Shown here: positions 1 to 64,000 of the stretch, piece by piece
How positions within the stretch are numbered: the first letter of the stretch is position 1
Layout: each line of letters starts with the position of its first letter
NCBI RefSeq assembly: GCF_030142155.1
Contig: NZ_CP126247.1
Location: 3,348,001 to 3,412,000 of the forward strand
From: Arthrobacter sp. zg-Y820
GTDB lineage: Bacteria > Actinomycetota > Actinomycetes > Actinomycetales > Micrococcaceae
Direction: 5' to 3'
DNA length: 64,000 nucleotides
Made by a program: the position numbers and the translations under genes
The notes under the pieces: generated by a model
Seen by the model: the letters and a program-made list of their open reading frames with translations, nothing else
Told to the model about the DNA's origin: nothing
The model's database searches: none

Positions 1-222
1 GAGGCCCCGGAATATTTGGTCAATTTGTCGTAAGTACAGGTTACATGTTTTCGGGCCGCCTTGTGCCCCGGCTCGCCCTTTGTGGCGCGGCAGTGACCAT
101 GTTTTACCATCTGCCCTGACCCCCCTCTTCCTGCGCCGCCCCGCCAAGACTGGGTAAAGTCAGGGGTAGAGACAGTTTTGGGGCCCTTTCAGGGCCGCCT
201 ACAGGGAGGACTGACGTTCACC

Positions 223-1356
223 ATGAGCGATAAAAACAGCATGCCGGGGGCCGATTCTTCGCCCCCCGCCGGAGCGTCCAAGGCCACCCCGGCGTCGGCG
301 CAGACTGAGGCGGGCACCGATGCACATGCAGAGGCAACAGTCCCGGCAGGAACCGGCTTGCCGGACCTTGAAGCGCATGCCGAGGCGCCCCTTTGGCTGT
401 CCGGGGACGAGGACCATGACGGCCGGATTTGGGACGGCGCTTTTGCGGCGGAGACCGGCAGCGATGCCGTCGAACCCACGCTGACCAACCCCGAGGACGT
501 CACCCTGGCGACGCCTTCCCTGAGCAATCCGGACATCAGCTCCGACGCGGCGGAAGCCGCCTCGCTCGAGGATGCCACGGCTGAAGTCAAGGCCGTGGAA
601 GCCGAAGCAGCGGACGCCGCCGTGTTGACCGATCCGGCAGCAAACCATCCTGCGGCAGCAAACCACACCGCGGGAATCACTGCGGCGGCACCAATGACGG
701 GCGCAGCCTCCGACGGAAACGCCAAGGACGCAACTGCTGCGGAGGCAGCCGCCAAGGAATCAGGGCCGGCCGCCGACGCACCGTCGCCGGAAGCGCCGTC
801 GCCGGCAGCCGTCGGAGCCGCTGAACCTGCGGAGTCCCGCCGCTCCCGGCGGAACTCCGAGCCGCCGGCAGCTTCCGAAGGCAACGGCCGAAGCAAACAA
901 ATACTGCTGATCATCGGCGCGCTGGGCGTGCTGGCGGTCCTGGTGGTGCTGCTCTTCACCCTGCTCGGCAATTCGGCGAACGAACCCGGAGTCCTGGAAG
1001 AAGATGTGGCCCCCATCGAGCTGGAGTCCGGAGCGTGCCTGCAGGACTTCGCCGGCATCAATGAGCCCACCAACGTGGTGAGCTGCGAGACGCCGCACAA
1101 CGCCCAGCTGGTGGCAACAACCACGTATCCGGACAGCGGCGAGTTCCCCGGGACCGATGCGCTGTCCACCCGCGCCACTGAGCTCTGCTCGGATGTCCGG
1201 TACTCCGAAACCCTGGCCGAGCGCACCGACCTGGACCTTCAGGAAAACAAGGCCATCCCGACGCCCGAATCATGGAACGACGGCGACCGCCGGGTCGACT
1301 GCTTCGTGGTTGCCGGCGGAGGCCAGGAGCTGACCGAATCCCTGCTTGAGCCGTAG
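223..1356 (+). CDS. Septum_form-domain membrane protein
   Basis: A 377-residue protein with a long acidic, Ala/Pro/Glu-rich and probably disordered cytoplasmic N-terminus (about residues 1-220), one transmembrane helix (about 226-250) and an extracytoplasmic C-terminal domain. That domain carries four cysteines in the order C-L-Q-D, S-C-E-T-P-H, L-C-S-D and D-C-F-V, the pattern of the Septum_form family (PF13845) of actinobacteria, whose exact function is not settled. I chose the ATG at 223 because AGGGAGGA lies twelve bases upstream at 203-210; a TTG at 178 in the same frame has no comparable ribosome site. The gene stands alone and converges on clpB. Confidence 0.8.
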   Translation: MSDKNSMPGADSSPPAGASKATPASAQTEAGTDAHAEATVPAGTGLPDLEAHAEAPLWLSGDEDHDGRIWDGAFAAETGSDAVEPTLTNPEDVTLATPSLSNPDISSDAAEAASLEDATAEVKAVEAEAADAAVLTDPAANHPAAANHTAGITAAAPMTGAASDGNAKDATAAEAAAKESGPAADAPSPEAPSPAAVGAAEPAESRRSRRNSEPPAASEGNGRSKQILLIIGALGVLAVLVVLLFTLLGNSANEPGVLEEDVAPIELESGACLQDFAGINEPTNVVSCETPHNAQLVATTTYPDSGEFPGTDALSTRATELCSDVRYSETLAERTDLDLQENKAIPTPESWNDGDRRVDCFVVAGGGQELTESLLEP

Positions 1357-1401
1357 GACAGCGGGTGCTCCCGGCCCAGACGGCAGGGAGCACCCCGGCA
1401 G

Positions 1402-4032
1402 CTAGACCGCTTCCACCGACAGTCCCGCCGGTTCGGCCACCAGCTCTTCGCCGTCGACGCTCATGCTGCCCTCCGGGCGGTCCACCAGCACGGTGTCGCC
1501 GTCGTTGATCTTGCCGGCCAGGATGCCCCGGGCCAGTTTGTCTCCGATTTCGCGCTGCACCAGCCGGCGCAGCGGCCGGGCTCCGTAGGCCGGGTCATAT
1601 CCGGTCAGTGCCAGCCATTCCCGCGCAGCATCGGTGACGTCCAGGACCAGCCTGCGCTCATGCAACCGGTCGGCCAGGGCCCGCACCTGGATGTCGACAA
1701 TCCTGGAGAGGTCGTCCAGGCTCAGCGGATCAAAGAGGATGACGTCGTCGAGCCGGTTCAGGAATTCCGGCTTGAAGTTGGCGTTCACCATGCCCATGAC
1801 CGAGTCCCGCTTCTGTTCCTCCGTCAGTCCCGGATCCACCAGGAACTGCGATCCGAGGTTTGAGGTCAGGATCAGGATGACGTTGCGGAAGTCCACGGTG
1901 CGTCCCTGGCCGTCGGTGAGGCGGCCGTCGTCGAGCACCTGGAGCAGGATATCGAAAATCTCCGGATGCGCCTTTTCCACCTCGTCCAGCAGGATCACCG
2001 AGTACGGGCGGCGCCGGACGGCTTCGGTGAGCTGCCCGCCCTCCTCGTAACCGACGTAGCCGGGAGGGGCACCGACCAGCCGGGACACCGAGTGCTTCTC
2101 TGAATATTCGCTCATGTCGATCCGGACCATGGCGCGCTCGTCGTCGAACAGGAACTCGGCCAGGGCCTTTGCCAGCTCCGTCTTGCCGACACCGGTGGGG
2201 CCCAGGAAGAGGAAGGAGCCGGTGGGTCGGTCGGGGTCGCTGACGCCGGCGCGGGACCGGCGCACCGCGTCGGAGACGGCGTTCACGGCCTTGGTCTGCC
2301 CGATCAGGCGCGAGCCGATGTTCTCCTCCATGGTCAGCAGCTTCTGCGACTCGCCCTGGAGCATGCGGCCGGCCGGGACTCCGGTCCAGGCCGAGACGAC
2401 TTCGGCAATGTCATCGGCGGTGACTTCCTCCGACACCATCAGCTCATGGGCCTCCTCGCCGGATTTGCTCTCCTCAGCCTGCTGGGCAGCTTCCAGTTCC
2501 TTCTGCAGGGACGGAATCTCGCCGTACAGGATGCGGGAGGCCGTGGTGAGGTCGCCGTCGCGCTGGAACTTCTCCGCCTCGGAACGCCGCTCGTCAATCT
2601 GCGCCTTGAGGTCGCCAACCCGGTTCAGGCCTGCCTTTTCCGCTTCCCAGCGGGCGTTCAGCGCCGCCAGCTGTTCCTTCTTGTTGGCCATGTCCTCGCG
2701 CAGCACTTCCAGCCGCTCCACGGAGGCCGCGTCCGTTTCGTTGGCCAGCGCCAGTTCTTCCATGGTCAGGCGGTCCACGGCCCGGCGCAGCTCGTCAATT
2801 TCCTCCGGCGCGGAGTCGATTTCCATCCGCAGCCGCGACGCTGCCTCGTCGACCAGGTCGATGGCCTTGTCCGGGAGCTGGCGGCCGGTGATGTAGCGGT
2901 TGGACAGGGTGGCGGCGGCGACCAGGGCGGAGTCGGCGATCGCCACCTTGTGGTGCGCCTCGTAGCGTTCCTTGAGCCCGCGCAGAATGCCGATGGTGTC
3001 CGGAACGCTGGGCTCGCCAACGTAGACCTGCTGGAACCGCCGCTCCAGCGCAGCGTCCTTCTCCACGTTCTCGCGGTATTCATCCAGGGTGGTGGCGCCG
3101 ATGAGGCGCAGCTCGCCGCGTGCCAGCATGGGCTTGAGCATGTTGCCGGCGTCCATGGATCCTTCCGCGGCGCCGGCCCCGACCACCGTGTGCAGCTCGT
3201 CGATAAAAGTGACGATCTGCCCCTCGGCGTTCTTGATCTCCTCCAGGACCGCCTTGAACCGCTCTTCGAACTCGCCGCGGTACTTGGCGCCGGCCACCAT
3301 CGACCCCAGGTCCAGGGACAGGAGCGTCTTGCCGCTGAGGGTCTCCGGCACGTCTCCGGCAACGATGCGCTGGGCAAGCCCCTCGACGACAGCGGTCTTG
3401 CCGACACCGGGCTCACCGATCAGCACCGGGTTGTTCTTGGTGCGCCGGCTCAGCACCTGGATCACGCGGCGGATTTCCGCGTCACGGCCGATCACGGGGT
3501 CCAGCTTGCCGCTGCGCGCCATCTCCGTGAGGTCGGTGCTGAACTTTTCCAGTGCCTGGAAGGTGTTCTCGGGGTCGGCGTTAGTCACTTTTCGGTCTCC
3601 TCGAACGGATGGAAGGGCTGTCCTCAGGGCGTCGTGGCCGGCCCCGTTGTCCCGCAGGGCTTTCCCTGCCGCACCGCTGTCCAGGGCCAACCCCAGCAGC
3701 AGGTGCTCGGTGGAGACAAAGGCATCCCCGAGCTGTTCGGCGGCCTGCTGGGCAGCCGTAATCACCTGAAGCATCGGGCGGGAAAACTGCGGCTGCGCCA
3801 CCGAGGAGCCCGAGGAGGAGGGCAGCGCGTGGATCGCACTGCTGGCCGCGGCACTGACGGTGTCCGGATTCGCGCCGGCCGCCTTGAGCAGGGCGACAGC
3901 CACCCCCTGGCGCTGATCCATCAGGGCCTTCAGGAGGTGGACGGGCTCGATCTGCGGGTTGCCTGCGGTGGTGGCATTCATGGCCGCCGCCTGCAGGGCC
4001 TCTTGACTCTTATTCGTGAATTTCGTGTCCAC
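1402..4032 (-). CDS. clpB: ATP-dependent disaggregase ClpB
   Basis: Hsp100 chaperone that works with DnaK-DnaJ-GrpE to pull proteins out of aggregates in the cytoplasm. The 876-residue product has the Clp N-terminal repeats (first ~145 residues), a first AAA+ module with GEPGVGKT near residue 204 and [10 protein letters not shown] as Walker B, a coiled-coil middle domain (about 400-520) and a second AAA+ module with GPTGVGKT near 605 and LLDEVEKAH. Length and order fit ClpB rather than ClpC or ClpA. The GTG at 4032 is preferred because GAAGGAGG sits just before it and an upstream TTG would place that site inside the coding region. A HAIR element upstream suggests HspR control together with dnaK. 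Confidence 0.95.
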
Positions 4033-4118
4033 AACGGCCTCCTTCAACGCTAAAAGAACAGCTTCCCGGCTCCCGGAAGAAGGCGAAAGACAGCCATCAC
4101 CCGACCGGACGCAACAAA

Positions 4119-4139
4119 CTTGAGTGTAATCCGCTCAAC
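4119..4139 (-). promoter_or_regulatory. HAIR element (HspR operator) of clpB
   Basis: CTTGAGT, seven bases, GCTCAAC. It matches the HspR-associated inverted repeat (CTTGAGT-N7-ACTCAAG) in 12 of 14 positions. It lies about 90 bp upstream of the clpB start, where a repressor would block transcription. The same motif occurs twice in front of dnaK, and hspR is in this window. Confidence 0.75.
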
Positions 4140-4214
4140 TTGGGAAGTAAAGTTATCCACAGGTTTGACGGCGGTATTTGTCCGGTTAATTAACGGGCGT
4201 TAAAGGGCTGTACT

Positions 4215-4823
4215 TTAGGACGGTCCCGGCGCGGCCTCATGCTCATGGTCCCAGTCGGCTTTCGCCTTTTCCCATTCCGCGTTCCGCGCCTCGTACAGGT
4301 CCAGCTGCTCGCCCTCGAATGACCTCCAGCCAATAATTCCCAGCGGTTCGTCGGGCGGATTGTCGCTCAGGAAATTACTCAGGCTGTCCAGGAAGAACTC
4401 CCAGCCCGGTCCGGCCGCCCACTCGCCCGAAACTGCGTCGATCAGCACGAACCCCTTCCGGACTGATGCGTATCTCAGGTCGATGTGGGTGTGTGAGTCC
4501 TCCGCGGTCAGGTGCAGCTCCAACTCGGCCGAGTGCCCTCCGGGACGGGTCACCGAGACGGTGAGCAGCCGGGGCGGATCGCAGCGGAGGATGCCTCCTC
4601 TGGTGCCGTCCGGCAGCGCATAGGTGCCGCCCCGGCGCAGGTCACCCTCCGGCCGGCCCACATAGCGCCCCAGGGCTTCGGGATCCGTGATCGCCGCCCA
4701 CACCTCTCCGATCGGATGCGGGATGGTCCGGGAAATCACCATCATGAGCGCGTGGCCGGCCTGGATTTGCCGGCGGCCGAAGGTTCGCTCGGTTGGCACA
4801 AATGCGGAGTCCGCTTCGGACAT
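4215..4823 (-). CDS. SRPBCC (AHSA1-like) domain protein
   Basis: A 202-residue soluble protein of the START/SRPBCC ligand-binding fold, AHSA1/polyketide-cyclase-like. The opening strand and helix read 'ISRTIPHPIGEVWAAITDPE', followed by 'GRPEGDLRRGGTYALPDG' and alternating strands typical of these small hydrophobic-ligand-binding proteins. The ligand cannot be read from sequence. Start chosen at the ATG preceded by AGAGGAG eight bases upstream rather than at an upstream in-frame ATG. Family members often sit beside ArsR regulators, but none is present here. A perfect 7-1-7 inverted repeat lies just upstream at 4846-4860. Confidence 0.75.
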   Translation of the reverse strand: MSEADSAFVPTERTFGRRQIQAGHALMMVISRTIPHPIGEVWAAITDPEALGRYVGRPEGDLRRGGTYALPDGTRGGILRCDPPRLLTVSVTRPGGHSAELELHLTAEDSHTHIDLRYASVRKGFVLIDAVSGEWAAGPGWEFFLDSLSNFLSDNPPDEPLGIIGWRSFEGEQLDLYEARNAEWEKAKADWDHEHEAAPGPS

Positions 4824-5185
4824 GGTTTCCACTCCTCTGTAGAACAACCGGCTGCCGGTTCCGGCGCCACAGCGGCTGAAGCTGGCGCCTGGCAGTCAGC
4901 AACGAATCAGTGGATGCGAGTTGTGGACGGGGCCCCGGACAGCCTCTTTTTTCAAACCGTAGCAGGGAAAAGCAGCGGTGCACAGGGCACGCGATGACAC
5001 GCCCGGGTGAGCGGGTGCCACAGAAATCGAGGCTCCGAAACCCCCTTTGGTTAGTTCGAAATGGCTCGGTTGCCGCCCCGTCCTGGTCGCTGCCAGGATC
5101 GCTGCCCGCGCGCTGTTGCCTCAGGCCGGTGCGTGCCGGAAGCCCCTTCGGCGTTTCTCCTCTCCGGCGCAGGTACTCTGTGCGG
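4824..5185. other. Intergenic region, divergent promoters
   Basis: About 360 bp between the divergent SRPBCC and PBP genes. I see no RNA gene or coding frame with good codon use. It contains the inverted repeat AACCGGC-T-GCCGGTT at 4846-4860 in the SRPBCC leader and, at the other end, a TACTCT -10 box six bases before the PBP start. The middle, about 4870-5150, holds nothing I recognise. Confidence 0.5.
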
Positions 5186-7141
5186 ATGGGGAAAACTCGC
5201 ACACTGACTTCCGTATTCGCTGCCTCGGCGCTGGCCTTCACTCTGGTCTCCTGCTCCGGAGACAAGCCGTCGCCGCAGGATGCCGCCGCATCGCTGGCGG
5301 AGGGGCTGGCCGCCGGGGACGTGGCGAAGACATCCTTCCTGAACAACGACCCGGCCTCCGTCAACACAGAGCTGGAAGAGATTCTGGCGGGCATGGGTGA
5401 GGTGCGCCCGGCCGTCACCGTTGCCGGGATTCAGGAGCACGACGACGGCGCCGCCACGGCCAGCCTGGACTACGCCTGGGATTTCGATGGCGACGCCACC
5501 GCCGACTGGACCTATGACACCAGCGTTCCGCTGTCCCGCAGCGACGACGATTCCTGGCAGGCGCAGTGGGAGCCCTCGGTTCTCTTCCGGGGGCTCCGGG
5601 AGGGTGAACGACTCGTCGCCGCCAGCCAGTCCGCTCCCCGTGCCGCAATCCTCGGAGCCGGCGGCGAACCGCTGGTGACCCAGCGCGAGGTTTTCCGCGT
5701 GGGCATCGACAAAACCGCAGTGGACGAGGCAGGGTTGGCGGCTTCGGCCGCGGCCCTGGCCACCCTTCTGGAGCTGGACCCCGCCGCGTACACCGCCACC
5801 GTTGAGGCCGCCGGCGCCGAAGCGTTCGTGGAGGCCATTGCCCTGCGCACCCAGGACGAACCGGACCTGCCGGCGCGGGTCGCCGAGATTCCCGGCGCCG
5901 TCGCGCTGCCGGACAGCATGGACCTTGCCCCGACCCGCACCTTCGCCCGCGCGCTGCTCGGTTCCGTCGGGGAAGCAACCGCCGAACTGATCGAGGAATC
6001 CGACGGCGCACTCGCCCCGGGCGACACCACCGGGCTCTCCGGGCTGCAGCAGCAGTACGACGCCCAGCTCCGCGGAACGGACGGGATAACGGTGTCGGTG
6101 GTGGACGCCGCCGGAGAAGTGGTTACTCCCACCGTCTTCACCTCCGGCCCGAAACAGGGGACGCCGCTGCAGACAACCCTGGATCCCAAGCTGCAGTCCC
6201 TCGCCGAGTCGGTGCTCGAAGACGAGCCCTCGGCGTCGGCCATTGTGGCGGTTCGGCCGTCCACCGGCGAGGTGCTCACGGTGGCCAACGGCCCCGGCAG
6301 CGAAGGACAGCAAACCGCCCTCCTGGGGCAGTACCCGCCCGGATCCACCTTCAAGATGGCGACCTCCCTGGCGCTGCTGCGGCAGGGAACCACTCCGGAC
6401 AGCGTGCTGTCCTGCCCGGCGGAGCTGCTCGTCGACGGCCGCAAATTCAACAACGCCAGCAGCTACCCGGCCGCCTTTGTCGGGGACATTCCGCTGCGGG
6501 ACGCGTTCGCGCAGTCCTGCAACACTGCCTTCATCGGCACCCGCGACACGGTTCCCCAGGAGGCGCTGGCTGCCGCGGCCGCCGACCTGGGCATCGGCGT
6601 GGAGCAGACCCTCGGCACCGCGGCGTTCTTCGGATCCGTTCCGGAAACCGCCGAGGGCACCAACCACGCGGCCGCCATGATCGGCCAGGGGGAACTGCTG
6701 GTTTCCCCGCTGGCGCTGGCAGTTGCTGCCGCGTCCGTTGGCAAGGGCGAACGCGTCGCTCCCGTGCTTGTGACCGCGGACCCGGCGGCGGAGGCTTCCG
6801 CCTCGGCGACGGCATCGGCGTCGGCCGCTCCACCTGCGGCAACCCCTGACGCTGCCGGCCCCGGCGCGCTCACCGCTGCCGAGGCGGCCTCGCTGCGCGA
6901 GCTGATGCGCGGCGTCGTCACCGACGGCGGCGCCAAGATGCTGCTGGACGTCCCCGGGGAACCGGTGACGGCGAAAACCGGAACGGCCGAGTTCGGCAGC
7001 GAAGTTCCGCCCCGGACGCATGCCTGGGTGGTGGCGGTGCAGGGCGACCTGGCCGTTGCCGTGTTTGTCGAAGAGGGCGAGCTCGGCTCCACGTCGGGCG
7101 GGCCGCTGATGCAGGCGTTCCTGAACGGGGCCGCCGGCTGA
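5186..7141 (+). CDS. Penicillin-binding protein (transpeptidase), putative lipoprotein
   Basis: Cell-wall D,D-transpeptidase of 651 residues. It begins with a lipoprotein signal (hydrophobic stretch ending L-V-S-C near residue 20), followed by an NTF2-like MecA_N-type domain (about 25-150), a PBP dimerisation-like region and a transpeptidase domain. Active-site motifs are visible in order: S-T-F-K near residue 387 (nucleophile Ser), S-C-N near 443 and K-T-G near 596. An Ala/Ser/Pro-rich insertion (about 530-560) separates the second and third motifs. The ATG at 5186 fits the lipoprotein signal; there is no Shine-Dalgarno site but a TACTCT -10 box ends six bases before it, suggesting a leaderless mRNA. 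Role in beta-lactam tolerance is possible but not shown. Confidence 0.88.
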   Translation: MGKTRTLTSVFAASALAFTLVSCSGDKPSPQDAAASLAEGLAAGDVAKTSFLNNDPASVNTELEEILAGMGEVRPAVTVAGIQEHDDGAATASLDYAWDFDGDATADWTYDTSVPLSRSDDDSWQAQWEPSVLFRGLREGERLVAASQSAPRAAILGAGGEPLVTQREVFRVGIDKTAVDEAGLAASAAALATLLELDPAAYTATVEAAGAEAFVEAIALRTQDEPDLPARVAEIPGAVALPDSMDLAPTRTFARALLGSVGEATAELIEESDGALAPGDTTGLSGLQQQYDAQLRGTDGITVSVVDAAGEVVTPTVFTSGPKQGTPLQTTLDPKLQSLAESVLEDEPSASAIVAVRPSTGEVLTVANGPGSEGQQTALLGQYPPGSTFKMATSLALLRQGTTPDSVLSCPAELLVDGRKFNNASSYPAAFVGDIPLRDAFAQSCNTAFIGTRDTVPQEALAAAAADLGIGVEQTLGTAAFFGSVPETAEGTNHAAAMIGQGELLVSPLALAVAAASVGKGERVAPVLVTADPAAEASASATASASAAPPAATPDAAGPGALTAAEAASLRELMRGVVTDGGAKMLLDVPGEPVTAKTGTAEFGSEVPPRTHAWVVAVQGDLAVAVFVEEGELGSTSGGPLMQAFLNGAAG

Positions 7142-7160
7142 CCGTCCTGCCGCAGTGCGG

Positions 7161-7628
7161 CTAGCCGCGGTACTGCGTGGAGCCCGATGCCGAACCGTAC
7201 GGGGCGGCCGTTCCATAACGGGGCCCGGCGGTGTACGGGGTGACTCCGGGACGGCCGGTGGGCACGATGACCTTGCCCAGGGGCATCAGCGAGATCGGCA
7301 CCATCTTCAGGTTGGCGATGCCCAGCGGAATCCCGATGATGCTGACGAACATTGGAATGGCCGTCAGGATGTGGCCGGCCGCGATCCAGATTCCGGCCAC
7401 CACCAGCCAGATCACGTTGCCCGCTGTGGACAGCAGCCCCGGAGCGCCGCCGCGGTCCACCACCGTGCGGCCAAACGGCCAAAAGGCGTAGGCCGCGATC
7501 CGGAAGGAAGCGATGCCGAAAGGGATCGTAACGATCAGCAGGCAGCAGACGATGCCGGCGAGCACATAGCCCAGGGCCAGCCAGATGCCGCCGAACAGGA
7601 GCCAGATGACGTTCAGGATGAGGTTCAT
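7161..7628 (-). CDS. YccF-domain membrane protein
   Basis: A 155-residue integral membrane protein of the YccF (DUF307) family: two copies of the motif built around 'NVIWLLFGGIW' and 'NVIWLVVAGIW', each followed by further hydrophobic segments, giving about four membrane helices. The C-terminal 30 residues are Gly/Tyr/Pro-rich and probably cytosolic. Function in the family is unknown. The ATG at 7628 begins the first helix; ribosome site is weak. The gene is single and converges on the PBP gene. Confidence 0.8.
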   Translation of the reverse strand: MNLILNVIWLLFGGIWLALGYVLAGIVCCLLIVTIPFGIASFRIAAYAFWPFGRTVVDRGGAPGLLSTAGNVIWLVVAGIWIAAGHILTAIPMFVSIIGIPLGIANLKMVPISLMPLGKVIVPTGRPGVTPYTAGPRYGTAAPYGSASGSTQYRG

Positions 7629-7721
7629 CGTTCCAGTCTGGTGCACCGCGCCCCGCGGCACCATGTCCCGGCGGTACCCGGGGTTTCCGGCGGAGCGGAT
7701 GGCGGCAACTAGACTGAGGGC

Positions 7722-8195
7722 ATGTTGCCAATCAAAGATGATGCCGGAGCACCCGCCGAACTGACCGCCAACCAGTGCTGGGACTACATTCGCAAAGCGG
7801 AGATCGGCCGGCTGGCCGTGGTATCCGACCTGCAGCCCGAGATCTTTCCCATCAACTTCGTCGTGGACCGCGGATCGGTGGTTTTCCGCACCGCGGCGGG
7901 GACGAAACTTGCCGCTGCCCTCGACGGCGGCGCCGTCGCGTTCGAAGTCGACGGATACGACGATCGCCTCGGGTTCGCATGGAGCGTCGTCCTGAAGGGC
8001 AGCGCCGTGCAGCTGGAGAGCATCGAAGACATCCTGGCCTCCGAGGATCTGCCCCTGTTCCCCTGGCAGAGCGGGGAGAAGAACCATTTCGTGCGGATCG
8101 AACCGGCGCAGACCAGCGGGCGCAGCTTCTCGATCAACACCGCGGCCCGCCGCCATTACCTGCGCGGCGCCAAGCCGCTGCCGTCAATCGAGTAA
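7722..8195 (+). CDS. Pyridoxamine 5'-phosphate oxidase-like FMN-binding protein
   Basis: A 157-residue split-barrel flavin/nucleotide-binding protein. It shows the family's opening helix (CWDYIRKAEIGRLAVV), the strand pair 'PINFVVDRGSVVFRTAAGTKLAAA' and 'VAFEVDGYD....GFAWSVVLKG', which form the FMN or F420 pocket. Substrate is unknown; relatives are often annotated as PNPOx-like without enzymatic proof. TAGACT ends six bases before the ATG, so translation is probably leaderless. The next gene starts seven bases after its stop and is likely cotranscribed. Confidence 0.82.
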   Translation: MLPIKDDAGAPAELTANQCWDYIRKAEIGRLAVVSDLQPEIFPINFVVDRGSVVFRTAAGTKLAAALDGGAVAFEVDGYDDRLGFAWSVVLKGSAVQLESIEDILASEDLPLFPWQSGEKNHFVRIEPAQTSGRSFSINTAARRHYLRGAKPLPSIE

Positions 8196-8202
8196 GGATC
8201 CC

Positions 8203-8766
8203 GTGAGCAGTACCGAGAACAGCAGCGCACCCCTCATCCGCTTCAGTGACTTGCCGTCCGCCCTGTGGGGGAAAAACAACGGCAGGGTCAAGGAAGTGGC
8301 CTCCGGCAACGGCTGGCGGCTGAGCCTGGCCACGGTCGAAAAGCCGGGGCCCTTCACGCCCTTCCCCGGCAGGGACCGCATTACCGTTCCGGTGGAGGGC
8401 GAGCTTCTGGTGCTGACCGTCGACGGCACCGAACACGGCATGGAGAAGTTCCGTCCATTCCGGTATTCCGGCGACTCCACCACCGACGCGGCGCTGCCCA
8501 CCGGGCCGGTGACAGTGCTGAACACGGTCGTCGACCGGACCACGACGGGTGCCTCAGTGATGGTGGCCGAGCTCTCCAAGAAGAATCCGCAGACCATCGG
8601 TGAGGGGCAGTTCGTGGTGCTGCTGCACGGCAACGCCGCGGTCACCGCCGCAGACGGCACGCCGACGGCGCTGGAACCGCTGGACACCGTGGCCGGAAAC
8701 GCCGGACGGCCGGCCGTGCTGGGACGCGGCTTCGCCGCCATCGTCTCGTTCTACGACCTGGACTAG
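8203..8766 (+). CDS. HutD/Ves-family cupin protein
   Basis: A 187-residue protein of the HutD (Ves) double-cupin family. The diagnostic stretch 'WRLSLATVEKPGPFTPFPGRD' lies about residues 40-60, followed by a beta-rich fold. HutD is linked to histidine utilisation in proteobacteria and Ves to cold growth, but its molecular role is not known, and no hut genes are seen here. The GTG at 8203 follows AAGGA by a usual spacing and starts seven bases after the PNPOx-like gene, so the two form a pair that ends at the terminator at 8798. Confidence 0.75.
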   Translation: MSSTENSSAPLIRFSDLPSALWGKNNGRVKEVASGNGWRLSLATVEKPGPFTPFPGRDRITVPVEGELLVLTVDGTEHGMEKFRPFRYSGDSTTDAALPTGPVTVLNTVVDRTTTGASVMVAELSKKNPQTIGEGQFVVLLHGNAAVTAADGTPTALEPLDTVAGNAGRPAVLGRGFAAIVSFYDLD

Positions 8767-8797
8767 GGACACATCACCGGCATGTGCCGGGAGCGCA

Positions 8798-8843
8798 AAA
8801 AGGCGCCTGCTTCCCCTGAATTTCGGGGAGGCAGGCGCCTTTT
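8798..8843. terminator. Bidirectional intrinsic terminator
   Basis: A 19-bp inverted repeat with one mismatch and an 8-base loop. The left arm begins AAAAGGCGCCTGC and the right arm ends GCAGGCGCCTTTT, so both strands end the stem in a T-run. It lies between the convergent HutD-like and DEAD-box genes. Confidence 0.88.
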
Positions 8844-8860
8844 GTCTTTACTACTGAGCG

Positions 8861-10486
8861 CTAGCGCGAACGGCGTTCGTTCGAGGCCGGAGCGGTGGCG
8901 CGGCGGGGGCCGGCGCCGCGTGCGGGGCGCCCGGCGCCCGAAGGCGCAGAGCTGCGGCCGCCCGCTGCGGGGCGTCCGCCGCCGGCGGGAGCAACATCTC
9001 CGGCACGCTGTCCGGTGGCCGGACGGCGGTTGCGGCCCTGCGCGGTGGAAGCAGCAGCTGCGCCGCGGCGTCCGTCCTGTGAGCGCTGGGCGCGGGGTGC
9101 CTCGGGCGTGAAATCGTTGCGGTCACGCTCGCTGCGGTCCGTGCGTTCCGCCGAGACGCGTCCGCGTCCGCCGGATCCGCCCCGGCCGCCGGCACGGGGC
9201 GTGGCGGTGGAGCGGGCGGCGCGCTTGCGCTGGGCGTTTGCACCGGTCGACCGGCCGCCGCCCTGCTGAGGCGACTTCGACGCGAGCTGGGCGGCGCGCA
9301 CATGCGGCTCCACAGCAGCGGCGCGGTCGCCGATCAGCTTGGCGATGGACGGAGAATTGTGGGAGACCTTCTCGATGGAGACGTCAACACCGGCAGCCTT
9401 CATCAGCTTGGAGACTTCGCTCTTCTGCTCCGGGAGGGTCAGCGTCACGACGGTTCCGCTGGATCCGGCACGGGCCGTACGGCCCGAGCGGTGCAGATAT
9501 GCCTTGTGCTCCGTGGGCGGGTCGATGTGAACGACCAGCTCGACGTCGTCCACGTGGACGCCGCGGGCGGCGACGTCGGTGGCAACCAGGACGCGCACGT
9601 CGCCGGAGGAGAATTCCGCGAGGTTCCGGTCGCGGGCGTTCTGCGACAGGTTGCCGTGCAGGTCAACGGTGGGGATGCCGCTGTCCGTCAGGTACTTGGC
9701 CATCTTGCGGGCGTGGTGCTTGGTGCGCATGAACATGATGCGGCGGCCCTGGCCGGAGGCCAGTTCCTTGACCAGCAGCTTCTTGGCCGTCTGGTCCTGG
9801 ACCAGCAGGACGTGGTGCTCCATCGTGGTGACCGCGGCCTGCGGATCGTCCACGGAGTGCGTCAGCGGGTTGGACAGGTAGCGGCGGACCAGCTTGTCGA
9901 CGCCGTTGTCCAGGGTGGCCGAGAACAGCATCCGCTGTCCCTTTTCCGGAGTGCGGTCCAGCAGACGCTGGACAACCGGCAGGAATCCGAGATCAGCCAT
10001 GTGGTCGGCTTCATCGAGCACAGTGATTTCAATGGATTCCAGGCTGATGACCTTCTGCTTCATGAGGTCTTCAAGCCGGCCGGGGCAGGCAATGACAATG
10101 TCAACGCCGGCCTTGAGGGCCTTTTCCTGGCGCTGCTGGGACACGCCGCCGTAGATAACGGTGGTGCTCAGGCCCAGTTCCTTCGCGAGAGGCTCAATCA
10201 CGTTGTTGATCTGCGTGGCCAGTTCGCGGGTGGGTGCCAGGACCAGGCCCAGCGGGCGGTTGGGCTTGCGGCGGTAGGCTGCTTCGGCCTCGGCCAGCCG
10301 GGTGACCAGCGGCAGCGAGAAAGCGAGAGTCTTGCCTGAGCCGGTACGGCCCCGGCCCAGTACGTCGCGGCCCTTGAGGGTATCGGGAAGTGTTTCAACC
10401 TGAATCGGGAATGCTTCGTCAATTCCGGAAGCGGAGAGGGCTGAAACGAGGACCTTGGGTACGCCAAGGGCAGCAAAAGTAGTCAT
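8861..10486 (-). CDS. DEAD-box ATP-dependent RNA helicase
   Basis: RNA helicase of 541 residues, probably acting in ribosome assembly or mRNA unwinding at low temperature (family knowledge). Motifs in order: the Q-motif region, GRTGSGKT (motif I), PTRELA, DEAD in 'VLDEADHMADLG', SAT, and HRSGRTARAG (motif VI). The last ~160 residues are a low-complexity Arg/Gly/Ala/Pro-rich tail, typical of RNA-binding disorder in actinobacterial DEAD-box proteins. I start at the ATG for MTTFAALG, the usual N-terminus of this family; an upstream in-frame start would add unrelated residues. No clear ribosome site is visible at 10486. A leader of about 185 bases precedes it. Confidence 0.9.
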   Translation of the reverse strand: MTTFAALGVPKVLVSALSASGIDEAFPIQVETLPDTLKGRDVLGRGRTGSGKTLAFSLPLVTRLAEAEAAYRRKPNRPLGLVLAPTRELATQINNVIEPLAKELGLSTTVIYGGVSQQRQEKALKAGVDIVIACPGRLEDLMKQKVISLESIEITVLDEADHMADLGFLPVVQRLLDRTPEKGQRMLFSATLDNGVDKLVRRYLSNPLTHSVDDPQAAVTTMEHHVLLVQDQTAKKLLVKELASGQGRRIMFMRTKHHARKMAKYLTDSGIPTVDLHGNLSQNARDRNLAEFSSGDVRVLVATDVAARGVHVDDVELVVHIDPPTEHKAYLHRSGRTARAGSSGTVVTLTLPEQKSEVSKLMKAAGVDVSIEKVSHNSPSIAKLIGDRAAAVEPHVRAAQLASKSPQQGGGRSTGANAQRKRAARSTATPRAGGRGGSGGRGRVSAERTDRSERDRNDFTPEAPRAQRSQDGRRGAAAASTAQGRNRRPATGQRAGDVAPAGGGRPAAGGRSSAPSGAGRPARGAGPRRATAPASNERRSR

Positions 10487-10514
10487 TAAAAGACAGGCAA
10501 CTTTCGGTAAGAGG

Positions 10515-10540
10515 CCCCCAAAGCCGTATGGCACCGGGGG
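10515..10540 (-). other. Hairpin in helicase mRNA leader
   Basis: CCCCC...GGGGG outer stem with an inner GCC/GGC pair around four bases, 29 bases upstream of the helicase start. No T-run follows, so it is more likely a leader structure than a terminator. It lies in the long untranslated leader expected from the promoter-like TAAACT at 10678-10683. Confidence 0.4.
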
Positions 10541-10677
10541 TTCGCCGAAGAAAAGTCAGACAGTGTCCAGGGCTTGGCCGGATATCGGCCAGCGGGACAA
10601 AAGAAAGCGTTCATCGACGCAGGTTGTGCTGCTTACACACGCGGCTTTGAGGCGCGGCAGACACAACAACTTCATCC

Positions 10678-10706
10678 AGTTTACCGGAATGCCCGCAGTT
10701 TCCTAA
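10678..10706 (-). promoter_or_regulatory. Putative promoter of the DEAD-box gene
   Basis: On the minus strand TTAGGA (10701-10706), 17 bases, TAAACT (10678-10683). The -10 is good and the -35 is weak. It would start a transcript about 185 bases upstream of the helicase ATG. The + strand gene trmB begins on the other side, so this is a divergent promoter region. Confidence 0.4.
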
Positions 10707-10784
10707 TCGGCCGCCGTCGCCGGTGCGCTGCCGGCTCCGGCGGAAGCTGCAAACCGGCCGCTGCGCCAGCCGATAGCATTAACG

Positions 10785-11699
10785 GTGATGACTACTGAAC
10801 CAGCCCTGCCCGACGCCGGCTCCCTGAACGCTCCGGACCCCATTTCTCCGGATCTCGCTGCCCCGGATGCCGGCAGCGTTTCCGACACTGAGGAAACCGG
10901 AGAGTCCAGGCACTTCCGCTCTCCGGTGTCGTTTGTCCGGCGTGGCTCCCGCCTCCAGGGACGCCGCCAGCAGGCCTGGGACGAGCTCTCCGACCGGTTC
11001 GTCATCGACGTTCCGCGTGCCGAGGCTGACACTTCCGTCGACCCGGACTACGTGTTCGACGCCGCTGCCGAGTTTGGCCGCACCGCTCCCCTGGTCGTGG
11101 AAATCGGTTCGGGCTTGGGCGAAGCAGTGACGCACGCCGCGGAGCAGAACCCGGACAAGAACTACCTGGCCGTGGAGGTCTACCTTCCCGGGCTGGCCCA
11201 GACCCTGCAGCGCATCGGCCAAAAAGAGCTCACCAACGTCCGCGTGGTCCAGGCCAACGCCCCCGAGGTCCTGACCACCATGCTCCCCGCGGGGTCAGTG
11301 GACGAGGTCTGGGTCTTCTTCCCCGACCCCTGGCATAAGACCCGCCATCACAAGCGCCGCATGGTCAAGGATGAATTCGCCGAGCTGGTGGCCCGCGTGC
11401 TGGTGCCGGGCGGCATCTGGCGCCTGGCCACCGACTGGTCCGATTACGCCGTGCAGATGCGCGAAGTCCTCGATGCGTCCCCCCGGTTCCAAAACCTGCA
11501 CGACGGCGAGCGCGCCGGTGAGGACAGCCCGCTGACGCGGGTGAACCGCGAGGGTCTGGAAAAGAAGGCCCCGGTGAACGACGTCGACACCCGCGGCGGC
11601 TGGGCACCGCGTTTTGACGGGCGCACCCTGACCAGCTTCGAGAACAAAGCCCACCAGGCAGGCCGCCTGATTTTCGATCTCTCCTACCGCAAGGCCTGA
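10785..11699 (+). CDS. trmB: tRNA (guanine-N7-)-methyltransferase TrmB
   Basis: SAM-dependent enzyme that makes m7G46 in the tRNA variable loop. The Rossmann methyltransferase core shows VEIGSGLGEAV (SAM-binding motif I, about residue 105), 'NYLAVEVYLPGL', 'NVRVVQANAPEVL' and the family-defining 'FPDPWHKTRHHKRRMV'. The product is 304 residues, longer than bacterial TrmB, because of about 55 extra N-terminal residues, as in many actinobacterial homologues. Either the GTG at 10785 or the ATG at 10788 may be the start; a TAGCAT -10 box ends five bases before the GTG and no Shine-Dalgarno site is present. The NYN gene follows after six bases. Confidence 0.92.
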   Translation: MMTTEPALPDAGSLNAPDPISPDLAAPDAGSVSDTEETGESRHFRSPVSFVRRGSRLQGRRQQAWDELSDRFVIDVPRAEADTSVDPDYVFDAAAEFGRTAPLVVEIGSGLGEAVTHAAEQNPDKNYLAVEVYLPGLAQTLQRIGQKELTNVRVVQANAPEVLTTMLPAGSVDEVWVFFPDPWHKTRHHKRRMVKDEFAELVARVLVPGGIWRLATDWSDYAVQMREVLDASPRFQNLHDGERAGEDSPLTRVNREGLEKKAPVNDVDTRGGWAPRFDGRTLTSFENKAHQAGRLIFDLSYRKA

Positions 11700-11705
11700 G
11701 TTTCC

Positions 11706-12719
11706 ATGACTGAACCAAACGATGCCCGCGTCGGCCTCTACATCGACTTCGACAACATCGTCATCTCGCGCTATCAGCAGCTGCACGGCCGAAACGCCTT
11801 CCAGCGTGACGGCATCCGCAACTTCGACAAGACGAGCCGGGATGCCGACCCCGAGGTGGCCGCCAAATTGACCGCGGCGACGGTCGATTTCAACGCCATC
11901 ATCGACTTCGCCGCGTCCTTTGGCACCCTCGTCGTCAACCGCGCGTATGCCGACTGGTCGGTGCCGGTCAACGCGAGCTACCAGCGCCAGCTCATGTCCC
12001 GGGCGGTGGACCTCACCCAGCTGTTCACCACGACCACCCGCGGCACCAAGAACGGCGCGGACATCCGCCTCGCCGTTGATGTGGTCGAAGATCTCTTCCG
12101 GCTGCCCGACCTCACTCACGTCATCATCGTCGCCGGAGACTCCGACTACATTGCCCTCGCGCAGAAGTCGAAGCGGCTCGGCCGCTTTGTTGTCGGCATC
12201 GGGGTCGCCGGGTCGACCAGCACCTCCCTCGCCGCCGCGTGCGACGAGTTCGAGGACTACGACTCGCTGCCCGGCATCGACAAGACCGCCGCGGCCGCAG
12301 CCGCGGCGGAACGGCCGGCGCCGGGGAAGAAGTCACCCGATCCGGTGGAGGCGGCGGAGCCTGATCCGGCACCCCTCAAGGCCCGCAACCTCACAACGAT
12401 CCCCATGTTCTCGCACACCGGGTTTCCGCAGTTCGACGAGCCGGAGCCGGCCGAGGACATCGATCCGCAGACACTGGCGACGGAGCTCCTCGTGCGCGCC
12501 CTGCAGATCGGCCACGCCAAGGGCGACGCCGACGAGTGGCTCAACACGGGCACGATCAAGAACCAGATGCGGCGGATGGACCCCTCCTTTAATGAGAAGC
12601 CGCTCGGCTTCCGGTCCTTCACCGATTTCCTCGCCTCGCACGGCGACCTGGTGGAGCTGGAGGAGGACGGCCCGCAGCGCCTCATCCGTCTTCGCCCGGA
12701 GGCGGACACCCCGCGCTGA
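11706..12719 (+). CDS. NYN ribonuclease-fold and OST-HTH (LOTUS) protein
   Basis: A 337-residue protein with two recognisable domains. Residues 8-190 form an NYN (PIN-like) nuclease fold with the acidic residues expected for metal binding: YIDFDN (D14, D16), 'NGADIRLAVDVVEDL' and 'IIVAGDSDY'. After a Pro/Ala/Glu-rich linker, residues about 250-330 match an OST-HTH/LOTUS domain ('LLVRALQIGHAKG....TGTIKNQMRRMDPSFNEKPLGFRSFTDFLASHGDL'). Such proteins (LabA/MARF1-like) are thought to bind and cleave RNA; no substrate is known here. The start lies six bases after trmB with little ribosome site, so translation may be coupled and a role in tRNA or RNA metabolism is suggested by context. Confidence 0.85.
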   Translation: MTEPNDARVGLYIDFDNIVISRYQQLHGRNAFQRDGIRNFDKTSRDADPEVAAKLTAATVDFNAIIDFAASFGTLVVNRAYADWSVPVNASYQRQLMSRAVDLTQLFTTTTRGTKNGADIRLAVDVVEDLFRLPDLTHVIIVAGDSDYIALAQKSKRLGRFVVGIGVAGSTSTSLAAACDEFEDYDSLPGIDKTAAAAAAAERPAPGKKSPDPVEAAEPDPAPLKARNLTTIPMFSHTGFPQFDEPEPAEDIDPQTLATELLVRALQIGHAKGDADEWLNTGTIKNQMRRMDPSFNEKPLGFRSFTDFLASHGDLVELEEDGPQRLIRLRPEADTPR

Positions 12720-12757
12720 GTGCGGAGCCGAGCCGGCAGAAGGACTCCCGTCTGTTG

Positions 12758-12787
12758 GCCGTTTCAGCAACTTGCCGTTTCAGCAAC
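12758..12787. repeat. 14-bp direct repeat
   Basis: GCCGTTTCAGCAAC occurs at 12758-12771 and again at 12774-12787, a 16-bp period, in the gap before the methyltransferase gene. It could be a tandem operator or a chance duplication. Confidence 0.45.
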
Positions 12788-12828
12788 GGATCTTTGCCGG
12801 CGGAGCTCCGTGCCTGCATGCTTTTGGT

Positions 12829-13500
12829 ATGGAACAGACAAACTCCGGCTCCGCCGGCTCCCCCGGCCGCGTCCCCTCCGCTCCCCTCAGCCGGGATGCG
12901 ATCCAAGACCTCTGGGATCAGCGCTACGCCGGCTCGGATGAACTGTGGAGCGGGCAGCCCAATGCGGCACTGGTTCACGAGGTCCGCGGGCTGGTGCCCG
13001 GACGCATCCTGGACGTCGGCTGCGGCGAGGGCGCCGACGCCCTGTGGCTGGCCGAACAGGGCTGGGATGTTACGGCCCTTGACGTGTCGCGGGTGGCACT
13101 GGACCGGGCTGCCCGGCAGGCCGAACGGCGAGGAGTGACGGTGACCTGGCTGCACTCCGGCCTCGTCGAGGCCGCGCTGCCGGCCGCATCCTTTGACGTG
13201 GTGTCGGCGCAGTACCCGGCACTGCTGCGCACCGGCGACAACGCCGCCGAACGGGCACTGCTGAATGCCGTGGCACCCGGCGGCGTGCTTTTGGCCGTAC
13301 ATCACCCGTTGCCGACCGCTGCGCAGGCCAGTGCCCGCGGCATTGATCTGGACGAATATGTGGGCCTGGCGGATATCCGCGCGCTCCTCGGCGGAAACTG
13401 GCGGATCGAAGTCGACGAGGTCCGGCCCCGGCACGTCGCCGCCGGAGCCGGCGCCCACCACACCGAGGACGTCGTCCTGCGGGCGCGGCGCCTGCGCTGA
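12829..13500 (+). CDS. Class I SAM-dependent methyltransferase
   Basis: A 223-residue methyltransferase with a TehB/UbiE-like core: 'WDQRYAGSDELWSGQPNAAL' at the N-terminus, ILDVGCGEGADALWLAEQGW (motif I, about residue 60), 'VTALDVS', and FDVVSAQYPAL in motif II. The N-terminal W-(D/E)-x-R-Y...W..PN signature is common in methyltransferases annotated as tellurite-resistance or thiopurine-like; the substrate cannot be assigned. The ATG at 12829 is chosen as the one nearest the conserved N-terminus; there is no clear ribosome site. A 17-bp inverted repeat follows the stop. Confidence 0.82.
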   Translation: MEQTNSGSAGSPGRVPSAPLSRDAIQDLWDQRYAGSDELWSGQPNAALVHEVRGLVPGRILDVGCGEGADALWLAEQGWDVTALDVSRVALDRAARQAERRGVTVTWLHSGLVEAALPAASFDVVSAQYPALLRTGDNAAERALLNAVAPGGVLLAVHHPLPTAAQASARGIDLDEYVGLADIRALLGGNWRIEVDEVRPRHVAAGAGAHHTEDVVLRARRLR

Positions 13501-13562
13501 CTGCGCCTGCCGGGTTCCGCCCCTCCCCTTCCCCCTTCCACCTGCAGGCGTGACTACCCGGG

Positions 13563-13624
13563 CCGCGAGATGGCAGAAACGGCTGTTCCCGGGCCTGGGA
13601 AGAGCACTTTCTGCCATCTCGCGG
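13563..13624. repeat. 17-bp perfect inverted repeat
   Basis: Arms CCGCGAGATGGCAGAAA (13563-13579) and its exact complement (13608-13624) flank 28 bases, which contain their own smaller stem (TTCCC/GGGAA). It lies between the methyltransferase gene and the 13.7-kb operon. The transcript would form a long hairpin, but no T-run follows directly, so it may be a weak terminator or a dispersed intergenic palindrome. Confidence 0.7.
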
Positions 13625-13655
13625 ATCAGCCTTTTACAATCTTCTACTGTGACCC

Positions 13656-13684
13656 TTGCCACAAACTGGTTTGTAACGCAAACT
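13656..13684 (+). promoter_or_regulatory. Putative promoter of the membrane protein-HTH-ABC operon
   Basis: TTGCCA (13656-13661), 17 bases, CAAACT (13679-13684). The -35 matches five of six consensus positions and the -10 three of six. Both copies of the palindromic operator overlap the spacer and -10, as expected for repression. Confidence 0.45.
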
Positions 13685-13691
13685 GGTTTGC
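13661..13691. promoter_or_regulatory. Twin palindromic operators
   Basis: The perfect 12-bp palindrome CAAACTGGTTTG occurs at 13662-13673 and again at 13679-13690; each extends by one more complementary pair. Centres are 17 bp apart. They sit 40-70 bp upstream of an operon that encodes a small winged-helix regulator, so they are the likely autoregulatory binding sites. Confidence 0.7.
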
Positions 13692-13730
13692 AGCCGACCG
13701 AAAGCCGGATGACCAACCCAGGGGCACACG

Positions 13731-14435
13731 ATGATCCGGAACCACACTGATCTCCACAGCGACGGCTATTCCGGGGGAAGACACCCGCAGGATGCCGCGC
13801 TTCCCGATGAACCGCTGGACCTGCGCGCGGCGCTGCAAATCGTTGAGGATGCCGAACGCTCCGTCCACCGGCAGCTGAGCGGCAATGCCGCCATGGTCTA
13901 TCTGCTGTGGGGATTGACCTGGGTTGTGGGGTACGGGGCACTGGAAGGCAGCAGGCGCGGATGGCTCCCCCTCGAACCGGGCGCCGCCCTCGTGGTGCTC
14001 GGCGTGGCCCTGGCTGCCGCCACGGTTTCCACGGTGGCCATGACCATCCGCGGCACCCGGGGCCTCCGCGGCCACACCGCCTTCCAGGGCGGCATGTACG
14101 GCGCCTCCTGGGCCCTGGGATTCCTGATCATGGGGATCCTCAGCGGCATCATCGGACGCACGGTGGAGGATTTCTGGATGCGCGGCATGCTAATCAACTC
14201 CATCGCCGTGCTGATCGCCGGCCTGCTCTACATCACCGGCGGCACCACCTTCAACGACCGCCGCCAGTCTTTCCTCGGAGTGTGGCTGCTGGTGGTCACC
14301 ATCGCCGCTCTCCTGTCCGGCCCGGCGTATTTCCTGACCGTGTTCCTTTATCTGGGATCCGGCGGGCTGCTGGCAGGGTCCCTGGCCGAATACCTCGGCA
14401 CCCGGAAGCGGAAAACGGCGGTGTCCCATGCCTGA
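13731..14435 (+). CDS. Multi-pass membrane protein of unknown function
   Basis: A 234-residue protein with a short soluble N-terminus ('LRAALQIVEDAERSVHRQL') and about six hydrophobic segments from residue 49 onward, among them 'MVYLLWGLTWVVGYG', 'LVVLGVALAAATVSTVAM', 'ALGFLIMGILSGIIG' and 'GVWLLVVTIAALLSGPAYFLTVFL'. I do not recognise the family. It is the first gene of an operon with a winged-helix regulator and an ABC-2 exporter, and overlaps the regulator by eight bases, so it probably works with that exporter as a sensor or accessory subunit. AGGGG precedes the ATG. Confidence 0.7.
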   Translation: MIRNHTDLHSDGYSGGRHPQDAALPDEPLDLRAALQIVEDAERSVHRQLSGNAAMVYLLWGLTWVVGYGALEGSRRGWLPLEPGAALVVLGVALAAATVSTVAMTIRGTRGLRGHTAFQGGMYGASWALGFLIMGILSGIIGRTVEDFWMRGMLINSIAVLIAGLLYITGGTTFNDRRQSFLGVWLLVVTIAALLSGPAYFLTVFLYLGSGGLLAGSLAEYLGTRKRKTAVSHA

Positions 14436-14757
14436 ACTGGATCCGGTCATCCACGCCGAATCCCGGCTCCGGGCCCTCACCACGCTCAATGAGGTGGGCG
14501 AGCTCAACCGCATCGCCTTCACCAAACTGCGCGGCATGCTGGACATGACCGCCGGCAACCTCTCCACGCACCTGCGCAAGCTCGAAGACGCCGGCTACGT
14601 CGAGATCACCAAGACCATCGAAGGGCGCACCCCCGTCACCTATGTGGGCATCAGCGCCGAAGGCAGGCTCGCTTACCTGCAGTACCGCAAGGCGCTCCGG
14701 GACCTCCTCGCGGGCCTTACCCAAGACGGCAGATCCTTACCACTGGAGGCACCATGA
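14428..14757 (+). CDS. Winged-helix transcriptional regulator (HTH_34 type)
   Basis: A 109-residue DNA-binding protein of the HTH_34 (PF13601) group, related to MarR/ArsR. 'LTTLNEVGELNRIAFTKL', then the recognition region 'MLDMTAGNLSTHLRKLEDAG', then the wing 'YVEITKTIEGRTPVTYV' match the family almost end to end. It has no added ligand domain. It overlaps the membrane-protein gene by eight bases and the ABC ATPase gene by four (ATGA), so all are cotranslated. The twin CAAACTGGTTTG palindromes upstream of the operon are its probable operators (inference). Confidence 0.85.
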   Translation: MPELDPVIHAESRLRALTTLNEVGELNRIAFTKLRGMLDMTAGNLSTHLRKLEDAGYVEITKTIEGRTPVTYVGISAEGRLAYLQYRKALRDLLAGLTQDGRSLPLEAP

Positions 14758-15728
14758 GTTTCCACCCCGGACTTACACCGCAGCGGGCCAACGCCGACGA
14801 CGGACCGGCACCTGTCCTAGCGGCAGCCCGCTCGGTCACCAAGCGCTATGCCGGCAAACCGGCGCTTAGCGGGGTGAGCCTGGAGATCCGGGCCGGTGAA
14901 GCCCTCGGCCTGCTCGGCCCGAACGGCGCCGGCAAATCCACTCTGCTGAGCCTGCTCTGCGGGCTCCGCACGGCAGATGCCGGAAGCGTGGAACTCTTTG
15001 GCCGGAGTCCGCGGGATCCGCTGGCCCGGCGGGAGCTGGGCACGACGCCGCAGGCAACCTCGCTTCCACCCACGCTGCGGGTCCGCGAGACTGTCGACTT
15101 CGTGGCCGCCCACTACGCCGATCCGGTGCCCACGGCCGAGCTGCTGACGGATTTCGGGCTGGCGGAGATCGCGGCCAAACAGTGCGGCGGGCTCTCGGGC
15201 GGACAGCAGCGCCGGCTCATGGTGGCGCTGGCCCTGGTCGGACGGCCGCGGCTGGTGATCCTGGACGAGCCCACCACCGGCCTGGACGTGGAGGCACGCG
15301 AAAACCTCTGGGAGCGGCTCGGCGAGTACCGCAGGGCGGGCGGCACCCTCCTGGTCACCAGCCACTATCTGGAGGAAATCCAGGCACTGTCGGGCCGGGT
15401 TGTCGTCCTGAACTCCGGTGCCATCGTTGCCGACGGGACGGTGGATGAAATCCGCGGCCATGTGTCGGTCAGCAAGGTGTCCTTCCGCACCGGGCTGCCG
15501 CCGTCGTCGTTTGCATCCCTGCCTGAGAGCGCAGGTGCCACCGCCGGGCCGAACAACACAGTGACCGTGCTGAGCCGCGACGCCGATGAAACGGTGCGCC
15601 GGCTGGTTCGCGACAACGTGCCCTTTTCCCGGCTGGAGGTCCACGCGGCCAGCCTCGAAGAGGCCTTCCTGGCCCTGACGCACCATCCCGACACCGTTTC
15701 GGCCTCCGCCGGAGAGGAGCAGCCATGA
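14754..15728 (+). CDS. ABC transporter ATP-binding protein
   Basis: ATPase of an ABC-2 type exporter, 324 residues. Walker A GPNGAGKST, signature LSGGQQRRL, Walker B LVILDEPTTGLD and a switch His in 'LLVTSHY' are all present. The C-terminal ~90 residues form the DUF4162-like extension typical of drug- and antibiotic-exporting DrrA-type ATPases. GGAGG precedes the ATG, which overlaps the regulator stop (ATGA). Its partner permease follows, also with an ATGA overlap. Confidence 0.9.
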   Translation: MSFHPGLTPQRANADDGPAPVLAAARSVTKRYAGKPALSGVSLEIRAGEALGLLGPNGAGKSTLLSLLCGLRTADAGSVELFGRSPRDPLARRELGTTPQATSLPPTLRVRETVDFVAAHYADPVPTAELLTDFGLAEIAAKQCGGLSGGQQRRLMVALALVGRPRLVILDEPTTGLDVEARENLWERLGEYRRAGGTLLVTSHYLEEIQALSGRVVVLNSGAIVADGTVDEIRGHVSVSKVSFRTGLPPSSFASLPESAGATAGPNNTVTVLSRDADETVRRLVRDNVPFSRLEVHAASLEEAFLALTHHPDTVSASAGEEQP

Positions 15729-16492
15729 CATCCCTGGTCCGCGCCCACACCAAGGCGCAGGTGCTGGAGCAGCTGCGCATTCCGATTTCGGTGATTTCCT
15801 CAACCGTGTTCCCCACGCTGGCCCTGGTGTTTTTCGTGCTGCCGCAGCAGGCGGTGATCTCCAACCCCATTGCGTCGCTGATAGCGGTGGCCCAGCTCGC
15901 GCTCTTCGGCGTGATGAGCTCGTTCCTGTTCAACTACGGGATCGGTGTCGCTGAGGACCGCGCCAATCCGTGGAGCAGCTACGTGCGGACGCTGCCGGCC
16001 GGTGCCCTGCCGCCCACCGTGGCCCGGGCACTGACCGCGATGATGTTTGCCTTTTTCGCACTGATCCCGGTGATGCTGGTGGGTGTGTTCACCACGGCGG
16101 CGCTGGACGCCTTCACCACCGGCACGCTGGCCTGGTGGCGGGTGCCGGCCTCGGTGCTGGTGTGGCTGGTGTGCGGGCTGCCGTTCCTGTTCCTGGGCCT
16201 GCTCATCGGGTATCTGTGCACCCCAAAGGTGGCGATTGCCGTCACGCAGGTGGTGTTCTTTCCGCTGGCCTTCGCCGGCGGGCTGATGCTGCCGCCGGAA
16301 TTGTTCAGCCCCGGACTGAACACGTTCTCGCTGTTCCTGCCCACCCGGGCGGCCCGCGACGTCTCGGTGGCGGTGTTTTCCGGCGAGCCGCTCGGCCCGG
16401 CCGCGCTGCCCTGCCTGCTGGCATGGACCCTGCTCCTCGGCGCCCTGGCAATCTGGGCGAACCGCCGCGACCAGGGCCGCCGGTTCAGGTAA
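15725..16492 (+). CDS. ABC-2 type transporter permease
   Basis: A 255-residue membrane protein with six hydrophobic segments, the usual architecture of ABC-2 permeases. The segment 'FPLAFAGGLMLPPELFSPGLNTFSLFLPTRAARD' near the C-terminus is characteristic of DrrB/YadH-type exporters. It is the last gene of the operon and pairs with the preceding ATPase; substrate unknown. GAGGAG precedes the start. Its stop codon lies inside the first copy of a 19-bp tandem repeat. Confidence 0.88.
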   Translation: MTSLVRAHTKAQVLEQLRIPISVISSTVFPTLALVFFVLPQQAVISNPIASLIAVAQLALFGVMSSFLFNYGIGVAEDRANPWSSYVRTLPAGALPPTVARALTAMMFAFFALIPVMLVGVFTTAALDAFTTGTLAWWRVPASVLVWLVCGLPFLFLGLLIGYLCTPKVAIAVTQVVFFPLAFAGGLMLPPELFSPGLNTFSLFLPTRAARDVSVAVFSGEPLGPAALPCLLAWTLLLGALAIWANRRDQGRRFR

Positions 16493-16538
16493 CCGGAGCC
16501 GGTTCAGGCAGTCGGAGCCGGTTCAGGCAGTCGGAGCC
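16482..16538. repeat. 19-bp tandem repeat, three copies
   Basis: Unit GGTTCAGGCAGTCGGAGCC occurs exactly at 16501-16519 and 16520-16538; a first copy at 16482-16500 differs at three bases (TAA in place of CAG, and C for T) and contains the permease stop codon. A loss of that TAA would extend the protein by in-frame or shifted repeat units, since 19 is not a multiple of three. Confidence 0.85.
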
Positions 16539-16551
16539 GGCCCGGCCGTCC

Positions 16552-17064
16552 TCACAGGGACGGGACGTAGCCGTCGTCGGCGTAGTTCACGGGTTCCTGC
16601 TTCCCGGCCGGCAAGGCGCGCAGCTGGCTCCGCCGCTGGACCAGCGAAGCCAGGCTGAGCTGGTTCGCGAAGGGACGCGAGGCGGGCGGCCGCTGGCCCC
16701 GGGTGAGGGTGACGACGTCGCCGGCCAGGCCTGCGGCGAAGACCCGGCTCCGCTCCGGCGTGCGCTGCTGGATCGAGTCCAGTTCCGCGGAGAGTTCCGA
16801 GATCCGGGACCGCAGGCTGGAAACCTGGTTCTCCAGCTGCATGATGCGTTTGATGCCTTCCAGCGAGACGCCCTCCTGGGAGAGCCGCTGGACCTCGCGG
16901 AGCATGTCGATGTCATGCTGCGAGTAGCGCCGGGACCTGCCCGGCGCCCGGCTGGGGCAGACGATTCCCAGCCGGTCGTACTGCCGCAGGGTCTGCGGAT
17001 GCATGTCCGCCAACTCCGCGGCTACGGAGATCACAAAAATAGGCGCATTAACATCTATGCCCAT
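16552..17064 (-). CDS. hspR: Heat-shock repressor HspR (MerR family)
   Basis: A 170-residue MerR-type repressor that binds HAIR repeats together with DnaK as corepressor (family knowledge). The N-terminal helix-turn-helix and wing ('FVISVAAELADMHPQTLRQYDRLG', 'GRSRRYSQHDIDMLREVQRL') are followed by a coiled-coil dimerisation helix (about residues 80-115). AAGGAGG lies five bases before the ATG. It is the last gene of the dnaK-grpE-dnaJ-hspR cluster, and HAIR sites are present before dnaK and clpB, so both are its probable targets. The C-terminal ~50 residues are variable and basic. Confidence 0.92.
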   Translation of the reverse strand: MGIDVNAPIFVISVAAELADMHPQTLRQYDRLGIVCPSRAPGRSRRYSQHDIDMLREVQRLSQEGVSLEGIKRIMQLENQVSSLRSRISELSAELDSIQQRTPERSRVFAAGLAGDVVTLTRGQRPPASRPFANQLSLASLVQRRSQLRALPAGKQEPVNYADDGYVPSL

Positions 17065-17151
17065 CGTTTCCTCCTTGACAGCTGTTGACGTTTAGTAACG
17101 ATAACCCGGTTCGGCTCCCGGGGCACGGGAAACCGAACCGTGTTTGCGCTG

Positions 17152-18147
17152 CTAGAGACGTGCCTTGGACGCCAGGCCCGCTCGGGGATCCTCACCCTTC
17201 GTGGCGTCGGCGAACGCCTCGACCGCCGCCTTGGCTTCCTTGTTCAGATGAGAGGGAACGGCGACGTCGATGGTGACCAGCAGGTCGCCGTCGCCCTTGG
17301 AGGTGTGCACGCCCCGGCCCTTGACCCGCAGGGTGCGCCCGGACGGGGTTCCCGCGGGCACCTTGAGCTTGACCTTGTCGGCGGTCAGCGTGGGAACCTC
17401 GATCGTGGCGCCCAGCGCCGCCTCGGGGAAGCTCACCGGCACGTGGATGCGGATGTTGTTTCCGTCCCGGACAAAGAAATCGTGCGGCGTCACCCGGACG
17501 GTGACCATCAGGTCTCCGTTGCCGGCCGCACCGGGCTGGCCCTTGCCGCGGACCCGGATCTTCTGCCCGTCCTTGACGCCGGCCGGAACGCGGACTTCAA
17601 CGACCTCGCCGCTGGGCTCGCGCAACCCGATGACGGTTCCGTTGATGGAACCGGCGAAGGAAATGGTGGTGGTGGCCGTCCGGTCGGCACCCTTCTGCGG
17701 CGGAGCGGAGCCGAAGCCCCCGCCGAAGCCGCCGCCGCCGAACAGGTCAGCGAATTCCGGCGGAATGTTGCTGCCGCCGCCGGTGCTGTACGTGGTGCGG
17801 CGGCCGCCCGGCCGGGCGCCCTCGCCGAACAGTCCGCCAAAGAGGTCCTCAAACCCGGCACCGCCGCCGGCACCGGCACCGCCGGGACCGCCGGCCGAGA
17901 AGCGCGCGCCGCCGCCCATGGCGCGGATTGCGTCGTACTGCTGGCGCTCTTCGGCGTCGGAAAGCACCGAGTAGGCCTCCGACAGATCCTTGAACATCCG
18001 CTCAGCAGAGGGATCGCTCTGGTTCTGGTCCGGATGGTACTTGCGTGCCAGCTTCCGATACGCCTTCTTGATATCGGCTTCCGACGCGTCCTTGGGGACA
18101 CCCAGAATCTTGTAAAAATCCTTATCGACCCAATCCTGACTAGCCAA
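17152..18147 (-). CDS. dnaJ: DnaJ-type co-chaperone without zinc finger (DnaJ1/CbpA-like)
   Basis: J-domain protein of 331 residues that stimulates DnaK ATPase. The J domain has HPD at residues 38-40; a Gly/Phe-rich linker follows (about 75-130), then the two C-terminal substrate-binding beta domains (DnaJ_C). The CXXCXGXG zinc-finger repeats of classical DnaJ are missing, so this is the actinobacterial DnaJ1 or CbpA type. The start is a TTG at 18147, preceded by AAGGAAGGGG at usual spacing; no ATG or GTG fits. A strong terminator separates it from grpE, so it may need its own promoter. Confidence 0.9.
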
Positions 18148-18218
18148 TTGGCGTCCCCTTCCTTAAGTTACTGCTCCTGCCCGCAACCCGCGGATTACGG
18201 ACCGGACGTGCACTGCTG

Positions 18219-18259
18219 AAAAAAGGTGCCCGGGGCCGCCGTGAACGGCCCCGGGCACC
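18219..18259 (-). terminator. Intrinsic terminator between grpE and dnaJ
   Basis: A perfect 14-bp stem (GGTGCCCGGGGCCG and its complement), 7-base loop, then six T on the minus strand. It sits a few bases after the grpE stop and before dnaJ. Read as a terminator it would cut transcription between grpE and dnaJ-hspR. Confidence 0.82.
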
Positions 18260-18265
18260 CGCGCC

Positions 18266-18910
18266 TTACTGCTCCGGAACGGAGACGATGACCTGGGCCG
18301 CGCGCAGCACCCTGTCGTTCGCCTTGTATCCGGCCCGCAGGATCTGCGTCACTGCGTCGAACTGGACGTCCGGGCTCTGCTGCTGGATCAACGCTTCGTG
18401 GATGTTGGGATCGAATTCGACCCCCACCTCGTCAATCCGGGTCAGCCCGTAGGTCTTCAGCGTGTTTTCCAGCTTGGTGGCGATGGACGCAAAGGGTCCC
18501 TCCGCCAAGTCGCCGTGCTGACGCGCTGCGTCGATGTCATCCAGGACCGGCATCACGGAGTTCAGGACTCCGATGACAGCCATTTCCCGGGCAACGTCGC
18601 GGTCACGCTCCACCCGCCTGCGGTAGTTGACGTATTCCGCCTGCAGCCGCAGCAGGTCATTGCGCAGCTCCGCAGCCTCCGGAGATCCTGCTTCCTGCTG
18701 CTGCGGGGGCACACCCGCGCTGTTCAGGATCTGCTCGGCCTGGGCCAGGGCATCTCCCTCAGCACCGGAGTTTTCCTCGGAAGCCTGGGCCTCCGGGGAG
18801 GCGTCCGGCTCGGCTGCCGATGAGTCCCCGGACTCGGCCGGCTGCTGGCCGGCCGGGTCGGAATCCTCAGGGTTGGACTTTTCGTTGGGGTTTTCGTTCC
18901 CTGCCGTCAT
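18266..18910 (-). CDS. grpE: Nucleotide exchange factor GrpE
   Basis: Exchanges ADP for ATP on DnaK. The 214-residue protein has a long acidic Glu/Ser/Pro-rich N-terminus (about 1-65), a coiled-coil helix ('NDLLRLQAEYVNYRRRVERD') and the C-terminal beta domain ending in 'VLRAAQVIVSVPEQ', all typical of GrpE. Length is usual for actinobacteria. The gene begins only two bases after dnaK ends, so both are made from one transcript and translation may be coupled. Confidence 0.95.
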   Translation of the reverse strand: MTAGNENPNEKSNPEDSDPAGQQPAESGDSSAAEPDASPEAQASEENSGAEGDALAQAEQILNSAGVPPQQQEAGSPEAAELRNDLLRLQAEYVNYRRRVERDRDVAREMAVIGVLNSVMPVLDDIDAARQHGDLAEGPFASIATKLENTLKTYGLTRIDEVGVEFDPNIHEALIQQQSPDVQFDAVTQILRAGYKANDRVLRAAQVIVSVPEQ

Positions 18911-18912
18911 GA

Positions 18913-21033
<2,121 letters not shown>

Positions 21034-21035
21034 CT

Positions 21036-21839
21036 ATGCGTCCTGAACAGTATTCGCACGGCCATCACCACAGCGTGGTCGGCGCCCATGCCACCCGAAC
21101 TGCCGCCGATTCCGCTGCTTACCTGCTCCCCTATCTGGAGTCCGGCATGGCGCTGCTGGATGTGGGCTGCGGGCCGGGGAGCATTACTGCCGATCTCGCC
21201 AACCTTGTGGATCCCGGGCCCGTCATCGGGCTGGACCCCTCGGAGGACGTCGTCGCCCAGGCCCGGGCCCTGGCCGCGGCGCGGGGGCTGGCGAACGTCG
21301 AGTTCACGGCCGGCAACGTGTATGACCTGGATTATCCGGACGGAACGTTCGACGTCGTCCACGCCCACCAGGTGCTCCAGCACCTGACCGATCCGGTGGC
21401 TGCCCTGCGCGAGATGCGGCGTGTGACCCGGCCCGGCGGCCTGGTGGCGGTGCGCGACGCCGACTTCCACGGCATGAGCTGGTATCCGGAACTGCCCGAA
21501 CTCACGGAGTGGATGGAGACCTACCAGCAGATCGCCCGCGGCAACGCCGCCGAGCCCGACGCCGGCCGGCGGCTCGTCGCGTGGACCCTGGAAGCCGGTT
21601 TCACCGAGTTTGAACCGTCGGCGTCCAACTGGCTCTACGCCACCCCGGAGCGGCGTGCCTGGTTCGGAGACGGCTGGGCGGACCGGGTGCTGCACTCTGC
21701 CTTCGCGGACCAGGCGCTGGAACGGGAGCTGACCGACCCGGCCGGCCTCGCCCGGATGGCCGCCGGCTGGCGACGCTGGACGCAGGCACCGGACGGCTGG
21801 TTCCTGCTCCCCTCCGGCGAGATCATCGCGTGGGCCTGA
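21036..21839 (+). CDS. Class I SAM-dependent methyltransferase (UbiE-like)
   Basis: A 267-residue methyltransferase with the UbiE/Methyltransf_11 core: LLDVGCGPGSITADLA (about residues 40-55), VIGLDPSED, NVEFTAGNVYDLDYPDGTFDVVHAHQVLQH and 'VTRPGGLVAVRDADF'. A His-rich N-terminus (HGHHHSVV) precedes it. Substrate unknown. The ATG at 21036 has no ribosome site, but TATCCT (21024-21029) ends six bases before it, so the mRNA is probably leaderless. It is divergent from dnaK and followed by the phosphatase gene, which has its own -10 box. Confidence 0.85.
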   Translation: MRPEQYSHGHHHSVVGAHATRTAADSAAYLLPYLESGMALLDVGCGPGSITADLANLVDPGPVIGLDPSEDVVAQARALAAARGLANVEFTAGNVYDLDYPDGTFDVVHAHQVLQHLTDPVAALREMRRVTRPGGLVAVRDADFHGMSWYPELPELTEWMETYQQIARGNAAEPDAGRRLVAWTLEAGFTEFEPSASNWLYATPERRAWFGDGWADRVLHSAFADQALERELTDPAGLARMAAGWRRWTQAPDGWFLLPSGEIIAWA

Positions 21840-21866
21840 CGGAGCAACCCTCGGTAGGCTGAAAGC

Positions 21867-22388
21867 ATGTACCGAATCATGACGGTCTGCACCGGCAACA
21901 TCTGCCGCTCACCGATGGCCCAGTTCTGCCTCGCCCGCGCTTTCGACGACGCCGGGCTGGGGTCGGAGGTCACCGTCGATTCCACCGGCGTCACCGGATG
22001 GGAGGCCGGGCGCCCGATGGATGACCGCACCTTCGCGGAGCTGGCCGGCCACGGATTTGCGCCCCAGGAACTCGCTCCCTTCCGGGCGCGTGCCTTCACC
22101 GCTGACGACTTTGCGCACCGGGACCTGATCCTGGCGATGGATTACGGACACCTGCTGGAGCTGCAGGACCGGGCGGGCAGCGCCCGGGACCGCGGAAAAG
22201 TGCGGATGATCCGCAGCTTCGATCCCGCCTCGGCCGGCCTGCCGCCGGAAAAACAGGGCATCGACGACCCCTGGTACGGCGACATGAGCGACTTCGATTC
22301 CTCCTACGCCCTGATCCAGGCGTCGGTGCCGGGCGTGGTGGAATACGTCCGCGCCGCCCTGGACGCCGCCGGGTCCGCCGACCAGTGA
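21867..22388 (+). CDS. Low-molecular-weight protein-tyrosine phosphatase
   Basis: A 173-residue cysteine phosphatase. The P-loop CX5R is C8-TGNIC-R14-S at the N-terminus, and the general-acid Asp lies in 'GIDDPWYGDMSDF' near residue 133. The acidic and aromatic surroundings fit the LMW-PTP family of actinobacteria, whose targets include signalling and polysaccharide-export kinases. TAGGCT ends six bases before the ATG (leaderless). Its TGA overlaps the GTG of the kinase-PabB gene by four bases, so the two are translationally coupled. Confidence 0.93.
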   Translation: MYRIMTVCTGNICRSPMAQFCLARAFDDAGLGSEVTVDSTGVTGWEAGRPMDDRTFAELAGHGFAPQELAPFRARAFTADDFAHRDLILAMDYGHLLELQDRAGSARDRGKVRMIRSFDPASAGLPPEKQGIDDPWYGDMSDFDSSYALIQASVPGVVEYVRAALDAAGSADQ

Positions 22389-24550
22389 CGGGTCCCGCCG
22401 CGGCCGGCACTACGGCCGGCGCCGCCGCCCTGCCCGTCCTCATCGCGGTCGACGGCTTGTCCGGCGCCGGCAAGACCACCCTCGCCGTCGAACTTGCGGC
22501 AGCACTGCGCGCCCACCACTCGGTCTCGCTGTTCCATCTGGAGGATCTGTACCCCGGATGGGACGGGCTGGCGGCCGGGATCGCCGCCTTCCGCGAGCAC
22601 GTTGCCGTGCCGCTGGCCGCCGGCCGGACCGCCCGGTGGCGGGCCTGGGACTGGGCAGCCGGCGAGTACGGCGAGATCCGCAGCACGGCACCGGCCGACA
22701 TCGTCATCTTTGAAGGAGTCGGCGCCTCCAGCGCCGGCGTGCGGGACCTGCTCGACGCCGCCGTCTGGGTCTCCGCGCCGACCCATCTGCGCCGGGAGCG
22801 TGCGCTGGCCCGCGACGGCGACACCTACGCCCCGCACTGGGAGCGGTGGGCCGCGCAGGAACGCGCCTGGACGGCCGGTGATCCGGCCGCTGCCGCCGCC
22901 GACATCCGAGTGGACCGGCAGCACCTTCACGGGGAGCCGGTTGCCGCCGCAGCCTTTGTCCTGCGCGCGCTCGGCGAACTGCAGGTGCCCCGGCTCCAAT
23001 CCGGCTGGCCGGGTGCCAACGCTGCGGCCGGCACCGTGCGGGTGGACCGGCTGGACACCTGGATCGCGCCCGAGCGGCTCTTCGCCAGCCTTTATGCCGA
23101 CGCACCGCGGGCGGTCTGGCTGGACAGCTCCAGTGCGGCAGCACCGTCGGGGACCACCGAAGTGTCCGGCGCAGTGTCCGGAGCCGCACAGGTCGCGGCC
23201 CGCAGCCGGTACAGCATCATGGCCGACGACGGCGGTCCGCTCGGCCGCTACGCGGAGCACCGGAGCGGCATCACCACCGTCGTGTCGGGACCCGTGACGG
23301 CCTTGCACCGCGGTCCGTTTTTCCCCTGGCTGGATTCGGTCTGGGGCCGGCCGCGCGCCACGGTCAGCGCCGATTATCCGTGCGGATTTGCGCTGGGCTG
23401 GCTGGGTTTCCTGGGGTATGAGCTCAAGCGGGAAACCGGCGGCACCGACATCCCCCTGCCGCCCGGGGCAGCACCGGACGCCGCCCTGATCTTCGCCGGC
23501 CGCGCGGTGGTCCTGGACCACGAGCAGGAGTGCCTCTATGTCCTGACCCTGGCGGATCCGCTGGCCCCGGCCCCCTCGGATCCGGGGAACGGCGGTGACA
23601 GCGACGACGGCGGCGGCGGCGGCGGCGGGTGGACGGCTCAGGTGAAACGCGCCGTGGAAACCGCCGCCCAGAAACCGCCCGCTCCGGACCTGCCCGCTCC
23701 GGCGCGGTTTGCCGTGCGCGACAGCCGGGACGCGTATCTGGCCAAGGTCCGCGCCGCGCAGCAGGAGATCGGCAACGGAAACTCCTATGAGGTCTGCCTG
23801 ACCACCTCGCTGACCGCGCAGCTGCCCGCCCCGCCGGCCGGCGGGGAGGTGCTGGCCCTGTATCGGGCGCTGCGGCGGCGCAGCCCCGCTCCGTTCGCTT
23901 CCCTGCTGCGGTTCGGCAGCTTCTGCCTGGCCGGAACGTCACCGGAGCGGTTCCTCGCCCTGGACGTGCCGGGACGGATCCGCGCGGAACCCATCAAGGG
24001 CACCCGGCCGCGCGGAGCCACCGCGGCGGAAGACCGGAGGCTGGAGGCGGATTTGGTGTCCTCGCTGAAGGACCGGGCGGAGAACGTCATGATCGTTGAC
24101 CTGCTGCGCAACGACCTGTCCCATTGCGCCGTTCCGGGGTCCGTCACCGTTCCCCGGCTGTGCGCCGTGGAAAGCTACGCCACCGTCCATCAGCTGGTCA
24201 GCACCGTGGACGCCCGGCTGCGCCCCGGCGCGTCCCGGGCCGAAGCCGTTGCCGCGGCGTTCCCGCCGGGATCGATGACCGGCGCCCCGAAGATCAGCAC
24301 CATGGCCATCCTGGACCGGCTGGAGGGCGCCCCGCGCGGTGCCTATTCCGGCGTCGTCGGCTGGTTCTCCCTGACCGGGGCCGCGGATCTGTCGGTGGTG
24401 ATCCGCACGCTGGAAATCCAGGGCACGGCCCTGACCCTCGGGGTGGGCGGCGCCGTCACTGCGGATTCGGATCCCGCGGCCGAGTGGGAGGAGATCCGGG
24501 CCAAGGCGTTCGGTGTCCTCAGCGCCTTGGGATCCCGGTTCCCGGACTAG
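22385..24550 (+). CDS. Fusion: P-loop kinase-like domain plus aminodeoxychorismate synthase component I
   Basis: A 721-residue bifunctional-looking protein. Residues 1-210 form a P-loop domain with Walker A G24-LSGAGK-T31 and a uridine-kinase-like arrangement ('FHLEDLYPGWDGL', 'DIVIFEGVGAS'). From about residue 215 it is a chorismate-utilising PabB/TrpE-type enzyme ('SYEVCLTTSLTAQL', 'NVMIVDLLRNDLS', 'GSMTGAPKISTM'). The motif PIKGT at about 536-540 carries the Lys that marks PabB; anthranilate synthases have PIAGT. This makes 4-amino-4-deoxychorismate for folate, or a related product. The amidotransferase PabA is not in the window. A Gly-rich linker lies near residue 405. GTG start, coupled to the phosphatase gene. 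Confidence 0.88.
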   Translation: MTGPAAAGTTAGAAALPVLIAVDGLSGAGKTTLAVELAAALRAHHSVSLFHLEDLYPGWDGLAAGIAAFREHVAVPLAAGRTARWRAWDWAAGEYGEIRSTAPADIVIFEGVGASSAGVRDLLDAAVWVSAPTHLRRERALARDGDTYAPHWERWAAQERAWTAGDPAAAAADIRVDRQHLHGEPVAAAAFVLRALGELQVPRLQSGWPGANAAAGTVRVDRLDTWIAPERLFASLYADAPRAVWLDSSSAAAPSGTTEVSGAVSGAAQVAARSRYSIMADDGGPLGRYAEHRSGITTVVSGPVTALHRGPFFPWLDSVWGRPRATVSADYPCGFALGWLGFLGYELKRETGGTDIPLPPGAAPDAALIFAGRAVVLDHEQECLYVLTLADPLAPAPSDPGNGGDSDDGGGGGGGWTAQVKRAVETAAQKPPAPDLPAPARFAVRDSRDAYLAKVRAAQQEIGNGNSYEVCLTTSLTAQLPAPPAGGEVLALYRALRRRSPAPFASLLRFGSFCLAGTSPERFLALDVPGRIRAEPIKGTRPRGATAAEDRRLEADLVSSLKDRAENVMIVDLLRNDLSHCAVPGSVTVPRLCAVESYATVHQLVSTVDARLRPGASRAEAVAAAFPPGSMTGAPKISTMAILDRLEGAPRGAYSGVVGWFSLTGAADLSVVIRTLEIQGTALTLGVGGAVTADSDPAAEWEEIRAKAFGVLSALGSRFPD

Positions 24551-26026
24551 CTACTGCAGCGTGGCGGTGAGCCGGCAGACGTTGTCCACGTAGCGCTGCC
24601 AGACGGGCCGGCCCACCCAGTCCGAGAGCAGCAGTTCCCGGGACATGGAACGGTAGGTGTCCTCGATCCGTCGTGTCTTGGCCACGATGTCGCCGTCGAA
24701 CATCATGATCGACACTTCCAGGTTCAGGGAGAAGGACCGCATGTCCATGTTCGAGGAGCCGAGCACCGTCACCTCGTTGTCGATGGTGAAATGCTTGGCG
24801 TGGAGAACCAGCGGCTTCGGGTAAAGGTAGATCCGGATGCCGGCGCGCAGCAGCGCCTCGTAGTAGGACCGCTGGGCATGGTCCACCAGGAACTGGTCTC
24901 CCTTCTCGGAGACGAACAGCTCCACCTGCACGCCGCGCTGGGCCGCCGTCGTAATCGCGTACAGCAGCGAATCGTCCGGGACGAAGTAGGGGCTGGTGAT
25001 GGAAATGCGGTCCGACGCCGAATACATCAGGGAGGTGAAGAGGCGAAGGTTGTTTTCCGTCGTGAAGCCGGGCCCGCTGGGCACCACCTGGCAGGTGACA
25101 TCGCCGGGATGCGTGGTCCACTCGTAGAGGCTTAGTTCGCGCTCCAGGTTCTCATCGGTTTCCGCGTTCCAGTCCGTGGCAAACACCACGTTGATCTCAT
25201 CGATGACCGGCCCCTCCACGCGCGCCATCAGCTCCACCCATCTGCGGCCCGATCTATGGTTGCGGCGCTTGCGGTAGGACGCCTCCACCATGTTCTGCGA
25301 TCCGGTGTAGGCCACCAGCCCGTCCACCACCAGGATTTTCCGGTGGTTGCGCAGGTCCGGGCGGCGCCACTGGCCGCGGGCCGGCAGGATGGGCAGCATC
25401 CGCTTCCACTGGATCTCGCTGCTGCGCAGTTCCCGCAGCAGCGTCCGGTAGCCCTTCACCCGCAGCGTGCCGATGTGGTCGAACAGCAGGCGCACCCGCA
25501 CGCCGCGGGCCGCCGCTTCCTTCAGCGCAGCAAAGAAGTCCCGGGTGACGTCGTCGTAGCTCATGATGTAAAACTCGACGTGCACGTAATCCCGCGCGGT
25601 GCGGACCAGGTCGGTCATCTCCCGGATTGACTCGTTGTAGTCCCGCTGCAGATCCACTTTGTTGCCGTCCAGGCTCGGAAACGATCCGAGCCTGCGGTTC
25701 AGCTCGGTCGCGGAGACTACCCATTCCGGACCGGAATACCGGCTGCCTTCGGCCTCGAGCTCGCGGGTGTTCTCACGCACGGCCCGGTTGATTTCAGCTT
25801 GGCGCTTGACCCGGTGTTCGGAGAGCCGGAAATTGCCGAACAGCAGGAACAGGATGATTCCGGGTACCGGAAGGAAGAAAATGCACAGCAGCCAAGCCAT
25901 GGCCGTGGTGGGCCGCCGGTTGCCGGGGACCACGCCCAGCGCAACAATCCGGATTGCGTAGTCGAGGACGGTCAGTGCGGTGACAATCCAGACGGGAAGC
26001 GTTGTCCCGGTTAATGCCACCCACAC
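24551..26026 (-). CDS. cls: Cardiolipin synthase (phospholipase D family)
   Basis: A 491-residue inner-membrane enzyme that joins phosphatidyl groups to form cardiolipin. Two N-terminal transmembrane helices (PLDc_N) are followed by two HKD catalytic motifs: H-R-K-x4-D in 'NHRKILVVDG' near residue 227 and H-A-K-x4-D in 'LHAKHFTID' near 406. The spacing and the 'GSQNM' / 'GSSNMD' partners are those of bacterial Cls. Start is the GTG at 26026 with GGGAG six bases upstream. It is encoded against the flanking folate-type genes and appears to be a single gene. Confidence 0.93.
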   Translation of the reverse strand: MWVALTGTTLPVWIVTALTVLDYAIRIVALGVVPGNRRPTTAMAWLLCIFFLPVPGIILFLLFGNFRLSEHRVKRQAEINRAVRENTRELEAEGSRYSGPEWVVSATELNRRLGSFPSLDGNKVDLQRDYNESIREMTDLVRTARDYVHVEFYIMSYDDVTRDFFAALKEAAARGVRVRLLFDHIGTLRVKGYRTLLRELRSSEIQWKRMLPILPARGQWRRPDLRNHRKILVVDGLVAYTGSQNMVEASYRKRRNHRSGRRWVELMARVEGPVIDEINVVFATDWNAETDENLERELSLYEWTTHPGDVTCQVVPSGPGFTTENNLRLFTSLMYSASDRISITSPYFVPDDSLLYAITTAAQRGVQVELFVSEKGDQFLVDHAQRSYYEALLRAGIRIYLYPKPLVLHAKHFTIDNEVTVLGSSNMDMRSFSLNLEVSIMMFDGDIVAKTRRIEDTYRSMSRELLLSDWVGRPVWQRYVDNVCRLTATLQ

Positions 26027-26094
26027 ACGACGCTCCCATCAGCAGATCCAAACCTCCACCCTAGTCTGCCGCACAGGCAAACTAGGCTGGGTTC

Positions 26095-26979
26095 ATGACT
26101 GTTCTGGTATTTCTGGACCCTGGATTCCCCGAAGGCCGCCTTGCTGACGCTTCCGAACCGCAGCTGATGGCCACTGACCTCGGCGCCACCCGCGGCGACG
26201 GCATCTTTGAATCGATGCTTGCCGTCGACGGCAAGCCCCGCAAAATGGCCGCGCACCTGGACCGGCTGGCCTCGTCGGCGCAGGCCCTGGACCTTGTGCC
26301 GCCGGCCCGGGACGCGTGGGAACGTGCGGTGGCCACCGCGCTCGCCCAGCTGTTGCTGCAGGCGGGGCCGGGCGAGGCAGTGGTGAAGCTGCTGCTGACC
26401 CGCGGCGTCGAAGGGGCTGCTTCCCCCACGGCCTGGGTGGCTGCCTCCCCTCTTCCGGCCGGCTCCCGGGAACGCACTGCCGACGGGCTCGCCGTCCTGC
26501 TGCTGGACCGCGGCTACGACAGCACCCTCGCCGAACGGGCGCCGTGGCTGCTGCTCGGCGCCAAGACGCTCTCCTACGCGGTGAATATGGCGGCGCTGCG
26601 CTACGCCAAGGCCAACGGCGCCGATGACGTCATTTTCACGTCCTCGGACGGCAAGGTGCTGGAGGGGCCGACGTCGAGCGTCATCCTGGCGGTGGAGGAA
26701 GACGGGGTGAAAACGCTGCTGACCCCCGAGCTGGAGAGCGGCATCCTGCCCGGCACCACCCAGCGCGCCCTGTTCGACGCCGCCGAAGCGGCAGGCTGGG
26801 CCCGCGGGTACGGCCCGCTGGAACCGGCGCACCTGATGGAGGCCGACGCCGTGTGGCTGGTGTCCAGCATTCGCCTGCTGGCCCCGGTGACCTCCATCGA
26901 CGGAACACCGATCAGCTCATCGCCTGCCCTGACCGAGGAGCTGACCAGCCTGCTGCGCGAGGCCCTGTCGGAGGCCTGA
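26095..26979 (+). CDS. Class IV aminotransferase / aminodeoxychorismate lyase-like
   Basis: A 294-residue PLP enzyme of fold type IV. 'DLGATRGDGIFESM' near residue 28 and the Schiff-base Lys at about residue 157 ('GAKTLSYA') fit aminodeoxychorismate lyase (PabC) or branched-chain/D-amino-acid aminotransferases. The nearby PabB-type fusion makes a PabC role in p-aminobenzoate synthesis the best guess. The motif 'GKVLEGPTSSVI' binds the phosphate. TAGGCT (26083-26088) ends six bases before the ATG (leaderless). It converges on the ykoC-type gene with 14 bases between stops. Confidence 0.85.
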   Translation: MTVLVFLDPGFPEGRLADASEPQLMATDLGATRGDGIFESMLAVDGKPRKMAAHLDRLASSAQALDLVPPARDAWERAVATALAQLLLQAGPGEAVVKLLLTRGVEGAASPTAWVAASPLPAGSRERTADGLAVLLLDRGYDSTLAERAPWLLLGAKTLSYAVNMAALRYAKANGADDVIFTSSDGKVLEGPTSSVILAVEEDGVKTLLTPELESGILPGTTQRALFDAAEAAGWARGYGPLEPAHLMEADAVWLVSSIRLLAPVTSIDGTPISSSPALTEELTSLLREALSEA

Positions 26980-26993
26980 CCCGCCGACCGGGC

Positions 26994-27839
26994 CTAGGTC
27001 AGGATGAAATTGAACGTCCCGGCCAGCGCCGCGGCGGCCAGGGCGGCGCTGGCCAGCAGCACGCCGTACAGGGTCACCCACACGTCGATCCCGGTGAACG
27101 CCGAGGTCCGCGCCCAGGTCCTGTTCCCGCTGCCGAAACCGCGCGCCTCCATGGCCGCGGCGAGGCGGGTGGCGCGGCGCACCGCCTGGACCAGCAGCGC
27201 CACCGACTGGCCGCCGAAGGACCGGGCCCGGGCCAGCGCCCCGGAATCCGAACCGACGCCGCGGGCGTGCCGGGCCATGCCCAGGCTCTGCCATTCGGTA
27301 ACCAGCAGCCCGACCAGGCGCATCGCGGCCAGCGCGCCGAGCACGAACCGGTGCGGCAGCCGCAGTTTCTGGGCCAGGGCGTCCGCCAGGTCCGTGGGAT
27401 CCGTCGACACCAGCAGATAGATCCCGGGCAGGGCGATGGCCAGTCCCCGAAGCCCGATGGCAATGCCGGCGGCCACTGAATCGGAGGTGAACAGCAGCGG
27501 TCCGGCGTCCAGCAGCACGGCACCGGTCTTCTCGGCCAGCAGGGCGGTTCCGTAGGCACCGAGCAAGGCGGCCAGGACCAGCGGCCAGATGCGTTTGAGC
27601 AGGGTGAGCGGCGGGATCCGCAGCAGCGGCAGCAGGATCAGCTCGCCGGCCAGGACAATTCCGGAGCTGATCCAGTCAACGCTCACCAGCACGGCCAGCG
27701 TGAGCGCCAGGGCGGCGGCGAGCTTGGACAGCGGGTTGGCCCGCTCCAGCAACGTTCCGGCCGGACGCCGGGAGGGGTTGCGCAGATCGGTGCGCCCGGT
27801 CCGTTCGGGCGCCGTCGCCGGTTCCCCGGGCCGGCTCAC
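26994..27839 (-). CDS. ykoC: ECF transporter transmembrane (T) component, YkoC-like
   Basis: Integral membrane coupling subunit of an energy-coupling-factor importer, 281 residues. It has about five hydrophobic segments and the paired Ala-Arg-Gly motifs ('MARHARGVG' and 'AMEARGFG') in the cytoplasmic helices that dock on the ATPases. The GTG at 27839 overlaps the ATPase stop (GTGA). It is the last gene of the ykoE-ykoD-ykoC unit under the TPP riboswitch, so the transported substrate is likely the thiamine precursor hydroxymethylpyrimidine or thiamine. Confidence 0.85.
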   Translation of the reverse strand: MSRPGEPATAPERTGRTDLRNPSRRPAGTLLERANPLSKLAAALALTLAVLVSVDWISSGIVLAGELILLPLLRIPPLTLLKRIWPLVLAALLGAYGTALLAEKTGAVLLDAGPLLFTSDSVAAGIAIGLRGLAIALPGIYLLVSTDPTDLADALAQKLRLPHRFVLGALAAMRLVGLLVTEWQSLGMARHARGVGSDSGALARARSFGGQSVALLVQAVRRATRLAAAMEARGFGSGNRTWARTSAFTGIDVWVTLYGVLLASAALAAAALAGTFNFILT

Positions 27840-29353
27840 AACAGCGCTCCGGTCCGGGCGGTGCCGTGCTCCACGTGCAGGCGGTTCCCGCCCAGGGCCG
27901 CCAGGAACTCGGCGTCATGCGTCACCGCGACCACCGCGGTGCCGTCAGCTGTCAGTGTGCGGAGCAGCTCCACGAGTTCCGCCCAGGTGTTGGCATCCTG
28001 CCCGAACGTGGGTTCGTCCAGGAGCAGGACGTCCGGTTCGGTGGCGATCATCGTGGCGACCGACAGGCGGCGCTTCTCCCCGCCGGAGAGCGTGAACGGA
28101 TTGGCGTCCAGCAGTGCCGTGAGCCGCAGCCGCTCCGCCAGTGCCTGCACCAGCGCCGAGACCTCGGCCTCTGAGCGCCGGCGGGTGCGCCGCGGCCCGA
28201 ACGCCAGTTCCTCGCGCACCGTCGCGGCCAAGAACTGGTGCTCGGGTTCCTGGAAGACAGTGCCGATCCGGGTCACCAGGTCCGTGGATTTCCAGCGCCG
28301 GGGGTCGGGGCCCGCAGTTCCGGCCAGCGCGGGAGCAGCGCGCAGGGTTCCGGCCACTGGCTTCAGCAGTCCGCCCAGGGTCAGCGCCAGCGTCGATTTT
28401 CCGGCGCCGTTGGGCCCGGTGATCCCGAGCGCCGTGCCGGCCCGCAGCGTCAGGTCCACTCCGCTCACGGCCGCCGGGCCCCGCTTGGACCGTCCGACGC
28501 CCAGACCGCGGGCTTCGAGCAGGGTGGCGCCCGGAGCCCCGGCCGCCGGCCCGCCGGCCGCGGGACGGGTTCCGGGCAGCCAGACCCCGGCCGCGGCGAG
28601 CCGGGCGCGGTTGGCCGGATCGGCGAGGACCCTTGATGGCGGTCCGTCAGCGAGGATGCCGCCGTCGGCCGCCAGGACCACCACGCGGTCGACGACGTCC
28701 GCCCAGACCGCGACGCGGTGTTCCACCACGATCAGCGTGGCACCGGTGCGTTCCAGCACGCGTTCGACGGCAGCGCGCACTTCCAGCACGCCCTCCGGGT
28801 CCAGGTTGGCGGTGGGTTCGTCCAGCAGCAGCAGGCCCGGCCGCATCGCGAGCACCGAAGCCAGCGCCAGGCGCTGCTTCTCGCCTCCCGACAGGGCGGC
28901 AGTGGAATGGTGCAGCGGCACCCGGAGGCCGACGTCGTCCAGGCTGGTGCGGACCCGGTCCCAGATTTCCTCCGGCGGAACCCGAAGGTTCTCGGGACCA
29001 AAGGCCACCTCGTCACCCACCCGGGACAGCACCAGCTGGGAGTCCGGGTCCTGCAGCACCAGTCCCGCCCGGCCGCGGGCCTGCAGCGGCTGAACACCGT
29101 CCAGGGTCAGGCTGCCCTGCTGCTCCCCCGCGGCATCCGGGCCGGAGCCTTCGCCGAGGACGCCCGCGAGGGCATGCAGCAGCGTGGATTTGCCGGCACC
29201 GGAAGCGCCCAGCAGCAGGACCTTCTCCCCGGCGTCGATATCCAGTGACAGGGAGGAAAGGGCCGGGGCGGTGCGCCCGGCGTGCCGCCAGCTGAAGTCC
29301 CGGGCGCGGACCGCCACGGGGACGCCGGCGGGAACGGGGCTAGGCCCGCTCAT
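27836..29353 (-). CDS. ykoD: ECF transporter ATP-binding protein, two ABC domains fused (YkoD-like)
   Basis: A 505-residue protein with two complete ABC ATPase domains. The first has Walker A GASGAGKST, signature LSGGEKQRL and Walker B LLLLDEPTANLD; the second GPNGAGKST, LSGGEKRRL and VLLLDEPTFGQD, separated by an Ala/Gly/Pro-rich linker of about 30 residues. Fusion of the two ECF ATPases is the YkoD arrangement. The ATG at 29353 lies 14 bases inside the preceding ykoE-type gene; an upstream in-frame start has no support. It powers uptake by the T and S components. Confidence 0.9.
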   Translation of the reverse strand: MSGPSPVPAGVPVAVRARDFSWRHAGRTAPALSSLSLDIDAGEKVLLLGASGAGKSTLLHALAGVLGEGSGPDAAGEQQGSLTLDGVQPLQARGRAGLVLQDPDSQLVLSRVGDEVAFGPENLRVPPEEIWDRVRTSLDDVGLRVPLHHSTAALSGGEKQRLALASVLAMRPGLLLLDEPTANLDPEGVLEVRAAVERVLERTGATLIVVEHRVAVWADVVDRVVVLAADGGILADGPPSRVLADPANRARLAAAGVWLPGTRPAAGGPAAGAPGATLLEARGLGVGRSKRGPAAVSGVDLTLRAGTALGITGPNGAGKSTLALTLGGLLKPVAGTLRAAPALAGTAGPDPRRWKSTDLVTRIGTVFQEPEHQFLAATVREELAFGPRRTRRRSEAEVSALVQALAERLRLTALLDANPFTLSGGEKRRLSVATMIATEPDVLLLDEPTFGQDANTWAELVELLRTLTADGTAVVAVTHDAEFLAALGGNRLHVEHGTARTGALL

Positions 29354-29978
29354 GGGAGCGCCCGTCCGCTGCCCTTCCCGACGCGAAGGATGCCAGCACA
29401 CCGGTGCGGGCCAGGGCCCGGGCAGCCAGCCAGGATCCGGCACCGGCAATGACGGCGCCCGAAGCGGCGGCCAGCAGCGTGTAGAGCGCCTGCCATTGAA
29501 GCGCCCATTCCGGCTTGTACAGGATGCTTTCGCTGGCCCCCAGGAAGGCGCCCGAGACCAGCCCCGCCAGTACGGCCACCGGAAGCGTGTACCGAAGGTA
29601 GAGGAAGGCCAGGAACACCAGTTCCGCGCCGAGGCCCTGGATGAATCCGGAGAGCAGCACCGATAGGCCGAACTGCGTGCCGAGCACTCCGGACACGGCC
29701 GAGGCGAGGACCTCGCAGTAGATCGCTGCCCCGGGTTTGCGGATGATCAGCGCGCCGAGCACTCCGGCAATCAGCCATCCGCCGGTGTACAGCCCGCCCA
29801 GCGGCGGAAACGCCAGGATCAGGGCTTCCACCCCGGCGTAGCCCAGCGACCAGGCCCAGAAAATCACGCCTACGGCCACGGCCAGGACTGACGCGACGAC
29901 AATGTCGACGACCCGCCACGGGCGGCGCAGGGATTTTAACTGCCGTTGAAACTGTGGGTGGGATTTGTTCTGCTGCAT
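29340..29978 (-). CDS. ykoE: ECF transporter substrate-binding (S) component, YkoE-like
   Basis: A 212-residue membrane protein of the YkoE family, the S component of the hydroxymethylpyrimidine/thiamine importer. The family hallmarks 'DIVVASVLAVAVGVIFWAWSL', 'IIRKPGAAIYCEVLASA' and 'SGFIQGLGAELVFLAFLYLRY' are clear, with six membrane segments. The ATG at 29978 has AGGAGG seven bases upstream. That ribosome site is the 3' arm of a hairpin following a TPP riboswitch, so thiamine pyrophosphate should shut its translation. ykoD and ykoC follow. Confidence 0.92.
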   Translation of the reverse strand: MQQNKSHPQFQRQLKSLRRPWRVVDIVVASVLAVAVGVIFWAWSLGYAGVEALILAFPPLGGLYTGGWLIAGVLGALIIRKPGAAIYCEVLASAVSGVLGTQFGLSVLLSGFIQGLGAELVFLAFLYLRYTLPVAVLAGLVSGAFLGASESILYKPEWALQWQALYTLLAAASGAVIAGAGSWLAARALARTGVLASFASGRAADGRSHERA

Positions 29979-29985
29979 GAAATAA

Positions 29986-30004
29986 CCTCCTGAGGTACAG
30001 GAGG
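29986..30004 (-). promoter_or_regulatory. SD-sequestering hairpin (riboswitch expression platform)
   Basis: On the minus strand CCTCCTG-TACCT-CAGGAGG: a 7-bp perfect stem whose 3' arm is the ykoE Shine-Dalgarno sequence. It lies between the TPP aptamer and the ATG and would block ribosome binding when folded. The typical off-state platform for translational thiamine riboswitches. Confidence 0.75.
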
Positions 30005-30050
30005 GGAGGGGCCCTTCATGGCGGTTTGCCATGATGTCCCGTGAGATCTC

Positions 30051-30168
30051 GACTCCCTAGCGCCGGTACTAACCGGATCAGGTTCGAGGGTCTGCGGATG
30101 TCCGCACTCTCAGCGCCTTGTTCTGCCTGCCGGGCCTTGGGCCCGGCGGGAAGCGGCGCTCCCCTGTC
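30051..30168 (-). ncRNA. TPP riboswitch aptamer (THI element)
   Basis: Minus strand. The invariant parts are present in order: GACAGGGGAGC at the 5' end, GCTGAGAGTGC, then AACCTGATCCGG and TTAGTACC, GGCG and TAGGGAGTC at the 3' end. GAC at the start pairs with GTC at the end to close P1. The extra stem P3a is GC-rich (around 30128-30150). It controls the ykoE-ykoD-ykoC importer, about 70 bases downstream. Confidence 0.93.
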
Positions 30169-30265
30169 GTGTGTTTTGCGTTTCCCACTCTACACACGCC
30201 ACTGCCCCGGTGGGGCGGATCGGCGGGTAGGGTTAGGAAAAAGGCCTTCAACCCTAGGAGCACCC

Positions 30266-30529
30266 ATGAACCTGATCCTGAAACTGCTCGCGACCGGTGC
30301 CAGCATCGGCGCCGGCCTGCTGTCCGCGAAAATCCTCGATTTTGCCTGGACGCGGATCACGGGCAACGAACCGCCGCGGGACAACGACGGCGTCCTGGAC
30401 GTCAGCCTCCGCACCGCAGTGATCTTCGCCGTCGTCTCCGGAGCGGTCAGCCAGGGCATCCGGGTGCTGACCACCCGCGGAACCCAGCGGGCCATCCAGC
30501 GCTACAAGAAGACGCCTGAAGTGGTCTAG
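30266..30529 (+). CDS. DUF4235-domain small membrane protein
   Basis: An 87-residue protein with two hydrophobic segments ('LLATGASIGAGLLSAKIL' and 'TAVIFAVVSGAVSQGIRVL') flanking a short acidic loop, the DUF4235 family, which is widespread and uncharacterised in actinobacteria. TAGGAG precedes the ATG at 30266. It is a single gene, divergent from the thiamine importer, and converges on mrpG with 24 bases between stops. Confidence 0.85.
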   Translation: MNLILKLLATGASIGAGLLSAKILDFAWTRITGNEPPRDNDGVLDVSLRTAVIFAVVSGAVSQGIRVLTTRGTQRAIQRYKKTPEVV

Positions 30530-30553
30530 CAGCTCCGCTTCATCACAGGGCGC

Positions 30554-31126
30554 TCAGCCTCCGGGACGGTGTTCCGGGCGGCGGGCGCCCTGACTTGTTT
30601 CCGCTTCGGCACCGGACACCACGCCGGGGCGGGCTTCGGGTGCCGCGGCGGGCGTCGCGGGGAGCGCGTCGTCGTCGAGGGAGCCCGCGGGCGGCGGCGC
30701 CCCCGGATCATCATCCACCCGGTCGGCGGGTCCGCCGTCGTTGGTTCCGGGTGCGCCGGCCTTGGCCTGCAGCAGCAGTTGCTGGGCACGGCCGACGACG
30801 TCGTCCAGCTCGTCGATGGTGAGCAGCTCCGGGCGCAGGTGCTTGGTCCGGTAACCGGCGCGGCCGATCATGTGGGCGGACACCGGCGCGGTGAGGATCA
30901 TGAACAGCCAGCAGACGCCAAGGATCGGCAGCAGCACCCAGCTCTCAAACTGCACGGCCATGGCCAGCAGGAACAGCAGCAGTCCCAGCACCTGCGGCTT
31001 GGACGCTGCGTGCATCCGGCTCATGAGGTCGGGGAACCGGGTCAGGCCAATGGCCGCGGCCAGCGACATCAGCGCCCCGCCCAGCATGAGGATTCCGACA
31101 ATCAGGTCATTCAGTTCCTGGCTCAC
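30554..31126 (-). CDS. mrpG: Mrp antiporter subunit G
   Basis: Subunit of the multisubunit Na+(K+)/H+ antiporter, 190 residues. Three transmembrane helices at the N-terminus ('LIVGILMLGGALMSLAAAIGL', 'VLGLLLFLLAMAVQF', 'LPILGVCWLFMILTAPVSAHMI') match MnhG/PhaG. The C-terminal ~90 residues are a charged, Ala/Pro/Asp-rich extension not usual for the family. Last gene of the mrpA-C-D-E-F-G operon, three bases after mrpF. Confidence 0.9.
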   Translation of the reverse strand: MSQELNDLIVGILMLGGALMSLAAAIGLTRFPDLMSRMHAASKPQVLGLLLFLLAMAVQFESWVLLPILGVCWLFMILTAPVSAHMIGRAGYRTKHLRPELLTIDELDDVVGRAQQLLLQAKAGAPGTNDGGPADRVDDDPGAPPPAGSLDDDALPATPAAAPEARPGVVSGAEAETSQGARRPEHRPGG

Positions 31127-31129
31127 CGG

Positions 31130-31390
31130 TTATCTCCTGTCCGTAACGAAGCGGGCAACGGTCACGGAGCCAATGAAGCCGATCAGTGAGATGGACACCA
31201 GGAGCGCCAGATAGTTGAGGTTTTTGTTCACGATCATGTCAGTGGCCAGGGCCGCGCCGACGATGGTCAGCAGCACGTCGGCTGCCAGCACCCGGTCCAG
31301 AATCGAGGGCCCGCGGGCAATCCGGAAAATCGCTCCGGCCGCTGCGACCGAGAGCATGACGGCCACCAGGACCACAAAGACGTTCATCAT
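31130..31390 (-). CDS. mrpF: Mrp antiporter subunit F
   Basis: Small membrane subunit, 86 residues with three hydrophobic segments. 'VVLVAVMLSVAAAGAIFRIARGPSILDRVLAADVL' is the MnhF signature. The ATG overlaps the mrpE stop by four bases (ATGA). Essential for assembly of the antiporter in other bacteria. Confidence 0.93.
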   Translation of the reverse strand: MMNVFVVLVAVMLSVAAAGAIFRIARGPSILDRVLAADVLLTIVGAALATDMIVNKNLNYLALLVSISLIGFIGSVTVARFVTDRR

Positions 31391-32016
31391 GATGCGGCTC
31401 CCTTGCCGGTTGCGGCGGGGTTTCCGGTTTCGAGGGCGACCTCCCGGCGGACCTGCGCTTCCTCGGCCCTGAGGACCTCAAGGTCTTCGCGGGTGCCGAT
31501 GGTGTGGATCAGCCACGATTCGGTGTCCCGGACATCCTTGCGGACCTTGTCGGCGTGCTCCGGGGTGGAAACATTCAGGCAGTGCAGGTACAGCGTGGAG
31601 GTGGACCGGTCCACCTCCACCACCAGGGAACCCGGAATCAGCGACAGCGCGTGCCCGGTGGCGGTGACCAGAAGGTCCGAGTGGCTGCGCAGCTTCACGC
31701 CCACCACTGCGTTCTTGATGTGCGGACCCTTGGTGATGGACAGCCAGAGCACCTCGAAGCTGGCGTGGACCAGCTTGTAGAAGAACCGGACCGCGAAGCC
31801 CAGGGCGTAGATCGGATTGAACCGGCCGCTGAGCTCCACCGGCGGCAGGTAGAAGATGTTGGCCACGACGAAGGCAATCGCGGCGCCGAAGATCAGGTTG
31901 CCGGCGCTGAAGTCCTGCCAGAGGGCGCCCCAGAGGAACACCAGCCAGATCAGCAGCGGGATTTCCTTGAGCAGCGGCACGCGCGGCCGGTTGCGCATTT
32001 GGGCCCTGCGGGTCAC
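31387..32016 (-). CDS. mrpE: Mrp antiporter subunit E
   Basis: A 209-residue protein with two to three N-terminal membrane helices ('PLLIWLVFLWGALWQDFSAGNLIFGAAIAFVVANIFYL') and a soluble C-terminal domain ('SLIPGSLVVEVDRSTSTLYLHCLNV') as in MnhE. GTG start at 32016 overlaps the mrpD stop by four bases; the stop overlaps mrpF. Confidence 0.93.
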   Translation of the reverse strand: MTRRAQMRNRPRVPLLKEIPLLIWLVFLWGALWQDFSAGNLIFGAAIAFVVANIFYLPPVELSGRFNPIYALGFAVRFFYKLVHASFEVLWLSITKGPHIKNAVVGVKLRSHSDLLVTATGHALSLIPGSLVVEVDRSTSTLYLHCLNVSTPEHADKVRKDVRDTESWLIHTIGTREDLEVLRAEEAQVRREVALETGNPAATGKGAAS

Positions 32017-33623
32017 TGGCCTGCCCCCTCTCCCAGAACGGCTTCAATGTACGGTGTGCGGTCCAGCAGATCCTGCGCCGCGTCGTCGCTGAGCGAGAAC
32101 AGCGGACCGGCCAGGACGGTCAGTGAGACGCCGAGCGCCACCAGGCCCACGGTGGGATACACCATGGTGCGCGGCAGCAGGTCGACGGCGCCGCGGCCGG
32201 AGAACTTGCCCGTTGACTTCTCGGTGACCTCGCCGGAGTGGCGCACTGCGGACCCGTCGTCGCCGGTCGCCAGCAGGATCGGGTCCGGATGAACGGCGTC
32301 TTCCGGTGTCCGCCAGAACGCACGGTTCCAGACCCGGGCCATCACCAGCAGCGTCAGCAGGCTGGTCAGCACGCTGGCCCCCACCAGGGTGTACGCCAGC
32401 GGAGTGCCCAGGTCGACGCCGGCCTCCAGGAGTCCGAGCTTGCCGAGGAAGCCCGAGAACGGCGGAATCCCGCCCAGGTTGATGGCCGGAATGAAGTACA
32501 GCACGGCCAGCAGCGGTGAGAGCTTCGCCAAACCGCCGAGCCGGTCCATGTTGGCGGTGCCGCCGCGGCGCTCGATCAGGCCGGTGACCAGGAACAGGGA
32601 GGTCTGGATCGTAATGTGGTGGACCACGTAGAACACCGCGGAGCCGATGCCGATCACCGATCCCACGGCCAGGCCGAACACCATGTAGCCGATGTGGCTG
32701 ACCAATGTGAAGGAGAGCATTCGCTTGATGTCGGTCTGTGCCAGGGCACCCAGGATGCCGACCACCATGGTCAGTCCCGCCACCACCATCAGCAGGGTGT
32801 TGATGCGGTCGCCGGGGAAGAGCAGCGTCTCGGTGCGGACCATGGCGTAGACGCCCACCTTGGTCAGCAGCCCGGCGAACACCGCGGTGACCGGCGCCGG
32901 AGCCGTCGGATAGGAGTCCGGCAGCCAGAAGGACAGCGGAAAGACTGCGGCCTTGATTCCGAACGCGACCAGCAGCATCAGGTGCAGCATCAGCTGCGTG
33001 CCGGGGTCCAGGTCCTGCAGCTTCACCGCCAGGTCCGCCATGTTCACGGTGCCGGTGGCCGCGTAAATCATGGCGATGGTGATCAGGAACAGCAGCGAGG
33101 AGACCACGCTGACCACCACGTAGGTGATGCCGGCGCGGATGCGTGCAGTGGTTCCGCCCAGGGTCATCAGCACGTAGCTCGCGGTGAGCAGGATTTCGAA
33201 GCCCACGTACAGGTTGAAGAGGTCCCCGGCCAGGAAGGCGTTGGACACTCCGGCAACCAGGATGAGGTAGGTCGGATGGAAGATCGAGATCGGACCGTCT
33301 TCGTCACCGTCGGTCATGCCCTGCCCCGCTGCGTAGATCAGCACCGCCAGGCTGACGGCAGAGGAGACGACCAGCATCAGGGCGGAGAACTGGTCCACCA
33401 CCATGGTGATGCCGATCGGCGGCAGCCAGCCGCCCAGGTTCACGGCCTGGGCTCCCGTCTCCCAGATGGAGAACAGCAGGACGACTTCCAGGAGCAGCGT
33501 CACGGACAGGATGGTGACGCTGATGATGCGCTGGGCGCGGGTGTGGCGGATCAGGATGAAGGCAAGGGCCGCGCCGAAGAACGGCAGGACCACGGCCAGC
33601 GGAGCCAGACTTACGGTGTTCAT
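32013..33623 (-). CDS. mrpD: Mrp antiporter subunit D
   Basis: A 536-residue proton-translocating subunit of the NADH-dehydrogenase ND2/ND4/ND5-like (Proton_antipo_M) family with about 14 hydrophobic segments. 'GIKAAVFPLSFWLPDSYPTAPAPVTAVFAGLLTKVGVYAMVR' contains the conserved Lys and the broken helix of antiporter subunits. The C-terminal ~80 residues, from 'DPILLATGDDGS', are an extra soluble and membrane extension. Start overlaps mrpC. Confidence 0.95.
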   Translation of the reverse strand: MNTVSLAPLAVVLPFFGAALAFILIRHTRAQRIISVTILSVTLLLEVVLLFSIWETGAQAVNLGGWLPPIGITMVVDQFSALMLVVSSAVSLAVLIYAAGQGMTDGDEDGPISIFHPTYLILVAGVSNAFLAGDLFNLYVGFEILLTASYVLMTLGGTTARIRAGITYVVVSVVSSLLFLITIAMIYAATGTVNMADLAVKLQDLDPGTQLMLHLMLLVAFGIKAAVFPLSFWLPDSYPTAPAPVTAVFAGLLTKVGVYAMVRTETLLFPGDRINTLLMVVAGLTMVVGILGALAQTDIKRMLSFTLVSHIGYMVFGLAVGSVIGIGSAVFYVVHHITIQTSLFLVTGLIERRGGTANMDRLGGLAKLSPLLAVLYFIPAINLGGIPPFSGFLGKLGLLEAGVDLGTPLAYTLVGASVLTSLLTLLVMARVWNRAFWRTPEDAVHPDPILLATGDDGSAVRHSGEVTEKSTGKFSGRGAVDLLPRTMVYPTVGLVALGVSLTVLAGPLFSLSDDAAQDLLDRTPYIEAVLGEGAGQ

Positions 33624-34108
33624 TCCTTGGCCTCCGGGCTGGTGCTCTGACCGGAGGCGCGCAGGGATCCGGGCGCCTCTTCAGCCTCTTCGGGCGGGGT
33701 GAATTCGGTGGTGTCCTCGGGGACGTCGGCGTCGTCTTCCGCGTCGAAGCTGCTCTGGCTTGCCACGCGGCGGTCCTCGAGGTCGTCCTGGACCTCGTCC
33801 TGGCGGCTCAGCACCCAGGACCGGTAAATGATGCCGAGCATGAACGCGGTGACGGAGAAGGAGATCACGATGGACGTCAGGATGAAGGCCTGCGGCAGCG
33901 GATCGTTGTAGTCTTCCGCTGCAATGTCGGCGCTGAACAGCGGAGCCAGGCCCTGGAAGCCGCCGGTGGAGAGCAGCAGGATGTTGGTGGCGTTGGTGAG
34001 CATGGTCAGTCCCAGCACCACGCGGGTCAGGCTGCGTTCCAGGAGCAGGTAGATCCCGCAGGCATACAGTGCTCCCATAATTACCATGAAGGTGATGTTC
34101 ACGCTCAT
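33620..34108 (-). CDS. mrpC: Mrp antiporter subunit C
   Basis: A 162-residue NuoK-like subunit with three membrane helices ('FMVIMGALYACGIYLLL', 'RVVLGLTMLTNATNILLL', 'PQAFILTSIVISFSVTAFML'). The last ~50 residues are acidic and Pro/Glu-rich. Overlaps mrpA by four bases and mrpD by four bases. Confidence 0.93.
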   Translation of the reverse strand: MSVNITFMVIMGALYACGIYLLLERSLTRVVLGLTMLTNATNILLLSTGGFQGLAPLFSADIAAEDYNDPLPQAFILTSIVISFSVTAFMLGIIYRSWVLSRQDEVQDDLEDRRVASQSSFDAEDDADVPEDTTEFTPPEEAEEAPGSLRASGQSTSPEAKE

Positions 34109-37100
34109 CGGGCCACCTCCTCCTCTTCTCGGCTGGGTATTTCGGGTTCGGGCTCGATCGTCTCCTCGTCGTCGGAGGAGCCGCCTTCGCTGCGTTCATC
34201 GATTTCGGAGCCCAGGCTGCGCAGGACATCCAGCACCAGCCCGACCACCACCAGGTACACGCCGATATCGAAGATCGTGGAGGTCACGAACTTGACCTCG
34301 CCGAAAATGGGCCAGGTGAACTTGATGATGGCGCTCTGCAGGACCTGTCCGCCGAAGACCAGCGGCGCGGCGGCCGACAGTCCGGCCAGGCCCAGCCCGC
34401 CGCCGAGCAGCAGGCCGGCGCTGACCGGGCTTGCTTCGGCCAGTTCGAACCGGCCGCCGGCCAGGTAGCGGATGGTCAGGGCGAGTCCGGCCATGAGTCC
34501 CCCGGCGAAGCCGCCGCCGGGCATGTTGTGCCCGGCCACCAGGAGATAGATGGAGAACAGGATCACCGAGTGGAACAGCAGGCGGGTAATTACCTCGAAG
34601 ATGATGGAACGCCGTTCCGGAGCGAGGGTCCGCCCGGCGACGAGCCAGGCGTCACGGCTGACGCTGGAGAACTTCCGTGCCATCGCGAGGGTGGCCTCCT
34701 GGCGGCCGGAGGACGCGAAGTGTTCGCGGCCGCGGTCCACGGAGCCGGTGGCGACGCCCTCTGCCCGGCGGCGCTTGTCGCCGCGGCCGCGCACGAAGAT
34801 CAGCGACGCAACGCCGGTGGCGGCCATGGCCAGCACCGAGATCTCCCCGAAGGTGTCCCAGGCGCGGATGTCGACGAGCGTGACGTTGACGATGTTGGCG
34901 CCGCCGCCCACCTCGTAGGCGAGGTCGGGGAAGGCCAGGGAAATGGGCTCCGCCACGCGGGACGCCATTGCCGTCATGGCCAGGACCACCATGGTCCCGC
35001 CGAAGGCAATGCCGAGCAGGGCGCGCAGCATGCGGTGTCCGGCCGGTTCGCGCTTCCAGAGCCGGGCCGGCAGGGACCGCAGCGCCAGGACAAAGGCAAC
35101 CAGGACGATGGTTTCCACCAGCATCTGGGTCAGGGCCAGGTCCGGCGCGCCCTGCAGGGCGAAGATCAGGGCGATTCCGTAGCCGGTGACGCTGACCATG
35201 AGCACGGCCAGGAATCGCTTGTTGGCGCGGGCAGCGGCGAGGCCCCCCAGGATGATGCCGACGCCGATCACTGCCTGCAGCGGCGAATCAAACCAGTGGA
35301 ACTGGTCCGGCAGCGGCGCGTCGCGGACAATGAGCGCGAAAAGCGGAGTCACGACCGCCACCGACAGGATGACGAAGAGGTAGAACATCAGCGAACCGCG
35401 CTGGGTGCGTCCGGTGACCCAGACCGCGACGTCGTCGAGCACGCCGATAATCCCGCGGTAGGAGCGTTCGGCGTCCAGCGGGGCGGTGAAGCGTCCCTGC
35501 AGCCGTTCCACCCGGATCCGCTGCCAGAACAGCAGCAGCCCGGCTCCGATGGTGATGACGGTCAGCAGCAGTGCGGTGGTGAAGCCGTGCCACAGGGCCA
35601 GATGAGTGGGGCTGCCGTCGGCCGGGTACAGGTCCGCGTAGGAGGCGATGGCTGCGTCCAGCGGTGCCGGCCACAGGCCGAAGATCACGGTTACGACGGT
35701 CAGGATGCCGGGCGCGGCGAGGAAGGTCCACGGCACCGGCTTGAAGGCGGTGGGCTTGGCGTTGGGCTTGGTGGCGAAACCGCCCCAGACGAAGCGGGCG
35801 CTGTAGGCAAAAGTCAGGATGGAGCCGATGACGACGCCGGCCAGCAGCACTGCCGCCCCGGCGGTTCCCTGCTTCTCGGCATAGTGGACGAAGGTCTCGT
35901 AGACCGATTCCTTGGCCACGAAACCGAGCAGGGGCGCCACTCCGGCCATGGAGGCGGCGCCGATGAGGGCCACGATGAACAGCTGCGGAGAGGAGCGGTG
36001 GATGCCGGAGAGCTTGCGGATGTCCCGGGTCCCCGACTGGTGGTCAACGATGCCCACCACCAGGAACAGGGTCGCTTTGAAGAAGCCGTGGGCCAGCAGC
36101 AGGCCGAGCCCGGCCACGGCGGCTTCCCGGTTGCCCAGTCCCACCACCAGGGTCAGGAAGCCGAGCTGGCTGACGGTTCCGTACGCGAGGATCAGCTTCA
36201 GGTCGTACTGGCGCAGTGCGCGCCAGCCGCCCAGCAACATGGTCGAGAGGCCCAGGACGAGCACGACGGCGTGCCAATAGGTGGATTCCGAGAATCCGGG
36301 AGCGAGCCGGGCCACCAGGTAGATGCCGGCCTTCACCATGGCCGCTGCGTGCAGGTAGGCGCTGACCGGCGTGGGGGCGGCCATCGCGGCAGGGAGCCAG
36401 AAGTGGAACGGGAGCAGCGCGGATTTGGACACCGCGCCGATGAGCATCAGCACAATGGCCACGTCCACGACGGCGCCGCGTTCGAGCAGCTGCGGGGCCA
36501 TGGCGAGGATCTCGGAGATCCGCAGGGTGCCTGCGGCGTTGCCAATCAGCACCATGCCCACCAGCATCGCCAGGCCGCCGAAGGTGGTCACGATCAGCGC
36601 CTGCAGCGCCGCCCGGCGTGCGGACAGGCGGTGCGCGGAGTAGCCGATCAGCAGGTAGGACAAGACCGTGGTCAGTTCCCAGAAAACGAACAGCAGGATC
36701 AGGTCATCGGCTGTGACCAGGCCGAACATTGCCGCGGCAAAGGCCAGCAGCTGGGAGCCGAAGGCGCCCATCTGCGCGTCGCCCGGGCGGAAATAGCGGG
36801 CGCAGTAGAAGAGGACCAGCGAGCCGACGCCCAGGATGAGGATGGAAAGGACCGCGGCCAGGGTGTCCATCCGGAAGGCCAGCTCCACGCGGAGATCGGG
36901 AATCCAGGGGATGACGAGCGACGGCGGGGCGTTGGGAGCGCCCGAGGCCAGCGTCTGGTCGGCACCTGTGTACCGGGGAAACGTGACCAGCAGCCAGACA
37001 AAGGCTGCGGCGGGGACGGCGGCCAGGACATAGAACGCCGAACGGCCGATCCTGCGGAACATTAAGGGCGCCACCAATGCCACCGTAAACAAAACGGTGA

Positions 37101-37113
37101 GCACAACTAGCAC
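34105..37113 (-). CDS. mrpA: Mrp antiporter subunit A fused to B
   Basis: Largest subunit, 1002 residues. Residues 1-~760 are the ND5-like MrpA proton path with its Lys/Glu-bearing segments ('GAVSKSALLPFHFWLPAAMAAPTPVSAYLHAAAMVKAGIYL') and the C-terminal NuoJ-like part. Residues about 820-950 are an MnhB domain ('LFHSVILFSIYLLVAGHNMPGGGFAGGLMAGLAL'), so A and B are one chain. The tail is Glu/Asp-rich. The GTG at 37113 has GGGAG six bases upstream. It is the first gene of the operon. Confidence 0.94.
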   Translation of the reverse strand: MLVVLTVLFTVALVAPLMFRRIGRSAFYVLAAVPAAAFVWLLVTFPRYTGADQTLASGAPNAPPSLVIPWIPDLRVELAFRMDTLAAVLSILILGVGSLVLFYCARYFRPGDAQMGAFGSQLLAFAAAMFGLVTADDLILLFVFWELTTVLSYLLIGYSAHRLSARRAALQALIVTTFGGLAMLVGMVLIGNAAGTLRISEILAMAPQLLERGAVVDVAIVLMLIGAVSKSALLPFHFWLPAAMAAPTPVSAYLHAAAMVKAGIYLVARLAPGFSESTYWHAVVLVLGLSTMLLGGWRALRQYDLKLILAYGTVSQLGFLTLVVGLGNREAAVAGLGLLLAHGFFKATLFLVVGIVDHQSGTRDIRKLSGIHRSSPQLFIVALIGAASMAGVAPLLGFVAKESVYETFVHYAEKQGTAGAAVLLAGVVIGSILTFAYSARFVWGGFATKPNAKPTAFKPVPWTFLAAPGILTVVTVIFGLWPAPLDAAIASYADLYPADGSPTHLALWHGFTTALLLTVITIGAGLLLFWQRIRVERLQGRFTAPLDAERSYRGIIGVLDDVAVWVTGRTQRGSLMFYLFVILSVAVVTPLFALIVRDAPLPDQFHWFDSPLQAVIGVGIILGGLAAARANKRFLAVLMVSVTGYGIALIFALQGAPDLALTQMLVETIVLVAFVLALRSLPARLWKREPAGHRMLRALLGIAFGGTMVVLAMTAMASRVAEPISLAFPDLAYEVGGGANIVNVTLVDIRAWDTFGEISVLAMAATGVASLIFVRGRGDKRRRAEGVATGSVDRGREHFASSGRQEATLAMARKFSSVSRDAWLVAGRTLAPERRSIIFEVITRLLFHSVILFSIYLLVAGHNMPGGGFAGGLMAGLALTIRYLAGGRFELAEASPVSAGLLLGGGLGLAGLSAAAPLVFGGQVLQSAIIKFTWPIFGEVKFVTSTIFDIGVYLVVVGLVLDVLRSLGSEIDERSEGGSSDDEETIEPEPEIPSREEEEVAR

Positions 37114-37152
37114 AAGATCTCCCGAGCTTTTTTGACAGTCTTCCAGCCGCAG

Positions 37153-37164
37153 CTACAGCTGTAG
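37153..37164. promoter_or_regulatory. 12-bp palindrome upstream of mrpA
   Basis: CTACAGCTGTAG, a perfect palindrome 40 bp upstream of the mrpA start in the divergent mrp/UMF1 intergenic region. It is a possible operator; no matching regulator gene is adjacent. Confidence 0.4.
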
Positions 37165-37314
37165 TTATCAAGATGGTGGTCAGAGGGCGTATATCTATTC
37201 TACCCATGGCATACACCTAAGTTGCATTTGGGGTACCCGGCGCTACCCGGCGCGGGACATGCCGGTGCTTCGTTTGTGGCCCGGCGGAACCGCGGGCACC
37301 GATAGCATCTGGCT

Positions 37315-38685
37315 ATGGTCTCCAACACACAAGCACCCAGCACCTCCTCCGCCGGCGCGCCGGCGGTGGTCCGGAAACGGCAGATCCTCGCCTGGGCGGC
37401 CTGGGACTGGGGATCAGCGGCGTTCAACGCGGTGATGACCACCTTCGTCTTCACCGTGTATCTGACCTCGGAGAGCTTCGGCGGAGAGGCTCACGCTTCC
37501 TCGGTCCTCGGCTACGGCGTCGCTCTGGCCGGGCTTGCAGTGGCCGTGCTGGCCCCCGTCGTCGGGCAGCGCTCGGATGCCGGCGGCCGGCGCAAGACCT
37601 GGCTGGGCGTGAACACGGCGCTGGTGTGCCTGGTGACCGCGCTGTGCTTCTTCGTCTATCCGCGCCCGGAATTCCTCTTGCTGGGCGTGGCGCTCATCGC
37701 CCTGGGCAACGTCTTCAACGAGTTCGCGGGCGTGAATTACAACGCAATGCTGTCGCAGATCTCTACCCCGGCCAACGTGGGCAGGGTCAGCGGCTTCGGC
37801 TGGGGCATGGGATACGTTGGCGGGATCGCCGCCCTGGCCGCAGTGCTTGTGGGCTTCATCAACCCCGACGTCGGATGGTTTGGCGTCACGTCCGAGGACG
37901 GGCTGAACATCCGCGCCGTGGCCGTCTTCGCCGCCGTATGGCTGGCAGTGTTTGCGCTGCCCGTGCTGTTTGCGGTGCCGGAGGTTCCCCGGCGGGAACG
38001 GGCTGCCGGAATTGGTTTCTTTGCGTCCTACGGCCTGCTGTTCCGCCGCATCAAGGCCATTTTCAAGACCAGCCCGCACACCGTCTGGTTCCTGCTGGCC
38101 AGCGCGGTGTTCCGCGACGGCCTGGCCGCGGTCTTCACCTTCGGCGGCGTGATTGCCTCCGGGACCTTCGGCTGGGAGCTGTCCCAGGTGATCATCTTTG
38201 CGATCTTCGGCAACGTCGTGGCCGCGGTGGGCGCCATAGCCGGCGGCTTCCTGGACGACCGCGCCGGACCGAAGAACGTCATTGTCTTCTCCCTGGTCGG
38301 CCTGCTCATCTCCGGCGGAGTGATTGGCCTGTTCGGGGCCGAAGATGTGAGCCTGCTGGGACTGCAGTGGTCCGGCGACACCACGTTCTGGATCTTCGGC
38401 CTGCTGCTCTGCCTGTTCGTGGGTCCGGCGCAGTCAGCGTCCCGCGCGTTCCTGGCCCGGCTGGCCCCGGAGGGCGAGGAAGCCGAACTGTTTGGGCTCT
38501 ATGCCACGACCGGCCGGGCCGTGAGCTTCCTGGCACCGGCCCTGTTCGCGGCGTTCATCAGCATCTTCGGCGCCCAGCGGTACGGCATCCTGGGCATCCT
38601 GCTCGTGCTGCTCCTGGGCCTGCTGGTCCTGCTGCCGGTCCGCTCCCCCGGCAAGACACCGCGTGCGGTGGTTCCGGAGGTCTAG
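37315..38685 (+). CDS. MFS transporter, UMF1/ATG22-like family
   Basis: A 456-residue protein with about 12 membrane helices. The N-terminus 'ILAWAAWDWGSAAFNAVMTTFVFTVYL' is the signature of the UMF1 (ATG22-like) group of the major facilitator superfamily, for which no bacterial substrate is known to me. A TAGCAT -10 box ends six bases before the ATG (leaderless). It runs divergently from mrpA and converges on dcd. Confidence 0.85.
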   Translation: MVSNTQAPSTSSAGAPAVVRKRQILAWAAWDWGSAAFNAVMTTFVFTVYLTSESFGGEAHASSVLGYGVALAGLAVAVLAPVVGQRSDAGGRRKTWLGVNTALVCLVTALCFFVYPRPEFLLLGVALIALGNVFNEFAGVNYNAMLSQISTPANVGRVSGFGWGMGYVGGIAALAAVLVGFINPDVGWFGVTSEDGLNIRAVAVFAAVWLAVFALPVLFAVPEVPRRERAAGIGFFASYGLLFRRIKAIFKTSPHTVWFLLASAVFRDGLAAVFTFGGVIASGTFGWELSQVIIFAIFGNVVAAVGAIAGGFLDDRAGPKNVIVFSLVGLLISGGVIGLFGAEDVSLLGLQWSGDTTFWIFGLLLCLFVGPAQSASRAFLARLAPEGEEAELFGLYATTGRAVSFLAPALFAAFISIFGAQRYGILGILLVLLLGLLVLLPVRSPGKTPRAVVPEV

Positions 38686-38750
38686 CGGGCCGACCGGCTC
38701 GGCCGACCGGGGGCCCGGACCGCCCGGTGGGCCGGTCGAAGGAACCGGGC

Positions 38751-39326
38751 CTAGACCGTAGTGCGGTGGAAGTTCAGGTGGCTGAGCGACGCCGTCGGAC
38801 CGCGCTGTCCCTGGTAGCGGTTGCCGTACTGGCCGGAGCCGTAGGCGAATTCCGCCGGCGAGGTCAGCCGGAAGAAGCACAGCTGGCCGATCTTGGATCC
38901 GGGCCAGAGCTTGATCGGCAGCGTCGCCATGTTCGACAGCTCCAGGGTGACATGGCCGGAGAAGCCGGGGTCGATGAAACCCGCGGTGGAGTGCGTGAGC
39001 AGGCCGAGCCGGCCCAGTGAGGACTTGCCCTCCAGCCGCGCGGCGATGTCGTCGGGCAGCGTCACGGTCTCGTAGGTGGAGCCGAGCACAAACTCTCCCG
39101 GATGCAGGATGAACGGCTCGTCCGGGTCAACCTCCACCAGGCGGGTCAGGTCCGGCTGGTCCAGGGAGGGGTCGATGTGCGCGTACTTGTGGTTGTCGAA
39201 GAGCCGGAAGAACCGGTCAATGCGCACGTCCACACTGGACGGCTGGACCATTCCGGGTTCGTAGGGATCGAGAACAATCCGCTTGTCGGCAATTTCGGTT
39301 CGGATGTCGCGGTCAGAAATCAGCAC
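38751..39326 (-). CDS. dcd: dCTP deaminase (bifunctional DCD-DUT type)
   Basis: Homotrimeric pyrimidine-nucleotide enzyme, 191 residues. '[15 protein letters not shown]', '[33 protein letters not shown]' and the C-terminal lid '[17 protein letters not shown]' are the dCTP deaminase motifs; the mycobacterial-type enzyme also performs dUTP hydrolysis, giving dUMP directly. Length and sequence fit that group. GTG start at 39326, with TATTTT ending six bases before it, so translation is probably leaderless. Confidence 0.93.
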
Positions 39327-39381
39327 CTTCTAAAAATAGCGCATCGGCGCCGGCACTCCCGCCGGAGTCCCGCCGGGCCGG

Positions 39382-40236
39382 CTACCGGCCGATCTCCGTC
39401 CGGACGGCGTACAGCTCGGGGAAGAACGTCAGTTCCAGTGCCCGCTGCAGGAAGGAAGCACCGGAGGAACCACCGGTTCCCCGCTTGAATCCGATGGTGC
39501 GCTCCACCGTCTTCAGGTGCCGGAAGCGCCACAGCTGGAAGTTGTCTTCCAGATCCACCAGCTCCTCGCAGGCTTCATAAACGTCCCAGTGCTCCGCGGC
39601 GTTCTCGTAAACGTGTTGGTAAACACGCATCAGGGCCTCGTTGGCCACGTGCGCCTGGCTGAAGTCGCGGGTCAGCAGTTCTTCCGGAACGTCGTAGCCG
39701 CGGCGGTGCAGGAAGAAGATGAACTCGTCGTAGATGCTGGTCTGGTCCAGCAGCCCGGTGAGCAGCTCAACGGCCGCCGGGTCCGCGGCAAAGACGTTCA
39801 CCATGGCCGCGTTCTTGTTGCCGAGCAGGAATTCCACCGCCCGGTACTGATGGGACTGGAAACCGCTCGAGGCTCCCAGATCCCCGCGGAATTCCGCGTA
39901 CTCCGACGGCGTCAGCGTGGCCAGCACCGACCACTGTTCCGTCAGCGAGCGCTGAATGTGCTTGATGCGGGCGATGCCCTTCATTGCCCCGCGCAGATCG
40001 TCGCCTGCCAGCTTGGAACGCACCGAACGCAGCTCGTGCAGGACCAGCTTCAGCCACAGCTCGGAGGTCTGGTGCTGGATGATGAAGAGCATTTCGTCGT
40101 GGTGCTCCGGACTGCTGACCGGATGCTGGGCCCCCAGCAGCTGATCCAGGGCCAAGTAGCTTCCGTAACTCATCTTGTCGGTGAAGTCCCGTTCGATGCC
40201 CGGTTCCAGGCTGCGGGTATTCCTGCTGACACTCAT
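39382..40236 (-). CDS. kynA: Tryptophan 2,3-dioxygenase
   Basis: Heme enzyme that opens the indole ring of tryptophan to N-formylkynurenine. The 284-residue all-helical protein carries 'YGSYLALDQLLGAQHP', 'DEMLFIIQHQTSELWLKL', 'SGFQSHQYRAVEFLLG' and 'RHLKTVERTIGFKRGTGGSSG', which hold the substrate Arg/Tyr/His and the proximal-heme region. No kynureninase or formamidase gene follows in this window, so the rest of the pathway must be elsewhere. GGAG precedes the ATG. Confidence 0.95.
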   Translation of the reverse strand: MSVSRNTRSLEPGIERDFTDKMSYGSYLALDQLLGAQHPVSSPEHHDEMLFIIQHQTSELWLKLVLHELRSVRSKLAGDDLRGAMKGIARIKHIQRSLTEQWSVLATLTPSEYAEFRGDLGASSGFQSHQYRAVEFLLGNKNAAMVNVFAADPAAVELLTGLLDQTSIYDEFIFFLHRRGYDVPEELLTRDFSQAHVANEALMRVYQHVYENAAEHWDVYEACEELVDLEDNFQLWRFRHLKTVERTIGFKRGTGGSSGASFLQRALELTFFPELYAVRTEIGR

Positions 40237-40408
40237 CGGTGCTCCGTTTTTCGCTGATCGGTCCGGACAGCTCCCACGGTAGCTTCACGGTCCGCGGCCC
40301 GCTCCCCCGCCGCGCTCGAAGCCTGCCCCCCGCTTGAAACACCCCCCTGCTGCTGTGCCAAACTTGCCGCTGAGCATTCTGGTTTTAACAACTTCTGAGG
40401 AGAGACCC

Positions 40409-40930
40409 ATGGCGGAGAACACTGACAACACCGACGGCGCCGGACAGGACACTTCCGTGCCGGGCCAGGCACAGTATTCCGATCCCGAGGGCGCGGCCGC
40501 CCTGGAGGAAGCGATTGTTGCCGGGAAGGAGGGGCGGATCAGCAGCCAGGAACTGGTGGCGCGCATCTGCGAGTCGGAGCTGCTCAGCGTCGGCCGGCTT
40601 CAGGACGACCAGGATCCCTCCTCCTTCCAAGCCCTCGTCCTGAAGTCTCCGGAAGGTGACTCGGCGGTGGCTGCCACCTTCACCACAGCCGGGCGCGTGC
40701 CCGAGCAGATCCGCGAACAGGCCCCGGTCATGGTCAAGGCCGGCGGCGAAGCCACGCTGCGCAGCATCGCGCAGGGTTACGGCCTGGCCATCAACCCCGG
40801 CAGCGACATGGGCCTTGAACTGGGTCCGGAGGGCGTGGCGGCCATCGTTGCCGCTTACGACCAGGCGGCAGCCAACCGGGCACCCGACTCCGCCCCCGAC
40901 GGAGCAGAAGGAAACCCGCAGGCACAGTAG
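40409..40930 (+). CDS. SseB-family protein
   Basis: A 173-residue soluble protein of the SseB N-terminal family. The helix 'AAALEEAIVAGKEGRISSQELVARICESELLSV' and 'APVMVKAGGEATLRSIAQGYGLAINPGSDMGLELGPEGVAAI' match it; the function of the actinobacterial members is not known. The ends are acidic and probably disordered. GAGGAGA precedes the ATG. Single gene between kynA and the peptidase pair. Confidence 0.75.
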   Translation: MAENTDNTDGAGQDTSVPGQAQYSDPEGAAALEEAIVAGKEGRISSQELVARICESELLSVGRLQDDQDPSSFQALVLKSPEGDSAVAATFTTAGRVPEQIREQAPVMVKAGGEATLRSIAQGYGLAINPGSDMGLELGPEGVAAIVAAYDQAAANRAPDSAPDGAEGNPQAQ

Positions 40931-41034
40931 AAGGGTTGGACCTCCCGTCCTTGCCATGTCGGAGGGGCCCTCTAGGCTGAGGCTCCGGGCGCAGTTCCTG
41001 CTCCCGGCTCGAGACCGATTCTTGGAGGACTCCC

Positions 41035-42078
41035 ATGATCTGTTCGATCGTTCCGCCCTACCTCCTGGCCCGCATCGCCGAGCAGCAGGACGGCAGCTTC
41101 AGCCGGGCCGCGGAGGCAGCGCGGCGGGCGCTGGCCGAGCTGCCTCCCGTGCAGCAGGCCCGCGCGCAGGCCCGGCAGGCTCCGGCACCGCACCCGGGCA
41201 CCGCCGTCGTTCCATCGCTGCGGCGGGAGGTGTCCGACGCCGGCGGCACGGAAACCCTGCCCGGCGCCCTGGTCCGGGCGGAGGGCAGCGGGCCCTCCGG
41301 TGACAGCTCGGTCGACGAAGCGTACGAGGGACTCGGAGCCACCCACGCCCTCTTCAGCGACGTGTACGGCAGGTCCTCGGTCGACGGCGCCGGCGGGGTG
41401 CTGGCCGCCACCGTCCATTACGGCCGCGACTACGACAATGCGTTCTGGGACGGCGAGCGGATGGTCTGCGGGGACGGCGACGGCGAGGTCTTTGAACGAT
41501 TCACCAAGTCGCTGACGGTGATCGGCCACGAGCTGGCGCACGGCCTCATCCAGTACACCTCCCGCTTCGAATACCAGGACCAGGCCGGGGCGCTGAACGA
41601 GTCGGTCTCCGATGTGTTCGGCGTTCTCGTCGAACAAAAGCTCCTCCGCCAGGAAGCGGGGGACGCCGCCTGGCTGGTGGGCGCCGGCTTGTTCACGGCG
41701 CAGGTCTCGGGCGCCGCCCTGCGTTCCCTGAAGGCTCCCGGCACGGCCTACGACGACGACGTCCTGGGCCGGGACCCGCAGCCCGCCACCATGGCCGGTT
41801 ATGTTTCCACGACAGCGGACAACGGCGGCGTTCACATCAACTCGGGGATACCCAACCATGCCTTCTATTTGGCCGCCGTCGCCATGGGCAGCTATGCCTG
41901 GGAACGCGCCGGGCAGATCTGGTACGACACAATCACCGAGCAGACACTTCCCGTGGACTGCACCTTCTCCCTCTTCGCGGCCGGGACGCTGCTTGCCACC
42001 GAGAAGCGCTACGGAACGTCCGGGCCTGAATACGGCGCCGTCGCCGACGCCTGGGAAGCCGTGGGAGTGCGGCCGTGA
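41035..42078 (+). CDS. Protealysin-like M4 metallopeptidase
   Basis: Thermolysin-family zinc protease of 347 residues. It has no signal peptide; the N-terminal 'ICSIVPPYLLARIAEQ' is the short protealysin propeptide (PLN_propep) rather than the long secretory FTP pro-region. Catalytic motifs: H165-E-L-A-H169 and, 20 residues later, E189 in 'LNESVSDVFG'; the C-domain His lies in 'NGGVHINSGIPNHAFY' near residue 266. GGAGG precedes the ATG. The emfourin-type inhibitor gene overlaps its stop by four bases. Confidence 0.92.
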   Translation: MICSIVPPYLLARIAEQQDGSFSRAAEAARRALAELPPVQQARAQARQAPAPHPGTAVVPSLRREVSDAGGTETLPGALVRAEGSGPSGDSSVDEAYEGLGATHALFSDVYGRSSVDGAGGVLAATVHYGRDYDNAFWDGERMVCGDGDGEVFERFTKSLTVIGHELAHGLIQYTSRFEYQDQAGALNESVSDVFGVLVEQKLLRQEAGDAAWLVGAGLFTAQVSGAALRSLKAPGTAYDDDVLGRDPQPATMAGYVSTTADNGGVHINSGIPNHAFYLAAVAMGSYAWERAGQIWYDTITEQTLPVDCTFSLFAAGTLLATEKRYGTSGPEYGAVADAWEAVGVRP

Positions 42079-42371
42079 AGATAGTGGTGGTCCGCACCGG
42101 CGGTTTCGCGGGCCTCACCCGGGTCTGGAGCATTCAGGTCAGCGCCGAGGAAGCGGAGCAGGAGTGGCTGCCGCTGTTGCAGAATCCGCCGCCGGGACAG
42201 CCCGCCGGCCCGGACCGGTTCGTTTATGACATCCAAGTGGGCCATTTCACGGCCACCCTGCCCGAGAGCTGTGTGCAGGGAAGGTGGCGGGATCTGGTGG
42301 AGCGCGCACGCCAAGGCGCCCGGAATGCCGGAGCCGACGGGCTGGATGACGGGCCGGCCGACGCACCCTAA
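42075..42371 (+). CDS. Emfourin-like protealysin inhibitor
   Basis: A 98-residue small protein of the emfourin family of M4-peptidase inhibitors, first described from the protealysin operon of Serratia. 'MKIVVVRTGGFAGLTRVWSI' and 'FVYDIQVGHFTATLPESCV' fit that fold. The GTG overlaps the peptidase stop (GTGA), so enzyme and inhibitor are made together, as in known protealysin operons. Confidence 0.85.
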   Translation: MKIVVVRTGGFAGLTRVWSIQVSAEEAEQEWLPLLQNPPPGQPAGPDRFVYDIQVGHFTATLPESCVQGRWRDLVERARQGARNAGADGLDDGPADAP

Positions 42372-42419
42372 CGCCCAAATTCCGTGAGGCCGCGGTTACA
42401 TGTAAAGTGGTTGCCTGTG

Positions 42420-42433
42420 CCGGAGTACTCCGG
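42420..42433. repeat. 14-bp palindrome immediately before tRNA-Gly
   Basis: CCGGAGTACTCCGG, perfect. It ends four bases before the tRNA 5' end. It could be a stem in the pre-tRNA leader, an operator or an attenuator. Confidence 0.5.
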
Positions 42434-42437
42434 CTCT

Positions 42438-42511
42438 GCGGGCGTAGCTCAATGGTAGAGCGCTAGCTTCCCAAGCTTGATACGCGGGTTCGATTCCCGT
42501 CGCCCGCTCCA
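42438..42511 (+). tRNA. tRNA-Gly (anticodon CCC)
   Basis: Full cloverleaf: acceptor GCGGGCG/CGCCCGC, D stem GCTC/GAGC, anticodon loop TTCCCAA with anticodon CCC at 42470-42472, T arm with TTCGATT and an encoded 3' CCA. The anticodon stem has one U-U mismatch (CTAGC against GCTTG). Reads the GGG codon. Confidence 0.95.
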
Positions 42512-42515
42512 CCTG

Positions 42516-42550
42516 ACGGCCCCCGGAATCCTCGAGATTCCGGGGGCCGT
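42516..42550 (+). terminator. Terminator after tRNA-Gly
   Basis: A perfect 15-bp hairpin: ACGGCCCCCGGAATC, five-base loop, exact complement, then CGTGTTT. It begins five bases after the tRNA and separates it from the AEC transporter gene. The T-run is short. Confidence 0.75.
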
Positions 42551-42579
42551 CGTGTTTCTGCGTGCTCCGCTGCCACCCG

Positions 42580-42585
42580 TATACT
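42580..42585 (+). promoter_or_regulatory. -10 box of the AEC transporter leader
   Basis: TATACT, a five-of-six match to TATAAT, eight bases before the ATG of a short ORF. No convincing -35. It would start transcripts close to that ATG. Confidence 0.5.
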
Positions 42586-42593
42586 GGGCCGCG

Positions 42594-42671
42594 ATGAGCC
42601 GCTTAGTTACCCACTCCATGATGTTTCCGTCCGAGATCCGCCGGGTCTCCGCCACCATCCCCGTTTCGTAG
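42594..42671 (+). CDS. Possible 25-codon leader ORF
   Basis: ATG to TAG, encoding 25 residues beginning MSRLVTHSMM and ending SATIPVS, with a rare TTA codon at position 4. It lies just after the TATACT box and ends six bases before the AEC transporter's GTG, which lacks a ribosome site. It may be a leader peptide used for translation coupling or control. Product similarity is unknown to me. Confidence 0.35.
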   Translation: MSRLVTHSMMFPSEIRRVSATIPVS

Positions 42672-42677
42672 TTCCCG

Positions 42678-43604
42678 GTGCTGGGGGTACTCACTGGGTT
42701 TACGGTTGTCTGGATCATCATCCTGGCCGGTTATGTGATTGGCAGGCTGGGCGTGCTGGGCGGCAACGCCCAAACCGTGCTGAGCCGGCTGGCGTTTTTT
42801 GTGGCTTCGCCTGCGCTGCTGCTGGTGACGCTGAGCGACGCCGACCTGCACACCGTTTTCTCCCTGCCGCTCCTGGTCGCAGCGGTCAGCGCCCTCCTGA
42901 CAGCGCTCCTCTTCCTGCTGTGCACCCGCTGGTGGCTGCGCCGGCCGTTCCCGGAGGCCCTCATATCGGCGATGTCCTCGTCGGTGGTCAATGCCGCGAA
43001 CCTCGGCCTGCCGATCGCCGTGTACGTGCTCGGAGACGCCGCCTACATCGCGCCGGTCCTCATCTTCCAGCTGGCATTTTTCACACCGGTGTTCCTGATG
43101 CTCATGGATTCAAGCACCAGCGGCCGGCGGACCTCGGTGCTGTCATTCCTGGCCCAGATTGGCCGCAACCCCATCATCATCGGCACCCTGATCGGGCTGA
43201 TCCTGGCTGCCACCGGACTTCAGCTGCCCGTGATCATCCTGGAACCGGTCACGCTGATCGGCGGAGCAGCGGTACCGGCGATGCTGCTGGCGTTCGGCAT
43301 CTCCCTGGTCGGTTCCCGGCCGCTGCACCGCGACGGCGGCCGGCGGATCGACGTCGTCCTGGCGTCGGCCTTCAAACTGGTGCTGCAACCGGCCCTGGCC
43401 TACCTGCTGGCCCGGTTCGTCCTCGGGATGGAGGGGCACCTGCTGTTCGCCGTCGTCGTCACCGCAGCCCTGCCCACCGCACAGAACGTATTTGTTGCTG
43501 CAACCCGGTACGAGGAGGGCGTGCTCGTTGCCAAGGACACCGTCCTGTTGACCACCATCATCTCCCTGCCGGTCCTAGTGGCGGTCGCTGCACTCCTGAC
43601 CTGA
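42678..43604 (+). CDS. AEC family transporter (malate/auxin-efflux-carrier type)
   Basis: A 308-residue membrane protein with ten hydrophobic segments of the AEC (Mem_trans) family. 'FVASPALLLVTLSDADL', 'SSVVNAANLGLPIAVYVLG' and 'AALPTAQNVFVAATRYEEG' are the conserved carboxylate-path helices. Substrate unassigned; relatives carry malate or other organic acids. The GTG is preceded by no good ribosome site; a short leader ORF stops six bases upstream. Confidence 0.85.
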   Translation: MLGVLTGFTVVWIIILAGYVIGRLGVLGGNAQTVLSRLAFFVASPALLLVTLSDADLHTVFSLPLLVAAVSALLTALLFLLCTRWWLRRPFPEALISAMSSSVVNAANLGLPIAVYVLGDAAYIAPVLIFQLAFFTPVFLMLMDSSTSGRRTSVLSFLAQIGRNPIIIGTLIGLILAATGLQLPVIILEPVTLIGGAAVPAMLLAFGISLVGSRPLHRDGGRRIDVVLASAFKLVLQPALAYLLARFVLGMEGHLLFAVVVTAALPTAQNVFVAATRYEEGVLVAKDTVLLTTIISLPVLVAVAALLT

Positions 43605-43744
43605 GCAAACCACCTTCCCGCGCCGATGGGACAGTGGCGAAAAACACGGTCAGGGCATAGTGTCTTTCGAAAGGCTGCTTAGGGTGGCAGCCGCCGCGGA
43701 GTTTTCGGACTCTGCGCCTACGACGAGGTGGAGGCACAACACCG

Positions 43745-45064
43745 ATGCCAACGGATGCAAGATACTACGGCCCATCCCGTATGAGGAAACATGCAGCTGC
43801 GGGGTTTGCCCTCGCCGTTGGAGCAACGTTGCTGAGTGGCTGCAGCTCCAGCGAAGGTGCTCCCACCCTTACCTGGTACATCAACCCGGACGACGGCGGC
43901 CAGGCCGAACTGGCATCCCGGTGCAGCGACGCTTCCGGCGGCGCCTACACCATCGAAACATCGTTGCTTCCCAATGACGCCGCCTCCCAGCGTGAACAGC
44001 TGGCCCGGCGCCTGGCTGCCGGCGACAAGACCATGGACATCATGAGCCTGGACCCGCCGAACGTCCCCGAGTACGCCGAACCCGGTTATCTGGCCCCGGT
44101 TCCGGAGGACGTCGTCGAGCGCACCACCCAGAATGTCGTGGAGGGCGCGCTGGCCGGTGCCACGTGGAAGGACGAAATCGTCGCGGTGCCGTTCTGGGCC
44201 AACACGCAGATCCTCTGGTACCGGAAGTCCGTCGCCGCGGCTGCCGGACTCGACATGAGCCAGCCGGTCACCTGGGACCAAATCATGCAGGCGGCGCAGG
44301 ACCAGGGAAAGTTCCTGGGCGTCCAGGGAGCCCGGGCCGAGTCAATGACGGTGTGGGTGAACGCGCTCATTGAATCGGCAGGCGGACAGATCGTGGAGAA
44401 CCCCGATGCGCCGGCGGACGAGCTGCAGCTCGGCGTCGATACCGACGCCGGCAAAGCCGCCGCGGAGATCGTGTCCACCATCGGCAAGGACGGATTGGGC
44501 GGACCCGGTCTTCCCACCCAGACCGAAAACACCTCAATGATCCAGTTCCAGGGCGACGAGGGCTCCTTCATGGTGAACTATCCCTTCGTCTGGCCGGCCA
44601 CAAACGCTGCCGTCGAGGCCGGAACCCTGCCCCAATCGCTCATTGATGACATTGGGTGGGCCCTGTACCCGCAGGTCAACGCCGGGGAGGACACAGCGCC
44701 CCCGCTGGGCGGCATCAACCTGGGAGTGGGCTCAAAGAGCGAGAATCCGGATTTGGCCTACCAAGCAATCGAGTGCATCGTCAGCCCGGAAAACCAGGCC
44801 TACTACTTCGCCACCAACGGCAACCCGCCGTCGAACACCGAGGCGTACAACGATCCGGAAGCCGTCTCGACCTTCCCCATGGCCGGAACCATCCGGGAAT
44901 CGCTGGAGTTGTCCAAGCCCCGGCCGCAGACGCCGTACTACAACGAGATTTCCACCGGAATCCAGCAGACGTGGACCCCTCCGAGCGATGTCGACCCGGA
45001 CACCACGCCGGCCACCAGCCAGGAATTCATAGTTGACGTCCTAAGAGGGGAGAAACTGCTGTGA
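43745..45064 (+). CDS. lpqY: Sugar ABC transporter substrate-binding lipoprotein, LpqY-like
   Basis: A 439-residue lipoprotein that binds trehalose or another oligosaccharide outside the membrane (SBP family 1). The signal peptide ends in the lipobox L-L-S-G-C (about residue 33). 'LTWYINPDDGGQAELA', 'SGGAYTIETSLLPNDAASQREQLARRLAAGDKTMDIMSLD' and 'VAVPFWANTQILWYRK' fit LpqY of mycobacteria. GGAGG precedes the ATG at 43745 by ten bases; a second ATG at 43781 is possible. First gene of the lpqY-sugA-sugB-sugC operon. Confidence 0.85.
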   Translation: MPTDARYYGPSRMRKHAAAGFALAVGATLLSGCSSSEGAPTLTWYINPDDGGQAELASRCSDASGGAYTIETSLLPNDAASQREQLARRLAAGDKTMDIMSLDPPNVPEYAEPGYLAPVPEDVVERTTQNVVEGALAGATWKDEIVAVPFWANTQILWYRKSVAAAAGLDMSQPVTWDQIMQAAQDQGKFLGVQGARAESMTVWVNALIESAGGQIVENPDAPADELQLGVDTDAGKAAAEIVSTIGKDGLGGPGLPTQTENTSMIQFQGDEGSFMVNYPFVWPATNAAVEAGTLPQSLIDDIGWALYPQVNAGEDTAPPLGGINLGVGSKSENPDLAYQAIECIVSPENQAYYFATNGNPPSNTEAYNDPEAVSTFPMAGTIRESLELSKPRPQTPYYNEISTGIQQTWTPPSDVDPDTTPATSQEFIVDVLRGEKLL

Positions 45065-46029
45065 GCACCTCCGTAGAAGCAGCCGTTCCGGGTGCCGCGG
45101 CGCGGGCCAAGGCACCGGCCAAGGCCAGGCTCAGCGACCGTGCCCGGGCCGAGCGCCGCCTTGGCTTCCTGCTGGCCGGACCGGCGTTCATCATCATGCT
45201 GGCCGTCACCGCCTATCCGATCCTGCTGGCGCTCTGGGAATCCTTGTTCAGTTACCGGCTGACCGCGCCCGCCGACCGGGAATTCATCGGACTCGGCAAT
45301 TACGGCGTCATCCTGACCGACGGACTGTTCTGGCGCGATCTGGGGGTCACGCTGCTCATCACCGTGGTCACCGTCGTGGTGGAGCTGATCCTCGGTTTCG
45401 CCCTGGCCCTGGTCATGAACAGCGCCCTGAAAACCGTCCGCGGCTGGCTGCGCACGGCAATCCTGGTTCCGTACGGCATCATCACCGTGGTGTCGGCTTT
45501 CGCCTGGTTCTACGCCTTCGACATCAACTCCGGCTACATCAATCACTGGTTCAGCTGGGTGCCGGGAATCAGCACCGACCTGAACTGGTTCGCCGACACC
45601 TGGACAGCACTGTTCGTCATCATGGCGTCGGAGATCTGGAAAACGACGCCGTTCATCTCCCTCCTGCTCCTGGCCGGGTTGGCCCAGGTTCCCGGCGAGC
45701 TTACCGAGGCCGCCGAAGTGGACGGTGCCACCTGGTGGCAGCGGATGCAGCGCGTGATCATCCCCAACATGAAAGCCGCCATCATGGTGGCCGTCCTGTT
45801 CCGCGCCCTGGATGCCTTCCGAATCTTCGACAACGTCTACATCATGACCGGCGGCGCGTACGGAACCGAGGTGCTGTCGCTGCTGGCCTACCGGACCTCG
45901 ATCACACGGCTGGAGATTGGCATGGGCTCGGCCGTTTCGGTTCTGCTGTTCGTGTGCGTGATTATCATCTGCTTCATCGCCATCAAACTATTCAAGGTGG
46001 ACCTCACCGGTGCACGAGGGGGTAACTAA
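45061..46029 (+). CDS. sugA: Sugar ABC transporter permease, SugA-like
   Basis: A 322-residue permease with six membrane helices and the EAA loop 'EAAEVDGATWWQRMQRVIIPNMK' that docks on the ATPase. N-terminus is Ala/Arg-rich. GTG start overlaps the lpqY stop. Works with SugB, SugC and LpqY. Confidence 0.87.
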   Translation: MSTSVEAAVPGAAARAKAPAKARLSDRARAERRLGFLLAGPAFIIMLAVTAYPILLALWESLFSYRLTAPADREFIGLGNYGVILTDGLFWRDLGVTLLITVVTVVVELILGFALALVMNSALKTVRGWLRTAILVPYGIITVVSAFAWFYAFDINSGYINHWFSWVPGISTDLNWFADTWTALFVIMASEIWKTTPFISLLLLAGLAQVPGELTEAAEVDGATWWQRMQRVIIPNMKAAIMVAVLFRALDAFRIFDNVYIMTGGAYGTEVLSLLAYRTSITRLEIGMGSAVSVLLFVCVIIICFIAIKLFKVDLTGARGGN

Positions 46030-46871
46030 TGAAAGCCTCACCCGCCAGGCGCAGAATCGTCTGGACCGTCATCTCGGTCTTCGTCATCGTCTACGCCCTG
46101 TTTCCGGTGGCCTCGATTTTCGCCACGTCCTTCAAGATTCCCAGCGATCTGACCTCAGGCACCTTCCTCCCCAACACCTGGTCGTTCACGAACTACGAGC
46201 AGATCCTGGTCGGTGACGCGCAGACGCTGTTCCTCTCCGCACTGCGCAACTCGATCGGCATCTCGCTGATCGCCACCTTCATCGCGGTGGTCCTGGCAAC
46301 GCTGTGCGCCTACGGCATCGCCAGGCTGGATTTCCCGGGGAAGCGGCTGGTGCTGACCACGGCCCTCGGAGTTTCGATTTTCCCGGTGATTTCCATCGTG
46401 ACCCCGCTGTTCAACCTGTGGCGCAACATCGGCCTGTACGACACCTGGGCAGGCCTCATCATCCCCTACCTGTCGCTGACGCTGCCGATCTCGATCTGGA
46501 CCCTGGCCGCCTTCTTCCGGCAGATTCCGTGGGAGCTGGAACAGGCCGCACAGGTCGACGGCGCCACAACCTGGCAGGCGTTCCGGAAGGCCATCGTGCC
46601 GCTGGCCGCCCCTGGCGTGTTCACCACGGCGATCATTGCCTTCTTCATCGCCTGGAACGACTTCGTCTACGGCATCTCACTCACCTCCACCGACGCGGCC
46701 CGGCCGGTGCCGGCAGCCCTGGCGTTCTTCACCGGCGCCTCCCAGTTCGAAGAACCGACGGGCGCCATCTCGGCGGCCGCAATAATTGTCACCATTCCCG
46801 TTGTAGTGCTGGTGCTGGCGTTCCAGCGCCAGATCGTCTCGGGTCTAACCCAGGGCGCCGTCAAGGGCTAG
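46029..46871 (+). CDS. sugB: Sugar ABC transporter permease, SugB-like
   Basis: A 280-residue permease, six membrane helices, EAA loop '[23 protein letters not shown]'. '[14 protein letters not shown]' is typical of the second permease in CUT1 sugar importers. Its ATG shares the last base of the sugA stop codon (TAATG). Confidence 0.87.
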
Positions 46872-46908
46872 TCCCCGCACGTCCGGTCGAAGAAAAGGAT
46901 TTGTTCTC

Positions 46909-48177
46909 ATGGCATCGATCACCCTCAAGAACCTCGTCAAGAAGTACGGAGACGGTTTTCCGGCCGTCAACGATGTCAGCCTGGACATTGCCGACGGCGA
47001 GTTCATCATCCTCGTGGGCCCGTCGGGCTGCGGAAAGTCCACCCTGCTGCGCATGATCGTGGGATTGGAGGACATCACTTCCGGTGACCTCCTGATCAAC
47101 GGTGAGCGCGTCAACGACAAGGCACCCCGCGACCGGAACCTGGCGATGGTGTTCCAGAACTACGCCCTGTATCCGCACCTGACCGTATTCGAGAACATTG
47201 CGTTCCCACTGCGCCTGAACAAGGGCAAGTACACCGACGAGCAGGTGCGCAAGCTCGTTACGGACGCCGCTTCCACCCTGGAACTGACCGATCACCTGGA
47301 CCGCAAGCCGGCCAACCTCTCGGGTGGCCAGCGCCAGCGGGTGGCCATGGGCCGGGCCATCGTGCGGCAGGCCGATGCCTTCCTCTTCGACGAACCGCTC
47401 TCCAACCTGGACGCCAAGCTGCGCGGCCAGATGCGTTCGGAGATCGCACAGATGCAGCGCCGGTTGGGCACCACCAGCGTTTACGTCACCCACGACCAGA
47501 CGGAGGCCATGACCCTCGGCGACCGGGTGGCGGTCCTGAAGAAGGGCATCCTGCAGCAGGTGGCCTCGCCCCGCGAACTCTATGAGCAGCCCATCAACCT
47601 CTTCGTGGCCGGCTTCATTGGCTCACCGTCCATGAATTTCCTGCCGGCAACGGTGGAGGGAAACGTCCTGCGGACGGCTGTCGGCGATCTGACGATTCCG
47701 CAGGACAAGGCGGACAAGGCAGCGGGGAAGAACATCGTTCTCGTGGGGCTGCGGCCGGAATTCTTCGAGGACGCCAAATTCGTCGATGAGGCCAAACGCC
47801 CGCACGGCTCCGTGTTCACCGCGCCGATCAGCCACACCGAATGGCTGGGCAACGAGCAGTACGGCTACATTCCCTTCCATCCGGACCCCGAGGTCAAGGA
47901 GCTGCTGGACAACCTGGCCCGCGACATGGACGCCGACGAACTGCGCCCGCAGATCGTGGTCACCCTGGACGCTGCGTCCCGGATCCGTGGCGGACGAGAC
48001 GCCGAGCTGTGGCTGGACACCCGCAAGGTGCACCTCTTCGATCCGGAGACCGGCGACAACCTCACCCGCGACGCGGCTGCGGGTGCCGAACTCACCGAGG
48101 AAGCCAACGCCGCCCGGGCCGAGGAAATCGCCGCAGCACATGAAAACGACACCGTTGGCAGCGGCGTCGAGCCCTAG
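46909..48177 (+). CDS. sugC: Sugar ABC transporter ATPase, SugC/MsmX-type
   Basis: ATPase of a CUT1 sugar importer, 422 residues. Walker [10 protein letters not shown], signature [16 protein letters not shown], Walker [15 protein letters not shown] and the D-loop and H-loop (VTHDQTEAM) are intact; the C-terminal ~170 residues are the regulatory TOBE-type domain. GGA lies ten bases before the ATG. The gene order lpqY-sugA-sugB-sugC matches the mycobacterial trehalose recycler, so trehalose is the likely substrate (inference). Confidence 0.9.
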
Positions 48178-48189
48178 GACCCGCGCCGC

Positions 48190-48225
48190 GGAAGCCCGGC
48201 CGTCGAACTGCCGGTCCGGGCTTCC
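48190..48225. terminator. Hairpin after the sugar-importer operon
   Basis: GGAAGCCCGG and its perfect complement around a 16-base loop. It starts 13 bases after the sugC stop. There is no T-run, so termination may rely on the stem alone. Confidence 0.5.
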
Positions 48226-48252
48226 AGGGATCCAGCCGGTATCGTTTGAGCA

Positions 48253-49233
48253 GTGCAGGGAACAACATCGGTCATCAAAGCAGTAGCCACCTGGCTGCTC
48301 GCGCTCATGCTCACCGTCGCCGCCGCGGTGGTGGTGATCTATTTCGTCAACACCAAAGCCTACGGACCCGAACACCAGGTCAACAGCTACTTCACCGCCC
48401 TGCAGGAGGGCGACGGCGAACGCGCCCTGGGCCTCCTCGCCGCCAGGGTGCCGGACGCGAACGCGGCACTGCTGGACGGCGACGCCCTGAAGGCCTCCAC
48501 CGCCGACCTTGAGGTGCTGGACATCGCCGAACCGCGGAACGCCGGAGAAGACCGGGTGGACCTTGAGGTTCGGTATTCCCTCGGCGGGGAAGAGGGCACG
48601 AGCACGTACCGCCTCGAGCGGACGGACCGGGCGTGGCTGTTCTTCGACCGCTGGTCTTTCGCCCCCGCGGCGCTGCCGACCTTGACGGTGACGGCAGCCA
48701 GCCAGCAGAGCGCTTCCGTGAACGGCGTGCAGATTGCCCTGCCGGAGGACACCACCACCTTCGCGGCGTTTTATCCCGCCCGGGTGGAGGTCTCATACAC
48801 CTCGAAGTACTTTGCCGCGCCGGCGGAATCCGGGCTCCTCGCCTCGCCGCGGGACACCTTGGACCTGGTGCTGACCACCGAGGCCACCCAAACCCTGAAA
48901 GACGAAGTCGATGCGGACGTCCGTGCCTTCCTGGCCGGCTGCACCGCTGCCCAGGACCGCCTCGCTCCCCCGGGCTGCCCATTCTTCCACTTCACTGACC
49001 GCGTGGAGCTGCCGATCGTCTGGAAGATCACCGAGTACCCCGAGGTGAAGATCCGTTCCGTCTCCGGCAACTGGGTGCTCTCCCCGCTCAGCGGCAAGGC
49101 CCGGCTCACCACCACGCAGACCGACCTGTTCAGCGGCGCCCAGAGTCCGCTCGAAGTGGAGAAGGACTTCAGCTTTGCCGCGAAGCTAGCGATCGGCAGC
49201 GACGAAGTTTCCGTCACGCCCCTCATCGACTGA
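48253..49233 (+). CDS. Membrane-anchored extracytoplasmic protein of unknown function
   Basis: A 326-residue protein with one N-terminal membrane helix ('TWLLALMLTVAAAVVVIYFV') and an extracytoplasmic beta-rich body that begins like a DUF4878/NTF2-like domain ('VNSYFTALQEGDGERALGLL'), repeated loosely further on. Not recognised beyond that. The GTG at 48253 lies seven bases after TATCGT, so translation is probably leaderless. It converges on the thioredoxin/NHL gene. Confidence 0.65.
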   Translation: MQGTTSVIKAVATWLLALMLTVAAAVVVIYFVNTKAYGPEHQVNSYFTALQEGDGERALGLLAARVPDANAALLDGDALKASTADLEVLDIAEPRNAGEDRVDLEVRYSLGGEEGTSTYRLERTDRAWLFFDRWSFAPAALPTLTVTAASQQSASVNGVQIALPEDTTTFAAFYPARVEVSYTSKYFAAPAESGLLASPRDTLDLVLTTEATQTLKDEVDADVRAFLAGCTAAQDRLAPPGCPFFHFTDRVELPIVWKITEYPEVKIRSVSGNWVLSPLSGKARLTTTQTDLFSGAQSPLEVEKDFSFAAKLAIGSDEVSVTPLID

Positions 49234-49265
49234 CGCCGCTCCCCTCCCCCGCGAGGTAACCGCGG

Positions 49266-51245
49266 CTAGTCCAGGCCGCGCAGGTCCAGTGTCAGCGCGG
49301 TGTCGCCGCCGGCGTCGATCGTCACCGGAATGCCCCAGTCCTGCTGGTACAGGTGGCAGGCAGCGTGGTCCGGGATCTCGCCGCCGGGTTCGCCGTCGCA
49401 GGCAGCCGCGCGGGCGGTGATGTGCAGGACGCCGCCGCCGACGGAGTCCGACAGCACCAGCTTCCGGGTCAGGCCGGTGGAGGTGCCGCCGCCGGAGACC
49501 AGCAGCTCCTCCGGGGAGGATGAGATCTTCAACTGGGTCGGGTCACCCCAGCGGTCGTCGAGCTTCTGCCCCTTGGGTGCGGCGAACCGCACGGACAGGC
49601 CCACCGGGCCCGCGGCCATCGGGCTGGCCGGGCGCTGCGTCTGCCGGGCGCCTTCATCCACCGACTGCGCCTCCTTGGGGATGGGCAGCCGGATCAGTTC
49701 GTGCTTGTTGGCCTCCACAACGATCAGCAGCGGCTCACCGGCGGTGGTGGTGTCGACCAGGACGTCGGAGGGCTCGGAGAGTCCGCGGGCCAGGGTGGAC
49801 ACCGTGTTGGTGACCGGATCGTAGCGGCGGACCGCCCCGTTGTACGTATCGGCGACCGCCACGGAGCCGTCCGGCAGCACCGCCACGCCCAGCGGGTGCT
49901 GCAGCCGCGCCTCGCCGGCCGCGCCGTCCCGGAAACCGAAGTCGAACAGCCCGGCGCCGACGGCGGTGTCCACCGACACCGCCGTTCCGCCGCCGTCCGC
50001 GGTGAAGGAGAGCCGGCGCAGTGCCGAGGTCTCCGAATCGGCTACCCAGATGCTGCCGGCGGCGTCCTCGGCCAGCCCGGAGGACTGCGCAAACCAGGCG
50101 CGGTCGCCGGGGCCGTCCAGCAGGCCTTCCAGCCCGGTGCCGGCCAGGATGTCCACCGCACCGGTGAGCGGGTCGAAGGTGAAGATCTGGTGGGTGCCGG
50201 CCATGGCCACCACGAGGCGTCCCAGGGTTCGGGACCAGGTGAGGTCCCACGGCGAGGAGAGCGAGACGTTCAGGGGATCGGCGCCGAGGCTGGCTTCCGT
50301 CAGGGAGGGCCCGAAGCCGCTGGCGTCCGCTGTGCGGGATTCCGAGGGGTGGTCCTCCCCCGGAACCCGCTTGGTCTGGTTTCCGGCGTCCAGGAGCCGC
50401 TGAACACCGTTTCCGGCCACCGTGGTCACGGTTCCGGAGGCCAGGGCCACTCCGCGCAGGCGGTGGTTGACGGTGTCCGCCACGACGACGTCGTACCCCG
50501 CCGCTTCGGCGACCGCGGAGGGAAGCACTGCCACGCCCTGCGGTTCGTTGAAGCGGGCGGTGCCGGCGCTGCCGTCCCGCCAGCCCTTGCTGCCCTCGCC
50601 GATGACGCGGCGCACAGTGGCGAGGTCGGCCTCGAGCTCCACCAGGCGGTGGTGCCCGGTATCGGCGACCAGGAAGGTGCCCTCGGGCAGCGCAACGGCC
50701 TTGCCCGGGAAACGCAGGTTGCCGGCGGTGGGCTCGGCCGGAACATACGGGCCGTCGCCGCGGTGCAGCGTGCCCTTGGCTTCGTGCTCGGCCACGAGTT
50801 CGCTGATCAGCGAGTCCAGGCCGGCGGCATGGCCTTCGCCGGAGAGGTTGGCCACGATGTAGCCCTCGGGGTCCAGGACCACCAGGGTCGGCCAAGCGCG
50901 GGCGGCGTAGGCCTGCCAGGTGGTCAGTTCCGGGTCATCCAGGACGGGATGGTGAATTTCGTAGCGTTCCACGGCCGCGGCCAGGGCCACGGGATCCGCC
51001 TCATGCTCAAACTTGGGCGAATGCACGCCCACCGTGACCAGCACGTCGGAGTATTTCTCTTCCAGCGGGCGCAGCTCATCCAGGACATGCAGGCAGTTGA
51101 TGCAGCAGAAGGTCCAGAAATCCAGGAGCACAATCTTGCCGCGCAGGTCTTCGAGGCCCAGCTGGCGGCCGCCGGTGTTGAGCCAGTTGCGGCCCTCCAG
51201 TTCGGAGGCCCGCACCCGGTACCCGGCGCGCACGGTTTCAGTCAT
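49266..51245 (-). CDS. Thioredoxin-like plus NHL-repeat protein (NHLRC2-like)
   Basis: A 659-residue protein. The N-terminal thioredoxin domain holds the redox pair in C-C-I-N-C near residues 47-51 ('FWTFCCINCLHVLDEL'), a TlpA/ResA-like active site. About residues 170-560 are NHL repeats of a six-bladed beta-propeller ('GVAVLPSAVA', 'GVAVLPDGSVAVADTYNGAVRRYDP'). The C-terminal ~100 residues resemble another beta domain. No signal peptide is visible, so location is uncertain. AAGGAG precedes the ATG, which shares one base with the CopD-CtaG stop; that coupling suggests a role in cytochrome oxidase or copper handling. Confidence 0.82.
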   Translation of the reverse strand: MTETVRAGYRVRASELEGRNWLNTGGRQLGLEDLRGKIVLLDFWTFCCINCLHVLDELRPLEEKYSDVLVTVGVHSPKFEHEADPVALAAAVERYEIHHPVLDDPELTTWQAYAARAWPTLVVLDPEGYIVANLSGEGHAAGLDSLISELVAEHEAKGTLHRGDGPYVPAEPTAGNLRFPGKAVALPEGTFLVADTGHHRLVELEADLATVRRVIGEGSKGWRDGSAGTARFNEPQGVAVLPSAVAEAAGYDVVVADTVNHRLRGVALASGTVTTVAGNGVQRLLDAGNQTKRVPGEDHPSESRTADASGFGPSLTEASLGADPLNVSLSSPWDLTWSRTLGRLVVAMAGTHQIFTFDPLTGAVDILAGTGLEGLLDGPGDRAWFAQSSGLAEDAAGSIWVADSETSALRRLSFTADGGGTAVSVDTAVGAGLFDFGFRDGAAGEARLQHPLGVAVLPDGSVAVADTYNGAVRRYDPVTNTVSTLARGLSEPSDVLVDTTTAGEPLLIVVEANKHELIRLPIPKEAQSVDEGARQTQRPASPMAAGPVGLSVRFAAPKGQKLDDRWGDPTQLKISSSPEELLVSGGGTSTGLTRKLVLSDSVGGGVLHITARAAACDGEPGGEIPDHAACHLYQQDWGIPVTIDAGGDTALTLDLRGLD

Positions 51246-53398
51246 TAACGATCTCCTTCAGGGCTGCTGGCATCCCGCTTGGCCAGATTGGCGAACATGT
51301 TGTTGTAAGCGGCCAGCTCGGCCTCATTATTCCGCTCGGCGGCCCGGTCCTTGCGCCGTGTTTCGCGGGCGTCGGTCCGTGACCACTGCAGCGCCACGCC
51401 AATGGCCACCATTACGGTGGGAATTTCGCCGACCCCCCACATGATGGATCCGCCCAGCTGCTGGTCGGCGAGGGCGGAGAGCCCCCACTCCCGGCCCATG
51501 TTTCCGAAGTAGGACGCCTGGATCAGCGAGGTGCCGCCCATCACTGCCACCCCGAAGAATGCGTGGAACGCCATGGTGGCGAGCAGGATCACCAGGCGCA
51601 GCGGATACGGTGCCCGGTACGGCAGCGGGTCGATGCCGATCATCGTCAGGACGAAGATGTAGCCGGTCAGCAGGAAGTGCACGATCATCAGCTCGTGGCC
51701 CACGTGCTGGCGCAGGGCAAAGCCGAACAGTTCCGAGTAGTAGAACACCACGATGGATCCGGCGAAGTTGACCGCGGCGAAGATCGGGTGGGTGACCAGC
51801 TTCGAGAACCACGAGTGCACGCCCACCAGGATCCATTCCCGGATGCCGCGGGTGCCGTCGCCGCGCGGCGTCAGGGCCTTCAGCGCCAGCGTCACCGGTG
51901 CGCCGAGGACCAGGAACAGGGGAACCACCATGGTCAGGGTCATGTGGCCGAGCATGTGGGTGCTGAAGAGGACCATGCCGTACACCGCAGGTGCGCCCGA
52001 GGTGACGTAGGTCAGCAGGGCCAGTCCCGCCAGCCAGCACAGGGTCCGGACCAGTGACCATTTGTCTCCGCGGCGGCGGACCTTGACCACGCCGCGGAGG
52101 TAGGTGATGGCGAGGACGGCCACGATGGCCACCCAGAGCCAGTCGAACCGCCATTCGGTGAGGTAGCGCTCGAGGGTCAGCTCCGGCGGCAGGTCGTAGC
52201 CCGTCAGGATGCGCGCGGGCGAGGCGTCGGGCGGCAGCTCCTCGGGCCGGGGGGTGGCGGTGCGGCCCAGCGCCACGGCCACGCCGGAGACGGCGCCCAT
52301 GATCAGCAGTTCGACGGCGATGAGCTGCCAGAGGATGCGGTTGGCGCTCTTCTGCCGGGGACCGCCCTGCTCGCTGGAGCCGGCCGCCGAGCCCGGCACC
52401 TTGGCCGGCAGCTGCGGAATGATCCAGCGGCGGTGCAGGAAACCGATGACGCCGAGGAGCAGGGTCGCGGACGCCTTGAAGATCACCAGCGTGCCCCAGT
52501 CGGAGTTCAGCTGGGCGAAGGAGGTGATCCGCAGGGAAGCGTTGACGACGCCGGACAGGAACACCAGTGCGAAGGCGAAGCCGGCCAGTGCGGAATAGCG
52601 CCGCAGCACCAGGCCCGTGATGGGGCCCAGCTGGCGGGACACCACGGCCAGGACGATGAGTCCGCCGATCCACAGGCAGACGCCCGCCAGGTGCAGGCCG
52701 ATCGAGTTGACGGCGGCACTGTGGTCGTCGCCGCCGGCGGAGTGGCCCACCAGGGCGATGGGGACAATGGCTCCGGCGGCCAGCACAGTGGTCGCGGCCA
52801 GGGTGTTCAGGGAGCGGATTCCGAAGGCCAGGGTGGTCACCACTGCGGCGATGATGCTCACGGCCAGCCAGGCGCGTCCGGCGGAGAAATCGGTGACGAA
52901 GGCGCCCAGCCCCTGCGTGTAGCTCGGATCGGCGCTCAGCGGCAGCCCGGACACATCCGAGTAGGTGAAGAGCAGCACGGCGACGGCGGACAGGGTCCAG
53001 ACCGCTGATGCCGCGCCGGCGAGGGCAAGGGCCCGGGAGAAGGCCGGATGTTCGGGTTCACCGGCCTCGACCCTGCGGCCCCGCTTCAGCTTCAGGGATT
53101 TGGGGAGGATGGCCACCGAGAAGACGAGGGACCCGATTACCGCGGCCATGGCTCCGTTGTGGAGGGCCTTTGCAACGGGCAGCGCCCACCGGGTAAGGGC
53201 GCCGGGGTCGGAAAGCTGCTGGGCGGCGGCGGCACCGGAGAAGATCAGGGCTCCGGTGAGGGCCGTGAGCATGACGGCGACGGCGGCGATCAGCCAGCCG
53301 TTCCGGAGGGCCGGGTCAGCCGGTGATCCGCCGGGGACGGGGCGGGAGTCGCTTCCCGTCCGGCCGGCGTCGGTAGCGGTGTTGGCAGTTTTAGGCAC
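51245..53398 (-). CDS. CopD-CtaG fusion: copper resistance and cytochrome c oxidase assembly
   Basis: A 717-residue membrane protein. About residues 30-400 match the CopD copper-import/resistance family ('LVGHSAGGDDHSAAVNSIGLHLAGVCLWIGGL' with the His residues near the membrane face). About residues 410-650 match the CtaG (caa3_CtaG) assembly family ('FSTHMLGHMTLTMVVPLFLVLGAPVTLAL', 'VHFLLTGYIFVLTMIGIDPLPYRAPYPLRL'). Copper delivery to the CuB site of cytochrome oxidase is the expected role. GTG at 53398; a dyad TCTACC/GGTAGA lies 12 bp upstream and could be a copper-responsive operator. Confidence 0.88.
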   Translation of the reverse strand: MPKTANTATDAGRTGSDSRPVPGGSPADPALRNGWLIAAVAVMLTALTGALIFSGAAAAQQLSDPGALTRWALPVAKALHNGAMAAVIGSLVFSVAILPKSLKLKRGRRVEAGEPEHPAFSRALALAGAASAVWTLSAVAVLLFTYSDVSGLPLSADPSYTQGLGAFVTDFSAGRAWLAVSIIAAVVTTLAFGIRSLNTLAATTVLAAGAIVPIALVGHSAGGDDHSAAVNSIGLHLAGVCLWIGGLIVLAVVSRQLGPITGLVLRRYSALAGFAFALVFLSGVVNASLRITSFAQLNSDWGTLVIFKASATLLLGVIGFLHRRWIIPQLPAKVPGSAAGSSEQGGPRQKSANRILWQLIAVELLIMGAVSGVAVALGRTATPRPEELPPDASPARILTGYDLPPELTLERYLTEWRFDWLWVAIVAVLAITYLRGVVKVRRRGDKWSLVRTLCWLAGLALLTYVTSGAPAVYGMVLFSTHMLGHMTLTMVVPLFLVLGAPVTLALKALTPRGDGTRGIREWILVGVHSWFSKLVTHPIFAAVNFAGSIVVFYYSELFGFALRQHVGHELMIVHFLLTGYIFVLTMIGIDPLPYRAPYPLRLVILLATMAFHAFFGVAVMGGTSLIQASYFGNMGREWGLSALADQQLGGSIMWGVGEIPTVMVAIGVALQWSRTDARETRRKDRAAERNNEAELAAYNNMFANLAKRDASSPEGDR

Positions 53399-53409
53399 GG
53401 TACCTATTC

Positions 53410-53424
53410 TCTACCCACGGTAGA
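53410..53424. promoter_or_regulatory. Candidate CsoR-like dyad upstream of the CopD-CtaG gene
   Basis: TCTACC-CAC-GGTAGA, a six-base dyad with a three-base centre. CsoR operators contain TACCC...GGGTA with longer spacing, so the match is loose. No csoR gene is seen in the window. Confidence 0.3.
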
Positions 53425-53442
53425 AATTTGGGCTAATTGCAC

Positions 53443-53470
53443 AAAAAAGACCGGCGCCTTTCGGCGCCGG
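53443..53470 (-). terminator. Terminator of hup
   Basis: Minus strand CCGGCGCC-GAAA-GGCGCCGG followed by TC and six T. It lies 22 bases after the hup stop and is a strong intrinsic terminator. Confidence 0.88.
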
Positions 53471-53491
53471 CCCTTGCCTCGTTCGAGGAGA

Positions 53492-53779
53492 TTACTTCTT
53501 GGTGGAGACGGCAGCCTTCAGCTTGGAGCCCGCGGTCAGCTTGACGCTGTGGCCTGCGGGGATCTGAATGGTTTCGCCGGTCTGCGGGTTGCGGCCGGTG
53601 CGGGCGGCACGGTCGGTGCGCTCAACGGCAAGCCAGCCCGGGATGGTGATCTTTTCACCGTTGGCAACAGAGGTTGCGAAGATGTCGAAGACAGCGTCAA
53701 GAACGCCGTTCACTGCGGTCTGGCTGTTGCCGGACTTCTCTGCGACTGCTGCAACAAGCTCACTGCGGTTCATAGCCAA
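53492..53779 (-). CDS. hup: HU-family DNA-binding protein
   Basis: Nucleoid protein of 95 residues. 'RSELVAAVAEKSG', 'VLDAVFDIFATSVANGEKITIPGWLAVERTDRAARTGRNPQTGETIQIPA' and the basic end 'SKLKAAVSTKK' are the HU pattern; the beta-arm carries RNPQTG with the intercalating Pro. It lacks the long Lys/Ala-rich tail found in mycobacterial HU. The start is the TTG at 53779, with AGGAGG seven bases upstream; the next in-frame ATG would have a 13-base gap. Confidence 0.93.
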   Translation of the reverse strand: MAMNRSELVAAVAEKSGNSQTAVNGVLDAVFDIFATSVANGEKITIPGWLAVERTDRAARTGRNPQTGETIQIPAGHSVKLTAGSKLKAAVSTKK

Positions 53780-54191
53780 TTTATGTCCTCCTGGACTAGG
53801 GGTTAGCTCGAGCGGATCACGGATGCGAAACCGCCACTGTTGGAAAACTTACCAGCCCGACACCGAAAATCAGGCAAAATCCGCTGTTTTTAGCGGTTTT
53901 TTCCGCTCTCAGCCCAGAAAACGGTGCCATTTCCGCCTTCGGACCTCTTAGGCTTAATCCCCGCAACGGCGCGGATTCCCGCCCGCGCATCCTCCCCGCC
54001 GGATCCCCCGCCGCCGCACCCCGGACCGCCGCCGTCGTCGGAGCCGCACCGGTTCCCAACCCGTGGTGCCTCCCGGGGCAAACGGGGTCCCGGGAGGCAA
54101 CAGGTGCCCCAGAGAGTGGGAACCGGTGTCCGCCGTCCCCGGACCCGGCAGCCAGCGGAGCCGCGTCCCGAACAGGCGGTTGCCGGACAGC
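53780..54191. other. Noncoding region between hup and the rpsN terminator
   Basis: About 410 bp with no coding frame of usual codon bias. It holds a nested palindrome at 54048-54127 and, near hup, A/T-rich runs including AGCGGAAAAAACCGCT. A clear hup promoter could not be fixed. Otherwise nothing recognised. Confidence 0.5.
54048..54127. repeat. Nested double inverted repeat, 80 bp
   Basis: The outer arms ACCGGTTCCCA (54048-54058) and TGGGAACCGGT (54117-54127) and the inner arms TGCCTCCCGGG (54067-54077) and CCCGGGAGGCA (54089-54099) are both perfect 11-bp repeats. It would fold into a long hairpin or cruciform. It overlaps no gene and precedes the rpsN terminator on the far side. Confidence 0.75.
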
Positions 54192-54226
54192 AAAAAGGGC
54201 GGCAACCCGAAGGTTGCCGCCCTTTT
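54192..54226. terminator. Bidirectional terminator after rpsN
   Basis: AAAAGGGCGGCAACC and its exact complement around a CGAA loop, with T-runs on both strands. It ends the rpmB-rpmG-rpsN operon on the minus strand. Confidence 0.88.
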
Positions 54227-54247
54227 AACAGCTCAGTTAAGCGATGC

Positions 54248-54553
54248 TTACCAGCTGGACTTCTTGACGCCCGGCAGTTCGCCTGCGTGGGCCATGTTGC
54301 GGAAACGGACGCGCGAGATACCGAACTTCTGGAGGGTACCGCGGGGGCGGCCGTCGATCTGGTCGCGGTTGCGAAGGCGGACCGGCGAGGCGTTGCGCGG
54401 AAGCTTCTGCAGGCCGAGGCGTGCAGCTTCGCGGGCTTCGTCGGTGGCGTTCGGATCCACCAGGGTCTTCTTCAGTTCGAGGCGCTTTGCAGCGTAGCGC
54501 TCAACAATGACCTTACGCTGCTCATTGCGGGCAATCTTTGACTTCTTTGCCAT
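54248..54553 (-). CDS. rpsN: 30S ribosomal protein S14, zinc-independent type
   Basis: A 101-residue S14 of the longer, cysteine-free form. It lacks the CX2C...CX2C zinc knuckle of the short (61-residue) S14, and '[23 protein letters not shown]' and '[29 protein letters not shown]' are diagnostic. Such copies replace zinc-binding S14 when zinc is scarce in other actinobacteria. Last gene of the L28-L33-S14 operon. Confidence 0.95.
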
Positions 54554-54555
54554 GT

Positions 54556-54723
54556 TTAGCGCTCCTCACGGAATTCGACGTGCTGGCGGATCTTCGGGTC
54601 GTACTTCTTCAGAACCATGCGGTCCGGGTCGTTACGACGGTTCTTGCGGGTCACATACGTGTACCCGGTGCCGGCGGTCGACTTCAGCTTGATGATCGGA
54701 CGTACGTCCTTGTCCTTAGCCAC
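54556..54723 (-). CDS. rpmG: 50S ribosomal protein L33, zinc-independent type
   Basis: A 55-residue basic protein: [19 protein letters not shown]...[23 protein letters not shown]...[12 protein letters not shown], the L33 fold without the CXXC pairs of the zinc-binding paralogue. The GTG shares one base with the rpmB stop (TAGTG), so it is translated by coupling. Too short to stand out as an ORF but clearly L33. Confidence 0.95.
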
Positions 54724-54959
54724 TAGAGCTTCACACCCTTCGAGATAAGGTCAGTGATGACGGCGTCGATACCGCGCACGTCGATCGTCTTGATCCCGCG
54801 GGCCGAAACCTGCAGCGTCACGTTGCGGCGCAGGGACGGAACCCAGTAGCGCTTCTTCTGAATATTCGGGTCGAACCGGCGCTTGTTGCGGCGGTGCGAG
54901 TGCGAAATGCTGTGACCAAAGCCGGGAATGGCTCCGGTTACCTGGCAGTATGCTGCCAT
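54723..54959 (-). CDS. rpmB: 50S ribosomal protein L28, zinc-independent type
   Basis: A 78-residue L28 with a single Cys at residue 5 where zinc-binding forms have CXXC pairs. '[51 protein letters not shown]' is the family pattern. First gene of the operon with rpmG and rpsN. GGAGGAGAG lies just before the ATG. Confidence 0.95.
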
Positions 54960-55352
54960 GATCTCTCTCCTCCAGTTGTAGTAAATATGACGGTCCTCAA
55001 AAAACAGACACAGGGCGTTTGCCTAAGCACCTGCCATAAAGAGCGTCCCGCCACCAGTTTTGACACCGTTATTACTGCGACTTTCCGGAGGTGAACCTGG
55101 CGGGGTGAGATCCAGCCGAAGTGCCTCGCCGCGGGGAAGACGGTGAAGTTCAGGAAGCCAAGCAGTATCTGCCGGGACAGCCTTCAATTCTAGGTTTATA
55201 CGGGTGGCCGCGCAAATGTCCGTCCGACCGCATGGAAGCGGGACCGGTGGACACAGGCGCAACTTAACGCCTCTCTATCCTAGGGGCAACCCGGCTTTCA
55301 TTCAAACCAGCGGGACACCCTATCCGGTTAACGTGCCTGAGCTCACTGGCGG
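54960..55352. other. Leader and promoter region of the L28-L33-S14 operon
   Basis: About 390 bp with no convincing gene. A minus-strand promoter candidate at 55187-55215 would give a leader of about 220 bases. At 55061-55074 lies the imperfect dyad TGACACCGTTATTA, a loose match to the Zur box consensus of actinobacteria. No tRNA or known riboswitch found. Confidence 0.45.
55187..55215 (-). promoter_or_regulatory. Putative promoter of rpmB-rpmG-rpsN
   Basis: Minus strand TTGCGC, 17 bases, TAGAAT. The -10 is five of six. It would start a long leader before rpmB. Confidence 0.4.
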
Positions 55353-56498
55353 TCAGGACGACGGCGGGGCGTCGACGGCGCCGTCTGCGCCCACGACCAC
55401 CACACCGGCGTCCGGATCCAGCTGTGCCCCGTCCAGTTCCGTGCCGCCGCCAATCACCGCGTCGGCGTCCACGATGGCGTTCCGGAGCCGGGCTCCGGAG
55501 CTGATCCGCACGTCGCCGAGGATCACGCAGGAATCAACCTCGGCACCCGCTTCGATGACGGCGCCCGACCCGATCACGCTGCGGTGCACGGCGCCTTCCA
55601 CGCGCGAGCCCGGGGCGAGCAGGCTGGCGGAAACGCGGGCCCCCTCCCCGACGTAGCCGGGCAGCAGCCGGGGAGCTGCGCTGAGGATGGGCCACTGCGG
55701 GTCATCAAAGGCCAGGCCGCGGCCGTCTATGAGGTCCATGTGGCCCTGGTGGTAGCTGCGCGGAGTTCCCATGTCCCGCCAGTAGCCCTCGAGCCGGTGC
55801 TCGGCAACCTTTTCGGTCTGCACCAGGTACGGGATCAGCTGGTCGCCGTAGTCGTCGAGCCGGCCTTCCTTTTCCACCAGCTCATCCATGGCAGTGAGCA
55901 GGACGTCGGCGTCGTAGAGGAAAATTTCAGCGGCCACTCGGTCCGTCTTCGGCCGCTTCGGCTTGTACTCGAAGCCGGTCACCGCGCCGCCCTCGGCTTC
56001 GACCACACCGTGGTCCGAGGGGTTGTTCCGGATCTTCGTGGTCACCACCGTGAGCGCGGCGTTGGCCGCCTGATGCGTGGCCACTACGTCGCGGTAGTCC
56101 AGCCGGTACAGGTGGTCGGCGCTGAGCACCATTACCAGGTCGGGATCGTATTCGCGGATGTAGTCGGCCTGCTTGTACAGGGCGTCTGCGTTGCCTTCAG
56201 CGAAGCCCTCGCCCTCGCCGCCCTGGTAGGGCGGAAGCACCCGCAGGCCGCCGTTGGTCCGGTCCAGGTCCCAGGGACGCCCGCTGACGAGATGGTCATT
56301 GAGGGACTTGGGCTTGTACTGCTCCACGATCCAGACATCCGAGAATCCGCTGTTGTGGAGGTTGGACAGCGGCACGTCGATGAGCCGGTAGGATCCCGCC
56401 ACCGGCATGGCCGGCTTGGCCCGGTGCTCGGTGAGCGCGCCGAGCCTGCCGCCCGCTCCGCCGGCAAGAATAATTGTCAAAATCCGTGATGCCTGCAT
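55353..56498 (-). CDS. glgC: Glucose-1-phosphate adenylyltransferase family protein (GlgC-like)
   Basis: A 381-residue nucleotidyltransferase with N-terminal sugar-nucleotide domain ('ILAGGAGGRLGALTEHRAKPAMPVAGSYRLIDVPLSNLHNSG') and C-terminal left-handed beta-helix. 'GNADALYKQADYIREYDPDLVMVLSADHLYRLDY' replaces the usual GTADAVYQNLD...GDHIYKMD of glycogen GlgC, and the chain is about 30 residues shorter. It likely activates glucose-1-phosphate for glycogen or another polysaccharide; exact substrate uncertain. ATG has GAGAGG upstream. Confidence 0.82.
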   Translation of the reverse strand: MQASRILTIILAGGAGGRLGALTEHRAKPAMPVAGSYRLIDVPLSNLHNSGFSDVWIVEQYKPKSLNDHLVSGRPWDLDRTNGGLRVLPPYQGGEGEGFAEGNADALYKQADYIREYDPDLVMVLSADHLYRLDYRDVVATHQAANAALTVVTTKIRNNPSDHGVVEAEGGAVTGFEYKPKRPKTDRVAAEIFLYDADVLLTAMDELVEKEGRLDDYGDQLIPYLVQTEKVAEHRLEGYWRDMGTPRSYHQGHMDLIDGRGLAFDDPQWPILSAAPRLLPGYVGEGARVSASLLAPGSRVEGAVHRSVIGSGAVIEAGAEVDSCVILGDVRISSGARLRNAIVDADAVIGGGTELDGAQLDPDAGVVVVGADGAVDAPPSS

Positions 56499-56568
56499 GG
56501 AAAAGTGCCTCTCGCTTGGGACGAAAGTGGGTTTTCAAGTGTTTCCTACGCTGGCAGGAATCCCCACG

Positions 56569-57069
56569 TCATGTCTGGTCGTTTTCCAGAATGCTGTTGC
56601 CCGGCTCGATCCGGGCCAGAATTTTGCGCCCCACCCGTTCCAGGTCCTCGACGTCGCGGGCATCAAGCCCGTCGAACACCAGGTCCCGCACGGATCGGAC
56701 GTGATCCGGAGCCAGCCCTTCGAGGGCGGCCAGTCCTTCGTCGGTGAGCGCCGCGGTGGTCACGCGGGCGTCATCCGGAGACGGGGAGCGTTCCATCCAG
56801 CCCCGGTTCTCCAGCTTTTTTACCACATGGGACAGCCGGGAGAGGGAGGCGTTGGACCGTGCCGCCAGTTCGCTCATCGGCAGTGCGCGGCCGGGAGCCT
56901 CGGAAGCCATCGCCAGCACGTGATAGTCGAAGAGGGTTATCCGCGCCCTGCGAAACAGGTCGGCATCCAGAGTGGGGGTAAGCCGCGTGGCAACGGCATA
57001 CAGGGCCAGCCAGGCCCGCCGTTCATCGGGACTCAGCCACCGGGGGGCTGGTGCAGCAAGTTCACTCAT
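56569..57069 (-). CDS. MarR-family transcriptional regulator
   Basis: A 166-residue winged-helix regulator. 'LFDYHVLAMASEAPGRALPMSELAARSNASLSRLSHVVKKLENRGWMERSPSPDDARVTTAALTDEG' is the MarR DNA-binding core with its wing; flanking helices form the dimer. Neighbours are glgC and the MHS transporter, which it might control, but no operator can be assigned. No further ligand domain. Confidence 0.9.
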   Translation of the reverse strand: MSELAAPAPRWLSPDERRAWLALYAVATRLTPTLDADLFRRARITLFDYHVLAMASEAPGRALPMSELAARSNASLSRLSHVVKKLENRGWMERSPSPDDARVTTAALTDEGLAALEGLAPDHVRSVRDLVFDGLDARDVEDLERVGRKILARIEPGNSILENDQT

Positions 57070-57136
57070 GCGTCCATTCTCCCATGGTTGGTTGAGCCTT
57101 CAATGATCGGCGGGCCGGCTGTCGACTGCTTGCTGC

Positions 57137-58648
57137 TTACTGCTTGGTGCTGCCGTCTGCTTCAGCCGTCTCCGTGGCGAAGGGCAGGGAGTCGACGTCG
57201 AGCCGGGGGTTCTCGTCCTGGGTGGCCACCAGTTCGTGGGCTTCCTCGGCGGTGTCGACGCTGGGCATGGAGCCCGGCATGGGCCGGTTGGCCGATTCCT
57301 TCATGATGAACACGGCCACGGCGCCGACGACGGAGGTCGCCATCAGCCAGAAGGCCGGCATCATGTCGTTGTCGGTGAGGTTGATCAGACCCTGCATGAT
57401 CAACGGCGCGGTGCCGCCGAAGATGGCCACGGCAAAGTTGTACGAAATGCCCATGGCCCCGTAGCGGCTGGCCGTGGTGAACAGGGCCGGAAGCGCGGAG
57501 GCCAGGTTGGACACGTACAGCGTGACGGGCAGGGCGAGCAGGATCAGGCCCAGCAGCGTGGACCAGACCGGACCCATGCCGATCAGCAGGAACGCCGGAA
57601 CGGCCAGGACGATGGTGAAACCGGCACCCATCAGCAGGACCGGGCGGCGGCCGATGCGGTCCGAGAGCTTTCCGGCCAGCGGGATGCACAGTGCCATCAG
57701 CACCAGGACCGGAATGGTCAGCAGCGTGCCGTGCAGGGCGTCATAGCCCATGGAATCCGTCAGGTACGACGGCATGTAGGACGTCAGCGTGTATCCGACG
57801 GTGTTTGCTGCGGCCACCAGGACCATGGCGACGAGGATCGGACGCCAGTAGAGGCCGATCATGGCCAGGGTGCCGGGAGGCGTGGCGGACTCGTCGGGGT
57901 GGTCTGACGCGGCGTTTTCCTCCTGCGCATCCAGGGTGGCCTGGAACGCCGGTGATTCTTCGATCTTCAAGCGGAAGTAGATCGCGATCATGCCGAGCGG
58001 ACCGGCGATCAGGAACGGAATGCGCCAGCCCCAGTCCAGCATGGTTTCGGCGCTCAGCGTCAGCTGCATGATGGAGACCACGCCTGCACCAAGGGCGAAG
58101 CCCATGTAGCTGCCCAGATCCAGGATGCTGGAGAGGAAGCCGCGGCGCTTGTCCGAGGCGTACTCGGTCACAAAGGTGGTGGCACCGGCATACTCGCCGC
58201 CGGTGGAGAACCCCTGGATGAGTTTCATGAGCACCAGGAGGACCGGAGCCCACATGCCGATGGTGTCGTAGCCGGGCAGCAGCCCGATGACGAAGGTCGA
58301 GGCGGCCATCAGGATCAGCGTGGTGGCCAGGGTCTTCTGGCGGCCCATGCGGTCGCCGATGCGGCCGAAGACGATGCCGCCCAAGGGGCGGGCAAGGAAG
58401 GTTGCAGCGAAGACACCCAGGCTGAAGATCAGCTGAGCGGAGGCGTCGGCCTCTGAGAGGAATACAGCACCCATGGTGACGGCCAGATAGCCGTAGACAC
58501 CGATGTCAAACCATTCCATGGTGTTGCCGACGACGGTTCCGCCGACGGCCTTTTTCATCATTGATTTGTCGACGACGTTCACGTCATCGACACGAAGGCG
58601 CCGGCGCCTCAGGGCGGGGCGGCGCAAAAGCGGTGCATCTTTAGGCAT
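57137..58648 (-). CDS. MFS transporter, metabolite:H+ symporter (MHS) family
   Basis: A 503-residue protein with 12 membrane helices. 'GNTMEWFDIGVYGYLAVTMGAVFL', 'FLARPLGGIVFGRIGDRMGRQKTL' and 'LLVLMKLIQGFSTGGEYAGATTFVTEYA' are the MHS signatures (ProP/KgtP type), so it imports a carboxylate, osmolyte or similar solute with protons. The N-terminus is basic and the last ~45 residues acidic. A promoter with a CRP/GlxR-like site is upstream at 58817-58855. Confidence 0.9.
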   Translation of the reverse strand: MPKDAPLLRRPALRRRRLRVDDVNVVDKSMMKKAVGGTVVGNTMEWFDIGVYGYLAVTMGAVFLSEADASAQLIFSLGVFAATFLARPLGGIVFGRIGDRMGRQKTLATTLILMAASTFVIGLLPGYDTIGMWAPVLLVLMKLIQGFSTGGEYAGATTFVTEYASDKRRGFLSSILDLGSYMGFALGAGVVSIMQLTLSAETMLDWGWRIPFLIAGPLGMIAIYFRLKIEESPAFQATLDAQEENAASDHPDESATPPGTLAMIGLYWRPILVAMVLVAAANTVGYTLTSYMPSYLTDSMGYDALHGTLLTIPVLVLMALCIPLAGKLSDRIGRRPVLLMGAGFTIVLAVPAFLLIGMGPVWSTLLGLILLALPVTLYVSNLASALPALFTTASRYGAMGISYNFAVAIFGGTAPLIMQGLINLTDNDMMPAFWLMATSVVGAVAVFIMKESANRPMPGSMPSVDTAEEAHELVATQDENPRLDVDSLPFATETAEADGSTKQ

Positions 58649-58816
58649 GTTGGCTTATCTTTCCTAGAAGTCAGCTGCGTGTATCGGAAGCAACCGGCCA
58701 GACGCCGCAATAGGCGCCGGGCAGAGCATCAAGTTTAGGAAAAACACCCCCGCTTGCCGAATTGCGGGGCAGCCTGGCTCCGTTTCAGGAGCACCGCGCG
58801 CGGCTGAATCCGCGCC

Positions 58817-58845
58817 ACCATAAGAACTACAGCGGCGATTGTGAA
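58817..58845 (-). promoter_or_regulatory. Promoter of the MHS transporter
   Basis: Minus strand TTCACA (58840-58845), 17 bases, TATGGT (58817-58822). Both boxes fit consensus well. The leader would be about 160 bases. Confidence 0.55.
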
Positions 58846-58855
58846 ACATCTCACG
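58840..58855. promoter_or_regulatory. CRP/GlxR-like operator
   Basis: TGTGA-AACATC-TCACG: nine of ten outer positions match TGTGA-N6-TCACA. It overlaps the -35 box of the MHS-transporter promoter, so binding would repress or alter transcription. Confidence 0.55.
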
Positions 58856-58915
58856 GGAACGCCTTTTTGGCCGTATTTTCCGCCGGAAAGCCTCGGCACA
58901 GGTGGTTTCCGGGCA

Positions 58916-59695
58916 TCAGATCCCGGCAGGAGCCTCGATGCGCACCGGGACCGGGTACTTCGCGGTGAGCTTGTCGCCGGAGGAGATCCCCCGCAGCCGG
59001 CGCCCGACCCACGGCCCCAGGTATTCCCTCGCCCACTGGGCATCCCGCCGCAGCTGCTCGGCCCGGGTCCGGGCAGGCAGGGCCTCCAGCTCCGGCAGGT
59101 CGATGGCATCCGTGCGGCGCAGGACTTCCAGGACCCTCTTTGCCATAAGCATGTGTCCGGCAGGCGACATGTGCAGCCGGTCGATGTCCCAGTAGCGCTC
59201 GTCCTGGAGTTCCTTCATCCGCCAGTAGTCCACCAGTTCGGCGCCGTGGCGGTCGGCGGACTCCCGCACCAGCTCGTTGTAGAGGGCGGTGCGGCCGCGG
59301 GTGGCGCTGAACACGGGAGCCTGGCCGGAGTCGAAGCCGGTGAACACCAGCACGGCGGCACCCGAGGCACACAGCTTGGCGATGCCGGCGTCGTACGCGT
59401 CCACCAGCGCATCGATGTCCACCTTCGGGCGCAGGATGTCGTTGCCGCCGGCGTAGATGGTGATCAGGGTAGGTTCCAGCGCGATCGCGGCGTCCACCTG
59501 CTCCGCCAGCACCTGGTGCAGTTTCTTGCCCCGGATCGCCAGGTTGGCGTAGCCCCAGGAACCTTCGGCAAGGATCAGCTGTTCGGCCACACGGTCCGCC
59601 CAGCCCCGGACGCCGTTGGGCCGGGAATCGTCCCAATCCCCCACGCCTTCGGTAAAGGAATCGCCCAGAGCCACATAACGAGAAGTAAAAGTCAC
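58916..59695 (-). CDS. SGNH/GDSL-family hydrolase
   Basis: A 259-residue esterase-type hydrolase. Block I is ALGDSFTEG with the nucleophile Ser at about residue 13, block III is 'GGND' near 82, and block V is 'DRLHMSPAGH' with the Asp/His pair. No signal peptide, so cytoplasmic. The GTG at 59695 is preferred over an upstream GTG because TAACCT ends exactly six bases before it, as for several other genes here. Confidence 0.9.
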   Translation of the reverse strand: MTFTSRYVALGDSFTEGVGDWDDSRPNGVRGWADRVAEQLILAEGSWGYANLAIRGKKLHQVLAEQVDAAIALEPTLITIYAGGNDILRPKVDIDALVDAYDAGIAKLCASGAAVLVFTGFDSGQAPVFSATRGRTALYNELVRESADRHGAELVDYWRMKELQDERYWDIDRLHMSPAGHMLMAKRVLEVLRRTDAIDLPELEALPARTRAEQLRRDAQWAREYLGPWVGRRLRGISSGDKLTAKYPVPVRIEAPAGI

Positions 59696-59824
59696 TCCCA
59701 CAGGTTACAAGTCCTCCGTTCCGGTTGCCGCACCGGGCGCCGCAGCGCCCGTCGGCGGATTAGACTCGAGACAAGCCCACATGCCGCACGCCCGTACCAT
59801 CCCGCTGCAATCAAAAAGGACCCC

Positions 59825-60793
59825 ATGGCCAGCTCAGCCAGCTCAGCCGCCGGAACGCGCCAGCGCGCCGCCGTCATTGTGAACCCCATCAAGAAAACCG
59901 ACTATGACATCCGTGCCTTGGTCAACGGGATTTGCCGGGACGAAGGCTGGGAGGAACCGATGTGGCTGGAAACCGCCGAGGACGATCCCGGCCGCGGCAT
60001 GGCCCGTGAGGCGCTGGAGGCCGGGGTGGACCTGGTGATCGCTGCCGGCGGTGACGGCACGGTGCGCTGCGTCGCCGCCGAACTGGCCGGCACGGACACC
60101 CCGCTCGGCCTGCTTCCCCTGGGGACCGGAAACCTCCTGGCCCGGAACCTGGACATTGCCGTCGATGATCCCGAGGGTGCCGTCACCGCCGCCCTCACGG
60201 GCACCGACCGCGCCATCGACGTCGTCCGCGTCATCCTGGACCGGGAACTGAAAGGCGACGTTTTCCTGGTCATGGCCGGCCTCGGCTACGACGCGGCCCT
60301 GATGGGCGACACGAACGACACCCTCAAGGACCGCGTGGGCTGGCTGGCCTATGTCGACGCCGGCGTCCGGAATCTTCCCGGCAAGCCGGTCAAGAGCACC
60401 ATCCGGCTGGACGGCGGCAAGGAAATCTCGGGCCATCCCCGCAGCGTGATGGGCGGGAACTGCGGAAAGATCGTGGGCGGCCTGGAGATTTTCCCCGGCG
60501 CCCGCATCGACGACGGGCTGCTGGACATCATGACCATGTCCCCCAAGGGCCGGTTCGGCTGGCTCAGCGTTGTCAAAGGCCTGCTGCGCCGCGGAAAGGG
60601 AAGCACCTCCGTGGACTACTACCAGTGCAAGGAAGCCGAAATCTTCACCGAGGTTCCGCAGGAATTCGAGGTCGACGGCGACCATCTGGGCACGGCATCC
60701 CACGTCGCGTTCCGGGTGGACCCGGGTTCCCTGCGGGTCCGGATGCCGCACGGGAAGAAGGACCCGGCGATCCTCACGGATCCCCGGGTCTAG
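59825..60793 (+). CDS. Diacylglycerol kinase-family lipid kinase
   Basis: A 322-residue DagK-catalytic protein. 'AVIVNPIKKTDYDI' opens the nucleotide-binding half, and G75-G-D-G-T79 is the ATP motif; 'LPLGTGNLLARNL' is the second. Likely phosphorylates diacylglycerol or a related lipid; some relatives act on sphingosine. AAAGGA precedes the ATG. TAGACT at 59761 gives a leader of about 50 bases. Converges on the M23 gene with 30 bases between stops. Confidence 0.9.
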   Translation: MASSASSAAGTRQRAAVIVNPIKKTDYDIRALVNGICRDEGWEEPMWLETAEDDPGRGMAREALEAGVDLVIAAGGDGTVRCVAAELAGTDTPLGLLPLGTGNLLARNLDIAVDDPEGAVTAALTGTDRAIDVVRVILDRELKGDVFLVMAGLGYDAALMGDTNDTLKDRVGWLAYVDAGVRNLPGKPVKSTIRLDGGKEISGHPRSVMGGNCGKIVGGLEIFPGARIDDGLLDIMTMSPKGRFGWLSVVKGLLRRGKGSTSVDYYQCKEAEIFTEVPQEFEVDGDHLGTASHVAFRVDPGSLRVRMPHGKKDPAILTDPRV

Positions 60794-60823
60794 ATACTCC
60801 GGAGCTCCAGCCCCGGGCAGGGG

Positions 60824-61657
60824 CTAGAGTCCCAGCAGGGGCGCCGGATCCACGTACTCACCGTTCCGCATCATCTCGAAGTGCAGGTGCGGGCCGGTGG
60901 AGTTTCCGGTGCTGCCGACGGTACCGATCATTTCGCCGGCGCCCACCACCTGGCCCACATCGACCAGGATCTCGTTCAGGTGGTTGTAGGTGGTCTCGGT
61001 GCCGTCGCCGTGGTCCACCACGATGCGCAGGCCACCGTACTGGTGGTATTCGGCGTAGGTCACGGTGCCCGGGAGGACAGACTTCACCGGGGTCCCCGTG
61101 GTGGCGCCGAAGTCCATGCCGTTGTGGAGCTCCGAGGAACCGGCGGGCAGCAGCGGATTCACATTCGTCCGCCAGCCGTACGGACAGGTCACCCGCACGT
61201 CGTCCACGGGTACCACGGGCCCGGTTTCCTCAACGACCGGCTCGGGTGCTGGCTCCTCCGCGGGTGCGGGCTCCTCGGCCGGGAGCTCTTCAGCGGGTGC
61301 GGCTTCCCCCACGGGTGCCGGTGCCTCGCCGCCGTCGGCAGGAGGTTCGCCGCCGTCGGCAGGAGGTTCGCCTCCGTCGGCCGCGCCCTGGGCTTCCGGA
61401 TTCCCCTCACCCTCGCCGTCGAGGGTCGGATCCATCTCGGAGACAGCCACGGTGCGCTCCACATCGGCCGGCTGCGCGGCCTGGGCGGTTCCGACGACGA
61501 CGGAGCCCAGGGCCAGCGCCGCACCGGCACTGATGGCACCGGTCTTGCGGAGCGGGGTGGACAGCCAGTCCCGGTTGGTCAGCCAATCCCGGTTCAGGGC
61601 TCCGGCCTTGACCGCCGGGGGGAGCTTCGCGGGCAGGCGCTTCGTGAAGGTGGTCAC
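60824..61657 (-). CDS. M23-family metallopeptidase with Pro/Glu-rich linker
   Basis: A secreted or envelope endopeptidase of the lysostaphin type. The start used is the GTG at 61657 (277 residues). A membrane helix (about residues 38-60: 'AISAGAALALGSVVVGTAQAA') is followed by a repeated Pro/Glu/Gly-rich linker (PPADGGE units) and a peptidase domain with 'HNGMDFGATTGTP', 'VDHGDGTETTYNHL' and 'GPHLHFEM', which contain the zinc and active His/Asp. Coding pattern continues in frame for 48 codons upstream to an ATT with AGAGGTG four bases before it; that may be the real start at 61801. Likely cell-wall remodelling. Confidence 0.85.
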   Translation of the reverse strand: MTTFTKRLPAKLPPAVKAGALNRDWLTNRDWLSTPLRKTGAISAGAALALGSVVVGTAQAAQPADVERTVAVSEMDPTLDGEGEGNPEAQGAADGGEPPADGGEPPADGGEAPAPVGEAAPAEELPAEEPAPAEEPAPEPVVEETGPVVPVDDVRVTCPYGWRTNVNPLLPAGSSELHNGMDFGATTGTPVKSVLPGTVTYAEYHQYGGLRIVVDHGDGTETTYNHLNEILVDVGQVVGAGEMIGTVGSTGNSTGPHLHFEMMRNGEYVDPAPLLGL

Positions 61658-61954
61658 TGCCGGGGGAAGCTCTTCGGGAAGGTGCTTTTCGACTGTCGAC
61701 TTCAGTTCCAGCCCCGGGGGCCGGTCATCGGTGGCCCAGTTCAGGAGCCGGGTCTTGAGTTCGGAAAAGTAGCGCAGGGTCTCTGTTGAGATATTCGTAA
61801 TTCATCACCTCTGTGCGATTCTCGGCAGAAAGGTATTGAACAATGAACCTCTTGGAGCACGGGGAGGGCAGGCTGCGCCTCAACCCAATATCCACTTTAC
61901 CGGCGAAGAACTTTCGGCGGCCACAGAATGTGACCAACCCCAACATGCCCTGCG

Positions 61955-61980
61955 CCCGGCGCCTCAGGACCGGCGCCGGG
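61955..61980. terminator. Hairpin after the siderophore-interacting protein
   Basis: CCCGGCGCC, eight bases, GGCGCCGGG. It lies 16 bases after the stop on the minus strand; no T-run. Weak terminator candidate. Confidence 0.45.
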
Positions 61981-61995
61981 TCGGCGGTCGGGCGG

Positions 61996-63069
61996 TTAGA
62001 GTTCGGCCCGGCCGCTGCGCCAGTAGCCCATGAAGGCCACCTGCTTGCGGTCGATTCCGGCTTCGCTGACCAGGTACCGGCGCAGCCCGCGGACCACTGC
62101 CGCCTCGCCGGCGATCCACGCGTAGAACGGCAGGGCACCGGAAGGCGTGAGCGGGTTCGGCGTGGCCTTCACTGCGGCCGCGGTGAGCCGCTGCGGGGTC
62201 TCCCAGAGGATGGCCTCGTCCACGTTGACGTCCTCGATCTCCTGCCTCGCGATTTCCTGCCGCGGCGGGACCGGCGCCCCCTCCACCGAGGCCCAGCCGG
62301 GAAGCGCGACGGCGTTGCGGACAGCTGCTTCCAGGAGCTCGCCGTGGGGGCGGGCGCCGCGGGACAGCCAGGTGACCTGAACTGAGGAATCGGTCACGAC
62401 CGGCTGCATGTCGGAGTCGGCGGGCACCTCCAGCAGTGCATGCCCGGTGATGTCAGCGGGCAGGGATTCCAGGATGGCCGTGATGGCGGGAACTGCCGTT
62501 TCATCACCGGCCAGCAGGATGTGCCGCGCCATTCCCGGACGCCACTCAATTCCGCCGTAGCTCTCCGCGGTGATGCAATGGGCGGCGTTCGGGCCGATGA
62601 TGCTCACCTTGTCACCGGGCTGCGCTGCAGCAGCCCAGCTGGAGGCGGGCCCGCCCTTGCCCTGCTCGTCGAAGTGCAGGACGAAATCGACGTCGATCTC
62701 CGGATCCGCGCCGACGCAGCGTGCCGCACGGACCGTGTAGGTGCGCATGGAACCGCGCACACCGGCGTCCAGCTGCAGCCAGTTGCGGTACCAGCTGGTG
62801 TCGCTGCAGTCGAATTCCGGCACGGCGATCGGCTGGCCGGCTGCGTCGACGGAGGGCACAACAACCTTGATCCGCAGGTCGTGGGTCTGCCCCTGAACGC
62901 CGAACTCGGCCAGGCAGGGACCGGCAAAGGTGATCCGCTGGAAGTTGCCGCTCAGCCGCTGTACCCGCCTCACCTCAACGTCGAAGCACATCACCGCTCC
63001 GGCGCTGGAGGCACGGCGTGCCTTGCGGGGTGCGGCTGTTGCTCCGGTGCGGGTACTGACTTGCGTCAT
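61996..63069 (-). CDS. Siderophore-interacting protein (ferric-siderophore reductase)
   Basis: A 357-residue flavin reductase of the SIP/ViuB family, which frees iron from imported siderophores in the cytoplasm. 'SMRTYTVRAARC' binds FAD, 'FVLHFDEQGKGGPASSWAAAAQPGDKVSIIGP' is the NAD(P)H half, and the C-terminal 'GEAAVVRGLRRYLVSEAGIDRKQVAFMGYWRSGRAEL' is the family hallmark. ATG overlaps the ABC ATPase stop by four bases, so both are coexpressed in iron uptake. Confidence 0.92.
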   Translation of the reverse strand: MTQVSTRTGATAAPRKARRASSAGAVMCFDVEVRRVQRLSGNFQRITFAGPCLAEFGVQGQTHDLRIKVVVPSVDAAGQPIAVPEFDCSDTSWYRNWLQLDAGVRGSMRTYTVRAARCVGADPEIDVDFVLHFDEQGKGGPASSWAAAAQPGDKVSIIGPNAAHCITAESYGGIEWRPGMARHILLAGDETAVPAITAILESLPADITGHALLEVPADSDMQPVVTDSSVQVTWLSRGARPHGELLEAAVRNAVALPGWASVEGAPVPPRQEIARQEIEDVNVDEAILWETPQRLTAAAVKATPNPLTPSGALPFYAWIAGEAAVVRGLRRYLVSEAGIDRKQVAFMGYWRSGRAEL

Positions 63070-64000
63070 GATGCTGCCTCCAGGCGGGTTTCGGTGTCGG
63101 GTGCGCTGCGGATGTCGTGCGGATTGGGCAGGTAGCCCACAGGGCCGGCAGCGCGCCCCTTCTCCGATGGAGCTTGCTCGTGCGGTTCCTTCTCCTGTTG
63201 TTCCTTCTCCTGCGGTTCCTTCTCCGGCTGTTCCTTCTCCGGCTGTTCCTTCTCCGGCTGTTCCTTCTCCGCTGGAGCCTGGTGATGCCGCCCCAAAGGA
63301 ACCACCATAGGCGTCCCGGACACAGGATCGGTGATGACGCGGGATTCAAGACCAAATACGTCATGCACGAGGTCTTCCGTGACGACGTCTGCCGGGGCGC
63401 CCTGGGCGGCGATCGCTCCGGCTTTCATCGCAATCAAATGGTCAGCATAGCGGGCGGCCAGGTTAAGGTCGTGCAGCACGATTGCCACCGTGGTGCCGGA
63501 CCGGCGGTTGAGGTCGGTGATCAGGTCCAGCACCTCGATCTGGTGCGTGACGTCCAGGAATGTCGTGGGCTCATCCAGCAGCAGGACCTCCGTCTCCTGG
63601 GCCAGGGCCATGGCAATCCAGACGCGCTGGCGCTGGCCGCCGGAGAGCTCGTCGACGTTCCGTTCGGCCAGGTCCAGGGTGCCGGTCGCTTCCAGCGCGG
63701 CGGCAACGGCGTCGTCGTCGGCCTGCGTCCACTGGCGGAACCAGCCCTGATGCGGGTACCGGCCGCGGCCCACGAGGTCGGCGACGGTGATGCCGTCCGG
63801 CGCGGTGGGGGTCTGGGGCAGCAGCCCCAGGATCCGGGCCACCTCACGCGCGGGGCGGGAGGAGATGTCCCGGCCGCCGAGCAGCACCGTTCCGCGGGTC
63901 GGTTTGAGCAGCCGGGCCAGGCCGCGCAGCAGCGTCGACTTGCCGCAGGCATTGGCGCCGACAATCATCGTGATCCGGCCGGCCGGCAGCGTGACGGACA
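63066..64000 (-). CDS. Siderophore ABC transporter ATPase (partial, runs off the window)
   Basis: ATPase of a FepC/FecE-type iron-siderophore importer. Walker A is GANACGKST, signature [18 protein letters not shown], Walker B LLLDEPTTFLD; the N-terminal end is beyond position 64000, so the gene is incomplete and the reading frame enters the window already open. The last ~60 residues after the ABC domain are a low-complexity tail of Glu-Lys-Glu-Gln-Pro repeats, which is not usual for this family. Stop overlaps the SIP gene. Confidence 0.9.
   Translation of the reverse strand, partial: SVTLPAGRITMIVGANACGKSTLLRGLARLLKPTRGTVLLGGRDISSRPAREVARILGLLPQTPTAPDGITVADLVGRGRYPHQGWFRQWTQADDDAVAAALEATGTLDLAERNVDELSGGQRQRVWIAMALAQETEVLLLDEPTTFLDVTHQIEVLDLITDLNRRSGTTVAIVLHDLNLAARYADHLIAMKAGAIAAQGAPADVVTEDLVHDVFGLESRVITDPVSGTPMVVPLGRHHQAPAEKEQPEKEQPEKEQPEKEPQEKEQQEKEPHEQAPSEKGRAAGPVGYLPNPHDIRSAPDTETRLEAAS
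63184..63275. repeat. Short tandem repeat encoding the Glu-Lys-Gln-Pro tail
   Basis: The unit TTCCTTCTCCGGCTG (15 bp) recurs about six times with minor changes. It encodes a five-residue repeat in the C-terminal tail of the iron ABC ATPase. The unit is a multiple of three, so copy changes keep the frame. Confidence 0.85.

Follow-up and report, generated by a model that had tools for sequence, protein, structure and literature searches.

A kinase–PabB fusion gene in Arthrobacter sp. zg-Y820 and a putative link of its kinase domain to thiamine salvage

What would a uridine-kinase-like P-loop domain do at the N terminus of aminodeoxychorismate synthase component I (PabB)? A single gene of Arthrobacter sp. 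zg-Y820 joins the two, and the original prediction for this locus implied that the kinase plays a role for aminodeoxychorismate synthase. This is probably the wrong question, since the kinase occurs without PabB class-wide, was kept in one genome of the family whose locus lacks the PabB half (G131) and is found in 32 loci in TPP-riboswitch operons with thiamine-type transporters. We describe the gene within the 64-kb stretch of DNA that was analysed (hereafter the window), together with the distribution of its two halves in the family and the class of the host.

The fusion gene and its neighbourhood

The features of the locus are collected in Table 1. The N-terminal domain of the fusion aligns to positions 16–169 of the 172 of NCBIfam model PRK06547 (NF005115) with 148.4 bits, below the curated cut-off of 173; by sequence it is best described as a relative rather than a member of PRK06547. 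Comparison with Pfam and with known structures, as had been suggested for this part of the protein, gave a weak match to Pfam PRK (23.6 bits, cut-off 22) and a uridine-kinase fold, with a structural match spanning most of the domain. The description of this region as a uridine-kinase-like P-loop domain was therefore borne out, and the domain matches also support the complete PabB half with its PIKGT lysine that had been proposed for the rest of the protein.

Table 1. Features of the fusion gene and its surroundings (positions in the window)
Feature	Position	Strand	Support
Low-molecular-weight protein tyrosine phosphatase-like gene (LMW-PTP)	21867..22388	+	PF01451, 106 bits
Fusion gene, 721 aa, GTG start	22385..24550	+	ORF, no internal stop
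P-loop kinase domain, PRK06547 relative, residues 18–175	22436..22909	+	
Walker A, residues 24–31	22454..22477	+	Sequence
Anthranilate-synthase-I N-terminal domain, residues 273–386	23201..23542	+	PF04715 (Anth_synt_I_N), 29.4 bits, cut-off 23
Chorismate-binding domain, residues 448–707	23726..24505	+	PF00425 (Chorismate_bind), 282.8 bits, cut-off 27
PIKGT motif, residues 536–540	23990..24004	+	Lysine is residue 538
Phospholipase-D-like gene, between fusion gene and pabC	24551..26026	-	PF13091, 140.3 bits
PabC-like aminodeoxychorismate lyase	26095..26979	+	NF005887, 297 bits, cut-off 278
ykoC-like ECF transporter T component	26994..27839	-	PF02361, 89.1 bits
ykoD-like ECF double ATPase	27836..29449	-	PF00005, two stretches; start uncertain, listed frame overlaps ykoE
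ykoE-like S component	29340..30032	-	PF09819, 125.8 bits
TPP riboswitch upstream of ykoE	30037..30175	-	RF00059, 60.8 bits, gathering score 54.3

The PIKGT lysine distinguishes PabB from TrpE. The C-terminal half of the fusion has both this lysine and a chorismate-binding domain, and its score with the TIGR00553 pabB model, 328.0 bits, falls 0.4 short of the curated cut-off of 328.4. Of the three proteins with chorismate-binding matches that the genome encodes, the fusion alone is of the PabB type; TrpE and isochorismate synthase are the best fits for the remaining two. No match was found in this genome to the thiamine pyrophosphokinase (TPK) catalytic domain PF04263, which is also missing from the Pfam matches of the fusion itself, nor to the ThiK model NF007620 (PRK10271), nor at 1e-20 to the uridine kinase model PRK05480 (NF004018).

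We determined residue conservation in a set of 30 fused proteins. Residues G24, G27, G29, K30, E53, Y56, G58, W59, G61, W90, E110, G111, G113, R143, D144, G145, W155 and A172 are present in all 30, as is the PIKGT motif, with PIAGT in none. Slightly or clearly less conserved are T31 and Q158 (29 proteins each), D89 (27) and R139 (19). Both halves of the fusion are under constraint. Over 45 kinases, G24 and K30 of the P-loop remain invariant, as do, among the other positions, W59 and W90, two tryptophans that in our reading of the alignment would lie near the acceptor side of uridine kinases.

The last 4 nt of the LMW-PTP gene, its stop codon included, are also the first 4 nt of the fusion gene, and the PabC-like gene starts 1.5 kb downstream of the fusion gene, beyond a phospholipase-D-like gene that is probably unrelated in function. 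Both the coupling to an upstream tyrosine phosphatase and the PabC-like gene had been anticipated, and so had the absence of PabA: none was seen within the 64-kb window, and a TrpG/PabA-type amidotransferase is encoded elsewhere in the genome (C1:18843-19400). The TPP riboswitch and the ykoE-ykoD-ykoC genes, which lie beyond the coordinates of the original prediction, run convergently towards pabC and the fusion gene; the fusion gene itself lies outside riboswitch control. A same-strand LMW-PTP gene directly precedes the kinase at 21 of 29 fused loci and at 9 of 15 other loci of the family (L043, L045, L046, L048, L050, L051, L053, L054 and L056). It accompanies the kinase also in the absence of PabB, and had no match in 52 class loci.

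Distribution of the fusion in the family

Our family sample comprises 149 genomes, that of the host included. Kinase matches were found in 143 of them and PabB matches, with a cut at E 1e-65, in 114. The kinase count includes a weak match (2.2e-6) in G042, which is closer to PRK07667 and was rejected as a member of the kinase family. Kinase and PabB share one open frame in 89/149 genomes, a lower bound since G034 and G102 have a PabB just downstream of the kinase that falls below the 1e-65 cut. The fusion is genuine. It is conserved in relatives, and a frameshift artefact was rejected on the strength of this shared frame; the original prediction had also allowed for the possibility that homologues always carry the N-terminal part apart from PabB, and the 89 genomes show that the two do occur together.

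The other arrangements are diverse. Four further genomes have adjacent kinase and PabB hits in different open frames. In one of these four, G133, the kinase at locus L057 (about 7142-9336) adjoins a PabB split between two frames, so that this copy of the fusion is either broken or poorly sequenced. The kinase is located away from a PabB hit (1e-65) in 50 genomes, a number that includes contig ends or PabB below the cut (G029, G070, G034, G102); 16 of the 50 have a PabB hit elsewhere. Conversely, five genomes, all of genus g13, to which G042 also belongs, have PabB and no kinase match, and in some g13 genomes PabB stands alone at the phospholipase-D locus. Genome G078 has neither. Lone forms of both halves, which it had been proposed to look for, do exist, as PabB without kinase in g13 and kinase without PabB across the class.

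In a tree of nine fused and other kinases, the fused ones group in a single clade (0.88) within the lone kinases of the family. The lone kinase L043 of G131 nests inside this clade, as sister to those of the window and L005 (0.78). Its locus retains the PTP and kinase genes; PabB was not detected there by tblastn at 1e-5, nor in the whole of G131 at 1e-65. The simplest reading of this small tree would be a single fusion event, followed in G131 by a loss of the PabB half that spared the kinase. The link in the tree between the family kinases and a clade linked to ykoEDC is weak (0.31 to 0.83).

One kinase–PabB fusion (P0049) is filed under Vibrio cholerae. As the other named hits belong to Micrococcaceae-type genera, this is probably a contamination or a wrong label.

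Lone kinases and thiamine genes in the class

The kinase domain was detected (E 1e-12) in 148 of 246 class genomes, including that of the host and one further family genome. At 40 class loci (L063-L102), the kinase frames end within 224 residues of the chosen start, with no PabB after them. No recurrent folate partner of the lone kinase was found, and its class-wide neighbours outside thiamine loci vary. Many of the kinases outside those loci have genes nearby that we take to be his and rib genes, together with a PnuC-type gene that, by eye, is roughly 3–13 kb away. We read this vicinity as an old gene order rather than an operon.

Two kinds of operon link the lone kinase to thiamine. The order TPP riboswitch, pnuC/pnuT-type transporter and kinase on one strand was found at 24 loci, and the order TPP riboswitch, ykoE-ykoD-ykoC and kinase on one strand at 8 loci; these 24 and 8 loci are not independent, as the set of named records was searched with kinases of the acI lineage. 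The two transporter types are unrelated, yet they have the riboswitch class and the kinase in common.

The first arrangement occurs in named records of Candidatus Planktophila and Nanopelagicaceae (acI lineage), and many of its other instances are actinobacterial MAGs. In family f31, whose genomes measure 1.2–2.2 Mb, a PnuC-type match with the same orientation was seen by eye beside the kinase in 20 of 21 kinase-bearing genomes. PMC5301498 describes four acI strains as thiamine auxotrophs with a THI element ahead of pnuC, proposes PnuT, and reports that the strains lack nearly all enzymes of thiamine biosynthesis and salvage. Just ahead of the L088 transporter, the RF00059 model gave 39.1 bits (E 2.5e-6 over 401 bases), and at L082, L090, L091 and L103-L107 scores were 36.6–42.1 bits. 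All acI matches lie below the Rfam gathering score of 54.3, and a search at that score returned none. At L089, Rfam detected no element at E 0.05, and a riboswitch model, R1, built from 15 of these elements with L089 excluded, found it with E 2.4e-24.

The second arrangement is seen at L092 and L093, where TPP riboswitches scoring above gathering (58.8 and 58.2 bits) are followed by ykoE-ykoD-ykoC and a kinase frame whose overlap with ykoC measures about 22 and 10 nt, respectively, with the chosen starts. The same order is found in Curtobacterium (L157, L167 and L169; 57.7, 58.3 and 55.4 bits), Aurantimicrobium (L165; 61.2 bits), Brevibacterium jeotgali (L163; 45.2 bits) and a Micrococcales MAG (L160; 46.6 bits). 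The lone kinase of L157 passes the PRK06547 cut-off (189.7 versus 173 bits). YkoE of B. subtilis was solved with thiamine (PMC5037267), and YkoEDC is listed in a survey as an HMP as well as a B1 transporter (PMC6593275).

Lone-kinase relatives also show the convergent order of the window; at L044 and L045, ykoC is directly followed by the kinase. Among the 131 family genomes that have both kinase and ykoE, 115 carry the two on a single contig; they are no more than 30 kb apart in 102 genomes and no more than 12 kb apart in 71. The convergent arrangement could be explained by inversion of a former ykoEDC-kinase operon.

Model R1 also showed how often the riboswitch accompanies the kinase. Of 55 kinase loci at class level, 12 gave a match and 43 stayed blank even at E up to 1; the blanks show that the background seldom contains the element, and also, against the thiamine link, that most examined class members have no riboswitch nearby. 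Among the named loci, 20 of 56 gave matches at E < 1e-17, and one extra match (E 0.5) was dropped. Strong matches were found in 9 of 51 sources from the window and the family, 30 of which are 3.5-kb loci hardly able to hold the element; three matches in two sources (E 0.19–0.86) were dropped. Further results run against the thiamine link. Each of the six family genomes in which no kinase was matched has ykoE; in genus g13, five loci (L200-L204) carry a TPP riboswitch with ykoEDC and no kinase; and 12 family genomes have the kinase and no ykoE match.

We also determined which thiamine-phosphorylating enzymes the class encodes. ThiL is found in 241/246 genomes, and none of the five misses belongs to f31. 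The E. coli-type ThiK model had no match above its cut-off in any of the 246 genomes and weak matches below it in 67, 7 of them in f31. PF04263 matched in 94/246 genomes and in none of f31, as fragments of about 35–40 of its 113 positions, confined to positions 6–45 and mostly in frames of about 400 residues or more. Such short fragments in long frames, in proteins that are presumably SteA-like, were rejected as thiamine pyrophosphokinases. They constitute a trap in the annotation of that enzyme. With ThiL common and both ThiK and PF04263 wanting, the kinase that converts thiamine to thiamine monophosphate (TMP) is therefore unaccounted for. The kinase domain sits where that enzyme would be expected. 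Canonical uridine kinase was found in 6/246 genomes at 1e-20, and in one over its cut-off.

Proposed function and comparison with known systems

We propose that the fusion is a bifunctional protein, made of PabB and a thiamine-to-TMP kinase that were joined once as neighbours, and put the probability of this reading at roughly two in three. The C-terminal PabB, with the TrpG/PabA-type amidotransferase encoded elsewhere, would produce aminodeoxychorismate, which the nearby PabC would convert to p-aminobenzoate for folate. The N-terminal kinase would act as a separate enzyme that phosphorylates salvaged thiamine to TMP, from which ThiL would make TPP. Neighbouring genes in a vitamin-gene region would thus have been joined once, in the family of the host. 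We favour a thiamine kinase because the lone kinases sit in TPP-riboswitch operons with thiamine-type transporters; genomic context points to thiamine as the substrate and to TMP as the product, and the fused kinase would have kept this activity. The fusion probably joined neighbours, and a folate role for the kinase is not indicated. More cautiously, we lean towards a broader view, in which PRK06547-type proteins are unrecognized thiamine kinases of the uridine-kinase fold that fill the thiamine-to-TMP step across much of Actinomycetes, acI included, and that in Micrococcaceae-type genomes became tied to PabB, so that one protein serves B1 salvage and B9 synthesis.

The nearest fold is that of uridine kinases, and the domain might be a uridine, cytidine or other nucleoside kinase that replaces the canonical Udk mostly missing from the class. 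We consider this unlikely in view of the 32 TPP-riboswitch loci with two transporter types and, in our reading, of the invariant W59 and W90 near the acceptor side. Just as doubtful, or a shade more so, is another thiamine-pathway substrate such as HMP or the thiazole alcohol, or direct formation of TPP. The same riboswitch operons would suit these activities, and the HMP listing of YkoEDC (PMC6593275) would suit the first, but HMP or thiazole would be useless in acI bacteria, which are reported to lack nearly all enzymes of thiamine biosynthesis and salvage (PMC5301498), and direct TPP formation appears unnecessary because ThiL is so widespread.

That the kinase serves PabB and folate, by modifying a folate or chorismate compound or by regulating PabB, is improbable. 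The maintenance of the fusion in 89 family genomes and the proximity of pabC in the window would agree with such a role, but the 40 class loci have no PabB after the kinase, G131 has lost PabB and kept the kinase, and g13 has PabB without the kinase. We give the least credence to two further readings. A nicotinamide riboside kinase paired with PnuC was considered for the acI pair and abandoned in view of the reported THI element and the matches to the riboswitch: the transporter is preceded by a TPP riboswitch at 24 loci and was already read as PnuT in PMC5301498, and the ykoEDC operons fit thiamine only. A catalytically dead or purely structural leftover would be compatible with the position of the fused gene outside a riboswitch operon, but hardly with a Walker A motif and active-site positions kept in 30/30 fused proteins with few exceptions (T31, D89, R139 and Q158).

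If the thiamine kinase proposal is correct, it would give a function to widespread actinobacterial kinases currently annotated as uridine kinase, AAA ATPase, dephospho-CoA kinase or hypothetical protein, and it would explain how TPP is formed in the thiamine-importing, thiamine-auxotrophic acI bacteria. In that case the fusion would unite genes of B1 salvage and B9 synthesis and would not represent a new folate reaction. Our literature search, which left most subscription papers outside its reach, found no paper that names the PRK06547 family or calls it a thiamine kinase, and none that combines 'uridine kinase' and 'aminodeoxychorismate'. Thiamine kinase activity is known; we found no description of this family for that activity, nor of the fusion.

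The kinase domain resembles PRK06547/NF005115, an NCBIfam 'hypothetical protein', but scores below its cut-off and is fused to PabB. It shares fold and P-loop with the uridine/cytidine kinases Udk and UCK1/2, whereas its lone relatives reside in TPP-riboswitch operons. The proposed thiamine activity is that of ThiK (PRK10271) and of thiamine pyrophosphokinase (PF04263), from which the window's kinase differs by its uridine-kinase fold. Human NRK1 has an NAD context, in contrast with the thiamine context of the window's kinase. Finally, the C-terminal half has the PIKGT motif and chorismate-binding domain of PabB (TIGR00553), to which the fusion adds the N-terminal kinase.
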